From the NCBI RefSeq assembly GCF_025699255.1, contig NZ_JAILWA010000011.1, positions 1 through 47,172 on the forward strand: a stretch of 47,172 bases of DNA, read 5' to 3'. The DNA comes from Nitrosopumilus sp. GTDB lineage: Archaea; Thermoproteota; Nitrososphaeria; Nitrososphaerales; Nitrosopumilaceae. The notes below the pieces were generated by a model. It was not told the DNA's origin. It searched no databases and saw only the letters and a list, made by a program, of their open reading frames with translations. Within the stretch, counting starts at the first letter, position 1, and each line of letters starts with the position of its first letter. This document shows positions 1-47,172 of this stretch, piece by piece. Both the position numbers and the translations under genes were made by a program.

Positions 1-100
1 CTGGTTTTCTTTTCACTGCCTTTTTCTTTGCTACTGTCTTTTTAGCTGGTTTTCTTTTCACTGCCTTTTTCTTTGCTACTGTCTTTTTAGCTGGTTTTCT
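1..100. repeat. 45-bp tandem repeat inside the Lys-rich tail
   Basis: Two identical 45-bp units occupy 1-45 and 46-90, and a third partial unit starts at 91. The unit is a multiple of three and keeps the reading frame, encoding a 15-residue Lys/Ala/Pro module on the minus strand. The array continues beyond the window edge. Confidence 0.9.
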
Positions 101-220
101 CTTTGATGGTGTTTTTGCAATATTTCTTTTCATTGCTTTTAATTCGTTTAATTCTGATTGTATTTTCTTGATTTCTGCAACCATTTCTATTCTAAATGAA
201 TCGTTACTTGTTTCTGACAT
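1..220 (-). CDS. Lys/Ala-rich tail protein (partial, C-terminus beyond the left edge)
   Basis: The start codon ATG lies at 218-220 and the frame stays open to base 1, so only the first 73 residues are visible. Residues 1-30 form an acidic-to-neutral, probably helical segment (MSETSNDSFRIEMVAEIKK, then a Leu/Glu/Lys-rich heptad-like stretch). From about residue 32 the protein is a Lys/Ala/Pro tail built of 15-residue units of the type KRKPAKKTVAKKKAV. Such tails resemble eukaryotic histone H1 tails and bacterial HU-like tails, so nucleic-acid binding or compaction is a reasonable inference, but no fold is recognisable. It lies 47 bp downstream of the antiporter gene on the same strand. The C-terminus and the number of repeats are unknown. 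Confidence 0.8.
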   Translation of the reverse strand, partial: MSETSNDSFRIEMVAEIKKIQSELNELKAMKRNIAKTPSKRKPAKKTVAKKKAVKRKPAKKTVAKKKAVKRKP

Positions 221-267
221 GAATTGAACTGAAGGCTTTTCTATATAATTTAAGATTTATTGATGAA

Positions 268-1518
268 TTATTCTACCTTGTTTTCCATTGTACTGGGAGT
301 TGCATCTCCACTTTTTCTTTGCTCTTTCTTGTATTCTATTTTAAGCCAGATTGGTGTGATGATTGTAGTGACTGCTACCATAATTACAATTGTAGAATAT
401 ACTTCTGATGTTAGAACTCCTGCTGTTACTCCTACTCCTGCAACAATCAATCCCACTTCTCCTCTTGAAATCATCCCAATGCCTACTCTCATTCCCTGAG
501 CTTTATTTTTCAAAAAGAACATTGCAGGTAATCCACATCCGAACAACTTTGTTACAATTGCAACTACGATAATGACTCCACTTAACATCAAAATTTCTAA
601 ATTAACAGCTCTGAGATCTACTTGCGCTCCAATAATTGCAAAGAACAGTGGTGCAAAGATCAATCCTATTTTTCCAATATAATTTTCTACTTTTTCAAAT
701 ACTTTGGTGGTTGACAATGCCATTCCTACTGCAAATGCCCCTACAATCGGTGATAATCCGATAGACCCAGCTAACGCCGCCGCCCCAAAAAACGACGCAG
801 TTGCAATTCCTTCTACACTGCCTTTTGCCTTCCATAATCTTGGTGTAATTATTTTTGGAATGATGACCACTGCCACTACTAACATTATTGCAAAGAATCC
901 TAATACTTGCAAAATTGTAATCATTACTTCTGTGATTTCAATATTATCTACGCCTCCATCTGAACCTGCGATGGATGTGACCACTGATAAGACTGCAATT
1001 GCCAAAATGTCGTCTACTACTGCCGCCCCAATGATGAGTCTAGCTTCCGGTGCTTTGATTTTACCAAATTCACTTAACACTTGAATTGAAATTGCAATAC
1101 TTGTAGCTGTAAGTGCAGTAGCAATTAACATTGACTGCAATGCATCAAATCCAAACATTTGGAATACTGCGAGGCCTGCAAAGAACGGAACTACTACTCC
1201 TAAAGTCCCAACAGTAAATGATGCTTTGCCTCCTTTGAGAAATTCTTTTGGTGTCATTTCTAATCCTGCCATAAACAAAATTACAATTGCTCCCATTTCT
1301 CCTAAAATTTTAATTTCATCGCTAATGTGTAAAAGCTGTTTTCCATCAAGAATGAAAAATTGTCCTAATGCAAATGGACCTACAATCATACCTGCAAGTA
1401 ATTCTCCTAACACAATTGGAAGTTTTAATCTAAGGAAAAGCTCTGCCATCAGCTTTGCTGCAAATAGAAGTATACCTACCCCTATGATTGTCTCAATAAA
1501 ATGTGCCTCTGCTGCCAT
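268..1518 (-). CDS. cation:proton antiporter, CPA2/NapA-Kef type
   Basis: A 416-residue polytopic membrane protein of the monovalent cation:proton antiporter-2 family, expected to exchange Na+ or K+ for H+ across the cytoplasmic membrane. About 12 hydrophobic segments fill residues 8-395, followed by a short hydrophilic tail. The conserved core sits around 135-175 and has adjacent aspartates D169-D170 in a VDD context, the arrangement known from electrogenic NapA/NhaA-type exchangers rather than the QD of KefC. There is no C-terminal RCK/TrkA domain, so it lacks the usual nucleotide-gated regulation of Kef channels. The ATG at 1518 has a good AGGAGA ribosome site just upstream, and a TATA-like CTTATATG lies near 1552. 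The following genes on the minus strand include UspA proteins, suggesting an ion or stress homeostasis neighbourhood. Confidence 0.93.
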   Translation of the reverse strand: MAAEAHFIETIIGVGILLFAAKLMAELFLRLKLPIVLGELLAGMIVGPFALGQFFILDGKQLLHISDEIKILGEMGAIVILFMAGLEMTPKEFLKGGKASFTVGTLGVVVPFFAGLAVFQMFGFDALQSMLIATALTATSIAISIQVLSEFGKIKAPEARLIIGAAVVDDILAIAVLSVVTSIAGSDGGVDNIEITEVMITILQVLGFFAIMLVVAVVIIPKIITPRLWKAKGSVEGIATASFFGAAALAGSIGLSPIVGAFAVGMALSTTKVFEKVENYIGKIGLIFAPLFFAIIGAQVDLRAVNLEILMLSGVIIVVAIVTKLFGCGLPAMFFLKNKAQGMRVGIGMISRGEVGLIVAGVGVTAGVLTSEVYSTIVIMVAVTTIITPIWLKIEYKKEQRKSGDATPSTMENKVE

Positions 1519-1533
1519 CTTCTCCTGATAAAT

Positions 1534-1547
1534 ACAGAAAATTCTGT
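1534..1547 (-). promoter_or_regulatory. inverted repeat between TATA and antiporter start
   Basis: ACAGAA (1534-1539) and TTCTGT (1542-1547) are perfect 6-bp arms separated by two bases. They lie between the TATA-like element near 1552 and the AGGAGA ribosome site at about 1521-1526. This is where an archaeal repressor would block transcription. No cognate regulator is evident, and short AT-rich repeats arise by chance. Confidence 0.3.
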
Positions 1548-1607
1548 CATATAAGGTGATATCGTGTGAAAAATGATTTTTTTGTTGTTAAATTAACCCC
1601 TGACTTT

Positions 1608-2054
1608 TTATCTTACAATTAAAACAGGAATTTTTGATCTTTGAACAACTCCGTTTGCTACACTTCCTAGAATTAATTTGTCTAATCCTGTTCTGCCGTG
1701 AGATCCCATTACAATCAAATCCATTTGGGTCTGTTTTGTAAATGAAAGAATTTTTTTCATTGGATGATCAGTAATTAATATTTTTGAAGTCATTGAAATC
1801 TTTTGTTTCTTTGCAATGGCTTCTAATTTTGATATGTCTCGTGATATTTTTTCCTTAAATTTCTGTACCTGTTTTTGATTGCTTAAAGATAGGTCTTTTC
1901 CAAAAAGACTACCGTTAATTTTTTCAATACATGTGACTAGAATTAATTTTGCTTTGTATTTTCCTGCTAAATCTAATGCTGTATTGAATGCATGTTTTGA
2001 ATTAATGGAACCATCATAAGGTACTGCGATTTTCTTAATCTTCATTTTTTTCAT
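1608..2054 (-). CDS. universal stress protein, ATP-binding UspA type
   Basis: A 148-residue single-domain Usp protein with the alpha/beta Rossmann-like fold of the UspA family. The N-terminal strand IKKIAVPYDGS carries the conserved Asp (D14) that contacts adenine. The C-terminal motif G117-x2-G120-x9-G130-S131 is the complete ATP-binding signature, so it should belong to the ATP-binding subgroup that responds to starvation, redox or energy stress. A second Usp lies at 4034-4471 in the same orientation, with a CNNM/CBS protein and a PAC2 protein in between. The start could also be the internal Met at residue 4. The exact stress signal cannot be read from sequence. Confidence 0.93.
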   Translation of the reverse strand: MKKMKIKKIAVPYDGSINSKHAFNTALDLAGKYKAKLILVTCIEKINGSLFGKDLSLSNQKQVQKFKEKISRDISKLEAIAKKQKISMTSKILITDHPMKKILSFTKQTQMDLIVMGSHGRTGLDKLILGSVANGVVQRSKIPVLIVR

Positions 2055-2132
2055 AATGTGATCTTCTCTTTACACGAATATAGAAGTTTTTGAAAGTATG
2101 TTTTTTGTAAAATTAAATGTATTAAATCAATA

Positions 2133-3122
2133 TTATCGTACATCTCCTGCAATATCTCCTACAATTTCTTCTAAAAGATCTTCGATGGTGATTATTCCTT
2201 CAAGCCTTTCATTATCGTCTAAAACAACTGCTAAGTGACTATCATTTTTTTTCAATTCTACAAACAAATCACTTATTTTTTCAGTAGAATAAACAAAAAA
2301 TGGTTTTCTGGCAATTGTTCCAATTTTTGTTTTTGAATATTCTTTTTCAGGAATTTTTGTAATGTCCCAAATATGTAACACTCCTACAATATTATCGAGA
2401 GTTTTAGAATAAACTGGTATTCTAGAAAATTCTTTTGCTTTAATCAATGAAAACATATCTGACAGCATACTGTTGTCATCTAATGAAAAAATATCTTGTT
2501 TAGGAGTCATTACTTCTATTATTGGTTTATCGTCAAACTCTAGAGCTTTCTTTACTAATGTGTGCTCTTCTTTTTCAATAGCTTTTTCTGATAATCCTAA
2601 ATCTACAACTTCCTTGATATCTTCTTCTGTGATTGGTTTTGGATAAGAATTTCCTCCAATAGATTTTAAAAATAATTTTGTCAATTTTTCTAAAAACCAA
2701 ACAAATGGGTACATAACATAAGTAAACACAAGAAGAAATTTGCTAAATCGCAAAGCCATTTTTTCAGATTGTATGTGTGAATATGATTTTGGAAATATTT
2801 CTCCAAAAATCAAAATTATAAAAGTCATTATTCCTATGGCGATACCTACTCCTTGACTTCCTGCTAGTTTGATTGCGACATCTGCAGCAAGAACTGAAGA
2901 AGCTACGTTAACCAAGGTGTTTCCTAAATTAACGCTAGATGTCATGAGGCTGGGATTTGATTTGAGTTTGTAGAGTGAAGATGACCCTGGAATTTTTTTA
3001 CGATAGCATCTCATGACTTTTGAGCGTCTTGTACCTACTATAGCAATCTCAAGACCACTAAAAATAGCATACATTCCTATCAGAATCACGATGGAAATTA
3101 TCTCAATGATGATTAAATCCAA
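2133..3122 (-). CDS. CNNM/DUF21 transmembrane protein with paired CBS domains
   Basis: A 329-residue protein of the hemolysin C/CorC/CNNM family. An N-terminal DUF21 region (about residues 1-175) has three to four transmembrane helices, the first around 5-27, with more at about 75-110 and 130-150. It is followed by two CBS modules at about 205-260 and 270-325, ending with the typical acidic motif EDLLEEIVGDI. Family members transport or sense Mg2+/Co2+ (CorC, CNNM) or Na+, with CBS pairs binding adenine nucleotides. The bacterial C-terminal CorC_HlyC domain is absent, so this is the short form. It sits between two Usp genes, in keeping with nucleotide-sensing and ion functions. The substrate is not deducible. 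Confidence 0.88.
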   Translation of the reverse strand: MDLIIIEIISIVILIGMYAIFSGLEIAIVGTRRSKVMRCYRKKIPGSSSLYKLKSNPSLMTSSVNLGNTLVNVASSVLAADVAIKLAGSQGVGIAIGIMTFIILIFGEIFPKSYSHIQSEKMALRFSKFLLVFTYVMYPFVWFLEKLTKLFLKSIGGNSYPKPITEEDIKEVVDLGLSEKAIEKEEHTLVKKALEFDDKPIIEVMTPKQDIFSLDDNSMLSDMFSLIKAKEFSRIPVYSKTLDNIVGVLHIWDITKIPEKEYSKTKIGTIARKPFFVYSTEKISDLFVELKKNDSHLAVVLDDNERLEGIITIEDLLEEIVGDIAGDVR

Positions 3123-3222
3123 TTAAAAATTAACATGTCCCTTAGAAGTTAAATGATTTTTAGAATTCCATTTTTGATAATAATGCATATCTGATCTTTT
3201 GAATATTTTTTTTATTGCTTGC

Positions 3223-3930
3223 TTATGCTACTCCTGGAGGAACAGATGCTGCAGATTCAGATGTATTTTCAAAATATTTTTTAGTTTGCTCAATTAATTT
3301 TTGATTTTCTTTGTTTATTTTCTCTAATCTCTCTTCAAATTTTTCAGTTTCCACTTTAACATTGATGATATCTGTAAGTGTTTTGATGGATTTTATTATG
3401 GCATCATCATCAGGCAACATCATTCTACAAGTGGTATATAGTATGATGCTTGGTATTTCAAAATTTTTTAATGCTGAAATAACACTTGCATCGGCACCAA
3501 GAATTGCTCCATTGGGAATTAGTGGTAGATTGTATTTGTCTAAAAGACTTTTTGAAATTTTATTAGCTGCTAAACCATATGATACTGGTTCTATTTTGTA
3601 ATTTTGATCTACTTCTAATCCTCGTGGAATAATTATTTTTTTGATGTCATTGTTTTTTGCAAATTCTATTGATTTTGTTATTAGATCATATGTAGAAATA
3701 GGATTCAAAGGAATGGTGGACAAAATTGCATAAATGTTGTCTTTTTTGTATGTGCGAACTGGTCCATAGATCTCCCCTTTTTTGATTACATATGATGGTG
3801 ATATTTTTGTAAACTCAAGTTCTCCTATATCCTCCATTTGTAATTGTGATACTAGATAAGAAATGGCAAAAGCTCCTACTAATTCTGCGCTCGGAAAAGC
3901 TATGATTAACACTTTTTCATCTGAATTCAT
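3223..3930 (-). CDS. PAC2 family protein (proteasome-assembly-chaperone-like)
   Basis: A 235-residue PAC2-family protein. The first ~190 residues fit the family: an N-terminal strand with VLIIAFPSAELVGAFAISYL, a central block SPSYVIKKGEIYGPVRTY, and a later GANASVISA-like segment reading ILGADASVISALKNF. The C-terminal 45 residues are charged and probably coiled coil, ending in Ala/Pro. Archaeal PAC2 proteins (PbaA/PbaB type) act with or near the 20S proteasome. A second PAC2 protein lies at 5608-6333, with purM and a Usp gene between them, and the pair could form a heteromer as PAC1-PAC2 does. Partner and target are inferred from the family only. Confidence 0.85.
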   Translation of the reverse strand: MNSDEKVLIIAFPSAELVGAFAISYLVSQLQMEDIGELEFTKISPSYVIKKGEIYGPVRTYKKDNIYAILSTIPLNPISTYDLITKSIEFAKNNDIKKIIIPRGLEVDQNYKIEPVSYGLAANKISKSLLDKYNLPLIPNGAILGADASVISALKNFEIPSIILYTTCRMMLPDDDAIIKSIKTLTDIINVKVETEKFEERLEKINKENQKLIEQTKKYFENTSESAASVPPGVA

Positions 3931-4033
3931 GTCTGTTTATCAAATGAAAAATCAAAATAAATCACAATAACTTGATTTTCACTTATGATTTTCATTCATT
4001 AATAAAATATTTCAAAATAGAATGATATTTTTT

Positions 4034-4471
4034 CTATTTTGTTGGTTTGACTATTAATACTGGGCATTTTGCTTTTGTTACTACTTGAGATGCAACACTG
4101 CCAAGCACCATTTTTTTAAAACCTGATCTTCCATGAGATCCCATTATTATCAAATCCATGTTGTTGTTGTCTGCAAAAGAAAGGATGCCTTCTGAATTTG
4201 ATGGATTATGAACTATTTCAACTGAAATTGGAATGTTTTCCACCATATGAGAGTTTTTAATTTCATTCAAATTTTCTTTTGCTTTGTTTTCTGATTCATC
4301 ATGTACTTCTTGAGCTCGTGTCCAAGACATGTTTGATGTATCTATATCACTTCCAATCACAGTCAATAGTGTGAGTTTTGACTCAAATTTTTTTGCGATT
4401 TCTATTGCTTTTTCAAATGCAATATCTCCAAAATTTGTAAAATCATAAGGAACTAGAATATTTTTTGTCAT
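4034..4471 (-). CDS. universal stress protein, ATP-binding UspA type (second copy)
   Basis: A 145-residue Usp protein starting MTKNILVPYDFTNFG. The ATP-binding signature is complete: G111-x2-G114-x9-G124-S125, followed by the final beta strand CPVLIVKPTK. It is clearly divergent from the Usp at 1608-2054, with a different central region, so it is a separate paralogue rather than a recent duplicate. The gene lies about 60 bp downstream of purM on the same strand and could be read through from it. Function beyond nucleotide-dependent stress signalling is not known. Confidence 0.93.
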   Translation of the reverse strand: MTKNILVPYDFTNFGDIAFEKAIEIAKKFESKLTLLTVIGSDIDTSNMSWTRAQEVHDESENKAKENLNEIKNSHMVENIPISVEIVHNPSNSEGILSFADNNNMDLIIMGSHGRSGFKKMVLGSVASQVVTKAKCPVLIVKPTK

Positions 4472-4535
4472 AATGTTATGCTGTGAAGTTTATAATTAAA
4501 CTAATTGAAAATTCTTATGCTTGGAGACATTTTAT

Positions 4536-5558
4536 CTAGGCAATTTTTACAGAGTTTACAAAAACTCCTTTCTTTGAAACAATTTGTCCTATTTCTTGAC
4601 TTTTGATCTTGTGTTTTTTAAAAATGGCATTTATTTTTGGTGTTTGATCTTTTGATGCAACAACACAAAAACCTACTCCCATGTTAAACGTCTTGTACAT
4701 TTCTTCTGCTTTTACTCCTTGCTCTTCTATCAGTTTCATGATTGGTGGAATTTTAGGTAATGAATCAATTTCATATCCTATGTTTTTCAGGCGTAATAAT
4801 TTAGTAAATGCCCCTCCTGTAATGTGTGCAAATCCATTGATTTTACATTTTTGATTAATCTCAAGAACTGGTTTTGTGTAAATTTCAGTTGGTTTTAGTA
4901 ATGCCTCTCCAATAACTCCTACTCCTTTCACTTTGTCTTTTACTGAATATTTTGTTAATAGTGCCTTTCGCGCAAGTGAATATCCATTTGAATGAATCCC
5001 TGTACTGCTTGCCCCGATAATTACATCTCCTGCTTTGATTTTGTTTCCAAGAACCATTTCTTTTTTATCTAACAATCCTACGACCATTCCTGCTAAATCA
5101 AATGCAAAACCTTTTCCTTCTATCACATCTGGCATTATTGCAGTCTCTCCTCCGACAATTGGCATTGCTGATTTTTTTGCACCTGTGACCAAACCTTCTA
5201 CGATTTTTTTAAAAATTGTCACATCATTTTTGTTTGCAGCAATATAATCTACAAATGAAACTGGGGTTGCTCCAATACAGATTATGTCATTAACATTCAT
5301 TGCAACACAATCAATTCCTATTGTGTTGTATTTTTTCATCATGTTTGCAATTACTACTTTGGTCCCTACTCCATCAGTATGTGTAGCTAAAAGTTTTCCT
5401 CCTGGAATTTCTACAATTCCTGCATAATGACCAAAACCATGTGCCATCTTAGCTTTTTTCTGTAACTTGTGAGTCGATTCTATTAATTTTCCAATTGCCT
5501 TTTGACTCTGTTTAATTTTAGAAATATCTACACCTGCTTTTTTGTAGGTTAAAGCCAT
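4536..5558 (-). CDS. purM: phosphoribosylformylglycinamidine cyclo-ligase
   Basis: PurM (AIR synthetase), the ATP-dependent enzyme that closes the imidazole ring of 5-aminoimidazole ribonucleotide in de novo purine synthesis. At 340 residues it has the normal family length. Visible signatures are the N-terminal YKKAGVDI start, HTDGVGTKVVIA around residues 60-70, the MNVNDIICIGATPVSFVDY block near 107-125, GGETAIMPDVIEGKGFAF near 155-175, and GIHSNGYSLAR near 205. It lies between two PAC2-family genes and beside a Usp gene, all minus strand; no other purine gene is in the window. The ATG at 5558 agrees with the conserved N-terminus. Confidence 0.97.
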   Translation of the reverse strand: MALTYKKAGVDISKIKQSQKAIGKLIESTHKLQKKAKMAHGFGHYAGIVEIPGGKLLATHTDGVGTKVVIANMMKKYNTIGIDCVAMNVNDIICIGATPVSFVDYIAANKNDVTIFKKIVEGLVTGAKKSAMPIVGGETAIMPDVIEGKGFAFDLAGMVVGLLDKKEMVLGNKIKAGDVIIGASSTGIHSNGYSLARKALLTKYSVKDKVKGVGVIGEALLKPTEIYTKPVLEINQKCKINGFAHITGGAFTKLLRLKNIGYEIDSLPKIPPIMKLIEEQGVKAEEMYKTFNMGVGFCVVASKDQTPKINAIFKKHKIKSQEIGQIVSKKGVFVNSVKIA

Positions 5559-5607
5559 AGTTTGTTGCGTATCTGATATGAATAAAAGAATTTGCTTGCT
5601 ATTTCGA

Positions 5608-6333
5608 TCACATGTACATTCCAGCTATCTCTTCTCTATGCTCCACATATTTTTGAGATAATTCACTAAATTCTGAATGTATTCTGTCTTTCTCTTTTTG
5701 GAGATCTGATGTGTCGATTTTCATATCATAAAACCGATTTAATGCTTCAATTAAGGTAGATGCTGCTGCTGAATCCGGCGCTTCTTTGTTGGCTTTTGCT
5801 AGTAATGTTAACCCCTGAATCTCTCTTACTAGACATTCATTTAGTATCCCTCCTGGAATGCCTGTAATGAATCCTTGAGGAATCATGCTGATATTTTTGT
5901 CCGCCATAGTCCTTACCAAATCCTCTTCTGCGGCACAATATGCTTTATCATCATGCTCTGTGCTTGCTACTCCGTCAAGAATTACAATTTCTTTGGATCC
6001 TTTTTGTGCTGCCCAATCTAAAATTGATGAAACCAGAGAATACAACCCTTCCATTCTTAAAGTAATTTCACAAATTATTGCACAAACTGTCCCTTCTTTG
6101 TTTGCATAAAATCTGAACGGATGACGTAATCTTCCTCTCATGAATACTGTTGACGGTGGTAAATATTTTGATCTCATTACTGCTATTTCTTCCATGTTTA
6201 GTTCTGAAATAATATGATTAATTGACACTGGACCTACTAATCCTGCACCCACAAACCCTGCAAAAATTATCGGACTCTTCAACTCCGTCTTTTTTAATTC
6301 AAAGACTTCGGCTTCGGGAAATTCTTTTGCCAC
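5608..6333 (-). CDS. PAC2 family protein (second copy)
   Basis: A 241-residue PAC2-family protein, closer to the archaeal consensus than the copy at 3223-3930. Recognisable parts are PIIFAGFVGAGLVGPVSINHI near residue 25, STVFMRGRLRHPFRFY near 62-77, and IPQGFITGIPGGILNECL near 155-172. The last ~40 residues are a charged helical segment. The family includes the archaeal proteasome-associated chaperones PbaA/PbaB and eukaryotic PAC1/PAC2. It lies just upstream of purM (49 bp gap) and just downstream of a winged-helix regulator on the same strand. Whether it binds the proteasome is inference. Confidence 0.88.
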   Translation of the reverse strand: MAKEFPEAEVFELKKTELKSPIIFAGFVGAGLVGPVSINHIISELNMEEIAVMRSKYLPPSTVFMRGRLRHPFRFYANKEGTVCAIICEITLRMEGLYSLVSSILDWAAQKGSKEIVILDGVASTEHDDKAYCAAEEDLVRTMADKNISMIPQGFITGIPGGILNECLVREIQGLTLLAKANKEAPDSAAASTLIEALNRFYDMKIDTSDLQKEKDRIHSEFSELSQKYVEHREEIAGMYM

Positions 6334-6380
6334 TGTTTACGTCGATTTACTCTATCTAATTATCTTTTAGTTGATCTAGT

Positions 6381-6737
6381 TCAACATACATAGTCGTTTT
6401 TTTGCATGAACAAATTTAGCATAACTCTTCCTTTGTCTGTAATTGTGTAAATTACATTTGCTCCTACTGCTTCCTTTTTGATAAAATTGTAATCTACACA
6501 CAAGTGTAAATAATTTAAAAATGATTTTTTCATTCTGATCTTTGATTTTGAATACAAATCCGAAAATGTCATAGGATTCCCTCTTAATTGATATAATAAT
6601 TTCAATAAAGACAACGTACTGTAATCCTTTGTTCTTGCTTTTACTGCATCAAGAATTTGTTCATCTCTATGTATGATAAAATCCTCAAATTGGTCTGCCA
6701 CTTCTAGTGGCACATAGGTCAATCTTGCTCGCATCAT
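6381..6737 (-). CDS. winged-helix transcriptional regulator, probably self-regulated
   Basis: A 118-residue protein with an archaeal winged-helix (PadR/ArsR-like) fold. A helical segment of residues 12-33 is followed by a helix-turn-helix around 40-80 (STLSLLKLLYQLRGNPMTFSDLYSKSKIRMKKSF) and a wing ending in VIYTITDKGRVMLNLF. No metal- or ligand-binding motif is visible. The gene appears leaderless: a TATA-like CTAATAAGG sits about 26 nt upstream of the ATG at 6737, and a perfect 7+7 inverted repeat lies exactly between TATA and start. That layout is typical of an autorepressor. It is divergent from the Na+/Ca2+ exchanger at 6918 and upstream of a PAC2 gene. Target genes beyond itself are unknown. 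Confidence 0.82.
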   Translation of the reverse strand: MMRARLTYVPLEVADQFEDFIIHRDEQILDAVKARTKDYSTLSLLKLLYQLRGNPMTFSDLYSKSKIRMKKSFLNYLHLCVDYNFIKKEAVGANVIYTITDKGRVMLNLFMQKNDYVC

Positions 6738-6753
6738 ACCGTATAGTACGGTA
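6737..6753 (-). promoter_or_regulatory. perfect inverted repeat, likely operator of the winged-helix gene
   Basis: TACCGTA (6737-6743), spacer TAG and TACGGTA (6747-6753) form a perfect palindrome with 7-nt arms. It begins at the first base of the start codon and extends towards the TATA-like element at 6759-6767. A dimeric winged-helix protein bound here would block transcription initiation. It is the most GC-rich patch of this AT-rich intergenic region. Confidence 0.6.
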
Positions 6754-6758
6754 CATTA

Positions 6759-6767
6759 CCTTATTAG
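6759..6767 (-). promoter_or_regulatory. TATA-like element of the winged-helix gene
   Basis: On the minus strand this reads CTAATAAGG, centred about 26 nt upstream of the ATG at 6737. The spacing predicts a transcript starting at or next to the start codon, that is, a leaderless mRNA. Confidence 0.45.
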
Positions 6768-6888
6768 TCTTTAACTTGAGCTTTGTTGATCTTTTCAGCT
6801 GGTTTTTTTACACCTAATCGTGCCTAGATCGCTATTTTTAGAATTAGCTTGAATTGTTTGAATTGTGAAATTATAGTATATCATCTGA

Positions 6889-6894
6889 TTTAAA
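6889..6894 (+). promoter_or_regulatory. TATA box of the Na+/Ca2+ exchanger
   Basis: TTTAAA is centred 26.5 nt upstream of the GTG at 6918. This supports both the GTG start and a leaderless transcript. Another AT-rich block (TTATAGTATAT) lies slightly further upstream. Confidence 0.45.
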
Positions 6895-6917
6895 CAGCCA
6901 GCATCCAAAATTCCCTT

Positions 6918-7853
6918 GTGGAAATTGCAATAAGTGCCATACTGACTGTAGTTGGATTAATCATGTTGTGTTTTGGTGGAAATTGGTTAGTAAATGGTGG
7001 TGTTGCAATTGCAAAAAAATTTCGTATTAGTAATCTTGTAATTGGTATGACCATTGTTGCATATGGTACTTCCACTCCTGAACTTGCTGCAAGTGTTGCA
7101 GCTGCCGGAGAGCATAGTGCAATAATTCTTGGAAATATTATTGGAAGCAACATTGCAAATGTTGGAATGGTAATTGGTGCTGCAGCAATACTTGTCCCTC
7201 TTGCTGTAAGTAAATCTGTTTTAAAAAAAGAAATTCCTATAATGTTAGGCGTTTCAATATTTTTAATTTTACTTTCAGTTGATGGTGAGCTCTCACAATA
7301 TGATGGTGTACTGTTACTATCTGGTTTGGGAATCTTTGGATATTTTACATACAAGGATGCAATAAAACAACGAGCAGAAAATAAGGATATTGTTCCTCCT
7401 AACACAAATAATGTTTATCTAAAATCTGTAGGATTAATTGGTATTGGTGTTGTTCTTTTGTATGTTGGTGCAATACTTACAGTTGATAATGCAGTAGTTT
7501 TGGCAAAAGAATTTGGCTTGTCCGAAAAAATAATTGGATTGACTGTTATTGCAATTGGAACCTCTCTTCCAGAATTAATAACATCGATTATTGCAATTAG
7601 AAAAGGTCATGCTGATATTGGTGTTGGAAATATTATTGGAAGCAACATCTACAATATCTTGATGATCATGGGTGTGGGTGCAGCTCTTGGTGGGGTGATG
7701 GTTGGAGTTGATGTTTATGTTGATTATGCTGTTATGATAATCTTTAGCTTATCACTATTGATTGCATTAAAAACTAAGATTATTGGTAAAACTATGGGGG
7801 TCTGTCTTGCAATTGGTTATGCTGCGTATCTTGTAATTACGTTTTTCAAGTAA
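6918..7853 (+). CDS. calcium/sodium antiporter, CaCA family (YrbG-like)
   Basis: A 311-residue membrane exchanger of the Ca2+:cation antiporter superfamily. Ten to eleven transmembrane helices are arranged as two inverted halves, each with an alpha repeat. The first is IVAYGTSTPELAASVAA (about residues 44-60) followed by GNIIGSNIANVG. The second is VIAIGTSLPELITSIIA (about 211-227) followed by GNIIGSNIYNI. The acidic residues in the two TPEL/LPEL motifs coordinate the cation. It probably exports Ca2+ in exchange for Na+ or H+. The start is GTG, with a well-placed TATA box predicting a leaderless mRNA. The gene is convergent with pmbA, the stops being only about 20 bp apart. Confidence 0.95.
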   Translation: MEIAISAILTVVGLIMLCFGGNWLVNGGVAIAKKFRISNLVIGMTIVAYGTSTPELAASVAAAGEHSAIILGNIIGSNIANVGMVIGAAAILVPLAVSKSVLKKEIPIMLGVSIFLILLSVDGELSQYDGVLLLSGLGIFGYFTYKDAIKQRAENKDIVPPNTNNVYLKSVGLIGIGVVLLYVGAILTVDNAVVLAKEFGLSEKIIGLTVIAIGTSLPELITSIIAIRKGHADIGVGNIIGSNIYNILMIMGVGAALGGVMVGVDVYVDYAVMIIFSLSLLIALKTKIIGKTMGVCLAIGYAAYLVITFFK

Positions 7854-7869
7854 TTTGTGCCTAAATTAC
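7850..7869. terminator. short hairpin between convergent exchanger and pmbA genes
   Basis: GTAATTT (7850-7856) and AAATTAC (7863-7869) form a 7-bp stem with a 6-nt loop. The stem includes the stop codon of the exchanger and abuts the end of pmbA. As archaeal termination depends mainly on U-tracts, the hairpin may instead protect 3' ends. Confidence 0.3.
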
Positions 7870-7872
7870 AAG

Positions 7873-9231
7873 TTAAATTGGATTTATTACAATATTTTCA
7901 GCCTTTATTGATGGGGTAATTGATGGAAGTGATGCCCATTGAATAACATTTTTCTGATTGTTTCCGATTGCTGAAATATTTTTTAACATTGTCGGTAAAC
8001 TGTGAATTATTCGTACTGATTTGCCTGGTCCTGATATCTTTCCATTTTTAATAATTTTAATTCCACTTCGTGCAGTACATGAAAAATCTCCTTTGATTGG
8101 ATTCACTGCATAAGTGTACCAAAGTCTCCCTACCAAAATCCCCCTTTTAGTTTCTTTAATCATTTCTTCTTGAGATTGTTCTCCTGAAATGATCTTGAGA
8201 TTGTGTGGAGCTGCTATTGGAATCGGTTCTGTACTCCTTCCCATTGGTGAACCTGGACGAGATGCATTCCCTGTTGATTCTTTTTTTTCTTTGTAACTGT
8301 CAAAAAGATTTGAATATGTGTTCTTGAAAATTCCTTTCTCTATCAAATTCCTTTTAGTTGTTTTTACTCCTTCGTCATCTATTGATTTTGTTCCAATTCC
8401 TTCTGGAATGTGTGGGTCATCAACTAAACTAAATTCTTCTACTGAAATTTTTTTATTGTATTCTTTTGAAAAACAACTTTTTTTTTCAACAAATGTTTTA
8501 AAATTAAAATTATATGCTACTACAAATGCCAATAATTCCCCTACAGAATATGGCTCAAAAATTATGGAGTATTTATCTGAGTCAATTTTTTGGGGATTAA
8601 TTGATTCTATACACATTATTTTAGCATCCTGTCCTATTTGCTCTGCAGAAAAATTTGATAATGTTCTTCCACTGGCATGTCCGATTCCTGATACTGGAAT
8701 TTTTCCTTGTTCTGATTCGGCATTAATTATTCCTGAAATGTATGTGGCATTATTGCTGAAATCTAATCCGTTCGAATTTAATATCTCAAAGTTTTCAGAT
8801 ACAATGTTAAGTGATCCTGTAATCGTGTTTATTTTTTGATTATTTGCATAATCAATCATTGTTTGCGCTATATCTGTACTTTCAGAGCCTGATATGTGAT
8901 CTAATTTCTTATCGAATGTTCCTTCTAATTTTGTATGTTCTGCTTTATGAGGTAATCCTTGCCAAAATTCTTTAGATTTGAGATTGGATAATGATTTAGA
9001 TGCATTGTTAATTCCTTCTTCTATTTTTTCCTCATTTGTTGTTTCAAATGATGTTATTTTTTTATTGTGAATTAGTCTAATTCCAAAACTAGTGTCAAAG
9101 TTTTGTTTAACTTCTGTAATTTCAGAATCTGTGATTCTAATCGTTGTGATCTTTTTTTTCACTCTGACGATATCACATTCATCAATTCCTATTTTCTTTG
9201 AATGAGCAAGTGCCTTTTCTAAGGCTGACAA
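7873..9231 (-). CDS. pmbA: PmbA/TldE-type modulator protease homologue
   Basis: A 452-residue member of the TldD/PmbA family. TldD and TldE form a heteromeric metalloprotease that digests unfolded peptides and matures some modified peptides; only TldD carries the zinc-binding HExxxH. No HExxxH is present here, so this is the TldE/PmbA-like subunit. Family features include the N-terminal block ITTIRITDSEITEVKQN, GIRLIHNKKITSFETTN near residue 50, a Gly/Asn/Ser-rich region TGNASRPGSPMGRSTEPIP near 318-336, and TARSGIKIIKNGKI near 385. The start lies 1 bp after the cofH stop, so it is surely co-transcribed with cofG and cofH. A tldD partner is not in the window. Confidence 0.9.
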   Translation of the reverse strand: MSALEKALAHSKKIGIDECDIVRVKKKITTIRITDSEITEVKQNFDTSFGIRLIHNKKITSFETTNEEKIEEGINNASKSLSNLKSKEFWQGLPHKAEHTKLEGTFDKKLDHISGSESTDIAQTMIDYANNQKINTITGSLNIVSENFEILNSNGLDFSNNATYISGIINAESEQGKIPVSGIGHASGRTLSNFSAEQIGQDAKIMCIESINPQKIDSDKYSIIFEPYSVGELLAFVVAYNFNFKTFVEKKSCFSKEYNKKISVEEFSLVDDPHIPEGIGTKSIDDEGVKTTKRNLIEKGIFKNTYSNLFDSYKEKKESTGNASRPGSPMGRSTEPIPIAAPHNLKIISGEQSQEEMIKETKRGILVGRLWYTYAVNPIKGDFSCTARSGIKIIKNGKISGPGKSVRIIHSLPTMLKNISAIGNNQKNVIQWASLPSITPSIKAENIVINPI

Positions 9232-9232
9232 A

Positions 9233-10489
9233 TTATTGTTTCCTTGGATTTTGATAATTAAATTTATTGATTTTTATCAATTCTACATATGAACCAAATT
9301 GTGAATCTGTAACATTATCTAATTTATCTTCGATCTCTTCTTCCCCGTCAAATTTTTTCAGAATTTTATAATGTGTATTTCTTTCGGCTGGAATTCTTCC
9401 AATTTCTTTTATCATTCTTCTAATTTCTCTTGGTTTTAATAATTGACCAAATTCAGAACCTGCAGATGTTGAAATACTTTCATTGATCAAAGTTCCACCA
9501 AAGTCATTTGCTCCCCACATCAATAACAGTTGAGACATTTTTTGTCCCTCTTTAACCCATGACATTTGTAAATTGTCAATGGAATTATTTAACATTATTC
9601 TGGAAACTGCATGTGTTAACAAAACATCATTTCCACTACCTCCTTGTCTGATCCCTTCATGTAATTCATGTTTATACATTGGAGCTTCAGTATGGATGAA
9701 ATTCAGAGGAACAAATTCTGTAAATCCTCCTGTCTCTTTTTGTATTTCTCTTATTTTTGCAATATGTTTCACTCTGTCTTCAAGTGTTTCTACATGACCA
9801 AACATCATAGTTGATGTTGTGTTAATTCCAATTTTATGTGCCGTTTTGATGACTGTTTCCCAGTCTTCTACACTGATTCTTCCTGGGGAAATCTTATCTC
9901 TTAATTTTTGATCAAGAATTTCAGCTGATGTGCCAGGAAGTGTATTTACTCCCGCTTCTTTCATCTTCTTCAAAAATTCTTCAATTGAAACGTTTGAGCG
10001 CATTGCTCCGTATAAAATTTCTTCAGGTGAGAATCCATGAATGTGGATGTCTGGAATCTCTTTCTTGATGTCTCTACAAATATTTTCATACAAATTTCCT
10101 TCCATGTCTGGAGGTAATCCTGCCTGAATGCAAACTTCTGTTGCTCCTAGTTGATATGCTTCTTTTGCTCTTCGCACAATCTCTTCATTTGGAAGGAAAT
10201 ATCCTTCTTCTTCTCTAAAATCTCTACTAAATGCACAAAAACCACACTGTTTGATACAGACATTTGTAAAATTGATATTTCTATTTACCACATATGATAC
10301 AATGTCTCCTACTCTTCTCTTCCTTAATTCATCTGCAACTAATCCTACTAAATGAAAATCAATCCCTTGTGCATTAAATAATTCTAATCCTTCATTTGCA
10401 GAAACCTCTTTTTCAGATAATGCTTTGTTTAAAATTTTGGCAACTATGGGATCTGCATTTTTGAAAAGTGAATCTATATTGATTGTCAT
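9233..10489 (-). CDS. cofH: FO synthase subunit 2 (5-amino-6-(D-ribitylamino)uracil-tyrosine transferase)
   Basis: A radical-SAM enzyme acting with CofG to build the deazaflavin FO, the chromophore of coenzyme F420, from tyrosine and the ribitylaminouracil intermediate of riboflavin synthesis. The [4Fe-4S]-binding CX3CX2C motif reads CIKQCGFC at residues 78-85 after the ATG, within NINFTNVC...AFSRD. The CofH-type C-terminal region (GGTLINESISTSAGSEFG) near 335-355 is clear. I chose ATG at 10489 because it overlaps the cofG stop as ATGA; a TTG two codons upstream is also open. It lies in a tight operon cofG-cofH-pmbA. Confidence 0.97.
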   Translation of the reverse strand: MTINIDSLFKNADPIVAKILNKALSEKEVSANEGLELFNAQGIDFHLVGLVADELRKRRVGDIVSYVVNRNINFTNVCIKQCGFCAFSRDFREEEGYFLPNEEIVRRAKEAYQLGATEVCIQAGLPPDMEGNLYENICRDIKKEIPDIHIHGFSPEEILYGAMRSNVSIEEFLKKMKEAGVNTLPGTSAEILDQKLRDKISPGRISVEDWETVIKTAHKIGINTTSTMMFGHVETLEDRVKHIAKIREIQKETGGFTEFVPLNFIHTEAPMYKHELHEGIRQGGSGNDVLLTHAVSRIMLNNSIDNLQMSWVKEGQKMSQLLLMWGANDFGGTLINESISTSAGSEFGQLLKPREIRRMIKEIGRIPAERNTHYKILKKFDGEEEIEDKLDNVTDSQFGSYVELIKINKFNYQNPRKQ

Positions 10490-11655
10490 CTCCAATATTC
10501 CTCTTTTACGAATCCTTCCTCATTTTCAATAACTGCTATCTTATCTCTTAACTCTTTACTAATAAATGAAAAGTACTCTGGATATATTGGAAATCTGCAT
10601 TTTAAATCAAAACCTGCATTTTTTGAATACTTATCAACTTTATCAATTTTAGGCCAAGAAAATTCTGGATTGACAAAATCTGGAGTTAATGGAGAAATTC
10701 CTCCCCAATCATTAATTCCTACGGATAAAAAACTTTGATATGACTTTGGAGACAAATTTGGAGGAATCTGAATATTCATTTGTGGCATAATAATTCTGGA
10801 AAGTGCCACCACCAATTTGAAATATTTTTCATCTGCAGATGGGCTGTCTTTCATCTTTGTATCTTGTTTTGGTTGAAAATTTTGTAGAATTAATTCCTGA
10901 ATGTTTCCATATCTATCATTAAGTTGCTTTATTGCAAATAGTGAATCAATAATTTCTTCTATTGTTTCCCCAATTCCTACAAGAATCCCTGTTGTCATTG
11001 GAATTCTTAACTTTCCAGAATTTTCCAGAATCTCTAGTCTTGCTTTTGGTCTTTTACTTGCTGCCAAATAATGTGGCATTCCTTTTTCTGTTAGTCTTTC
11101 ACTTACATTTTCTAGCATTACGCCCATAGACACATTCGTTTTTTTCAATTCTTTCATTTCTTCATAGTTTAGATTTCCAGCATTTGTATGTGGGAATAAT
11201 CCTGTTTCTAATGCTATTTCTGATGAATGAATAAGATATTCTGTAGTCGTTTTGAATCCGTTCTTTTTTAACCACTCTCTTGCTTCTTGATATTTTTTTT
11301 CAGGTTGTTCTCCTGTTACAAAAAGTGCTTCTACGCATCTGTATTTTTTTGCAAGTACAAGTAATTCTGAAATTTGCTGTTTTGACATTAAAGATAATTT
11401 TGTTTCTTCTGGCTCTGCTTTGTATGTGCAATAGGAACATGTATCTTTACATAAATTTACTATGTTGAAAAATGCTTTTTTGGAAAATGTCACCGAATCT
11501 TTTTTAAATTTTTTTCTTAATGTCTGTGAAACTGTAAATAATTCGTTTGGGTTTTTTACTGCTTTTTGATATATGGCATTTACATCTTGGCAAGAGATGG
11601 GTTTGTTTTCTAAAATATTATTTAAAATCTCTGAATCAAAGACAAGATTGTTCAA
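10486..11655 (-). CDS. cofG: FO synthase subunit 1 (7,8-didemethyl-8-hydroxy-5-deazariboflavin synthase)
   Basis: The second radical-SAM subunit of FO synthase for coenzyme F420. The cluster-binding CX3CX2C is CKDTCSYC at residues 69-76, preceded by KKAFFNIVNL. Later family blocks include ALFVTGEQPEKKYQEAREWL near 113-132, GILVGIGETIEEIIDSLFAI near 225-245, and SVGINDWGGISPLTPDFVNP near 316-335. The 389-residue length is normal. The only in-frame start before the conserved region is TTG at 11655, as an in-frame stop lies just upstream. Its stop overlaps the cofH start by the ATGA arrangement. Separate CofG and CofH, rather than a fused FbiC, is the usual archaeal state. Confidence 0.97.
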   Translation of the reverse strand: MNNLVFDSEILNNILENKPISCQDVNAIYQKAVKNPNELFTVSQTLRKKFKKDSVTFSKKAFFNIVNLCKDTCSYCTYKAEPEETKLSLMSKQQISELLVLAKKYRCVEALFVTGEQPEKKYQEAREWLKKNGFKTTTEYLIHSSEIALETGLFPHTNAGNLNYEEMKELKKTNVSMGVMLENVSERLTEKGMPHYLAASKRPKARLEILENSGKLRIPMTTGILVGIGETIEEIIDSLFAIKQLNDRYGNIQELILQNFQPKQDTKMKDSPSADEKYFKLVVALSRIIMPQMNIQIPPNLSPKSYQSFLSVGINDWGGISPLTPDFVNPEFSWPKIDKVDKYSKNAGFDLKCRFPIYPEYFSFISKELRDKIAVIENEEGFVKEEYWR

Positions 11656-11697
11656 CAGAAGAATTTCTAGTTAAGAAGTATTTATGCTTGTTCTGAA

Positions 11698-12843
11698 TTA
11701 ATTTTCATTTGGTCTCTCTTGAAGTACTAGTGTGACATCTGTTGTCCTTCCATCTCTTAAAATTTCTATAACCATTTCATCCCCAACTGATTTTGCTCTT
11801 TGGAGGTGAATTAGTATGTCGTCAATTTTTCTAACTTCTTTTCCATCTACTGCCAAAATAATATCTCCTCCTACTGGATAATTCCTGCCTTCTACTTCTA
11901 TTGTTTTATCTGAACCAATTAATCCTGCATCAAATGCTGGACTATCTTCCACTACTGTGATTACTAAGAATCCTACTGCGTCTTGAAGATCTAATACTTT
12001 TGCCATGTCTGGATCAATGTCTCTTCCTGCAATTCCAATCCATGGGTGTTTGTATTCCCCCTCTTCAATCAATGTGGGAACAATTTTTGCAACTGTTTGT
12101 GACGGAATTGCAAATCCTACCCCTGTAAATTCTCCAGTAGCTGATTGAATTGCTGTGTTGATACCAACAATTTCTCCACGCATGTTAAGTAACGGTCCTC
12201 CAGAGTTTCCTGGGTTAATTGCAGCGTCTGTTTGAATAACATCTGGGATTTGATATGCTGAATCTGCAGATGGAAGCAATCTTCCTAATTGACTTACAAT
12301 GCCTGAAGTCATGGAACCTGATAATCCAAATGGGTTGCCTATTGCGGCTATGCCTTCTCCTACTTTGAGATTTGAAGAATCTCCTATTGATAATGGATTC
12401 AACAAAGCTAAATCTGCACTTACTTTGATTACTGCAATGTCTGTATATTCATCTGCCCCAATTATTTCTGCATTATATGATCTACCGTCAAGAAAAGTAA
12501 CTATTACTTTACTTGCATTTTTTACAACATGTGCATTTGTAATTATATGTCCTTTCTTATCAAACACAAAACCTGATCCTACTCCACCTGTAATGTCATC
12601 TGATTCCCCTCTTTGAACATTAACTCTGACTACTCCTGGTTCTGATTTTTCAAAAATTTCGATTAATGATAACTTGTTTGAAAATATTGGTGCTATTTCT
12701 TCTACTGCATTTGCTGAATTCCCATCAGTTACAGAAATTTCTGGTTTTAGTGATTCTGGTGGAGTGCTAAACAACACTGCAACAATCGCAATTACCATTA
12801 TTGCCCCTATTGCCCCACCTACAAACATTCCAGATTTGTCCAT
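11698..12843 (-). CDS. HtrA/DegP-type serine protease, membrane-anchored, one PDZ domain
   Basis: A 381-residue trypsin-like protease of the HtrA family. Residues 5-27 form an N-terminal membrane anchor with the rest outside the membrane. The catalytic triad is visible: H105 in ITNAHVV, D135 in YTDIAVI, and S214 in NPGNSGGPL. A single PDZ domain follows at about 270-370 (GRDIDPDMAKVLDL, then GDIILAVDGKEVRKIDDIL). The expected role is quality control of envelope proteins. It lies between cofG and a glycosyltransferase, all minus strand with gaps of about 40 bp, so shared transcription is likely though no functional link to F420 is obvious. Confidence 0.96.
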   Translation of the reverse strand: MDKSGMFVGGAIGAIMVIAIVAVLFSTPPESLKPEISVTDGNSANAVEEIAPIFSNKLSLIEIFEKSEPGVVRVNVQRGESDDITGGVGSGFVFDKKGHIITNAHVVKNASKVIVTFLDGRSYNAEIIGADEYTDIAVIKVSADLALLNPLSIGDSSNLKVGEGIAAIGNPFGLSGSMTSGIVSQLGRLLPSADSAYQIPDVIQTDAAINPGNSGGPLLNMRGEIVGINTAIQSATGEFTGVGFAIPSQTVAKIVPTLIEEGEYKHPWIGIAGRDIDPDMAKVLDLQDAVGFLVITVVEDSPAFDAGLIGSDKTIEVEGRNYPVGGDIILAVDGKEVRKIDDILIHLQRAKSVGDEMVIEILRDGRTTDVTLVLQERPNEN

Positions 12844-12881
12844 GAGATTTTTTATTCTCTATTTTCTATCTAAAAGGCTTG

Positions 12882-14090
12882 CTATACACTGATCGAACTT
12901 TGAGAATGATCTTTCATTGAGTAACTTCTACCCCTCCAAGTTACTGCTGATGTTTTTTTGGCTTGTAGTAATCCGCTCAAAAATCCTAATACTACCACAA
13001 GACTTCCGAGTGGAGCAAAGACTGCATATGCTAATTTTAATTTTAATCCTATTTTGACTTCAATCACAGCTCCCAAGTAAATCAAAATACATGTGATTGC
13101 TGATGTAATGCATAGAATTTTTGTGGGTATTGTTTCTGTTGGTAGTATTGTTGAAATTGTAAATATTGGAAATGGGATAAATAACAAAAATACTATTGCA
13201 AAAAATATCCCTATGGCAATTTTTCCACTTTGAAGATATAGTGGAACCATTAATCGTTTTAATGCATTCCATAATGTATTCTTGTCACGAGCCCAAATGG
13301 CCTCAATAAGATGTTCTCCACGAACCATTTTCATTTTATATCCTGATTCTTTTACTTTTTTCCCTAGTGCACCATCTTCAATAATCTCGTGTTTTACCCC
13401 TTCATGCATTCCTATTTCTTGATAAATTGTTTTTTTCAAAATAAAGAAACTTCCAAAAAAATACCCTGTCTTTTTTGAAGGGTTGTTGACATTTAATGCA
13501 GAAAATCTTGTATGCAAAAATGTAGAAATCATTGGGAGTGTGATGTTTGTCCAAAAATCAAATGTTAACATTTTTGGAATTGCTGACAAAGCATCTAGAC
13601 TGAATGAATTCAAGTGAGAGACAGCTAGTGTAATGACATTTTTTGCATGTTTTGTATCTGCATCTGTGAATAACAATAATTCTCCTGTTGCTTTGTTGTA
13701 TCCTTCCATACATGCCCAATTTTTCCCCATCCATCCTTCTGGCTTTGGTCTTGCAGTGACTGCTATCACCTTATCATATTTCTCTGCATATTTTGAAATA
13801 ATTTTTCCAGTGTTATCTTCTGATGAATCATCTATTACAATAATTTCATAATTTTTGTAATCTTGATTAACAAGAGAATCTAAACATTTTTCAATAAATT
13901 CTTCTTCATTTCTTGCTGGAAGGATTATTGAGACTTTGGGATTTATTTTTGATGTATTTTCAAATCTATCTAAGTATGGTGTTAATCTAAAAGAATCTAT
14001 CATTGATTTTATTAGAAATATCCATGCTCCACAAATTCCAATTAAAATTGCAGTTAGACTATAATTAAAAATATCTGCTAGTAAATCCAT
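12882..14090 (-). CDS. family 2 glycosyltransferase, membrane-bound
   Basis: A 402-residue GT2 protein. One N-terminal hydrophobic segment (about 8-30) is followed by the GT-A catalytic domain: SIILPARNEEEFIEKCLDSL near residues 54-73, VIDDSSEDNTG near 85-95, and the metal-binding DAD at 143-145 in LLFTDADTKH. A later EDG in HEIIEDGALGKKVKESGY provides the catalytic acidic residue. Three to four C-terminal transmembrane helices fill about 285-385. The layout resembles carotenoid and lipid glycosyltransferases (CruC/CrtQ-like), so a membrane lipid acceptor is plausible but unproven. The SRPBCC gene lies 5 bp upstream, implying one transcript. Confidence 0.9.
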   Translation of the reverse strand: MDLLADIFNYSLTAILIGICGAWIFLIKSMIDSFRLTPYLDRFENTSKINPKVSIILPARNEEEFIEKCLDSLVNQDYKNYEIIVIDDSSEDNTGKIISKYAEKYDKVIAVTARPKPEGWMGKNWACMEGYNKATGELLLFTDADTKHAKNVITLAVSHLNSFSLDALSAIPKMLTFDFWTNITLPMISTFLHTRFSALNVNNPSKKTGYFFGSFFILKKTIYQEIGMHEGVKHEIIEDGALGKKVKESGYKMKMVRGEHLIEAIWARDKNTLWNALKRLMVPLYLQSGKIAIGIFFAIVFLLFIPFPIFTISTILPTETIPTKILCITSAITCILIYLGAVIEVKIGLKLKLAYAVFAPLGSLVVVLGFLSGLLQAKKTSAVTWRGRSYSMKDHSQSSISV

Positions 14091-14095
14091 GAAGT

Positions 14096-14512
14096 TTATC
14101 TCTCGATTTCTTCTTTGATACTTTGCATGGCCTGTTCAGTTCCGCTTTTGATATGTTTCTTAATCATTCCAGTAAACATGCTCATAATTCCAGTTAATTT
14201 GATATCCCAAAATGTAGTAAGTTTTGTCTTTTCTCCATTTTCTGATAAAGATATGATTTTTTCTCCGTCAATAATTCCTTTTGTGAATGTGGCGTGAATT
14301 TTTTCTTTTGGATAAATTTTAACTTCCTGCAAACATTTTTGATCTCTAAAAGCAATTGTTACCTCTCTATTGACTGTGTTTCCTTCTTTGGAAATATTCC
14401 TGACTTCTTTGGTTCCCTTCCAAAATTTTGGTTCATTGTCAATATCTGAAATTGTATTCCATACTTTGTCTAATGGCGCATTAATTTCTACTTGCACTTC
14501 AATAATTGCCAT
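14096..14512 (-). CDS. SRPBCC (START/polyketide-cyclase-like) family protein
   Basis: A 138-residue single-domain protein with the helix-grip fold of SRPBCC proteins. It opens with a beta strand and helix typical of the family (IIEVQVEINAPLDKVWNTISDIDNEPKFW), continues with antiparallel strands, and ends in the long C-terminal helix KHIKSGTEQAMQSIKEEIER. These proteins bind hydrophobic ligands such as lipids or polyketides. It is the first gene of a minus-strand operon with a glycosyltransferase 5 bp downstream, in keeping with a lipid-related role. A TATA-like element 28 nt upstream of the ATG predicts a leaderless mRNA. The ligand is unknown. Confidence 0.85.
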   Translation of the reverse strand: MAIIEVQVEINAPLDKVWNTISDIDNEPKFWKGTKEVRNISKEGNTVNREVTIAFRDQKCLQEVKIYPKEKIHATFTKGIIDGEKIISLSENGEKTKLTTFWDIKLTGIMSMFTGMIKKHIKSGTEQAMQSIKEEIER

Positions 14513-14535
14513 ATTCTACGAATATCTAGTCCGCA

Positions 14536-14546
14536 TTAAATATATT
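14536..14546. promoter_or_regulatory. near-palindromic TATA element, possibly used in both directions
   Basis: TTAAATATATT is nearly symmetric. Its centre (about 14540) is 28 nt from the ATG of the SRPBCC gene on the minus strand. On the plus strand it is 27-30 nt from the 5' edge of the structured RNA candidate at 14570. One element could serve both transcripts. Confidence 0.45.
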
Positions 14547-14569
14547 AGATTCCAACTGTATTTGAAATA

Positions 14570-14648
14570 GACTGTGATGGGTAACATGCCTAAAATCCGG
14601 AACACTAACTCCAGTTCCAATGGCGTTTGCCATTCTTCCGTCACAGTC
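14570..14648 (+). ncRNA. structured RNA candidate or structured leader, family not recognised
   Basis: A 79-nt element closed by a perfect 8-bp stem, GACTGTGA (14570-14577) with TCACAGTC (14641-14648). Inside are a perfect 6-bp hairpin AATGGC/GCCATT (14619-14634, loop GTTT) and two mutually exclusive pairings: CGGAA (14598-14602) with TTCCG (14636-14640), or GGAAC (14599-14603) with GTTCC (14614-14618). A TATA-like element sits at the right distance for transcription to begin at the closing stem. The downstream gene starts 19 nt after it, so it may be a 5' leader with alternative folds (riboswitch-like) or a free small RNA. It is not a tRNA: there is no T-arm. It does not match riboswitch classes I can recall. 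Confidence 0.5.
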
Positions 14649-14667
14649 ACTTAAAATTTGAAAGAAA

Positions 14668-14883
14668 ATGAAACCGACAAAATACATGCCAAAAATTGAA
14701 ACATTAGATGGTGCGGGTTTTTGGAAAAATGCATATGCACACCAACGAGGAAAATTATTAAAAAAAGTTAATGTCCCTGATGATCAAATAATTGAACTAG
14801 TTAACAAAAAGTATATGGAGATTCCTGCTGCATTAAGATATGAAATTGAAACTAGTGGTATTAACAAAAAAGATTTACAATGA
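14668..14883 (+). CDS. small conserved-looking protein of unknown function
   Basis: A 71-residue basic protein beginning MKPTKYMPKIETLDGAGFWK. It has no membrane segment, signal peptide or metal motif. Residues 24-40 (HQRGKLLKKVNVPDDQII) and 45-65 look helical. I do not recognise the family. The good codon usage, ATG start and tight position 19 nt after a structured RNA element and 40 nt before the tRNA-binding-domain gene suggest a real gene, perhaps in a two-gene transcript with the latter. A role linked to translation is a guess from that neighbour only. Confidence 0.7.
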   Translation: MKPTKYMPKIETLDGAGFWKNAYAHQRGKLLKKVNVPDDQIIELVNKKYMEIPAALRYEIETSGINKKDLQ

Positions 14884-14923
14884 CATTCGAAATTCATTTT
14901 AACGGGAAAAATTAAGATTCAAC

Positions 14924-15253
14924 ATGTCTACTGTATCTTATGATGATTTTGCAAAGTTAGACATTAGAGTTGCAAAAATAATTGAAACTGAACCAATAGA
15001 AGGAAAATCTAGAATCATTAAAGGTAAAATTGATTTAGGAAATAATGATCAACGTGAAGTAATCATTGGGGGTGCACAATATTTTCAACCAGAAGAAATT
15101 GTTGGTAAAACTGTAATTGTTCTTGCAAATCTCGAACCCAAGAAAATGGCAGGTGTTGAATCAAATGCAATGCTTTTAGCTGCTGATGTTGACGACAAAC
15201 CCTTTTGGTTAACTGTAACTGGTGACGTCCCTTTGGGAAGCCCCATTAAATAA
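14924..15253 (+). CDS. tRNA-binding domain protein (MetRS beta/CsaA/EMAP-II type)
   Basis: A 109-residue OB-fold protein of the EMAP-II/tRNA_bind family. The characteristic blocks are DFAKLDIRVAKIIETEPIEG (residues 7-26), REVIIGGAQYFQPEEIVGKT (about 46-65) and LEPKKMAGVESNAMLLAA (about 73-90). The domain occurs as the C-terminal appendix of methionyl-tRNA synthetase, as the stand-alone MetRS beta subunit in archaea, and as the chaperone CsaA. In archaea the stand-alone MetRS beta role is most likely. It is convergent with the TBP gene, and a hairpin lies between the two stops. Confidence 0.9.
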   Translation: MSTVSYDDFAKLDIRVAKIIETEPIEGKSRIIKGKIDLGNNDQREVIIGGAQYFQPEEIVGKTVIVLANLEPKKMAGVESNAMLLAADVDDKPFWLTVTGDVPLGSPIK

Positions 15254-15289
15254 CATCTATAAAATTAAAAATTAATGAAAATAGGTTGT

Positions 15290-15314
15290 TGATTTATGAT
15301 TTAGTCATAAATCA
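15290..15314. terminator. hairpin at the end of the convergent tRNA-binding and TBP genes
   Basis: TGATTTATGA (15290-15299) and TCATAAATCA (15305-15314) form a perfect 10-bp stem with a 5-nt loop. It covers the stop codon of the TBP gene and lies about 40 bp after the stop of the facing gene. It could mark or protect the 3' ends of both transcripts. Confidence 0.45.
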
Positions 15315-15861
15315 TTAATTTTTTCTCTTCTAGTAATGCATGTAAGTTATTCACAGAACGATATACGTCTGGTTCTTGTTTAGCTCCAGTACAGACAAGT
15401 TTTCCTGATGAGAACAACAAAATCACTGTCTTAGGATCAAGCATTCTATGAATGAGACCTGGAAATTGCTCTGGTTCGTACATGCTTCTTGGAAGGGTTC
15501 TTGCAGCTTGTTCCAAATGGATTTTTCCACCTAGATTAATTGATGCAACAATGTTCTGAATTGTTACTACTGCGTCTTTTTTTACTTTAATTCCTCCTTT
15601 TCGAAGTTTTTGTACAACCGTTTTTACTGCTTTTCTGGCCATTTCTTCAGATTTTGAACCAGTACATACCATTTTTCCTGATGTGAAAATCAAAGTTGCT
15701 GTCTTTGGAGTTTTTAATCTGAAAACTAGACCTGGAAATTGATCCGGATGATATTCTACATCTGGAAATGTTCTAGTAATTTCATTCAAATCCATCTTCT
15801 GCATTACGTCTGCTGAAGCTACAACATTTTCTACACTTACGATAGGTTTTGTTTGTGGCAT
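15301..15861 (-). CDS. tbp: TATA-box-binding protein
   Basis: The archaeal general transcription factor TBP, which bends the TATA box and recruits TFB and RNA polymerase. The two imperfect repeats of the saddle are clear: VENVVASADVMQKMDLNEI with FPGLVFRLKTPKTATLIF and GKMVCTGSKSEEMARKAV, then VQNIVASINLGG-type (IQNIVASINLGGKIHLEQA) with FPGLIHRMLDPKTVILLF and GKLVCTGAKQEPDVYRSV. Length is 186 residues from the ATG at 15861, where the family homology starts (MPQTKPIVSVENVV). A longer in-frame start at 15906 would add 15 residues. TFB is also in the window, about 14 kb away. Thaumarchaeota often have more than one TBP; which paralogue this is cannot be told here. Confidence 0.97.
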   Translation of the reverse strand: MPQTKPIVSVENVVASADVMQKMDLNEITRTFPDVEYHPDQFPGLVFRLKTPKTATLIFTSGKMVCTGSKSEEMARKAVKTVVQKLRKGGIKVKKDAVVTIQNIVASINLGGKIHLEQAARTLPRSMYEPEQFPGLIHRMLDPKTVILLFSSGKLVCTGAKQEPDVYRSVNNLHALLEEKKLMIYD

Positions 15862-16004
15862 ATTCGGCTTTTTTTGTATTTGAACTATAATAAAAGCACT
15901 CGCCATTATTTACTCTCAAAAACACATTTTTTCTCGAGTGGACAGGTTTGATCTCTAAAATTAGGACGAATGCTTTAATTTGGTTCTGAGAGATCTTGAT
16001 TCTA

Positions 16005-17126
16005 GTGAATTTTACTAATTTTGATTTTGATCAACTGTTCTCTATGGGTGATGATTCTAATCCATTAATGATGCTGGTTTGGATACTTCCTATAATCCTC
16101 TTTGTATTTTATGGACAACACATTCAACTCTTTGTTACTTCTAGAGAAATTAAAAAAGGATTAAAAAAATTAGATGGATTTAGAGATGAGTCAAGAAATG
16201 AGTTAATACATTATGTAAAAAATAATTTAAAACCAAAAGATGATCCAATTAACAAAATTGATACATTTCTAGAATATTTTACAATCATGCCTGTGGATAT
16301 GGATCCTAATGGCATTGTTGAGAAAGTACGACACACTGTAAGATCTAGAGAAGATTATACTCGAAATCATGTAAAGTCTCTATCTCCTGAAATGAGTGAT
16401 GTAGAATTAACCAAAGTTCAAACGCTGCTTGAAATTGCATCTTCATTACAAATGATTTACAAAATTATTAATCACATGTTTTTAACTGCCAAAAAACAAA
16501 ACAACTATCCTTTGATTTTACCTTTACAAATGATTCTTCCTTTTATAATGGAACAAGCAGAAGCAATGAAAGAAGCAATTCCTGCATTTAAAATGAGTCA
16601 ACCTGTGGGAGATGGAATTGGTCCAATGATTGTTGGGAAAATGATGTTGGATTCTAAAAAAGAAACAGTTGCATTAGAAACAACTCTTTCAAAAACTGAT
16701 TTTGAAAATAGAACTTTGTATCTTTTAAAAGCTGAAGGTCCTGGTTCTACTGTTGGAAGACCTGCAGACGGATTGGAAAAAATTGTTACAGAAAATAAAA
16801 TTGATGTAATAATAATGATTGATGCTGCATTAAAAATGGAGGGTGAAGATTCTGCATCTATTGCTCAAGGATTTGGTGCTGCTATTGGTGGTATCGGAAC
16901 AGAAAGATTTCAAATTGAAGAAATTGCTACAGAGAGAAAAATCCCAATTTTTTCTATAGTTATCAAACAATCTGTCAAAGAAGCTATTACTTTGATGACT
17001 AAAGAAATCGCTGATACTGCTGAAGATGTGCGACTACAAGTCTATGAAATGATTCGTGAAAATACTACTGATGGACAATCTATAGTAATTATTGGAGTAG
17101 GTAATACCTCGGGAGTTCCACAATGA
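16005..17126 (+). CDS. DUF1512 family membrane-anchored protein
   Basis: A 373-residue archaeal protein of the DUF1512 family. An N-terminal hydrophobic anchor (MLVWILPIILFVFYGQHIQLFV, within the first 45 residues) precedes a large cytoplasmic domain. The central part is helical (LSPEMSDVELTKVQTLLEIAS onwards). The C-terminal half has Rossmann-like alternation (IDVIIMIDAALKMEGEDSASIAQGFGAAIGG and the final IVIIGVGNTSG). Its biochemical role is not known. A TATA-like CTTTAATTT about 28 nt upstream favours GTG at 16005; a TTG at 15996 is the longer alternative. Its stop overlaps the start of the next gene as ATGA, so the two form an operon. Confidence 0.85.
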   Translation: MNFTNFDFDQLFSMGDDSNPLMMLVWILPIILFVFYGQHIQLFVTSREIKKGLKKLDGFRDESRNELIHYVKNNLKPKDDPINKIDTFLEYFTIMPVDMDPNGIVEKVRHTVRSREDYTRNHVKSLSPEMSDVELTKVQTLLEIASSLQMIYKIINHMFLTAKKQNNYPLILPLQMILPFIMEQAEAMKEAIPAFKMSQPVGDGIGPMIVGKMMLDSKKETVALETTLSKTDFENRTLYLLKAEGPGSTVGRPADGLEKIVTENKIDVIIMIDAALKMEGEDSASIAQGFGAAIGGIGTERFQIEEIATERKIPIFSIVIKQSVKEAITLMTKEIADTAEDVRLQVYEMIRENTTDGQSIVIIGVGNTSGVPQ

Positions 17127-17305
17127 TCTTCTCAAAGAAAAAAATTACTACAGAGTATACTGTAGAACAATGTACAAAATGTGGAACCATTACAAAACGA
17201 AAATTCCATCAAGGTGATATTCTATTTACAGAAATATCTCACTGTCATTCATGTGATGGATTAACAAGAATTGAAAAAATCTTTGGTGAAACTGTAGAGC
17301 AATAA
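17123..17305 (+). CDS. small zinc-ribbon-like protein coupled to the DUF1512 gene
   Basis: A 60-residue protein with two CxxC knuckles, CTKC (residues 17-20) and CHSC (41-44), 20 residues apart, as in a zinc ribbon. The flanks are basic at the N-terminus and acidic at the C-terminus. The start ATG overlaps the stop of the DUF1512 gene (ATGA), so the two are translationally coupled and probably act together. The function is unknown, and the Cys spacing supports one zinc site only. Confidence 0.8.
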   Translation: MIFSKKKITTEYTVEQCTKCGTITKRKFHQGDILFTEISHCHSCDGLTRIEKIFGETVEQ

Positions 17306-17313
17306 ATCCAATC

Positions 17314-17427
17314 TTATTTTGTTTTGTATTTCACATTACACGTGGGGCAAAACCATGATGCTTCTTCACCTTGTTCTTTGAACATAAAACCTCCGCATTT
17401 GGGACAAGGACTCACTTCTTCACTCAA
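17314..17427 (-). CDS. 37-residue zinc-ribbon miniprotein downstream of map
   Basis: A very small reading frame, TTG at 17425-17427 to TAA at 17314-17316. The product contains CPKCGG (residues 8-13) and, 17 residues after the first pair, CPTC (27-30), a compact zinc ribbon ending in YKTK. An AGGAG ribosome site lies 9 nt upstream of the TTG, unusually clear for this window and strong support for translation. It follows map by about 20 bp on the same strand and would be co-transcribed. It may be a rubredoxin-like or nucleic-acid-binding zinc ribbon; the function is unknown. Confidence 0.7.
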   Translation of the reverse strand: MSEEVSPCPKCGGFMFKEQGEEASWFCPTCNVKYKTK

Positions 17428-17448
17428 ATATTTTAACTCCTAAAATTT

Positions 17449-18345
17449 TCATGTTGCTTTTGTAGTGACGGTGACCCCGTTCTCATTTGGAATAAATGTG
17501 TGCTCAGCTTGTGCGACTCTTTGTTCATTTACTTCAATTAGAACCGGATATGCCTGTACTGCTTTTTTCTTTACAAGAAAATCTAAAAGTTCCTTGGCTT
17601 CTTTTACTTCCCATTCTTTTGTAAGCCATCTGAGTGCAAATGGCAGCATGTTGCAATTCTCCCAAATAAAATCTAATAATTTATCAGCTTCGACATTTTT
17701 TGTTTTCTTTCGGGAATTTAACGCAAAGATGTTCTTTATTTTCCCATTTCTTACAAATCCTCCACCTTGTTCAGTTGTAACAAACGGTTCACATGCATAT
17801 GCTGAATTTTCTGAAAGTGAAAATCCACCAATAGACCAAATATTTGGGATTGATTTTCCTGCATGTATTGTATATTGTTCTAATGAATGACCACTAAGAT
17901 TTGCAATTGGTTTGTATCCCATTTGTTTAATTGTTGTTTCAATGGTTCTTCCAATGTCACTTGCTTTTACTCCTACCTTGATCATTGCCATTGCATTTCC
18001 TAATGCTTCTTCTACAGCTTGCACTAATCCATCATATTGTGCATCATAACATACCGTCACTGCAGTATCTGCAATGTATCCATCGATCTGTGCTCCCAGA
18101 TCAATTTTAACCAAATCTGTATCTTTGATGGTGATTGGATCATTTGGTTCTGCAGTATAATGAGCTGCAATTTCATTTATGCTGGCATTTACTGGAAATG
18201 CACATTTTGCCCCTCTTTTTTTAATTTCATTTTCTACTTCTTCACAAATTTCAAAAACTGTCTTTCCTATCCAGTCTTTTATTCTAACCATTTCTCTAAC
18301 TTCAGCTGCAATTTTTCCAGCTTTGATGTATTGCTCTGTCTGCAC
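17449..18345 (-). CDS. map: methionine aminopeptidase, type II (archaeal)
   Basis: Removes the initiator methionine from new proteins; a pita-bread-fold dinuclear metallopeptidase. Visible family blocks are KCAFPVNASINEIAAHYT, the metal ligands in DLVKIDLGAQIDGYIADTAVTV (two Asp), the His in NLSGHSLEQYTIHAGKSIP, and the late Glu in AYACEPFVTTEQG. The type II insertion is present in the C-terminal half. I chose GTG at 18345 (298 residues, the normal archaeal length) because TTTTAAA lies 25 nt upstream on the minus strand, predicting a leaderless start. A TTG at 18402 would add 19 residues with no family counterpart and overlap the tRNA promoter region. Confidence 0.94.
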   Translation of the reverse strand: MQTEQYIKAGKIAAEVREMVRIKDWIGKTVFEICEEVENEIKKRGAKCAFPVNASINEIAAHYTAEPNDPITIKDTDLVKIDLGAQIDGYIADTAVTVCYDAQYDGLVQAVEEALGNAMAMIKVGVKASDIGRTIETTIKQMGYKPIANLSGHSLEQYTIHAGKSIPNIWSIGGFSLSENSAYACEPFVTTEQGGGFVRNGKIKNIFALNSRKKTKNVEADKLLDFIWENCNMLPFALRWLTKEWEVKEAKELLDFLVKKKAVQAYPVLIEVNEQRVAQAEHTFIPNENGVTVTTKAT

Positions 18346-18366
18346 AACTTCGATCTTGATTTTGCC

Positions 18367-18373
18367 TTTAAAA
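18367..18373 (-). promoter_or_regulatory. TATA box of map
   Basis: On the minus strand this reads TTTTAAA, centred 25 nt upstream of the GTG at 18345. It supports the shorter start of map and a leaderless mRNA. Confidence 0.45.
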
Positions 18374-18388
18374 TGATTATCTGTGAAG

Positions 18389-18396
18389 CTTAAATT
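18389..18396 (+). promoter_or_regulatory. TATA box of tRNA-Pro
   Basis: An AT-rich GCTTAAATTG segment is centred about 26 nt before the first base of the tRNA at 18418, where archaeal TATA boxes lie. It is back to back with the map TATA box about 20 nt away. Confidence 0.45.
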
Positions 18397-18417
18397 GGGC
18401 AATTATTTGGATTTGTT

Positions 18418-18494
18418 GGGATTGTGGTCTAGCTTGGTATGATTCTGCGTTTGGGACGCAGAGGTCGGGAATTCAAATTTCCCCAATCCCACCA
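18418..18494 (+). tRNA. tRNA-Pro (anticodon UGG)
   Basis: A complete cloverleaf without intron. The acceptor stem is GGGATTG (18418-18424) with CAATCCC (18484-18490). The anticodon stem is CTGCG/CGCAG around loop TTTGGGA, giving anticodon TGG. The T-arm is GGGAA-TTCAAAT-TTCCC (18467-18483). The discriminator A and an encoded CCA end the gene at 18494. The D-arm carries the invariant GG of the D-loop. It would read all CCN proline codons by wobble or partner with other Pro tRNAs elsewhere. A likely C/D-box RNA begins 36 nt downstream. Confidence 0.96.
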
Positions 18495-18529
18495 TCATTA
18501 TCTTATTATCAAATCATCTCATAATCTAG

Positions 18530-18601
18530 ATGCCGAGCGATGAGGAAGAGTTAGAGTATTGACTTTAAAATGAAGTAAACTAATTGACTGAGCTTCGGCA
18601 T
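18530..18601 (+). ncRNA. C/D-box sRNA candidate (2'-O-methylation guide)
   Basis: A terminal stem ATGCCGA (18530-18536) / TCGGCAT (18595-18601) encloses a C-box-like GCGATGA (18537-18543) and a D box CTGA (18588-18591), the geometry of an archaeal C/D guide RNA with a kink-turn. The C box has one change from RUGAUGA (C for U). Possible internal D'/C' boxes are TTGA near 18559 and AATGAAG near 18570. The 12-nt candidate guides are the stretches just before TTGA and before CTGA. A TTTTT tract follows at 18603-18607 as a likely terminator. It may have its own promoter or be read through from tRNA-Pro. Targets could not be tested. Confidence 0.6.
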
Positions 18602-18633
18602 GTTTTTATGAATAATGCTATTCTTTTGGGATA

Positions 18634-18879
18634 TTGAAATTTGAAAGACGAGATATAGTTTTAATCCTTGGAATTTTTCTTGTTGTGCTTGGAATTACTC
18701 AATATGTTCCATTTCACTATTCTGCATTGATTGGAATCTTATTGTATTTTGGAATTAAATTGTATGTTGAAAAGCGACATCAGTCTATTACTAATTCCAT
18801 TGGAGATGGTTTGTGTATTGACTGTGGTTCCAGAATAATTGCCAACAAATGCTCAAAATGTGACTATTCTCAAGAATAA
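18634..18879 (+). CDS. small membrane protein with C-terminal zinc ribbon
   Basis: An 81-residue protein with two hydrophobic helices (about residues 9-26 and 31-45) followed by a short cytoplasmic tail holding CIDCGSRIIANKCSKC, two CxxC knuckles that should bind one zinc. This two-helix-plus-zinc-ribbon layout recurs in archaeal membrane miniproteins, but I do not recognise a named family. The start is TTG with no convincing ribosome site. It stands alone between the C/D RNA candidate and the large surface protein gene. Confidence 0.75.
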   Translation: MKFERRDIVLILGIFLVVLGITQYVPFHYSALIGILLYFGIKLYVEKRHQSITNSIGDGLCIDCGSRIIANKCSKCDYSQE

Positions 18880-19008
18880 CTCCTACGCATGCCTTAAAAC
18901 TAAAAAATAGTGTTAAATTTTGATGGTTTTAAGATATCTGACTTTAACAACAAGCTCAACTTTTCCTCAATCCCATTCTAAAATGAGTCTATTAGGCAAC
19001 AAAATTAG

Positions 19009-22000
19009 GTGCAATCGATGAATCGTAATATTCCAATTATATTTTCTGTACTTCTTTTTGCTGGAATATTGGCTCCTGCATATGCACAGACCTCTGATCA
19101 TGTTGTAATTAATGAAGTTGACATAAATCCTCCTGGTGATGATTCTAAAACTATTTCTGAATGGATTGAACTTTACAATCCTACTGATTCTGATGTTGAT
19201 ATAGGTGGATGGAAAATTGCGTCTACTACTGTTCTTAAAAAAACAATGATAATATCATCTGGTACCATAATCAAACCTGGACAATATCTGACATACTCAT
19301 ATCAAAGTTTGTGGTTTACTGATTCAAATGAATCTGTTGAATTAAGAGATGGAAATAATATTGTTGTTGATAAGACTCCAAATTTCAGCGATATTCAAAA
19401 TGATTTTACTTCTTGGCAGAGACTATATGATGGATATGATTCTGACAGTTTTGGTGATTGGAAATTTGTTACTTCTACTGCTGGCTCATCCAATGGAAAA
19501 TTAATTCAAACAAAAGATTCAGACACTGTTACAGTTTCTATTTCTTCAGACAAATCATCTTATTTGTTTGGTGAAGTGGCAGTTATTTCTGGAAGTGTGT
19601 CTGAAGAAGTTTTTCAATTCAAACCTTTTTTCCAACCTGAAAAGATTGCAATTACTATCTCTGGTCCAAATTTTAACAAAGTAGTTACAATGTATCCAGA
19701 TCTAAAATTAAATTATAAAACTACCCTTAGTCTACATCAAGTTTTAGGAATTAACGAAGGAAATTATGAAGCAGTTGTTAGTTATGGCGGTTCAACCTCT
19801 AGTACAACTTTTTCTGTTGGAAATAAAATATTGGAACAAGAAAATAAAGAAGAATCTGATATTAGTATTCTTACAAACAAGTCACAATACCTTCCGGGAG
19901 AAAATGTTTCAATATCTGGATTTGCATCTGAAATAATTCCATTTGAAGGTATGTCATTTACAGTTACTGATGCTAATGGAAAAATTGTTGCAAACGGTAA
20001 TCTTTTCCCCACCAATGGCAAATTTTCAACTTCGATATATCTTACAACCGTGTCTCCTAATTATGGAGTTTATGAAATCAAAGCCACTTATTTTGACAAA
20101 TCTGCATCCTCTACTTTTGAAGTAATCCAAGATGTCAAAGAAGACGTTCCTATCTCGTTGTGGACTGACAAAACTGCATATGGTTTAGGCGAGGTTGTCA
20201 CTATTAGTGGAAGACTAAATGATGTATGGATTAGCAATTTAGATTTGGAAATTGTACAAACTAAACAATCTTCTCTCAGCACTTCAGGTAATTCTGGATT
20301 TAAAATCCTAGATAGTGTGAAAATAGAGGGTAACGGCTCGTTTACCTACTCTTTTAAAATTCCTGATAATTCTATTAGATTAGGTGATTACAAAATCACC
20401 GTATCCAAAGATATTGGCTCTGCAACAATTATCGCACATGCAGTAAAGGATCCAGAAAACTTCATCCCTTCTAATGATCCTCTGACAATTCAGACTGATG
20501 CCGGAATCTATGAATTTTCAGATAAAATTACTATTAGCGGTTTTGTAAAGGACCCTTTTAGTAATTCAAGTTATGGTACTGGCACTCCAGTAAAGGTTTC
20601 AATTTCTCATGAGGATGGTTCTCCTTTACAGATTGTTGATTTACAAGAAACAAAAAGACTGGGTGGCGGTGGTGTGATTAATTATGATTTTACTGCCATT
20701 CCTGAAACATCTGGAAGATATTCTGTCCAAGTTGATGCTACCAAAAATATCTTTGATGTTGGAAACTATGTGGTGAAGGCACAATATTTGTCACACACTA
20801 TCACTACTACTTTCTCAATTGTTGATTCTTTGGATTTAGAGGATGGTGCAATTCTTTCTATTGACAAGGATGTATATGGTTTAGGTGAAACTGTTCATCT
20901 TACTGGAATATTGCCTCCGACAGGTGACCATTCTGTATCTATTTCTGTTACAAAACCTGATGGTACTAGATCACAATCTGGAGCAACTGTAGAGAATCAA
21001 CGTTTTTCATGGGAATGGAAAGTTCCTTCTTTTGAGAAACCCCCAATATTGAAAAACGCGGATGGTAGAGATACTCGAATATCTAATTATGGTATTTACA
21101 AAATCAAAGTGTCTATACCTTCTGAAACCATGAATATTTTCTTCAAAGTTTCCAAAGATCCTGACAATGACACATTGTCTATGACTCCTCTTTTCGTATC
21201 CACTGAAAAATCTCTCTATAAAGCTGGTGAGAAATTAAAAGTAATTGGTAATGTAATTCAAAGAAATCAAGGTGAAGAAGGCTTAGTAGTAAAAGATAGA
21301 GTACAATTAAGAATTCTGGATGGTACTTTCCCCTACAAATTAATTCATGAAGCAAATGTGTATCCAAACCAAGGTGGTGAATTTTCAAGCTTGTTTGAAT
21401 TGCCTGCTACCGTTTTTGATGAAGGTGAATACACTGTTCGTGCAAATTATGGATCAACTCAAACTGAATCCATATTCAGCGTTGCAAATGATTTTGTATT
21501 TGGTGTTCAGGATGATTTAGCCTTGTTACTAAATATTGATAAATCTGAATACTATCCTGGTGATACTGTAATTATCTCTGGAAAACCAAACAAGTTAATT
21601 TATTTGGAAAAATTTGATGTAGGCGTAATCAAAAAAGGTGAATCTGAAATAAACTGTGGCTCATTCATCTGTGGTAAAAATATTGGACCTGTAAAGACAA
21701 TTCGCCCTGGTCCTTCTGGTGCATTTACTCATGAATATGTTATTCCAAACAAATCTACATCAATTGGTACATACGAAGTAACAGTTGATGCTGATTTTGA
21801 TACTGGTTCTGTAAAGTTTGTTGTCTTAGAAAAACCATCTGCTCCAAAATTAGATACGATAATTCAAAAAGAAAACAGGATTGCTGAAAAAACTATCCCT
21901 ATCTTCACTCAAGAAAAAACTGTAGATGATGTAACTATTGCTCCTAGAGTATTATCTGGCTCATTGATTACTCCTACTAGGGGAGATGAATCTAATGTTG

Positions 22001-22287
22001 ATCTTAAAGTAACTACTGTTACAGGAACTTGCATAATTGGACCAGATGCAGAATGCCTCGTAAGAGAATCTACAAGAAAACCTGGCCAGATTTATGATGT
22101 TGTTGAAGTTGATGGAATAAATCTTAATGTTAGGTATAGTGGACCTGATGTTCGTTTAGAAAAATTCAGTATTTTGCCTGAAACTTCAGGAGCCTTCTTG
22201 CCTGATGCTAATTGGAATGTTGAGGTACTCAAAGATGAACAGGTTTCACGATTTTACTACAAAGTTACATACAAAACATTAGAGTAA
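19009..22287 (+). CDS. large secreted surface protein: lamin-tail domain plus seven beta-sandwich repeats
   Basis: A 1092-residue exported protein. After the signal peptide (cleavage probably after APAYAQ, about residue 27) comes a lamin tail domain at about 30-165 (VVINEVDINPPGD, then EWIELYNPTDSDVDIGGWKI). Seven related modules follow, each about 100-130 residues and each opening with a motif like DKSxYxxGExVxISGxV, near 175, 290, 385, 500, 620, 735 and 840. This resembles the macroglobulin/Ig-like modules of archaeal cell-surface proteins. There is no C-terminal transmembrane helix, so it is held by other surface components or released. TATA-like TCTAAAATG about 27 nt upstream favours GTG at 19009; ATG at 19018 is an alternative. 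S-layer association is inference. Confidence 0.88.
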   Translation: MQSMNRNIPIIFSVLLFAGILAPAYAQTSDHVVINEVDINPPGDDSKTISEWIELYNPTDSDVDIGGWKIASTTVLKKTMIISSGTIIKPGQYLTYSYQSLWFTDSNESVELRDGNNIVVDKTPNFSDIQNDFTSWQRLYDGYDSDSFGDWKFVTSTAGSSNGKLIQTKDSDTVTVSISSDKSSYLFGEVAVISGSVSEEVFQFKPFFQPEKIAITISGPNFNKVVTMYPDLKLNYKTTLSLHQVLGINEGNYEAVVSYGGSTSSTTFSVGNKILEQENKEESDISILTNKSQYLPGENVSISGFASEIIPFEGMSFTVTDANGKIVANGNLFPTNGKFSTSIYLTTVSPNYGVYEIKATYFDKSASSTFEVIQDVKEDVPISLWTDKTAYGLGEVVTISGRLNDVWISNLDLEIVQTKQSSLSTSGNSGFKILDSVKIEGNGSFTYSFKIPDNSIRLGDYKITVSKDIGSATIIAHAVKDPENFIPSNDPLTIQTDAGIYEFSDKITISGFVKDPFSNSSYGTGTPVKVSISHEDGSPLQIVDLQETKRLGGGGVINYDFTAIPETSGRYSVQVDATKNIFDVGNYVVKAQYLSHTITTTFSIVDSLDLEDGAILSIDKDVYGLGETVHLTGILPPTGDHSVSISVTKPDGTRSQSGATVENQRFSWEWKVPSFEKPPILKNADGRDTRISNYGIYKIKVSIPSETMNIFFKVSKDPDNDTLSMTPLFVSTEKSLYKAGEKLKVIGNVIQRNQGEEGLVVKDRVQLRILDGTFPYKLIHEANVYPNQGGEFSSLFELPATVFDEGEYTVRANYGSTQTESIFSVANDFVFGVQDDLALLLNIDKSEYYPGDTVIISGKPNKLIYLEKFDVGVIKKGESEINCGSFICGKNIGPVKTIRPGPSGAFTHEYVIPNKSTSIGTYEVTVDADFDTGSVKFVVLEKPSAPKLDTIIQKENRIAEKTIPIFTQEKTVDDVTIAPRVLSGSLITPTRGDESNVDLKVTTVTGTCIIGPDAECLVRESTRKPGQIYDVVEVDGINLNVRYSGPDVRLEKFSILPETSGAFLPDANWNVEVLKDEQVSRFYYKVTYKTLE

Positions 22288-22321
22288 ATTCAAAATACTC
22301 TGAATCTGACTATTTATTGAA

Positions 22322-22813
22322 ATGAAATTACAAGTCTTAATGTTTTACCAAGATGATCCAAAAAAATGCACTGCTGCTAAAATAGTAAAATTCGGTCTTG
22401 CCAAAAATATTAAAAAAATTGGTTCTAAAGGATTGGTTTTGGATCCTTTTTCTGAAAAAACATTATTGCCCAAAGACAAATCTATTGTGAATTCTATAAT
22501 TGGTATAGATTGTTCTTGGAATCTTGCAGATCAGGCATTTTCTAAAAAATTTGCAGGAATCAAAAGAAAACTTCCTCCATTACTTGCAGGAAATCCTGTA
22601 AATTATTCTAAATTAAATAAATTAACTACTGTTGAGGCATTAGCAGCATCATTATTCATTTTGGGTTCAAAAGAACAATCATTAGAATTGCTAAACAAAT
22701 TCAAATGGGGCCATACTTTTTATGAACTAAACCAAAATCTTTTAGAGGAATATTCTAAATCTGAGAATGAATCTGATATTGTAACTGTTTTAAAAGACTA
22801 TGGGCTAGTCTGA
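22322..22813 (+). CDS. tsr3: 16S rRNA aminocarboxypropyltransferase Tsr3
   Basis: A 163-residue protein of the Tsr3/DUF367 family, which transfers the aminocarboxypropyl group from SAM to a hypermodified base of small-subunit rRNA. Family blocks seen are KKCTAAKIVKFGLA near residues 14-28, GLVLDPFSEKTLLPKD, GIDCSWNLADQAF near 62-74, RKLPPLLAGNPVNYSKLNKLTTVEALAASLFILG near 82-117, and FKWGHTFYELNQNLLEEYS near 126-145. The length matches archaeal homologues. Its 3' end overlaps the convergent substrate-binding protein gene by 16 bp. Confidence 0.95.
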   Translation: MKLQVLMFYQDDPKKCTAAKIVKFGLAKNIKKIGSKGLVLDPFSEKTLLPKDKSIVNSIIGIDCSWNLADQAFSKKFAGIKRKLPPLLAGNPVNYSKLNKLTTVEALAASLFILGSKEQSLELLNKFKWGHTFYELNQNLLEEYSKSENESDIVTVLKDYGLV

Positions 22814-25263
22814 TATTTTTTCTTGAGATACAACACAATCCCTATGATTATTGGAATTAAAATTATCCATGTCAAATATTGCACTTCATTTGTAGAATAT
22901 TCTATATTTTCATTATCTGTAATTGGTAATTCTGGATTGTTTTCTGTGACAAAAAATGTTTTTTCATAAAAATCTGGTTTTAAGATTGATTTTGAAATTG
23001 CAAATATTTTGATGTTATTTGCACCTATGCCTAATTTTTTTGAATTTTCAGGCGATATGTTGATGATTGCTTTGTCATCTAGAATTTTTTGTTCTTCTGA
23101 TGCAATTTTCTCTCCGTGATTGTTTGTGATGAAATACAGCAATTCATCAGAATTTTTAGTTTCAATTGATATGGTTATTTCTTTCCCACGTTGGATTGCA
23201 TTATCCATGAATATTTTTTCAATTGATGGGAATGGCGTATTTTCAAATTTACTCCATTCGCCTTTTTTGAATGGATATGTGCTGTCTTCAAAAGATGTAA
23301 CTTTGATTGTTCTTGATTCTGGAGAATATGACTCTAAATAAAATGGCCCGTTGCTAATAACTGCGTGTTTTTTTGTTTGAATCCATTTAATTGATGCGTC
23401 GTATCTTTTGTCATAATAGTCCTGGCTTGAGTTGCCTTCTTTTAATGCTCTAGGTATGTAGTTTTTTTGTTTAAATTCTTCCAAATAATTTTTGAGCATG
23501 TTTGCATCTTTTGGAATAATTAATGACAACCAGTTTACATTTTTGTTTGTAGCTCCAGATCTTGAAAATGATGCTTTTCCATCTATTACTGAATTTTCCA
23601 TAGCTGCCGTAATTTCCCAAGGTACTGTACTCCATAATACTGCCCATTCAGCAATTTCTCCTTCATCAAAATGCCAATAATCCACATATACTTCGATTGT
23701 ATCTTCATCAATCGGATTTATTCCTCTAATGGTCTGAATACTCTGGGCTGCTCGTGGAGTAAATTCTGTATCAAAAGTCTGGTCTGTTTGATCAGTCTGT
23801 GTTCCCCATTCTATTGTAAAATATAATGAATGCAAAATATCATTCATATCCATTTTGACTCCGTTATGCCAATTGCTGAATTTAAAATCAAATGTAACTT
23901 TACTGATTGCTTGAGAATTCTCACTTACATTGTCCCATTTTTGTAAATTTGGATTCCAGATTACAGCTTCTTTTGGTATGTTGATTTTATCTGTTGGTCC
24001 TTTTGTTTCTACATTCCATGTGGTTCTGACAGGAAATGTTTCTCCTGTGAATGGATGCTTAAACGTAGCAGGATCTGAAATTATTCCCCATATTTGCCTG
24101 CTATAACTATCTGTTAATCCCATAATTGGATTCCATGCACCTTGATAGATTTGTTTCACTCCGATAACTAATTCATCGTGTTCACTTTTTGCATTTATTG
24201 GTGTAAATCTACTTGGAATCCCAGCTCCGAAATCATTAACCACTCCGTTGATTTTTTCATTTACTATGTACTGATCAATCTTACTTGCCAAAAATATTCT
24301 AACTGATTCTGTAATTCCTTCTGCGATTGCATCTTGGATTAGTTTTGTTCTTTGTTCTGCTGTTTCAAAATCTCCTGTATAGATTCTTTGAGTTAATTTA
24401 TCTAATTTTTCATTTTTGTAATTCCAGTAACTTGGATCATTGAATCCTGGCATATTTGAAAACCATGGAGAATACATTTGACCTAATCCTACTGAATCAT
24501 ACTTGACAAACGCTGAACGATTCCATCCTTCTGTGTATAAACTCCATTTAAGATCTGAAGGATTGGAGCCATATACTACGACAAATGCTTTGTTCAAATC
24601 TCCAAAATCTTTCTTAATTGTAAATCCTATCTTTTCTAATTCTGCTGATAACACTTCTCCAATTGATTTTCTTACTGGATCGTCACTTCTAATAAAAATT
24701 GTAATTTCAATTGGAGCGTCATCTATTTCCCATTTTCCATTATTCTTGCTTGCTCCCTTTTTGTAAAGTATTTCTGAAATGATTTCTTCTGCAAGACTAG
24801 GGTTGTATTTGAAATCATATGCTTCTAGTTGTTCCACTACCGTAAGAAATTCTGGATCTGATGGACTATAGTAAGAGACAATCGGTGAACCGTACCCTCC
24901 CATCAATTCATTCACAATTAATTTTCTGTCAACCAGATAATTCAGAGCAAATCTTATTTCTTTCTCAGAAAAAGGATTAAATTTTTCTGATTCTGCCGGA
25001 TTTACCAAAATACTATATGATCCTCCTGTGGAATCAAACACTTGCAATTCTCCTCTTTCTTTGCTATTTTCTAATCTGTCTGGAGAAATTGTATAATAGT
25101 AAATATCCAAATTTCCATTTTTAACTTCTTCAAGTGCTGTATTTTCATCTAGGTATTGTATGAATTTCACTGAATCAAAAAATGTATTTTTATCTGCAAA
25201 TGATTCATTGTGAATTACTGTTATAATTGAAACCGCTAGTATTATCACTAGCATTTTTTTCAT
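22798..25263 (-). CDS. extracytoplasmic substrate-binding protein, SBP family 5-like, apparently circularly permuted and membrane-anchored
   Basis: An 821-residue protein with an N-terminal signal sequence (3-23) and a C-terminal transmembrane helix (about 792-812) followed by a basic tail, so it is anchored facing outward. The sequence contains the family 5 (oligopeptide/nickel) hallmarks but in a swapped order. The usually central and late blocks come first: LDENTALEEVKNGNLDIYYY at 38-57, IRFALNYLVDRKLIVNELMG at 103-122, and SAELEKIGFTIK at 206-217. The usually N-terminal blocks come later: VTFDFKFSNWHNGVKMDMND at 456-475 and NGPFYLESYSPESRTIKV at 638-655. A beta-rich linker (690-780) precedes the anchor. 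No permease or ATPase genes adjoin it, so transport or sensing is uncertain. Confidence 0.85.
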   Translation of the reverse strand: MKKMLVIILAVSIITVIHNESFADKNTFFDSVKFIQYLDENTALEEVKNGNLDIYYYTISPDRLENSKERGELQVFDSTGGSYSILVNPAESEKFNPFSEKEIRFALNYLVDRKLIVNELMGGYGSPIVSYYSPSDPEFLTVVEQLEAYDFKYNPSLAEEIISEILYKKGASKNNGKWEIDDAPIEITIFIRSDDPVRKSIGEVLSAELEKIGFTIKKDFGDLNKAFVVVYGSNPSDLKWSLYTEGWNRSAFVKYDSVGLGQMYSPWFSNMPGFNDPSYWNYKNEKLDKLTQRIYTGDFETAEQRTKLIQDAIAEGITESVRIFLASKIDQYIVNEKINGVVNDFGAGIPSRFTPINAKSEHDELVIGVKQIYQGAWNPIMGLTDSYSRQIWGIISDPATFKHPFTGETFPVRTTWNVETKGPTDKINIPKEAVIWNPNLQKWDNVSENSQAISKVTFDFKFSNWHNGVKMDMNDILHSLYFTIEWGTQTDQTDQTFDTEFTPRAAQSIQTIRGINPIDEDTIEVYVDYWHFDEGEIAEWAVLWSTVPWEITAAMENSVIDGKASFSRSGATNKNVNWLSLIIPKDANMLKNYLEEFKQKNYIPRALKEGNSSQDYYDKRYDASIKWIQTKKHAVISNGPFYLESYSPESRTIKVTSFEDSTYPFKKGEWSKFENTPFPSIEKIFMDNAIQRGKEITISIETKNSDELLYFITNNHGEKIASEEQKILDDKAIINISPENSKKLGIGANNIKIFAISKSILKPDFYEKTFFVTENNPELPITDNENIEYSTNEVQYLTWIILIPIIIGIVLYLKKKYQTSP

Positions 25264-25343
25264 GTTTTTTCTTTTGGCCTCAAGTTATAAAACCTATATC
25301 ATAATAACTTGATGTTATTATCTCCTAAAACCTATATTCTAAC

Positions 25344-25997
25344 ATGAGTCAAAATTTTCAAATGAAAATTCATCCAAAAATGGTTGTTGGATTGCAAGGA
25401 ATTATTCCAGGAGGGGTGTCCGTCAAAGATTTTTCTGCAGTTACTAAGATAGACTCTGACGATTCTAAAATTATTTTAGATGAATTCATTAAAAATGGAA
25501 TTGGAAATAGAGAAGATCTTTTTTATTATTTTGAAGATGGGGATAAATTAAAAATTGCAGTTGCTTTACTTGAAAAAGGGTTTCCGATAGATGAAGTTTC
25601 TGTTGGATTAGATTGGCGTGATTTTGAAGGCTTGACTGGCGAAATTTTATCTGAAAAAAATTTTGCAGTAATAAAAAACATGATGTTGACCAAGCCTAGA
25701 ATGGAAATTGATGTTGTGGGAATCAGACTTGGCATTGCAATTTTAATTGATTGTAAGCATTGGAAACGTTATAGCCCATCTTCATTATCTGCCGCTGTAA
25801 AAAAGCAGGTAGAAAGAACAAAACAATATGTCTCAAAAACTCCTGGTGCTATGGCTGTGCCTGTAATAGTTACACTGTATCAAGACAAAATTGATTTTAT
25901 TGATAATGTTCCAATCGTACCTATTTTTCAATTTGCTTCATTTATTGATGAATTTTATGGAAATATTGATCAGATGAAGACTATAGGAACAGACTAG
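25344..25997 (+). CDS. Mrr-like PD-(D/E)XK nuclease domain protein
   Basis: A 217-residue protein. Residues 1-85 look like an N-terminal helical, winged-helix-type domain. Residues 95-200 carry a restriction-endonuclease-like core: E100 in the first helix, D123 in RMEIDVVGIR, the D136-C-K138 pair in ILIDCKHWK, and a Q155 with Y162 in the next helix (KKQVERTKQY), as in the Mrr/archaeal nuclease superfamily. This should be a metal-dependent DNase or a close structural relative. No methyltransferase or restriction partner is near, so a repair or recombination role is more likely than classical restriction. Its 3' end overlaps the convergent DUF2070 gene by 17 bp. Confidence 0.8.
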   Translation: MSQNFQMKIHPKMVVGLQGIIPGGVSVKDFSAVTKIDSDDSKIILDEFIKNGIGNREDLFYYFEDGDKLKIAVALLEKGFPIDEVSVGLDWRDFEGLTGEILSEKNFAVIKNMMLTKPRMEIDVVGIRLGIAILIDCKHWKRYSPSSLSAAVKKQVERTKQYVSKTPGAMAVPVIVTLYQDKIDFIDNVPIVPIFQFASFIDEFYGNIDQMKTIGTD

Positions 25998-27729
25998 TGA
26001 TAAAAAATATCACTCCTCCAACCACAAATCCTTTGGTGATTTTTAATGAATTGTCTAATGCTTTAGAATAATCTTCATAGATTCCTTGGCCCATCACTTT
26101 TACATTTGCTTCATTTTCTAAAATCTCAAATTTTGATGTCAAAATATTTGTCTCTGCATTTTTTGCAATTTCAAAGAACCATTTTGCAAGTTTGTCTGCA
26201 CTGGTGATTAATCCTAATTGATAGTAACCATTTCTATTCCTAGCTTTTACAGGAGCGTAATGTGTGTCTGATGTACAAATTTCTAACAAATGATAATCTT
26301 TTTTTGCAAATATGTCTATGATTTTCTCTCTTACTCCATTTTCCATATTGTTGGCATCTGCCCATCCAAGAAAATATTTTTTATCATTTAGCTTTAAACA
26401 AATTATTCCTAATCCTCCCATCCCTAAATCCTCAGTCCATACATCCATCTCATCTGTGTTGGCATATCCTAATTCAATTGGATGGCTTTCTTTTGTAATG
26501 AGAGTGTCAAGACATGATTTTGCTGCTTTTAGCATATCTTCACCATCTTCTTTTGAAATTTCTTCACCCATTGCATTATGGCAATCAACTATCATTGTTC
26601 TGCCATAATTTCTATTATTTGCATATTGAACAATGTCTGTTTTCATATAACTTGGAATATCTTCCATGCCGTGTGGTGACAATGACAAAAACAATAACGG
26701 GTTATTGCCAAACAGTAATCCTGTCACTCTAGCTTTGTTAATTTGAACTGTTACTGGTTCAGTACACTTTACTCCTTCTTCTTTGACTTTGCTGTTTTCC
26801 AAATTTTTAATATATTTTTCAACTTCGTTTCTTGAAGGAAGATTCAATGCATGGTCTGATATGCTGTGCATAACCATTGCTGAATTTGATAGATTTTTGT
26901 AAATTAGATATGGAATATTACTTCCTCCCACTGGATGATATGGGCCTGGATGTATCTCTGGTAAGACCATCCTGAATTCTTTCTGTCCATTATTTGCTAC
27001 AAATTTAATTTGTGCTGTAGATACTTTAGTCTCACTTGAGCGTTGTTCCATTAATTCTTCTGCGTCTTCAAAATCATTGCCTTGAGATGCTAAATATGCC
27101 TGAATTGTTTTATGTGTGCTCTCCATAGCCGGCCTTCCAGCTCTATCTGTGAGAACTGACCATACACTTGCTATGATCATAAACGATATTCCATATCCTA
27201 AACCCATTGGTTCACTTAATATTGAAATCCACTTTTCTTGTGGAATCAATACCATGTACATTGCCAATGGTTGAATTAAACAAATGGCCCATGCTTTTTT
27301 GAGGCTTACTCCAAGCGTGGTTGTATAAATTCCAATTCTAAAACTTGCAAACAACAATAATCCAAATACGATAAAAAACAATTCAATGTTTTTTGATAAA
27401 ACTATGCTGGATAGAATTCCCATCAACAAAGTAACAGTCCATAACATATTTCCAAAAAGTGATGAATGCAAAGATTTTGAATATTCTTTTTTCTTTGTAA
27501 ATCGCGTATCTAACAACTGTGTTATTACGAGAACCCCTAAAACCAATGGCAGTCTATACCAATTTTCTTCAAATCCCTGTTCACTTAGATATCCAAAATA
27601 TGTGGCAAGCACTGTGACACTGGCAACAACTAGTGATATGACTAATGAAAAGTAATGTGATGATGGATTGATTAGTGTTAGAGAGAATCTGTTGTGTATA
27701 TTTGAAACATCGTCTGGAGCTTTTTCCAT
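25981..27729 (-). CDS. DUF2070 family archaeal membrane protein
   Basis: A 582-residue protein of the archaeal DUF2070 family. About six to seven transmembrane helices lie in residues 25-200, then a long soluble domain (about 215-555), and a final hydrophobic helix at the C-terminus (GFVVGGVIFFITSLF). The soluble part has conserved-looking His/Asp positions in LPEIHPGPYHPVGGSNIPY, SISDHALNLPS, IVDCHNAMGEEI and EICTSDTHYAPV, which suggest a metal-dependent hydrolase site; this is my reading and not established. It starts 7 bp after the Sec61-beta stop, so the two share a transcript, hinting at a link to membrane protein biogenesis. Confidence 0.88.
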   Translation of the reverse strand: MEKAPDDVSNIHNRFSLTLINPSSHYFSLVISLVVASVTVLATYFGYLSEQGFEENWYRLPLVLGVLVITQLLDTRFTKKKEYSKSLHSSLFGNMLWTVTLLMGILSSIVLSKNIELFFIVFGLLLFASFRIGIYTTTLGVSLKKAWAICLIQPLAMYMVLIPQEKWISILSEPMGLGYGISFMIIASVWSVLTDRAGRPAMESTHKTIQAYLASQGNDFEDAEELMEQRSSETKVSTAQIKFVANNGQKEFRMVLPEIHPGPYHPVGGSNIPYLIYKNLSNSAMVMHSISDHALNLPSRNEVEKYIKNLENSKVKEEGVKCTEPVTVQINKARVTGLLFGNNPLLFLSLSPHGMEDIPSYMKTDIVQYANNRNYGRTMIVDCHNAMGEEISKEDGEDMLKAAKSCLDTLITKESHPIELGYANTDEMDVWTEDLGMGGLGIICLKLNDKKYFLGWADANNMENGVREKIIDIFAKKDYHLLEICTSDTHYAPVKARNRNGYYQLGLITSADKLAKWFFEIAKNAETNILTSKFEILENEANVKVMGQGIYEDYSKALDNSLKITKGFVVGGVIFFITSLFL

Positions 27730-27736
27730 TGTTTTT

Positions 27737-27904
27737 TCACGGAGCTAGAAATAAATCGATTACCCATGATACAGCAATCAAGCTAATTGGAATTGACACT
27801 ACTATTTTTGGATCCATTTTGAATCCTTTTGTCTCATCTTCAAAGAATCTCATGAGACCTCCACTAGATGCTGGAAGAGGTGCTGATTTCTTATTACTGC
27901 TCAT
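27737..27904 (-). CDS. protein translocase subunit Sec61-beta (archaeal SecG-like)
   Basis: A 55-residue protein, ATG at 27904 to TGA at 27737-27739. The polar N-terminus MSSNKKSAPLPASSGGLMRF is followed by FEDETKGFKMDPKIVV and a single transmembrane helix SIPISLIAVSWVIDLFL, the exact layout of archaeal Sec61-beta, including the conserved Gly-Leu-(Met/Ile)-Arg-(Phe/Tyr) before the helix. It is the tail-anchored accessory subunit of the SecYE channel. The 7-bp gap to DUF2070 and the 35-bp gap from the upstream SSSCA1-type gene suggest one operon. Confidence 0.92.
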   Translation of the reverse strand: MSSNKKSAPLPASSGGLMRFFEDETKGFKMDPKIVVSIPISLIAVSWVIDLFLAP

Positions 27905-27939
27905 TATAACTCGACAACACGGATTTTAACATAAAAACT

Positions 27940-28269
27940 TTATTGTTTTCCTTTAGTCTTATCTATTGTTTCTAATAGTGAATTGATCGTTTTTAGAATA
28001 CTTTGCTGTTTTTCATGATCTTTCTCCTTTTCTAATTCTTCTGAAAGCAATTCTAGTTTCTTCTCCAAGGTTTTCTCCAACGTGCTTGATTCTGATGATG
28101 AATTTGATTTTGGAATCTCTTTTTTTTCTGGCTGTCTGCCGCATTTAATGCATAATGCTTGTCCTTCTTTCAATACTCTTACGCCCTTACAATATGGACA
28201 TGGCTCGCTGAGAAGTGTTGCTCCTTTTAGTAGCATTTCTGCGGCTTTTTTTGTTAGATCTTCTGACAC
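27940..28269 (-). CDS. SSSCA1/p27 autoantigen family zinc-ribbon protein
   Basis: A 109-residue protein whose first half matches the Sjogren syndrome/scleroderma autoantigen 1 (UPF0148) family: KKAAEMLLKGATLLSEPCPYC, then GQALCIKCGRQP. The two CxxC knuckles (CPYC about residue 23-26 and CIKC about 38-41) form a zinc ribbon. The second half is a Lys/Glu-rich coiled coil (about 65-105). The start is GTG at 28269. The family is widespread in archaea with no firm role. Here it heads an operon with Sec61-beta and DUF2070 and is divergent from aIF1. Confidence 0.9.
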   Translation of the reverse strand: MSEDLTKKAAEMLLKGATLLSEPCPYCKGVRVLKEGQALCIKCGRQPEKKEIPKSNSSSESSTLEKTLEKKLELLSEELEKEKDHEKQQSILKTINSLLETIDKTKGKQ

Positions 28270-28370
28270 TACTTTTCATTAATTTCCTATCTAAAAATTA
28301 CTTTGTTTTCTATTTTTCTCCAATTCAAACAAGGCTTAATAGTGTGGATAATTGAATTGTTTTCGAACGA

Positions 28371-28679
28371 ATGGCAGTAATTTGTAATACTTGTGGTCTT
28401 CCAGAAGATTTGTGTGCTTGTGGTGAGCTTGCCAAAGATAGTACTAAAATTATTATTCGATTAGAAACTAGACGATTCAAGAAAAAAGGAACTATGATTG
28501 AAGGTTTGGATCCTAAATTAAATAATTTAGAAACGGTTGCAAAAGAACTCAAAAATAAATATGCATGTGGTGGAACTGCCAAAGAAGGCTATATCTTCTT
28601 ACAAGGTGATCATAGAGATACAATTAAAGACACTTTGATCAATCTTGGATTTGCTGAAGATACTATAGAACTCCACTAG
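28371..28679 (+). CDS. translation initiation factor aIF1 (SUI1 family)
   Basis: A 102-residue SUI1/eIF1 homologue. The N-terminus has a small Cys cluster (CNTCGLPEDLCAC) typical of archaeal members. The SUI1 domain follows: KIIIRLETRRFKKKGTMIEG near 24-43, LETVAKELKNKYACGGTAK near 52-70, and IFLQGDHRDTIKDTLINLGF near 75-94. It monitors start-codon selection on the small ribosomal subunit. It is followed within 10 bp by a CPBP membrane protease on the same strand and is divergent from the SSSCA1-type gene. Confidence 0.96.
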   Translation: MAVICNTCGLPEDLCACGELAKDSTKIIIRLETRRFKKKGTMIEGLDPKLNNLETVAKELKNKYACGGTAKEGYIFLQGDHRDTIKDTLINLGFAEDTIELH

Positions 28680-28687
28680 TGTGAATA

Positions 28688-29677
28688 TTGCAAAATTCAA
28701 ATAAAATTATTCAATCTATTGGAATTCCTTTCACTGCTTTACTTTCAGTAATCTTTGGTTTGTTGCTTGTATCTTTTCCCATTGGAATCTATGTTGTTTT
28801 TGAAACTGATGTTGGTGGAGATATCAATTATGAATTCCCACTAACTCATCTTAGTTTGTTTGAAAATACTGATCTTTATCAGTCTTCAATTGATGTTAGT
28901 GTCGGTGATGCTTTTACTCTTTTGTGGGTTTTTTATCTGGCACTGTTTACCCTTGCCATTTTAGGCCCACGACATGATTTTTTCAAAATTCTTACTCCTA
29001 TCATATCTTTTGGAAAATACGATACTTATGCAAATTATATGATTGGAGTCACAAAATGGTTTTCAATTTTAATTTTAATTTCTGCTGTAATTAACTTTGT
29101 ACAAGAAGGATTTGGAATGGAAATTGTTCCTCCATTGGTAGATAATGATCTAATTCAATTTTTTTATGTCACTCTTGCTCCTTTGATTGAAGAATTTAGT
29201 TTTAGGTTGATTTTAGTTGGAATACCTCTTTTTGCTCTTTATTCAAGCAAATCTTCTGCAAAATATTTTGTAAGATGTTTATGGAATCCTTCTATTTTGA
29301 ATATTGATGATTCAAAAAAGGCTCTTCTTTTGATCCTCTTTGTAGGTATTCTTTTTGGTTTTTCTCATATTGCCTTTAGCGATTCTTGGAGTAGTGGTAA
29401 ATTTGCACAGGCTGCTGCAAGTGGCATAATTTTAGGTTGGGTGTATCTTAGATATGGATTCGTGGCTTCACTCTTAATCCACTGGGCAACAAACTACTTT
29501 GTTTTTTCATATGTGAATTTCATTTCACAAATCAACATGATTTCAATTGATGAGGCATTTTCACATTCTTTAATGTCTACTTTGGAAATTTTGATTTTAG
29601 TTGCAGGTGTTTTTTCTATTTGTATTTTGTTTGTAAATAGATTTAATTCTAAAAGAGAATCCGACTTAGAGGTTTAG
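28688..29677 (+). CDS. CPBP family intramembrane metalloprotease
   Basis: A 329-residue polytopic protein of the CAAX-protease/bacteriocin-processing family (Abi). Eight or so hydrophobic helices are visible. Catalytic motifs are EEFSFR (the EExxxR motif, about residue 165), FGFSHIAF (FxxxH, about 217-224), and LLIHWATNY (HxxxN/B-type, about 256-264), all in the C-terminal half. Substrates may be prenylated or peptide substrates in the membrane; none is known here. The TTG start at 28688 is the first possible one after an in-frame stop. Its end overlaps the convergent TFB gene by 12 bp. It may be co-transcribed with aIF1. Confidence 0.93.
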   Translation: MQNSNKIIQSIGIPFTALLSVIFGLLLVSFPIGIYVVFETDVGGDINYEFPLTHLSLFENTDLYQSSIDVSVGDAFTLLWVFYLALFTLAILGPRHDFFKILTPIISFGKYDTYANYMIGVTKWFSILILISAVINFVQEGFGMEIVPPLVDNDLIQFFYVTLAPLIEEFSFRLILVGIPLFALYSSKSSAKYFVRCLWNPSILNIDDSKKALLLILFVGILFGFSHIAFSDSWSSGKFAQAAASGIILGWVYLRYGFVASLLIHWATNYFVFSYVNFISQINMISIDEAFSHSLMSTLEILILVAGVFSICILFVNRFNSKRESDLEV

Positions 29678-30574
29678 AGCTACTTTCAAACCTTTGTACC
29701 TGTTTCTAATTGTAACTTCTGTTACTCCTGCAGCTTCTGCAACATCTCTCTGTGTTTTATTTTCACCATTTGTAACACATGCCACATACAGTGCTGCTGC
29801 TGCCAATCCCATAGGATCTTTTCCAGCTGAAATTTTTTGCTCTTCTGCAGTTTGCAAAATTTTAGTTGCTTTTCTTTTTGTTTTTTCAGAAAGGCCCGCC
29901 TTACTTGCAATTCTTGAAATACATTTCACAGGATCAACAACCGGCATTTTCAAATTCAATTCTCTTAATAACAATCTATAACATCTTGCAATGTCTTTGC
30001 GTTTTATGTTGCTTGCTTGTCCTATGTCTTTCAGTGTTCTTGGGGTTTCTGTATCTCTACATGCTGCATATAATGCAGATGCAATTAATGCTGAAATAGA
30101 ACGGCCTCTGACAAGTCCTTTTTCAAGCGCTTTTCGATAAATGTAAGCTGCTTTTTCAATTACTGAATCCCCTACTGCAAGTTTGTCTTTGAGTCTGTCT
30201 AATTCACTAAATGCTTGTCTAAAGTTTCTGTCTACTGGCTCATGAACTTGGCTTCTGCTGTCCCAAGTTCTTAGTCTTTCAATGGTACTTTTCATTGCAG
30301 CAGTTAATGGCTTACCTGTTGCGTCTCTGTTTTGTGGGTTGATTACTGTGGCTAATCCCATATCATGCATGGCAAGAGATGTTGGCACCCCTGCTCTGCT
30401 TTTGTTTTCGCCCTCATTAGAAAAAGACCTCCATTCTGGTCCTGATTCTTCCACTTTGTCTGTAATCACAAATCCACATTTGCCACAAAAATTCTCTCCT
30501 GTATTGGCATCTGTGACTAGTGTGCCTTTGCCACATCTGGGACATTTGTCTTTTGGATTAGTTGTTTTCACCAT
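29666..30574 (-). CDS. tfb: transcription initiation factor TFB (TFIIB)
   Basis: The archaeal TFIIB homologue that binds the TBP-DNA complex and positions RNA polymerase. The N-terminal zinc ribbon is CPRCGKGTL...CGKCGFVI (residues 11-37), then the B-reader/linker with EWRSFSNEGENKSRAGVP and GLATVI, then two cyclin repeats (about 110-200 and 205-300), including RSISALIASALYAACRDT and DPMGLAAAALYVACVT. Length is 302 residues from the ATG at 30574; a TTG three codons upstream is possible. A strong TATA (CTTATAAGG on the minus strand) lies near 30622-30630 and predicts a leader of about 25 nt. Thaumarchaeota carry several TFBs; which this is cannot be decided. Confidence 0.97.
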   Translation of the reverse strand: MVKTTNPKDKCPRCGKGTLVTDANTGENFCGKCGFVITDKVEESGPEWRSFSNEGENKSRAGVPTSLAMHDMGLATVINPQNRDATGKPLTAAMKSTIERLRTWDSRSQVHEPVDRNFRQAFSELDRLKDKLAVGDSVIEKAAYIYRKALEKGLVRGRSISALIASALYAACRDTETPRTLKDIGQASNIKRKDIARCYRLLLRELNLKMPVVDPVKCISRIASKAGLSEKTKRKATKILQTAEEQKISAGKDPMGLAAAALYVACVTNGENKTQRDVAEAAGVTEVTIRNRYKGLKVALNL

Positions 30575-30621
30575 TTTTTTCAAAACCTTTTATGATAATA
30601 TTTAACATTTTCTAATTCATT

Positions 30622-30630
30622 CCTTATAAG
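30622..30630 (-). promoter_or_regulatory. TATA box of tfb
   Basis: On the minus strand this reads CTTATAAGG, a near-consensus archaeal TATA box about 52 nt upstream of the tfb ATG. The expected transcript start is near 30600, so tfb has a short leader, unlike most genes here. Confidence 0.5.
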
Positions 30631-30685
30631 TTTGTCTGTGATTTCGTACCTAAAATGGTAATTTTTTTATGTTTTGAGCTAATCG

Positions 30686-31324
30686 CTACTCTGATTCTAA
30701 TATTTTTTTAATTCTTTCAGAAATTTCTGGTTTTTCGTTTTGTTCTAATAGGAATTTTAGATCCTCTGAATTATCCACATCCAACATTATTCTTTTCACA
30801 AAAACCATTGCTACATTGAGTGTGTGCTCTTTTGCAGTGTTCATATGAATTTTGTAACTGTCTTCATCATAGTGAGTTTTCATCAAATCCACTGGCATTC
30901 TGACAAGTGCATTGGTCCCGTCAAATCTTCTTGAGGGAACAATAATTGCAAAATTTGGATGCATCTTATAATTTAACATAAAATCGATATCTTGTGTTTT
31001 GATGAATGGGATATCTTGTGGAAATACTATGGATGCATCAAATTTGTTATCAAGTAAATATCTGTCAGCTAACGCAACTGCACTATTGACACTTTCTTCT
31101 TTTTCATCAATAATTGTAATGGTGTTAAATTTTTCCCCTATCTCAATTGCCTGCTCTTCTTTTGTAACCATAATGGTTTTTTCAATTTGAGGTGATATTG
31201 ATAACGTGTGTAAAATTTCTTCTAACATTACTTTGCATAATTCTTCAACTTGATGCTGTGATAAATCTAAACGTGTTTTTGCTTTTGAAAAAGTCTTTAC
31301 AGGAATGATTGCAGCTGTTTTCAA
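30686..31324 (-). CDS. cofC: 2-phospho-L-lactate guanylyltransferase
   Basis: CofC activates 2-phospholactate (or a related phospho-acid) with GTP for coenzyme F420 synthesis. The 212-residue protein has the nucleotidyltransferase start AAIIPVKTFSKAKTRL, typical of the family, then VMLEEILHTL, VFPQDIPFIKTQDIDFM (metal-binding Asp in a PQDIP context) and VPSRRFDGTNALVRMP. The TTG start lies one base after the cofD stop, so the two genes form one transcript and supply the LPPG and FO-joining steps. cofG and cofH are 20 kb away. Confidence 0.94.
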   Translation of the reverse strand: MKTAAIIPVKTFSKAKTRLDLSQHQVEELCKVMLEEILHTLSISPQIEKTIMVTKEEQAIEIGEKFNTITIIDEKEESVNSAVALADRYLLDNKFDASIVFPQDIPFIKTQDIDFMLNYKMHPNFAIIVPSRRFDGTNALVRMPVDLMKTHYDEDSYKIHMNTAKEHTLNVAMVFVKRIMLDVDNSEDLKFLLEQNEKPEISERIKKILESE

Positions 31325-31325
31325 A

Positions 31326-32246
31326 TTATACGTGTACTTGTTTTAAAATGAAATTTGCTAATGCGTCTTCAGCAAGTTTATTTTTCATGGTGATTTTTGT
31401 TTCAAAAACTTTCATGTCCAAACTTTGAATTTTTTTAACTAACATTCTATCTTTTGTATCTACAATTATGTTTGAACATACATCAGAATACATCTTTGCT
31501 AATCCATATGCATTTGATTCTATTCCTGCTGCTTGCATGTATTTTGCAGCTGGTCCACTTATTGCATTATCTCCTATTAGAGGACTAATTGCAACAACTT
31601 TTTTCTTAATCTTGGATAGTTCTTTTCTGATTCCTTTGATTTGTAACATTGGTCCGATTGATGTTAAAGGGTTTCCTGGTGCCAAAATTACCAAATCTGC
31701 ATCATGAATTGCATTAACTGCTTCTGGGTTTGGACGAGCTTTATCTGCTCCGATATATTGAATTCCTTCAACAGGATCCTTTCCTCTATGTTTTACCCAA
31801 TATTCTTGTAAATGCAATTCTCCTTTATCTGTAGTAATTCTTGTTTCAATACTGTTGTCTGTAACTGGAATAATGTTTGCACTAACTGCAAATTTTTCAC
31901 ACATCCATTTTGTAATATCACTAAGATTCTTTCCGTTTTTCAACATATTTGTCCTAATCAGATGAGTTGCTGCATCTCTGTCTCCAACTCTGAACCATGT
32001 TTCTTCTCCAAAAACCTCCATTTGACGTAAAAAGTTGAATGTATCTTTCTTCATTCCCCATCCTCTTTCTTGATCAAGTAGATCTGCTAATCCGTATACA
32101 ATTGTATCAATATCTGGGCAAACATAAAGTCCGTATAACCAATAATTGTCTCCTACATTGCTAATCACATTTACTTTTGATTCTTGGGATACTAGTCCTC
32201 TTACTAGTTTCACCGATCCTGTTCCTCCTGCTAAGACTGTAATCAT
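31326..32246 (-). CDS. cofD: 2-phospho-L-lactate transferase
   Basis: CofD joins the activated phospholactate moiety to FO, giving F420-0. Signatures are the N-terminal MITVLAGGTGSVKLVRGL, VISNVGDNYWLYGLYVCPDIDTIVYGL near residues 26-52, and LVILAPGNPLTSIGPML near 185-201. I start at the ATG at 32246 (306 residues) because the glycine-rich motif should lie within the first ten residues; a GTG at 32285 would add 13 unmatched residues. It is the first gene of the cofD-cofC operon and divergent from the Cys-tail membrane protein gene at 32363. Confidence 0.95.
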   Translation of the reverse strand: MITVLAGGTGSVKLVRGLVSQESKVNVISNVGDNYWLYGLYVCPDIDTIVYGLADLLDQERGWGMKKDTFNFLRQMEVFGEETWFRVGDRDAATHLIRTNMLKNGKNLSDITKWMCEKFAVSANIIPVTDNSIETRITTDKGELHLQEYWVKHRGKDPVEGIQYIGADKARPNPEAVNAIHDADLVILAPGNPLTSIGPMLQIKGIRKELSKIKKKVVAISPLIGDNAISGPAAKYMQAAGIESNAYGLAKMYSDVCSNIIVDTKDRMLVKKIQSLDMKVFETKITMKNKLAEDALANFILKQVHV

Positions 32247-32362
32247 ACCATATTCCTCTAAAACTGTAAAACCTGACTTTGTCACTCAATATTACTTTTT
32301 CAAAAATTACCGATCTAGTAATTTAGGATAAGTTTATTACCTTTATTTCATGGATTTTACTC

Positions 32363-33730
32363 GTGTCTCGGGCTGTAATTATGTCTGTTTTGTTAGCAAC
32401 TCTTATCGTTGTAGGTACTAGTACTCCTGCTTGGGCTGCTCAATTAGATGCAAGAATTAATCCTAATAGCGATACATCTCCGTTTAAGATGAATTACCAA
32501 AAAACCATTTTCATTGAATATCCAAACGGTGGTGCATTGTTTGACGAACTCCATGAAAAGACTTGGACATTTGCTGGCACTGCAGATTCTTCAAATCCTG
32601 GTGTTCAAAATTTAATGAAAAAATTAAATGAAAATATTGCAGATAATGGAAGTCAAGCTAGAATTTCAGATCTTAATGTTTTATACGATATTCATCTTAA
32701 AGGTAGAAATATCAATTCTTCAATAGATTACAAAATTATCCTAACTGGTACATTAAGTGAATATGTAATTACTAAAGATCAAGTTAGAACTTTAGTTGAC
32801 TTGGGTTGGAGAGGCCTTTCTACAAATGCTGAAATTGTAGTTGACGGTGTTGATATTAACCATCCAATTAACTTACTTGAAGAGGAAGAACCTTTCCTTT
32901 ATGAAATTATTGCAGGTACTGAAGCTGAAGAGATTCTAAGTAAAAACATGATTAATGCTGATTTTATTTTACAACAACCTTTGACTAACTGGCACTTTTT
33001 GTTTGATCCAACCGGTATCAATGTGGATGCTGGAACTTTTGGACTAGATGAAGAAATTGCAGGATTTGTGGTTTCTTCATGGACTATGGGTGAAAGTAGT
33101 ATCAGAGAAGGCCGTCAAGTTGAGCGAGTGTTTGAAGCAGAAATTAATTCAGATCAACTATATGTTATTCGTAGTGTGCAATCCTCTGATCAAGCTAACT
33201 TGTCAACCATAGGTTTTGGTGCTTTAGATATTTTAGATGGTGTTGAAATTGCTGGTGTGACCCCAACTCCTCCTGAAGATTATATGACAACTTCTACTGG
33301 TGATTTCCCAGTAATGATAGTTTACGGCATGGCTGGATTAGCAGCTGTTGCAGGTATTGCATTTTTCTTTGTAAGTAATAGATCTCTCAAAAATGAGAAA
33401 CAAGGCCAACAAGGTATTGACCCAAGTCGATTGGTTGGTTACCAAACAAGTGCTTCTTCTGGTGGTTATCAAACCAACAGAGGTGAAGCTCAACTCAAAG
33501 ATGATTCTGATTATCAGCAAACTCGAAGTGTTTATGAGAACACTGCTCCTCAGGAGACAACTACCCCACCACCAACTGCAGCTAATCGTGAAGAAGCAGC
33601 ATGTGGTTGTGCAGCTTCTGCTGAAATGGGCTCTGAATGTGATTGTGCTATGCAAGGCTCTTGCCTTTGTGATGCCTCATGTGGTTGTTCTGCAGATATC
33701 TGTAAAGAACAAGTTAATTCCATGAGTTAA
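32363..33730 (+). CDS. type I membrane protein with metallothionein-like cytoplasmic tail
   Basis: A 455-residue protein I cannot assign to a family. It has a signal peptide (about 1-25, ending PAWA-A), a ~285-residue outer domain with mixed alpha/beta character, one transmembrane helix at about 315-339 (VMIVYGMAGLAAVAGIAFFF), then a ~115-residue tail. The tail first is Gln/Ser/Thr-rich and contains repeated GYQT motifs, and ends with nine cysteines in about 35 residues, eight in four CxC pairs (CGC, CDC, CLC, CGC). Such CxC density is typical of metallothionein-like metal binding. A TATA-like TTTATTA 28 nt upstream supports GTG at 32363 and a leaderless mRNA. A hairpin follows the stop. Confidence 0.8.
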   Translation: MSRAVIMSVLLATLIVVGTSTPAWAAQLDARINPNSDTSPFKMNYQKTIFIEYPNGGALFDELHEKTWTFAGTADSSNPGVQNLMKKLNENIADNGSQARISDLNVLYDIHLKGRNINSSIDYKIILTGTLSEYVITKDQVRTLVDLGWRGLSTNAEIVVDGVDINHPINLLEEEEPFLYEIIAGTEAEEILSKNMINADFILQQPLTNWHFLFDPTGINVDAGTFGLDEEIAGFVVSSWTMGESSIREGRQVERVFEAEINSDQLYVIRSVQSSDQANLSTIGFGALDILDGVEIAGVTPTPPEDYMTTSTGDFPVMIVYGMAGLAAVAGIAFFFVSNRSLKNEKQGQQGIDPSRLVGYQTSASSGGYQTNRGEAQLKDDSDYQQTRSVYENTAPQETTTPPPTAANREEAACGCAASAEMGSECDCAMQGSCLCDASCGCSADICKEQVNSMS

Positions 33731-33765
33731 TCCAGTACTGTTTCTATTTTTAGAATATTTCCACA

Positions 33766-33796
33766 TTTGGGATTATTGATTAGATTTAATCCCAAA
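33766..33796. terminator. 10-bp hairpin downstream of the Cys-tail gene
   Basis: TTTGGGATTA (33766-33775) and TAATCCCAAA (33787-33796) are perfect 10-bp arms with an 11-nt loop, followed by an AT-rich stretch with T-runs. It lies 36 bp after the stop codon and about 55 bp before the ribbon-helix-helix gene. It could protect the upstream 3' end or be the operator of the RHH gene. Confidence 0.45.
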
Positions 33797-33849
33797 GTCA
33801 AAAAATTATTTTTGATTATGAAAAAATAGTAGATAATTCAATAAATTGT

Positions 33850-33993
33850 ATGTCTGAAAGATTGACTATAATGCTGAATAGTGATATTGCCAAAAAGCTT
33901 AGGGCACTTCAAGCAAAAAAAATCAAAGAATCTTCTTCAACTGTTAGCTTCTCAAGAATTGTAAATGAAGTCTTGGAAAAAGGATTAAAATAA
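33850..33993 (+). CDS. ribbon-helix-helix-like miniprotein (47 aa)
   Basis: A 47-residue frame, ATG at 33850 to TAA at 33993. The sequence opens with a short polar strand MSERLTIMLNSDIAKKLRAL followed by two helices (KKLRALQAKKIKES and FSRIVNEVLEKGLK), the plan of ribbon-helix-helix DNA-binding proteins such as CopG/MetJ-like antitoxins and small archaeal regulators. No toxin gene is next to it: the facing neighbour is a C2H2 miniprotein whose stop is 4 bp away. A palindrome about 55 bp upstream might be its operator. Confidence in the fold is moderate, in the gene good. Confidence 0.78.
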   Translation: MSERLTIMLNSDIAKKLRALQAKKIKESSSTVSFSRIVNEVLEKGLK

Positions 33994-33997
33994 TTTT

Positions 33998-34138
33998 TTA
34001 CTCTGTTTTAGAAATTTCTGATTTGTGAATTGTCCTAATGTGCCTTTTTAAGTGGCCTTCTCCTGCAATATTTTTCTTACAGTGTGGGCATTGAATTCTT
34101 TTTACCATGCGTACATTCATACTTTTTATGAATTTCAT
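33998..34138 (-). CDS. single C2H2 zinc-finger miniprotein
   Basis: A 46-residue basic protein (40 residues if the internal ATG at 34120 is used). It contains one classical finger, CPHC, twelve residues, then H, four residues, H (CX2CX12HX4H), with a basic helix LKRHIRTIH. Single-finger C2H2 proteins of this kind are a feature of thaumarchaeal genomes and are presumed to bind nucleic acid or protein. It lies immediately downstream of RNase P RNA on the same strand, and its stop is 4 bp from the stop of the RHH gene. Confidence 0.75.
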   Translation of the reverse strand: MKFIKSMNVRMVKRIQCPHCKKNIAGEGHLKRHIRTIHKSEISKTE

Positions 34139-34165
34139 ATATGAATCATTGTTAAAGTAAAAATA

Positions 34166-34449
34166 TGTGTGCTGGGAGTAACCCTCCTTCTGTTTTCACG
34201 ATATTTCGCTTTGCAGCCTACCTGAACATAGTACAGGAACTATGAGTTCTGTTTGGCTTTGCTCCATGTGGGTCGTCTGTTTCATTCCTTTTATGGAAAC
34301 CTCAGGTTTTGCCATCATTGTGCGCCATATTGGATTCTTTTCTGCATCGTTGCCAATCATCTCTGATTATCTATCTCCAGATCACATTTCCTGTTTGGAG
34401 GGAGGAGTTTCCTCTGCCGTAGCAGCATGTCGTGCTCCAGCTCACACAG
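34166..34449 (-). ncRNA. rnpB: RNase P RNA
   Basis: The catalytic RNA of RNase P, about 284 nt, minus strand. The P1 stem is formed by TGTGT-GA-GCTGG at the 5' end (near 34437-34448) and CCAGC-ACACA at the 3' end (34166-34175). The conserved CR-I core GCAGAGGAAACTCC lies near 34400-34413, and the CR-V/P4 partner ACAGAAGGAGGGTTAC lies near 34178-34193, which together form helix P4. These two signatures at the expected distance make the identification firm although the exact ends are estimated. A TTTTT tract (34158-34162) follows the 3' end as a likely terminator. No protein-coding frame with good codon use covers it. Confidence 0.93.
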
Positions 34450-34478
34450 TAATTGTTACTTGTTATTAGATTTGAATA

Positions 34479-35153
34479 TTACTTTGCAGGTTTTGTGCCT
34501 ATAATGAATAATGTTCCGTATTCTCTTTTCCATTTTTTCTTACTGTTTAAATCTTTGATATGTTTTGTTTTCACATCAAATCCTGCATTTTTAAAAAAAC
34601 TCTTCCATTCCTTTTTTGGATGAAGGTGCATCTGAATTTTCATTATTCCTTTCCATCTTGCTGTTGCTTTGTTGTCTGTGTAAAAGTCTGTACCGCAAAA
34701 AAATTGCCCTCCTGGTTTTAACAATTTGTAAATTTTGTCTAGTGCTACTTCTATAGAGTTTGCATAATACAGTGATTCCATTGAAAAAATAAAATCAAAT
34801 TTTCCTTTGTATTGCATTGATTCAATATCTGTGTGTATGAATTCTTCTTTTTTGTTTTCTATTTTTTTCTTTGATTGAGTTATCATTTTTTTACTTTTGT
34901 CTATTCCAATTGCTTTTCTGCATTGCTTTTCTTTTGCAATTTTTCTTACTACCCATCCGTTTCCACAACCTACATCTAGAAATGTAAATGGTTTTTCAAA
35001 TGATATTGTATTTAGAAATTTTATGACATTTTTTCCATGTTCTTCCTCCATTAATTCAGCCCTTCCATTTTGAGCCCATTTGTCAAAAGTTTCTCTTACT
35101 TTGTCCATGCTTTGAATGCTCTTCTTAATCGTGCTCTTTTTCTTACTGATCAT
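34479..35153 (-). CDS. class I SAM-dependent methyltransferase
   Basis: A 224-residue Rossmann-fold methyltransferase. Motif I is FLDVGCGNGWVVRKIA (about residues 55-70). The acidic motif II follows in AIGIDKSKKMI, and motif III-IV in FDFIFSMESLYYANSI (about 115-130), with LLKPGGQFFCGTDFY after it. The start MISKKKSTIKKSIQSMDKVRETFDKWA places the family helix at the N-terminus. ATG at 35153 is preferred over a TTG four codons upstream. The substrate (small molecule, lipid or protein) cannot be told. It lies upstream of RNase P RNA on the same strand and divergent from the Cys-rich gene at 35216. Confidence 0.9.
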   Translation of the reverse strand: MISKKKSTIKKSIQSMDKVRETFDKWAQNGRAELMEEEHGKNVIKFLNTISFEKPFTFLDVGCGNGWVVRKIAKEKQCRKAIGIDKSKKMITQSKKKIENKKEEFIHTDIESMQYKGKFDFIFSMESLYYANSIEVALDKIYKLLKPGGQFFCGTDFYTDNKATARWKGIMKIQMHLHPKKEWKSFFKNAGFDVKTKHIKDLNSKKKWKREYGTLFIIGTKPAK

Positions 35154-35215
35154 TATGATGAACAATTTCTTCGTGTTTCTTATATTTGATTTTTAATTAT
35201 TTTTTTTGAACAGAA

Positions 35216-35422
35216 TTGCCTGATGAATCGTGTAGAAATTGTGGTGGAAAACTATCAGAGTATACCAAATGCTCTGAGTGTTTTAAATCAAATAGCATGA
35301 TTTGTAATGATTGCGAAAAATGTACTGAGGTGCAATTTCATTCATTTTGTATGTCTTATCAGATCTATACTGTACCGACAATTGAGTCCGGCAATTATCC
35401 TGAGATGGTTGTCATGGCTTGA
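35216..35422 (+). CDS. Cys-rich zinc-binding miniprotein
   Basis: A 68-residue protein whose first 48 residues hold nine cysteines and a histidine: CRNC, CSEC, CNDCEKC and HSFC. The spacing allows two interleaved zinc sites, like B-box, LIM or double zinc-ribbon modules. The C-terminal 20 residues are not structured by eye. The start is TTG. It is divergent from the methyltransferase gene, and TATATTT between them (about 35181-35187) could act for both. Family and role are unknown. Confidence 0.7.
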   Translation: MPDESCRNCGGKLSEYTKCSECFKSNSMICNDCEKCTEVQFHSFCMSYQIYTVPTIESGNYPEMVVMA

Positions 35423-35498
35423 ATTAAATAAATTCAATAGTTTTTGCATATCATAGCTGCTCAAGTTTTAAGTACTATGAGCCTCGATTTGGATCCTT

Positions 35499-38456
35499 GT
35501 GAGTCGAATTCCTGTAGTGCTAAGCCTGTTTGTAATTCTTTTAATGCCTGTATATGCCTCTGCACAAACTCCTGACAGAATAACTATTTTGGAGGACTTT
35601 GGTAATTATGACCGTGGAGAACCATTATTTGTCTATGGACAAATTGCAAACATTGTAGATGATTCTTTCCTAATCATGCAAATTATTAATCCTCAAGGAG
35701 ACTTGTGCCAAATTCAGCAACTAATTCCTTTACCTAACGGTGCATTCATCACTGATGTAATCCCTCTAGAAGGAAGAATTTGTGGGCTAGATGGCGAATA
35801 TGAAATCAGATTATTTTATGGAGATTATTCTACATTTACAACCTTTGACGTATCTTCTGATTCCTTTTCCAAACTGACTGAAGACGATCTGCTTTTGTCA
35901 GCTAAAAATCTGTTGTCTTTACAAGGTTCTGTGATTAGTGATTTGTTTGATGTCCCTTCCCCTGTTTCTAATCAAACCTCAAATAATTTATCTGAATTGG
36001 AATCTGAATATGTTTCACTTTTGAATGAATTTTTTGTAGATGATTTAATTGTTGAAATCAATCCATTAATTAGACCTGCAATTTCTTCATCATTAGATTC
36101 TGTACAACAATTATTAGATGATGATGAAATTTCATTTGAAATTGCGCAATCTATTGATGAAACAATCTTTGCATCTGTTTTTTATTATGAAATTGGAGAT
36201 AAATCAAAAGCAATTGATTTACTGACTGATGTATTTGTAGATATACGAAATGTAAATCCAGAAAAACTTTCTAATCAACGAACTCCTACTTTTGATGAAC
36301 TAGAAGAAACTCTGTTAAATTTAATGAAAAAATCTGATACGGTTATGAGTAAATCTGTAAAAAGTGAGGTTGCATTCATTTTTGCAAGAGGTACTGCTCC
36401 TGTATTCTCTGATGAAATTGGCGAATTAATTGATCTCCTCTCAAAATCTCGTTACTTGGATGTTATATCCAGAAAACAAAGTGACCTTTACAGGTTAGTT
36501 CAAAATGACTGGGAATCTCTAAAACCTTCATTGATGGGCAAAGAATCCATTGATGAACTTATTGCATCTTTAACACAGGTTACAGAACTACATCAAGCTG
36601 CAATTCTATTACGCGAACTTGATTCTGTTGACCGTTTCATTTCCTCTGATTCTGAAGAAAACAGTGATCTGGCAAATTTGATTCAGCCTGATTGGAATGC
36701 TTTGGAAAGAGATTTGGCATTGGCCTCTTCAGTTGAAGATATTTTGGAATCTGAATCAAAAATCACTCAAATGGCACAAGTCATTGATATTTCATCTAGA
36801 ATTAGTAAAACTGTTGAAATTTCTCAAGTGAGTGGGGTTGATTCTAATCTTGTAAATGACTGGAAATTGCTTTTAGAACAAGTTGAAACTGCTGACTCTG
36901 TTGAGGAGATTTTGCTCATTGTTTCAGAATTTGATAACTCTATGACGGAATTACGTGAAAAACGAAATCCTTTGAATGTTTTAGAATTCCAATACAAAAC
37001 AATGAAAGAAAAAGCTGAATTACAAGCTGATTACCAAAATCTATTTTTGATTGACAATGCTTTGAAAATCATAGATACTGCCAAGCAAATGGAATCTGGA
37101 AATCCTTCTATAACTAGAATTGATAGAATTGAAGTTTTGTTAAGTTGGGCAAGTGAAACGTCTTCTAAAATACAAGATGATTTGGATTCATACAACAAGG
37201 ATGCATACAAAGTTCGCGCTAGCGATATTTTACAACGTGCAAAATCTCTCGAAAATCTAGTTGAATTAAGTTTGACTAAAAACCGATTCTTGCCAAATTA
37301 TATTGAATTTACTGAAACCTTTAATGAAAAAATTGATAATGTGCGAGATCTGGTGATCAAAAATGATCTTGATCAAGCTGATGAATTAGTTCGTGAATTA
37401 TTTGAAGAATGGAGTTTGGTTTCCAAAGCATACACTGATGATCCTTACGGTTCTGATGTTGGATATACTGGTGATGAAATCAAAAGAATTGAATTCCGTA
37501 AAAAACTTGATATGTTCTCAACCATGGTTTCAACATTTTACAATGCAGGATTCTCAGATTATGTTGATGAATATAATCAAAAAATGGCAGATGCTGATAA
37601 AATGATTAGACTGGCAAACTTCGTTGATGTTGAATCCAAGATTTCAGAAATTGGCAACTATCTAAGCGAGCATTTAGTACTGGATAATGAAAGTATCATT
37701 TATGAAATTTCTTTTGACGTTGAAAAAGATATTTGGATAATTAATGGAGCTACTGAAAAATCTGTTTTCGATAGGCGTGAAAATCTCTATGTGACTGTTT
37801 ACAACATGGATGGCACCAAGCACAGTAGTCTTGAATTTACTGATACTAAACAAGGTAATTTTTTCACTCAGTGGATTGCCCCTGCTGATCCTGGTCTTTA
37901 CATTGTAATGCTTCAATACAAAGACTCCAAGGCTTCACAGATTGTGCATATTGAAGAAGAATTTGATTATGAATACACTACATCTGATTTGAATATGGTT
38001 GAACTGGCTCGCGAATTTGAAGAATTGGAGTCATTTGCAGAAGCATTTGGAGGTGAAGGTTTCTCTGAAAATCCTCGATTTGCATCAGTCATCAATGAAA
38101 TTGAATTTGCATTCAAAGATAAAGATGCTAAAGATGTAGATGAAAATCTCAAAGAATTAAAAACACTCATTGAAAGATACCTTCCAATTCGATCTCGTGT
38201 GGCTGTAGTTGAAGCCATCTATGATGATGATAAATTGATTGTATCAGGTGCTGTTCAAAAAACTATTGCCTTTAGAGAAGACTTGTTTGTAGATGTATAT
38301 GATCAAAGAGGCACTTTGATTGAGGAAATTGCATTAAAGGATAATTCGTCTGGTTTATTTTCTGAAACTGTCTCTCGTTCCTTTGAACCAGGTGTTTATG
38401 TGACACAACTACAGTATCATGATGTTGTAGTTACTGATTTCTTTAATGTCCGATAG
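35499..38456 (+). CDS. secreted 985-residue protein: beta modules flanking a long helical region
   Basis: After a signal peptide (about 1-23, ending VYASAQ) a beta domain occupies about 25-120 (RITILEDFGNYDRGEPLFVYGQI onwards). A long, acidic, alpha-helical region (about 130-730) with spectrin-like repeats of DxVxxILxxxS character follows. Two more beta domains close the protein, about 740-830 (DIWIINGATEKSVFDRRENLYV) and about 895-985 (DDKLIVSGAVQKTIAFREDLFV). The three beta modules share a [V/L]xGxxxK...R[E/D]xLxVxVY pattern and resemble the modules of the 1092-residue surface protein at 19009. No transmembrane helix follows. GTG at 35499 has a TATA-like TTTTAAGTA 29 nt upstream. A surface or S-layer-associated fibre-like role is inferred. 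The gene ends directly at the first base of the convergent reductase gene. Confidence 0.85.
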   Translation: MSRIPVVLSLFVILLMPVYASAQTPDRITILEDFGNYDRGEPLFVYGQIANIVDDSFLIMQIINPQGDLCQIQQLIPLPNGAFITDVIPLEGRICGLDGEYEIRLFYGDYSTFTTFDVSSDSFSKLTEDDLLLSAKNLLSLQGSVISDLFDVPSPVSNQTSNNLSELESEYVSLLNEFFVDDLIVEINPLIRPAISSSLDSVQQLLDDDEISFEIAQSIDETIFASVFYYEIGDKSKAIDLLTDVFVDIRNVNPEKLSNQRTPTFDELEETLLNLMKKSDTVMSKSVKSEVAFIFARGTAPVFSDEIGELIDLLSKSRYLDVISRKQSDLYRLVQNDWESLKPSLMGKESIDELIASLTQVTELHQAAILLRELDSVDRFISSDSEENSDLANLIQPDWNALERDLALASSVEDILESESKITQMAQVIDISSRISKTVEISQVSGVDSNLVNDWKLLLEQVETADSVEEILLIVSEFDNSMTELREKRNPLNVLEFQYKTMKEKAELQADYQNLFLIDNALKIIDTAKQMESGNPSITRIDRIEVLLSWASETSSKIQDDLDSYNKDAYKVRASDILQRAKSLENLVELSLTKNRFLPNYIEFTETFNEKIDNVRDLVIKNDLDQADELVRELFEEWSLVSKAYTDDPYGSDVGYTGDEIKRIEFRKKLDMFSTMVSTFYNAGFSDYVDEYNQKMADADKMIRLANFVDVESKISEIGNYLSEHLVLDNESIIYEISFDVEKDIWIINGATEKSVFDRRENLYVTVYNMDGTKHSSLEFTDTKQGNFFTQWIAPADPGLYIVMLQYKDSKASQIVHIEEEFDYEYTTSDLNMVELAREFEELESFAEAFGGEGFSENPRFASVINEIEFAFKDKDAKDVDENLKELKTLIERYLPIRSRVAVVEAIYDDDKLIVSGAVQKTIAFREDLFVDVYDQRGTLIEEIALKDNSSGLFSETVSRSFEPGVYVTQLQYHDVVVTDFFNVR

Positions 38457-39671
38457 TCATTTTTTACCTTTTACCAAATTAAATAATTGTCTTACTGCAA
38501 GTTTTGGATGATGCGTTGCTAATTTTATCATGTTTGATAATCCAAATTCTGCTTTTATAAAGTCGATAAATTCTTCAGGTTTCAATTCTTTAATTATGTC
38601 TAATTCTTTATCCCATTCTTCATCTGTTAGTCCTATCCATCTATCCTGAACCTTTCCTGCAGAATTAATTTTTGATTCTATCTCTTTTCTCCAGTTTTCT
38701 TCATAAGGATAAAGTGCTTCTTCTTTGGTATTTCCTGATTTTATTGCATCTGCAACTACTTTACCTGCAACCCTTCCAAATTTTATGGCATATCTGATTC
38801 CTTCTAAAACAAGTGGATTTGCTTGTCCTGCTGAATCTCCTACTAAAATTAAATTATTGAAAACTGTTTTTCTAGATAATCCATCATTTGGAATTAATCC
38901 ATAATGAAATTCAACTTCTGTTATTTTTCCTAATTTTTTTATCGGTCCTAATTTTTTTTCCATTATCTCTTTCAGTCTTTGTGTAGGATCTACATTTGAT
39001 TCTGGTTTCCCAATCCCTACTCCAATTCTTACAATTTTATTTCCTAAAGGAAATATCCATGCATATCCTGCAGGTGAATATTTCTGCCCTACCATTAACC
39101 ACCATGTGTCTTCTTCTACATTTTCAACTCTGACTTCATATTCTGCACCTGCCCCAAACCTTTCCCATTGAGGTGCCAATCCCATTGCTTTGCAAATTGT
39201 TGAAGGAAATCCTGTTGCGTCAATTACTGTTTTGGCATGAAATGTGGTTTCTCCGTTGGGACCTATCCCCGTCACTCCTGCGATATCTCCATTTTCATCT
39301 TTTATTACATTTTTGATATTCGTTTTTACAAAAATATCTGCTCCGTGTTTTTTTGCTTCACCAGCTAACCATCGATATGTTTTCCTAACATCTAAAACTG
39401 CTGCTCTTGGCACCTTATCGCTTATTGTAACTTCGTTATTTGGAGAGCAAAATGAAAATTTTTTAATTGGATTAAAACAATCATCTGGAATTCCAAATTC
39501 TTTGATATTTTGAATCCATGTGACCCCGCTGGTTCTAACTGTCTCTGCTATTGATTCTTCTTTTTCAAGTAAAGCTACTTTGATGCCCTTTTTTGCTGCG
39601 GCAAATGCTGCTGACGAACCCGCTGGCCCTCCTCCTACTACTACTAAGTCATAATCATATTCTTCAGACAA
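38457..39671 (-). CDS. geranylgeranyl reductase family flavoprotein
   Basis: A 404-residue FAD-dependent enzyme of the geranylgeranyl reductase family, which in archaea saturates the isoprenoid chains of membrane lipids (digeranylgeranylglycerophospholipid reductase) or related prenyl groups. The N-terminal FAD motif is DLVVVGGGPAGSSAA (about residues 7-21). The family block near 160-215 includes GAGAEYEVRVENVEEDTWWLM and YAWIFPLGNKIVRIGVGIG, and the FAD-binding NLILVGDSAGQANPLVLEGIRYA follows near 275-297. It ends tail to tail with the 985-residue protein gene with no spacer. A small C2HC zinc protein gene lies 48 bp upstream on the same strand. Confidence 0.93.
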   Translation of the reverse strand: MSEEYDYDLVVVGGGPAGSSAAFAAAKKGIKVALLEKEESIAETVRTSGVTWIQNIKEFGIPDDCFNPIKKFSFCSPNNEVTISDKVPRAAVLDVRKTYRWLAGEAKKHGADIFVKTNIKNVIKDENGDIAGVTGIGPNGETTFHAKTVIDATGFPSTICKAMGLAPQWERFGAGAEYEVRVENVEEDTWWLMVGQKYSPAGYAWIFPLGNKIVRIGVGIGKPESNVDPTQRLKEIMEKKLGPIKKLGKITEVEFHYGLIPNDGLSRKTVFNNLILVGDSAGQANPLVLEGIRYAIKFGRVAGKVVADAIKSGNTKEEALYPYEENWRKEIESKINSAGKVQDRWIGLTDEEWDKELDIIKELKPEEFIDFIKAEFGLSNMIKLATHHPKLAVRQLFNLVKGKK

Positions 39672-39719
39672 TTAATTCCAATCATAATTACCTAGGATAT
39701 AATTTTGAGGTGTTTTTGA

Positions 39720-39929
39720 TTATTTTTTTAAAACTGGGGTGCCTGTTGAATCATTTTCTCTTTCTGAATCAAAAGTTTCCATATGTGCTGGATCTCTGTG
39801 CATATAACTGTGGACTTTTCCTTCTTCTTTTCTACAGAATTTTGAATGGATTGTCTCTTCAATTTTTAATGTTGTTTCATTCTCATGAAATAATCTTTTT
39901 CCGCAGTCAGGACATGTGAATTCCGGCAT
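39720..39929 (-). CDS. small C2HC-type zinc-finger protein
   Basis: A 69-residue protein from ATG 39929 (TTG at 39947 would add six residues). It has CPDC near residues 6-9 and a later H-x3-C (HSKFC) near 28-32, a C2HC-type zinc site, followed by a charged tail with HSYMHRDPAHMETFDSERE. I know no named family. It lies just upstream of the geranylgeranyl reductase gene on the same strand and could be co-transcribed. Confidence 0.72.
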   Translation of the reverse strand: MPEFTCPDCGKRLFHENETTLKIEETIHSKFCRKEEGKVHSYMHRDPAHMETFDSERENDSTGTPVLKK

Positions 39930-40029
39930 AATTTCCGTCTGTATCAAATCTATTTAGATGTTTCATGTGTGCAAAGAATTGATTATTCTTAACCTAAGCT
40001 TTAGATTACTATTCTTTCATGTGTTGTTT

Positions 40030-40140
40030 GTGGAAGACTCTGAACTTGCATCCTTTTTCATATGGTCTGCAATTACTGGGATTGTAATGCTTGTAACTGG
40101 AGTTAGTTATCGTGCATATTCAAAAAAACGTCTTTCCTAG
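40030..40140 (+). CDS. single-helix membrane miniprotein
   Basis: A 36-residue frame beginning GTG-GAA at 40030 and giving an acidic N-terminus (EDSELA), one transmembrane helix (SFFIWSAITGIVMLVTGV) and a basic tail (RAYSKKRLS). An upstream GTG at 40021 or TTG at 39958 would lengthen it. The clean charge asymmetry around the helix supports a real N-out/C-in membrane protein, but such frames can occur by chance. The promoter is not clear. It is convergent with the SDR gene. Confidence 0.5.
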   Translation: MEDSELASFFIWSAITGIVMLVTGVSYRAYSKKRLS

Positions 40141-40156
40141 ATTGTTTAGAATTATC

Positions 40157-40918
40157 TTATCCTTCAGATGCTGATTTACCGCCATCTACATTCAAAATGG
40201 TTCCTGTAACCCAGTTTGCTTCATCTGAAGCTAAGTACAATGCAGCATTTGCAACATCTTCTGGTTCGCCCACTCTGGCTAGAGGCAATCTTTCTTCTAG
40301 TACTTTTCTTGCTTGTGGATCATCAAGATATGGTTTTATCATTCCTGAATTAATGATTCCTGGATTGACACAGTTACATCTGATGTTTCTTCTTGCATAT
40401 TCTACAGCGATTGATTTTGTAAACATCGAAATTGCGGCTTTTGTAGATGAGTATACTGCTAAATGAACTCTTGGAATTGCTCTTTCGCTTGAAATTGAAC
40501 CTATGTTTACAATTGAACCACTTTTAACATCTGACATTTTTGATAACGCTGCTTTTGTCATATGGAACACTCCTAACAAGTTAATGTCAATCAATTTTTT
40601 TATTTCAGAATCTTTCATTTCGTGAAAGTGTACAGGATCGTTAATTGCTCCTGCATTATTTATCACAATATCTATTTTACCATACGTATCCATAATCTGG
40701 TTAACAGCTTGTAGGACTTGAGATTCATCGGTAAGATCACATGATACCGATGCTGTTAATTCCTCATTTCCTATCTCTTTTCTAGTGGCCTCCAACTGTT
40801 CTAAATTTCTTGCAACTAGGATGACTTTTGCCCCTTCTTCTGCAAATCTTTTTGCAATACCTTTCCCAATGTCACTTGATGCTCCAGTAACAATGGCTAC
40901 TTTTTCATTTAATCGCAT
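40157..40918 (-). CDS. short-chain dehydrogenase/reductase (FabG-like)
   Basis: A 253-residue classical SDR. The cofactor motif is [10 protein letters not shown] (residues 10-19; the usual TGxxxGIG has Asp in place of one Gly). NNAG lies near 88-91, the catalytic Ser in GSISSE, and the YxxxK pair in YSSTK near 156-160. The C-terminal block [22 protein letters not shown] is typical of 3-oxoacyl-reductase or glucose-dehydrogenase-like members. The substrate is not clear. It follows a 3-hydroxyisobutyrate-dehydrogenase-type gene on the same strand (65 bp gap), and both could act on hydroxy-acid or sugar-acid metabolites. Confidence 0.92.
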
Positions 40919-40983
40919 GATTGTCTAATGTTCTCATAACTTATAGAATTTTTGTTGAAATCTATTCGTGATTTTGGTTTGCT

Positions 40984-41856
40984 CTATTCATTATTTTTTC
41001 TAATATATTCAATAATTCCTGTATAGTCTAACTCTCCTAGGCCTGCTTTAATCGCATTTTCGTATATTTCTTCAGCTTTACTAATCATGGGCAATTCGAT
41101 TCCTAGATTTTTTGCAGTATTGGTTATTGTAGAAATATCTTTTTTCAAATTGGCTAATGTGAAAGTTGGTTCATATTTTCCTTCGATCATTTTGAATGCC
41201 TTTTTTTCACTCATTCCTGTTTTAAAATAAGTGGAGTTTAAAATTTCAAGAAAAATTTTTGGATCCACATTTGCTTTTTTCACTAGCGTTATTCCTTCAG
41301 ATAATGCTAATGCAAGCATGGTAATCTGTAAATTCATTGCTAATTTTACAGAATGAGCAATTCCACTTTCTCCCAGATAAAACACCTTGTTTGCAATAGT
41401 GTTTAGTATTGATTCACATTCGTCGAAGATTTTTTTATCTCCTGATGCCATCATGACCAAATCTCCTGAAATTGCAACATTTGGACCTCCCATAACTGGG
41501 ATGTCTAATTTACTAATGTTAAATTCTAGAAATTTTTTGGAAATATTTTTTGATTCTGTTGGATCTATTGTACTCATATCTGCCACAATTAATTTCTCGT
41601 GGTTTTCTTCTATGATTCCATCATTGCCAAATGCAATTTGTTTTACCGCCTCTGCATCTTTTACTATGATGATAACTAATTCTGAACTTTCTGCAACTTC
41701 TTTTGGTGATGATGCTATTATAGCTCCCTTTTCTCTTAATTCCTTGGTCTTTTCTGTTGTTCTATTATATGCTGTAATCTCAAATCCTGAGTTTAACAAA
41801 TGCATTGCTACTGCGTTACCTAGCATTCCTAATCCTATGATTCCAATTTTTTTCAT
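40984..41856 (-). CDS. 3-hydroxyisobutyrate dehydrogenase family NAD(P)-binding protein
   Basis: A 290-residue beta-hydroxyacid dehydrogenase. The N-terminal Rossmann motif is IGIIGLGMLGNAVAMHLLNSG, the substrate-binding block is LDIPVMGGPNVAISGDLVMMASG (about residues 116-138; the usual DAPVSGG), and the catalytic Lys is in SVKLAMNLQI (about 168-177). The C-terminal helical domain ends FTLANLKKDISTI...IELPM. Members act on 3-hydroxyisobutyrate, tartronate semialdehyde, glyoxylate or succinic semialdehyde. In an ammonia oxidiser with the 3-hydroxypropionate/4-hydroxybutyrate cycle a short-chain semialdehyde substrate is possible, but this is inference. A good GGAG ribosome site precedes it, 24 bp after a small gene. 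Confidence 0.92.
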   Translation of the reverse strand: MKKIGIIGLGMLGNAVAMHLLNSGFEITAYNRTTEKTKELREKGAIIASSPKEVAESSELVIIIVKDAEAVKQIAFGNDGIIEENHEKLIVADMSTIDPTESKNISKKFLEFNISKLDIPVMGGPNVAISGDLVMMASGDKKIFDECESILNTIANKVFYLGESGIAHSVKLAMNLQITMLALALSEGITLVKKANVDPKIFLEILNSTYFKTGMSEKKAFKMIEGKYEPTFTLANLKKDISTITNTAKNLGIELPMISKAEEIYENAIKAGLGELDYTGIIEYIRKNNE

Positions 41857-41880
41857 TGATGTTTTTCTCCTACTGTTGAA

Positions 41881-42267
41881 TTAATGACGTTCTTCATTTT
41901 GAATCTCCCAATGTTTATTTCCAAATCTAGACGCAACAAATTCTAATTGTCCTATTGTTTTATCTCCTTTTTTGACTTTGGCAAAATCAAATTTTTTCAT
42001 TTTGAAAATCTTCTCTTTAGGCTTGTATCCCCCTTCTATGACTTTGATTTTGAATCTCTTACTTGCTTTGATAATTAATTTTCTTGCACTTTGAACATTT
42101 CCAATCCATGAAAACATTTCAAAATCTCCGAAATTTTCAGTAGTGACACTATATCCATATAATCTGGCCTCCAGTTTAATTGATTGTGATTTAGCTTGTT
42201 CGTTTAACCATTTGACAACTTCCTCTCCGTGCCCTTTTTCAATACCGAATGTTTCTGAATCACTCAT
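41881..42267 (-). CDS. conserved-looking 128-residue protein of unknown function
   Basis: A basic 128-residue soluble protein without metal motif, signal peptide or membrane segment. The pattern is alpha/beta: a helix EEVVKWLNEQAKSQS near 15-29, strands around KLEARLYGYSVTTE and FEMFSWIGN, a helix SARKLIIKASKRF near 60-73, and a lysine-rich C-terminal region. I recognise no family. It lies 24 bp upstream of the hydroxyacid dehydrogenase gene and probably shares its transcript. Confidence 0.75.
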   Translation of the reverse strand: MSDSETFGIEKGHGEEVVKWLNEQAKSQSIKLEARLYGYSVTTENFGDFEMFSWIGNVQSARKLIIKASKRFKIKVIEGGYKPKEKIFKMKKFDFAKVKKGDKTIGQLEFVASRFGNKHWEIQNEERH

Positions 42268-42349
42268 TTAGTTTATCTGACATTTTTAATCAATAATAAT
42301 CATTTTCTATCATTGTTAAACTAAAATATTGAATTAATCATGAGATTTT

Positions 42350-42721
42350 ATGCTCACAATAGATTGCAGAGATGTGATTTCCATAAAGAATGATTTACTA
42401 GTTTATGTTGCTGATCAAGTTGCTGCTATTCCTACCTTGAAAAATAATCAGTTTACTTTATCTTCTTTGGATGATGATGAAATTATTGATACTGGCAAAG
42501 TTATTTCTGCGATAAAAGAATATTTGGATTCTATTGATGAGGGAAAAAACTTTGCTGTCATTTCTAATAATGGTGTAATTAACATCACCTCTGTATCTGG
42601 TAGAGTGATCGAGAAGACTTCTTCTGAAACTGAACACCAAATGTTTTCATGTACTCATTGTGGTTTTGTAACTCAATATCAAGTTGAATTAAATGTCCAT
42701 ATGAGAATTCATTATCTTTAA
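42350..42721 (+). CDS. protein with C-terminal C2H2 zinc finger
   Basis: A 123-residue protein. Residues 1-95 form an alpha/beta domain of unknown fold with an acidic stretch (SLDDDEIIDTGK). The last 24 residues are a complete classical finger, CTHC, twelve residues, H, three residues, H (CX2CX12HX3H), ending IHYL. This is a rare fusion of a globular domain with one C2H2 finger. The function is unknown; a DNA- or protein-docking role for the finger is inferred. Its stop overlaps the convergent small membrane protein gene by 4 bp. Confidence 0.8.
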   Translation: MLTIDCRDVISIKNDLLVYVADQVAAIPTLKNNQFTLSSLDDDEIIDTGKVISAIKEYLDSIDEGKNFAVISNNGVINITSVSGRVIEKTSSETEHQMFSCTHCGFVTQYQVELNVHMRIHYL

Positions 42722-43011
42722 TTTCTTTTTAATTTTTGAAACAACCAATTTCTTTTAGTTATTGGCATTTCTGATGCCAATGAAAAATTATAATGTGAAA
42801 ATCTATTTTGATATTCTGAAATAAAATTATTTGCAGCTTTTGAAGTTTGAAAATTTGTTCTAATTCCATCTACTTGGATTTGATTGCCAAAGACATCATG
42901 AATTATCACTTTGTACTGATTTGTAACTACAAAACATCTGGTACAATACCAAATCCCTCCAAATATGATAACAAAAAATCCTGTCAATATTCGATCTAGG
43001 ATTTTTCTCAT
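42718..43011 (-). CDS. small membrane protein, one helix
   Basis: A 97-residue protein: one N-terminal transmembrane helix (about 6-25, ILDRILTGFFVIIFGGIWYC), then a polar domain with beta character (VIIHDVFGNQIQVDGIRTN). I chose ATG at 43011 because a TATA element (43033-43040) is centred exactly 25.5 nt upstream; TTG at 43053 would add 14 residues and overlap the TATA. It is divergent from the C2H2 protein at 43062, sharing that TATA. The family is not recognised. Confidence 0.75.
   Translation of the reverse strand: MRKILDRILTGFFVIIFGGIWYCTRCFVVTNQYKVIIHDVFGNQIQVDGIRTNFQTSKAANNFISEYQNRFSHYNFSLASEMPITKRNWLFQKLKRN
42761..42781. terminator. 8-bp hairpin downstream of the C2H2 gene, inside the facing gene
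   Basis: ATTGGCAT (42761-42768) and ATGCCAAT (42774-42781) are perfect 8-bp arms with a 5-nt loop. It lies 40 bp after the stop of the plus-strand C2H2 gene, past T-rich tracts, and within the coding part of the minus-strand gene. It may protect the plus-strand 3' end. Confidence 0.3.
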
Positions 43012-43032
43012 GATTTGATTTTCAACAGGATC

Positions 43033-43040
43033 TTTATAAG
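43033..43040. promoter_or_regulatory. shared symmetric TATA box for two divergent leaderless genes
   Basis: TTTATAAG contains a TATA whose centre (43036.5) is 25.5 nt from both the ATG at 43011 (minus) and the GTG at 43062 (plus). The core reads nearly the same on both strands (TTTATAAG and CTTATAAA). No second TATA-like element is seen in the 50 bp between the genes, so one element appears to serve both. Confidence 0.6.
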
Positions 43041-43061
43041 CACTAATCACCAAAATTGTTT

Positions 43062-43259
43062 GTGAAAAAATCCTCAGAGAACCACACTACAAAGGTCTAT
43101 TGTGAAAAATGTGATCTTGTTCTTGAATCTCGTGAAAAATTTGAAAAACATCTTGATGGCCATTCTTCCAGTGTTACTTGTGAGGTATGTCCTATTGATA
43201 CTGCCATTGCAAAATTTGTTAATTTATTCAAAAGGAAATCTTCCCATAATTTGGAATAA
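43062..43259 (+). CDS. C2H2 zinc-finger miniprotein
   Basis: A 65-residue protein from GTG 43062 (TTG at 43056 adds two residues). Residues 12-31 hold a classical finger, CEKC, twelve residues, H, three residues, H. A further CEVC pair follows near 40. The GTG is favoured by the TATA element 25.5 nt upstream. It is divergent from a small membrane protein and 32 bp upstream of the DsbA-like gene on the same strand, so it may head that operon. Role unknown. Confidence 0.78.
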   Translation: MKKSSENHTTKVYCEKCDLVLESREKFEKHLDGHSSSVTCEVCPIDTAIAKFVNLFKRKSSHNLE

Positions 43260-43291
43260 GTTTTTTTAACCAAATCTTACTGGATTGAATA

Positions 43292-43954
43292 TTGAATAAA
43301 AAAGGTGTAGTTGTAGGCATAATTGTTATTGCAATTGTTGTCGGTGTGGCTGCATCTCTATCTACATCTTCTTCTGAGACTGTTAATTTGGATATGACTC
43401 GAACACATGGTACAATTTCCACTGCAATGGGTTCTCCTATCTTGGGAGACCCTTCTGCTCCTATCACCATTGTTGAATTTGGTGATTATCAATGTCATCA
43501 ATGCTACAATTGGTTTCATAATACAAAACCCTCTATCTATCAAGATTACATTGAAACTGGAAAAGCTAATTTAGTTTTTGTTGATTTGGCTTTTTTAGGA
43601 CGTGATTCTCCAAAAGCAGCTCAAGCATCATATTGTGCAGAAGATCAAGGAATGTATTGGGAATATCATGATATTCTTTACAATTCACAAGAATCAAAAA
43701 TTGACGGCGGATGGGCTAATAATGAACGACTAAAAGCATTTGCATTCAGTTTGGGACTTGACATGGAATTATTTGATAGCTGTCTTGATTCTGGAAAATA
43801 TTCTCAACGGGTACAATATAATATTCAGCAGGCAAGAGATCATGGGGTCCGTGGTACTCCTGGATTCTTTATTGTAGGTCCAGATGGACAACAACAACTT
43901 GGAGGTGCGCAACCATATTCTGTGTTCAAACAAGTATTGGATTCTATGGTCTAA
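43292..43954 (+). CDS. DsbA-family thiol oxidoreductase, membrane-anchored
   Basis: A 220-residue thioredoxin-fold protein of the DsbA/2-Cys type. Residues 5-25 form a signal anchor and the catalytic motif is CHQC at residues 68-71 within VEFGDYQCHQCYNWFH. The helical insertion and the cis-Pro region GVRGTPGFFIVGPDG (about 188-202) follow. It should act outside the membrane on disulfides of exported proteins. The start is TTG at 43292. The next gene starts at the base after its stop, so translation is coupled to a small polytopic protein with its own Cys pair. Confidence 0.93.
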   Translation: MNKKGVVVGIIVIAIVVGVAASLSTSSSETVNLDMTRTHGTISTAMGSPILGDPSAPITIVEFGDYQCHQCYNWFHNTKPSIYQDYIETGKANLVFVDLAFLGRDSPKAAQASYCAEDQGMYWEYHDILYNSQESKIDGGWANNERLKAFAFSLGLDMELFDSCLDSGKYSQRVQYNIQQARDHGVRGTPGFFIVGPDGQQQLGGAQPYSVFKQVLDSMV

Positions 43955-44440
43955 ATGAACTCTGTATTTAGTTTAGTGTTTTCTAATCCAAAATACTCTG
44001 TTATTGCAATTTCTATTTTTTTATCAATGCTGATAGGATTGTTGATATTATCTGAATATATTTTTCTTGAACCTTATGTTGTTAGCCATATCCCTTCTGG
44101 AACTGAATTTGGTTTTGTCCTAATTGTTATAATTTCTGTTCTGTCTGCATTGGTTCTTCCAATGAATATATTTCGCATAAATATTCTCAAAAAATCAAAA
44201 CAAAAAATGAGTGGCGGACTTTTTGGTTCAATTGTTGGAGCTGCTGCTGGTGCATGCAGTTGTGGGCCTATTGGATTTGCGGTAATCTCTACATTTGGAT
44301 CAGTGGGAGCTACTGCTACAGCATTTCTTACTAACTATGAAATTCCAATCAGAATTATTGCGATAGGCATTCTCATGATCACTTATTTCACCACCACAAA
44401 ATCTCTAAAAATTGAATGTAAATTCGATCCAAATTCTTGA
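43955..44440 (+). CDS. small polytopic membrane protein with CSC motif, coupled to the DsbA-like gene
   Basis: A 161-residue protein with four predicted helices (about 14-35, 50-70, 85-115, 130-150). The third begins GAAAGACSCGPIGFAV, placing a C-x-C pair at the membrane edge, somewhat like the Cys motifs of mercuric-ion or VKOR-type transporters, but it matches no family I know. As it follows the DsbA-like gene with no gap, a role in recycling the oxidoreductase (a DsbB/VKOR substitute) is an attractive inference. A second Cys lies in the C-terminal tail (KIECKF). Confidence 0.75.
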   Translation: MNSVFSLVFSNPKYSVIAISIFLSMLIGLLILSEYIFLEPYVVSHIPSGTEFGFVLIVIISVLSALVLPMNIFRINILKKSKQKMSGGLFGSIVGAAAGACSCGPIGFAVISTFGSVGATATAFLTNYEIPIRIIAIGILMITYFTTTKSLKIECKFDPNS

Positions 44441-44675
44441 TGGATTAGAAATTACCAATTAGGCAAATTTTTACAACCTTGAAATGTATCTTTCAGTCTA
44501 ATCAAACATTATCGTGACATTCATCTATGTTCCAATCAGGCCCAGTAGGAGAGATCCTGAAGCTGACGAAATTGAAGATGCTGAGGATTAGCATCTGTCC
44601 CAAATTTCTATTGTGATCTGATGAATTTTAAAAAATACAAAGTCGAGATATTTATTTGCCTTTTTTAGATTTATC

Positions 44676-45614
44676 ATGATGCAGAATTGGAATTTGATAT
44701 TTGGAATTCTCATCATTTCCAGTCCAATTCTCTTTGCAATGATTGCATTTCCTGATTCTATAGCTTGGAGTTGGAATGAGGGAAGAGGTGGGTATTTTTT
44801 TGCTCTAATCTTTATTATAGCTGAATTAATTGGTCTAAAAATTGTAATTTCCAAGAAAAGATTACTTTCTGTAATTCCACTGGCTCTTGTAACAATTGCC
44901 TATTTACTTTCTCTTGAATATGGTCTAAGAGAATACATTATTTCATCTGCAGAGATGTATGATGTACAATTAATTTATTCATGGACATGGATGTGGGACT
45001 TTGTTGTTATGGCAATTTTTGTTATTGCTGCACTAACAATATTTTTTGGAAAACGATGGATACGAATTGCTCCAGCTGGCCCTATATTTCTGACCGGAAC
45101 TGCAATCATCCTTTCATTAGATGCCTTCTTCCCATATGACACACTTGGTCCTTTACAATATGTTGTTCCTTACTTTGTTCAAGCTAATGTGTGGATAATC
45201 ACAGTACTTGATCTTGGAACTGCAGTTGCACGTGATAATGTAATGTTCTTGCGTGGTGAACACGGTTCTATGGCTTTACAAGTATTTTGGCCATCAGCTG
45301 GTGTTCATAGTATAATCATTTTTTCCTTAGTGATTGGGGCATTCATGTTAAAACTTAACATACCTCGAGCCAGAAAATCTATCTATTTTGTATTGGGAAT
45401 AATTGGTACTATCACTGTTAATTTAATTCGAATTTTTTCATTGTCATGGTATGCTCTTAAAGTGACCACTGATCCTGTTGCATGGGAAGAATATCACAAA
45501 ATTGCAGGAGAGATAATGTTTCTACCCTGGTTATTTGCATTCATTTTGGTAGTAATTCTTATCGAATCTAGACGACTAAAAAAATCTGAAAAAGTTTCTA
45601 AAAATAAGAAGTGA
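44676..45614 (+). CDS. exosortase/archaeosortase family protein with Ser at the Cys position
   Basis: A 312-residue polytopic protein with about eight to nine transmembrane helices. The C-terminal core matches the exosortase/archaeosortase family. The first motif reads WPSAGVHS, with Ser207 where the catalytic Cys is normally found. The Arg motif is NLIRIFSLS (R252) and the His motif is YHKIAGEIMF (H274). Family enzymes cleave C-terminal sorting signals of surface proteins and attach them to lipid. A serine nucleophile, or an enzyme with altered chemistry, is implied; the assignment rests on these motifs. Its end overlaps the convergent polymerase IV gene by 17 bp. No obvious sorting-tail substrate is in the window. 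Confidence 0.85.
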   Translation: MMQNWNLIFGILIISSPILFAMIAFPDSIAWSWNEGRGGYFFALIFIIAELIGLKIVISKKRLLSVIPLALVTIAYLLSLEYGLREYIISSAEMYDVQLIYSWTWMWDFVVMAIFVIAALTIFFGKRWIRIAPAGPIFLTGTAIILSLDAFFPYDTLGPLQYVVPYFVQANVWIITVLDLGTAVARDNVMFLRGEHGSMALQVFWPSAGVHSIIIFSLVIGAFMLKLNIPRARKSIYFVLGIIGTITVNLIRIFSLSWYALKVTTDPVAWEEYHKIAGEIMFLPWLFAFILVVILIESRRLKKSEKVSKNKK

Positions 45615-46692
45615 TGTCACTTTGCCCTTGAATTTCTGAAAGTTCTGATACTTTTACTCCTAATCTTCTAATTGTGCTTGTTTGATTTTCTAAAGCCTCT
45701 TTAAGTAGCTGTTCTGCAGTTTTTTTCAATTTTTCAATACTTGATGTAGGGCTTTTCAACATTTTTGATTTTGATTTGTTTGATAAATCTGATTGAACAA
45801 AATGTATCCCAACTGATTTGAACATTTGGTTATTTTTTATTACTATGTTGTGGACTTCTTTGCATAATTCTAAAATATTTTCAGATAAAAACTCATAATT
45901 TTTTGAATCTTCTTTCAACGTGACAATTTTACTATATTGAATTCTTGCTTCACGTTTTTTTACAGGTTCATTATCTATGCCTCTGGCAGCATTGTATATG
46001 TAAGTCCCTGTTTTTCTTCCAAAGTTTTTATTCAAAGTAAAAATATCTAATTTTTTCAAATCACTAATTGTTTCTAATTTCATTTCTAAAAATTTGGTTT
46101 CTGTTTTTTTTCCAATACCTGGAATTGTTCTAATTTTTAATGGCTCTAAAAACTCCTCTACTTTTTCAGGCAAAACCAACGTCAATCCATCTGGTTTTTG
46201 AAAATCTGATGCAATTTTTGAAATTAATTTGTTAGGTGAAATTCCTATGGAGCAACTAAGTTTTATTTTATCTCTGATTGTATTTTTGATTTGTTGAGCT
46301 AGATGACTTGCGTTTTTAAAATCCCCACTAACTCTTTGAGTTACATCCAGATACGCTTCATCTCTTCCCACATATTCAAAAATATTTGCACTGTCACTCA
46401 TTACTTTCATTGCTTTCTCTGACATGTCTGAATAGAAATCAAAATCCACAGGTAAGAAGACTGCATCTTTTCTTTCTTCTAACCTTTTTTTTGCAAATGA
46501 AATTGGAATTCCTGATTTTACTCCATATTTCCTTGCTGTATAATTTGCTGTAGCAATTGCACCGCTATCTCCTCCTCTGTCTGAAAAAACACAAACACAT
46601 ACTGGTTTTGATTTTAATTCTGGGGATCTAGTTTCTTCACACTGGGCATAAAAATAATCAAAATCTATGTGGAAAACTACTCTTGTTTCCAA
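45598..46692 (-). CDS. dinB: DNA polymerase IV, Y-family (Dbh/Dpo4 type)
   Basis: A 364-residue translesion DNA polymerase. The palm motif VVFHIDFDYFYAQCEE opens the protein, the second catalytic segment is YVGRDEAYLDVT (about residues 102-113), and SIGISPNKLISKIASDFQKPDGL follows (about 146-170). The HhH region TIPGIGKKTETKFLEM and the little-finger domain complete it. The C-terminus QSDITSYF (357-364) is a PCNA-interacting (PIP) motif. The start is TTG at 46692. It probably copies damaged DNA with low fidelity. It is divergent from the gene at 46765. Confidence 0.97.
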   Translation of the reverse strand: METRVVFHIDFDYFYAQCEETRSPELKSKPVCVCVFSDRGGDSGAIATANYTARKYGVKSGIPISFAKKRLEERKDAVFLPVDFDFYSDMSEKAMKVMSDSANIFEYVGRDEAYLDVTQRVSGDFKNASHLAQQIKNTIRDKIKLSCSIGISPNKLISKIASDFQKPDGLTLVLPEKVEEFLEPLKIRTIPGIGKKTETKFLEMKLETISDLKKLDIFTLNKNFGRKTGTYIYNAARGIDNEPVKKREARIQYSKIVTLKEDSKNYEFLSENILELCKEVHNIVIKNNQMFKSVGIHFVQSDLSNKSKSKMLKSPTSSIEKLKKTAEQLLKEALENQTSTIRRLGVKVSELSEIQGQSDITSYF

Positions 46693-46736
46693 TAACTCTG
46701 TATTCTATTTTGATTATTACTATATTGTGTATTCAT

Positions 46737-46746
46737 CTAAATATTG
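46737..46746 (+). promoter_or_regulatory. TATA-like element of the 79-residue gene
   Basis: CTAAATATTG is centred near 46741, about 24-25 nt upstream of the ATG at 46765. It supports the ATG rather than the TTG at 46744, which would overlap this element. Confidence 0.45.
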
Positions 46747-46764
46747 ACACGAGAATGTATTTTT

Positions 46765-47004
46765 ATGGAATATCCTGTATCTGCAGATGAAAATGGAGTA
46801 AATCTCAAACCTGAAAAAATGGAAAAGGAAAAGCTCTATCATTGTATTTTTAAAAATAAAGTGATGTTACTTTTCAAAGATTCTCAGGATGTTCTAAATT
46901 GCTACGAAATTGAAGAAGCAGATTTAGTTGAACAAATTAAGAAAATTGACAATGATGACGATCTTGAAAAATTATTTGAAGATTATTTGAAAGGAAATAC
47001 CTGA
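46765..47004 (+). CDS. acidic 79-residue protein of unknown function
   Basis: A small acidic soluble protein, MEYPVSADENGVNLKPEKME at the start and an Asp/Glu-rich helix at the end (VEQIKKIDNDDDLEKLFEDYL). The middle KLYHCIFKNKVMLLFKDSQDVLNCYEI is beta-like. No metal motif or membrane segment. I do not recognise a family. The ATG at 46765 is supported by the TATA-like element; a TTG at 46744 would add seven residues. It is divergent from the polymerase IV gene and upstream of the PEPT-repeat gene. Confidence 0.7.
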   Translation: MEYPVSADENGVNLKPEKMEKEKLYHCIFKNKVMLLFKDSQDVLNCYEIEEADLVEQIKKIDNDDDLEKLFEDYLKGNT

Positions 47005-47053
47005 AAAATTAAATAAAAGCGAGAGAGCAATTTGTTATAATAGGAATTTAAAA

Positions 47054-47172
47054 TTGAGCAACAACAAAAAATCTAAAGACGCAGAAGACATCTTATCAGA
47101 ATTTGATTCTAGAAATAAACCTGAACCAACACCAGAACCTGAACCAACACCAGAACCTGAACCAACACCAGA
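47054..47172 (+). CDS. Pro/Glu/Thr-repeat protein (partial, runs off the right edge)
   Basis: The frame starts TTG at 47054 and is open to the window end. Thirty-nine residues are visible: a polar start with KKSKDAEDILSEFDSR and then a repeat of PEPEPT type. The repeat is an 18-bp tandem unit beginning near 47120. Such Pro/Glu linkers usually separate globular domains or span cell-surface layers; here there is no signal peptide at the start, so it may be cytoplasmic. The rest cannot be seen. Confidence 0.7.
   Translation, partial: MSNNKKSKDAEDILSEFDSRNKPEPTPEPEPTPEPEPTP
47120..47172. repeat. 18-bp tandem repeat encoding Pro-Glu-Pro-Thr units
   Basis: Two full 18-bp units (47120-47137 and 47138-47155) and a nearly complete third (47156-47172) run off the window edge. 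Each unit encodes six residues in the frame of the partial gene at 47054. Confidence 0.9.

What the first reader, a model, noticed from the sequence alone, without database searches (positions are those of the whole stretch)
22798..25263. Family 5 solute-binding protein with apparently circularly permuted block order
In usual family 5 binding proteins the block with KxTF.F...W.nG....DI..S comes near the N-terminus, then GPfYl..Y, then D.n..l..l..GeiDi, then fR.AL.Y.iDR..I. Here the order is rotated. The late blocks come first (residues about 38-57 and 103-122), with the normal C-terminal region through about 348. Then come the early blocks (about 362-483), and GPFYLESY at 639-646. The strand near the start (SVKFIQYL) and the one near 680 (PSIEKIFM) look like the two sides of the cut. 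A C-terminal transmembrane anchor was added after the new end, and no permease or ATPase lies nearby. This would be a receptor built by permutation, facing outward and anchored at its C-terminus. The family block order is known; the permutation is my reading from motifs.
Basis: partly seen in the sequence, partly recalled or inferred. Interest (0 to 1): 0.78.

Follow-up and report, generated by a model that had tools for sequence, protein, structure and literature searches.

The report
Circularly permuted archaeal peptide-binding protein
A Nitrosopumilus-type archaeon carries a nutrient-binding surface protein whose two halves are joined in the reverse of the usual order; the same rearrangement runs through the archaeal phylum Thermoproteota, usually beside peptide-uptake pump genes, so it is a rebuilt transporter part and not a stand-alone receptor.

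Summary
The permutation is real. The gene (window 25263-22798, minus strand, 821 aa) is a family 5 solute-binding protein in which the late half (residues about 26-350) precedes the early half (about 362-686). A profile of 40 relatives covers the solved Thermococcus kodakarensis OppA (7fi3) as two swapped blocks, chain 313-722 then 15-309, E 1.1e-112. Rotating the protein at residues 356-371 lifts its score against OppA from 306 to 540; shuffles reach at most 59. The order is kept in 110 of 115 Nitrosopumilaceae genomes and across Thermoproteota, so it is no assembly artefact.

The genome has one DppB-DppC pair and two oligopeptide-type ATPases on other contigs. In deeper relatives the permuted gene lies in SBP-DppB-C-D-F operons. 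SBP and DppB co-occur (Fisher p 1e-10, not corrected for phylogeny). Best reading: the C-terminally anchored binding protein of a dispersed peptide importer.

Unexpected: family 5 proteins of Thermoproteota are permuted at three cut sites, with an Ig-like stalk and membrane anchor at a new terminus. I found no description in the papers searched. The structure model was too poor to use.

The parts
22798..25263 (-). Circularly permuted family 5 solute-binding protein, 821 aa (P0001)
   Evidence: Open frame; PF00496 over cut-off, E 2.5e-27; swapped-block match to 7fi3
25192..25263 (-). Probable signal peptide, residues 1-24
   Evidence: Hydrophobic N-terminus, Kyte-Doolittle 19-residue window 1.93; signal peptidase site is inference
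24214..25188 (-). 'Late' half of the family 5 fold (residues 26-350), moved to the N-terminus
   Evidence: Pfam profile 135-349 at residues 17-250; 7fi3 chain 313-722
24181..24213 (-). Junction that joins the old C-terminus to the old N-terminus (residues 351-361)
   Evidence: Best rotation point at residues 356-371; between the two 7fi3 blocks
23206..24180 (-). 'Early' half of the family 5 fold (residues 362-686), now second; holds WHNG...DI and GPFYLESY
   Evidence: 7fi3 chain 18-309 by phmmer and 15-309 by profile
22936..23202 (-). Ig-like beta-sandwich stalk (residues 688-776), absent from the 7fi3 match
   Evidence: All-beta segment with mean pLDDT mostly 70-89 per ten-residue block in an otherwise poor model; weak Ig/FN3 Foldseek hits; no sequence hit in PDB
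22819..22884 (-). C-terminal transmembrane anchor (residues 794-815) followed by KKKY, N-out/C-in
   Evidence: Hydropathy 2.19; a like helix ends all 18 aligned orthologues

Best explanation
The gene encodes the substrate-binding protein of the genome's single Dpp/Opp-type ABC importer. The protein is exported by its signal peptide, folds as an ordinary family 5 two-lobed binding protein although the chain starts at what is normally the middle, and is tethered to the cytoplasmic membrane by an Ig-like stalk and a C-terminal helix. It captures a small solute, most likely peptides, outside the cell and passes it to the DppB/DppC channel driven by DppD/DppF. In this lineage the transporter genes are scattered over the chromosome, while in deeper relatives they form one operon. 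Shown by sequence: the permutation, its conservation, the operons in relatives and the presence of all subunits here. Inferred: export, fold, anchoring, pairing of the subunits and the peptide substrate.
For: Swapped-block match to 7fi3 and rotation test. Conserved order in the class (167 of 200 genomes have a match) and in many families of the phylum. SBP-DppB-DppC-DppD-DppF operons with the permuted gene in genomes such as L135, L142, L143, L146, L148, L153 and L134, and SBP-DppB-DppC in L155 with DppB 72% and DppC 62% identical to the dispersed pair here. The own genome has one SBP5, one DppBC pair and two oligo_HPY ATPases. Co-occurrence of SBP and DppB in the order: 143 both, 11 neither, 6 and 3 discordant. 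Di- and oligopeptide uptake by ammonia-oxidising archaea is predicted in the literature (PMC6790972; PMC7848895).
Against: In this genome none of the subunits is adjacent to the SBP, so the pairing is inferred. Three Nitrosopumilus-group genomes keep DppB and both ATPases but show no SBP (G044, G142, G171). Substrate is unknown; related archaeal binding proteins of this class are said to serve sugars too (recalled, not tested). The structure prediction failed (pLDDT 49). Co-occurrence is not corrected for phylogeny.
Confidence: 0.83

Rival explanations
1. It is a stand-alone surface receptor or scavenger: the permuted protein lost its transporter and now senses or stores ligand at the membrane.
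For: No transporter gene among the neighbouring ORFs scanned. Some relatives carry extra copies fused to type I periplasmic-binding domains or FG-GAP repeats (L089, L090), which could be receptors.
Against: A complete single set of Dpp-type subunits exists in the genome. The permuted form sits in transporter operons in relatives, and SBP and DppB are present or absent together. No signalling domain: the chain ends in a short basic tail.
Confidence: 0.1
2. It is a fusion of two partial domains from different families, or two truncated copies of one family in tandem, not a permutation.
For: Each half alone gives an independent hit to family 5 proteins.
Against: The halves are complementary: together they cover chain 15-309 and 313-722 of one protein, with no overlap and no missing lobe. 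A doubled sequence aligns continuously (540 against 306). In other subfamilies Pfam itself shows exact complementary pieces in swapped order, e.g. 146-362 then 4-146.
Confidence: 0.03
3. It is an assembly or annotation artefact.
For: None found.
Against: The same order is found in 17 full-length orthologues fetched from independent genome records and in many one-contig genomes.
Confidence: 0.01

Closest known systems
Thermococcus kodakarensis OppA (PDB 7fi3), archaeal family 5 oligopeptide-binding protein
   Same: Same long archaeal Opp subfamily; both halves match over almost the whole chain, E 1.1e-112; groups with the permuted proteins in the tree. Its bound pentapeptide (title) makes a peptide ligand likely here.
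   Different: Ordinary order (early half first); the permuted proteins add an Ig-like stalk and a C-terminal helix not present in the aligned chain.
Bacterial DppA/OppA/NikA, cluster C binding proteins of DppABCDF-type importers
   Same: Family 5 fold signature in the late half; partners DppB, DppC and two oligo_HPY ATPases.
   Different: Rotated block order, and tethering by a C-terminal helix; bacterial proteins are soluble or N-terminal lipoproteins (established knowledge).
Type I to type II periplasmic-binding-protein 'domain dislocation' (Fukami-Kobayashi 1999, seen only as a reference in PMC10601554)
   Same: A change of connectivity inside the binding-protein superfamily (from memory of that paper).
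   Different: That is one ancient change between fold types; here whole circular permutations lie within one family, at three sites, within one phylum.

Membership tests
Family 5 solute-binding proteins (PF00496, SBP_bac_5) | Profile match above the curated cut-off | tested here: met
   96.4 bits against cut-off 32.4
Family 5 solute-binding proteins (PF00496, SBP_bac_5) | Both the early and late halves of the fold present | tested here: met
   Both halves of 7fi3 covered; the early half is not seen by Pfam itself in this divergent subfamily
Family 5 solute-binding proteins (PF00496, SBP_bac_5) | Usual N-to-C order of the blocks | tested here: not met
   Order is late then early; hence described as a circularly permuted variant
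Family 5 solute-binding proteins (PF00496, SBP_bac_5) | Closed two-lobed fold with a ligand between the lobes | tested here: inconclusive
   AlphaFold2 model with mean pLDDT 49; Foldseek top hit 7fi3 but TM-score 0.11
Dpp/Opp-type ABC importer | Two BPD_transp_1 permeases of DppB/DppC type in the genome | tested here: met
   L028 8074-10502, G000 contig C8
Dpp/Opp-type ABC importer | Two ATPases with the oligo_HPY C-terminal domain | tested here: met
   C12 and C1, one each
Dpp/Opp-type ABC importer | SBP gene in the operon of its permease | tested here: not met
   Dispersed in this genome and 76 kb to over 1 Mb apart in one-contig relatives of nearby genera; met in deeper relatives
Dpp/Opp-type ABC importer | Peptide binding and uptake | not testable with these tools
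Stand-alone membrane receptor | No cognate transporter in the genome | tested here: not met
   Single complete set of candidate subunits present

The most novel reading that the evidence does not exclude
Circular permutation is a recurrent evolutionary route in Thermoproteota: family 5 binding proteins were cut open at at least three different loops, and in each permuted type inspected an Ig-like stalk plus membrane helix sits at a new terminus. Permutation would then be the way these archaea reposition the membrane tether of a binding protein without touching the binding site.
Probability: 0.45. Interest if true: 0.75.

Novelty: new variant of a known kind. Interest (0 to 1): 0.62.

Why it matters
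Natural circular permutation within a large, intensely studied transporter family offers a clean test of how fold, block order and membrane anchoring are linked. It also means that standard annotation sees only half of these proteins: Pfam matches just the late half of this one. Most Nitrosopumilaceae genomes have this form as the apparent binding protein of their only Dpp-type importer, which bears on how marine ammonia oxidisers take up organic nitrogen.

Tried and rejected
Structure: AlphaFold2 on P0001 with 17 orthologues gave pLDDT 49, unusable for an order-independent superposition; Foldseek on it gave 7fi3 first but with TM 0.11. Viral contigs and phages: no relatives. Plasmids: only half-length matches to ordinary bacterial proteins. 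Literature searches for circular permutation in solute-binding proteins found no description of natural permutants of this family, but the library lacks most subscription journals. An annotated N. maritimus record was not in the collections. Fusion, artefact and missing-transporter readings were rejected as stated. The AU test of a single origin of the P0001-type permutation did not finish on 81 rows; on 36 rows it was not rejected, p 0.55.

Full report
What was claimed.

The observation. The ORF lies on the minus strand, 25263 to 22798, 821 aa, without interruption. Pfam SBP_bac_5 matches residues 17-250 to profile positions 135-349 only, i.e. the late part of the profile sits at the N-terminus. 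Against the PDB the best chain is 7fi3_A, OppA of Thermococcus kodakarensis, hit twice and off the diagonal: query 372-664 to chain 18-309 and query 28-275 to chain 321-593. With a profile of 40 permuted relatives the two blocks become 383-683 to chain 15-309 (181 bits) and 32-372 to chain 313-722 (202 bits), overall E 1.1e-112, so almost the whole 732-residue chain is covered, in swapped order. No other PDB chain listed shows such a swap; the other matches are late-half matches to ordinary binding proteins.

A direct test of rotation. Cutting residues 26-690 at every 15th residue and rejoining them gives the best local score against OppA when the cut is at 356-371: 540, against 306 for the native order. 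Against an independent collinear relative (L159, a genome of the same phylum) the figures are 493 and 317. Shuffled targets reach at most 59.

It is not an artefact. Seventeen full-length orthologues from other genome records, mostly labelled Nitrosopumilus, keep the order at 54-76% identity. In the class, 167 of 200 genomes have a match; in the window's own family (Nitrosopumilaceae by the record titles) I count 110 of 115. In a sample of the phylum 163 of 250 genomes match, many over the full length in this order at 25-35% identity. With profiles of the two halves, 137 ORFs read from the loci then held (many from overlapping or duplicate loci) have late-then-early order; three readings of one gene (G245) have the usual order.

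Architecture. Residues 1-24 look like a signal peptide. After the early half comes a segment of about 90 residues predicted as a beta sandwich (the best-modelled part of an otherwise poor AlphaFold model; weak Ig/FN3 hits), then a hydrophobic helix at 794-815 followed by KKKY. A like helix ends all 18 aligned orthologues. This fits an outward-facing protein with the C-terminus inside. A published survey of Thermoproteus tenax binding proteins describes this topology, a signal peptide and a C-terminal helix, for two of 15 (PMC3189178); the passages read do not mention permutation.

The transporter. None of the ten neighbouring ORFs scanned is a permease or ATPase: they match DUF2070, a CAAX protease, TFB, CofD, a ribosome-biogenesis protein, a metallopeptidase and an LTD/MG2 protein, and three have no family. 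But the genome contains exactly one family 5 protein, one DppB-DppC pair alone on another contig, and two oligo_HPY ATPases on two further contigs. In deeper relatives the permuted SBP stands next to DppB, DppC, DppD and DppF (for example L126, L128, L130-L136, L138, L139, L142-L149, L153, L157), and in one genome of the same family SBP, DppB and DppC are adjacent, DppB 72% and DppC 62% identical to the dispersed pair (L155). In one-contig relatives of nearby genera SBP and DppB are 76 kb to over 1 Mb apart; in other genera they are 1-3 kb apart. In the order, SBP and DppB are both present in 143 genomes, both absent in 11 and discordant in 9 (counted from the tables; Fisher p 1e-10; not corrected for phylogeny). 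So the gene is best read as the binding protein of a Dpp-type importer whose operon has been scattered.

Substrate. Peptides are most likely: the closest structure was solved with a bound pentapeptide (title), the ATPases are of the oligopeptide type, and peptide uptake by ammonia-oxidising archaea is predicted in the literature (PMC6790972; PMC7848895). This remains inference.

A wider finding. Using Pfam positions within single ORFs of 42 genomes of the phylum, 141 family 5 places fall into 87 in one collinear stretch, 18 with the pieces demonstrably swapped, 31 with the late part only, and 5 others. Many of the late-part-only places are at the coordinates of P0001-type genes. Three cut sites appear. 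Cut 1 (profile 142/145) is that of P0001 and of several distant subfamilies. Cut 2 (about 286) is seen in L088, L167, L199, L200 and L201. Cut 3 (between 186 and 209) is seen in L198. Collinear and permuted copies coexist in the same genomes. In cuts 1 and 2 the extra domain and helix follow the new C-terminus; in cut 3 a helix and a CARDB domain precede the new N-terminus. A tree of sequences put back in canonical order separates the P0001 type (with collinear OppA inside or beside it) from the other cut 1 proteins, and grouping all cut 1 proteins is rejected (AU p 7.7e-65). So cut 1 arose more than once, or was reversed in the OppA line. A single origin for the P0001 type is not rejected (p 0.55). 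Long branches make the exact count uncertain.

Limits. No usable three-dimensional model; no experiment; genomes in the wide search are unnamed; other archaeal phyla and bacterial chromosomes could not be searched; literature limited to open papers.

Noticed in passing
L088, L199, L167, L200, L201: Family 5 proteins permuted at a second site (profile about 286): the C-terminal part comes first, and the repositioned end carries Ig-like or similar domains and a helix.
   Followed up: partly
L198:3873-5915: A third cut site (profile 209-364 first, then 2-186), here with an N-terminal helix and CARDB domain as the stalk.
   Followed up: partly
L089 (2102 aa ORF), L090 (1094 aa ORF): Permuted family 5 domain fused to type I periplasmic-binding domains, in L089 also to FG-GAP repeats; possible multi-ligand surface receptors.
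   Followed up: partly
Genomes G044, G142, G171: Same genus as the window; DppB and two oligo_HPY ATPases present but no family 5 binding protein found.
   Followed up: no
G245, L159:964-3654: Rare collinear member of the same Opp subfamily inside Thermoproteota, grouping with Thermococcus OppA; possible gene transfer.
   Followed up: partly
window 19009-22287 (+): 1092 aa ORF with LTD and MG2 domains, near the permuted gene's 3' end; probable surface protein.
   Followed up: no
window 35499-38456 (+) and 32363-33730 (+): Large ORFs (985 and 455 aa) without any Pfam match at E 0.001.
   Followed up: no
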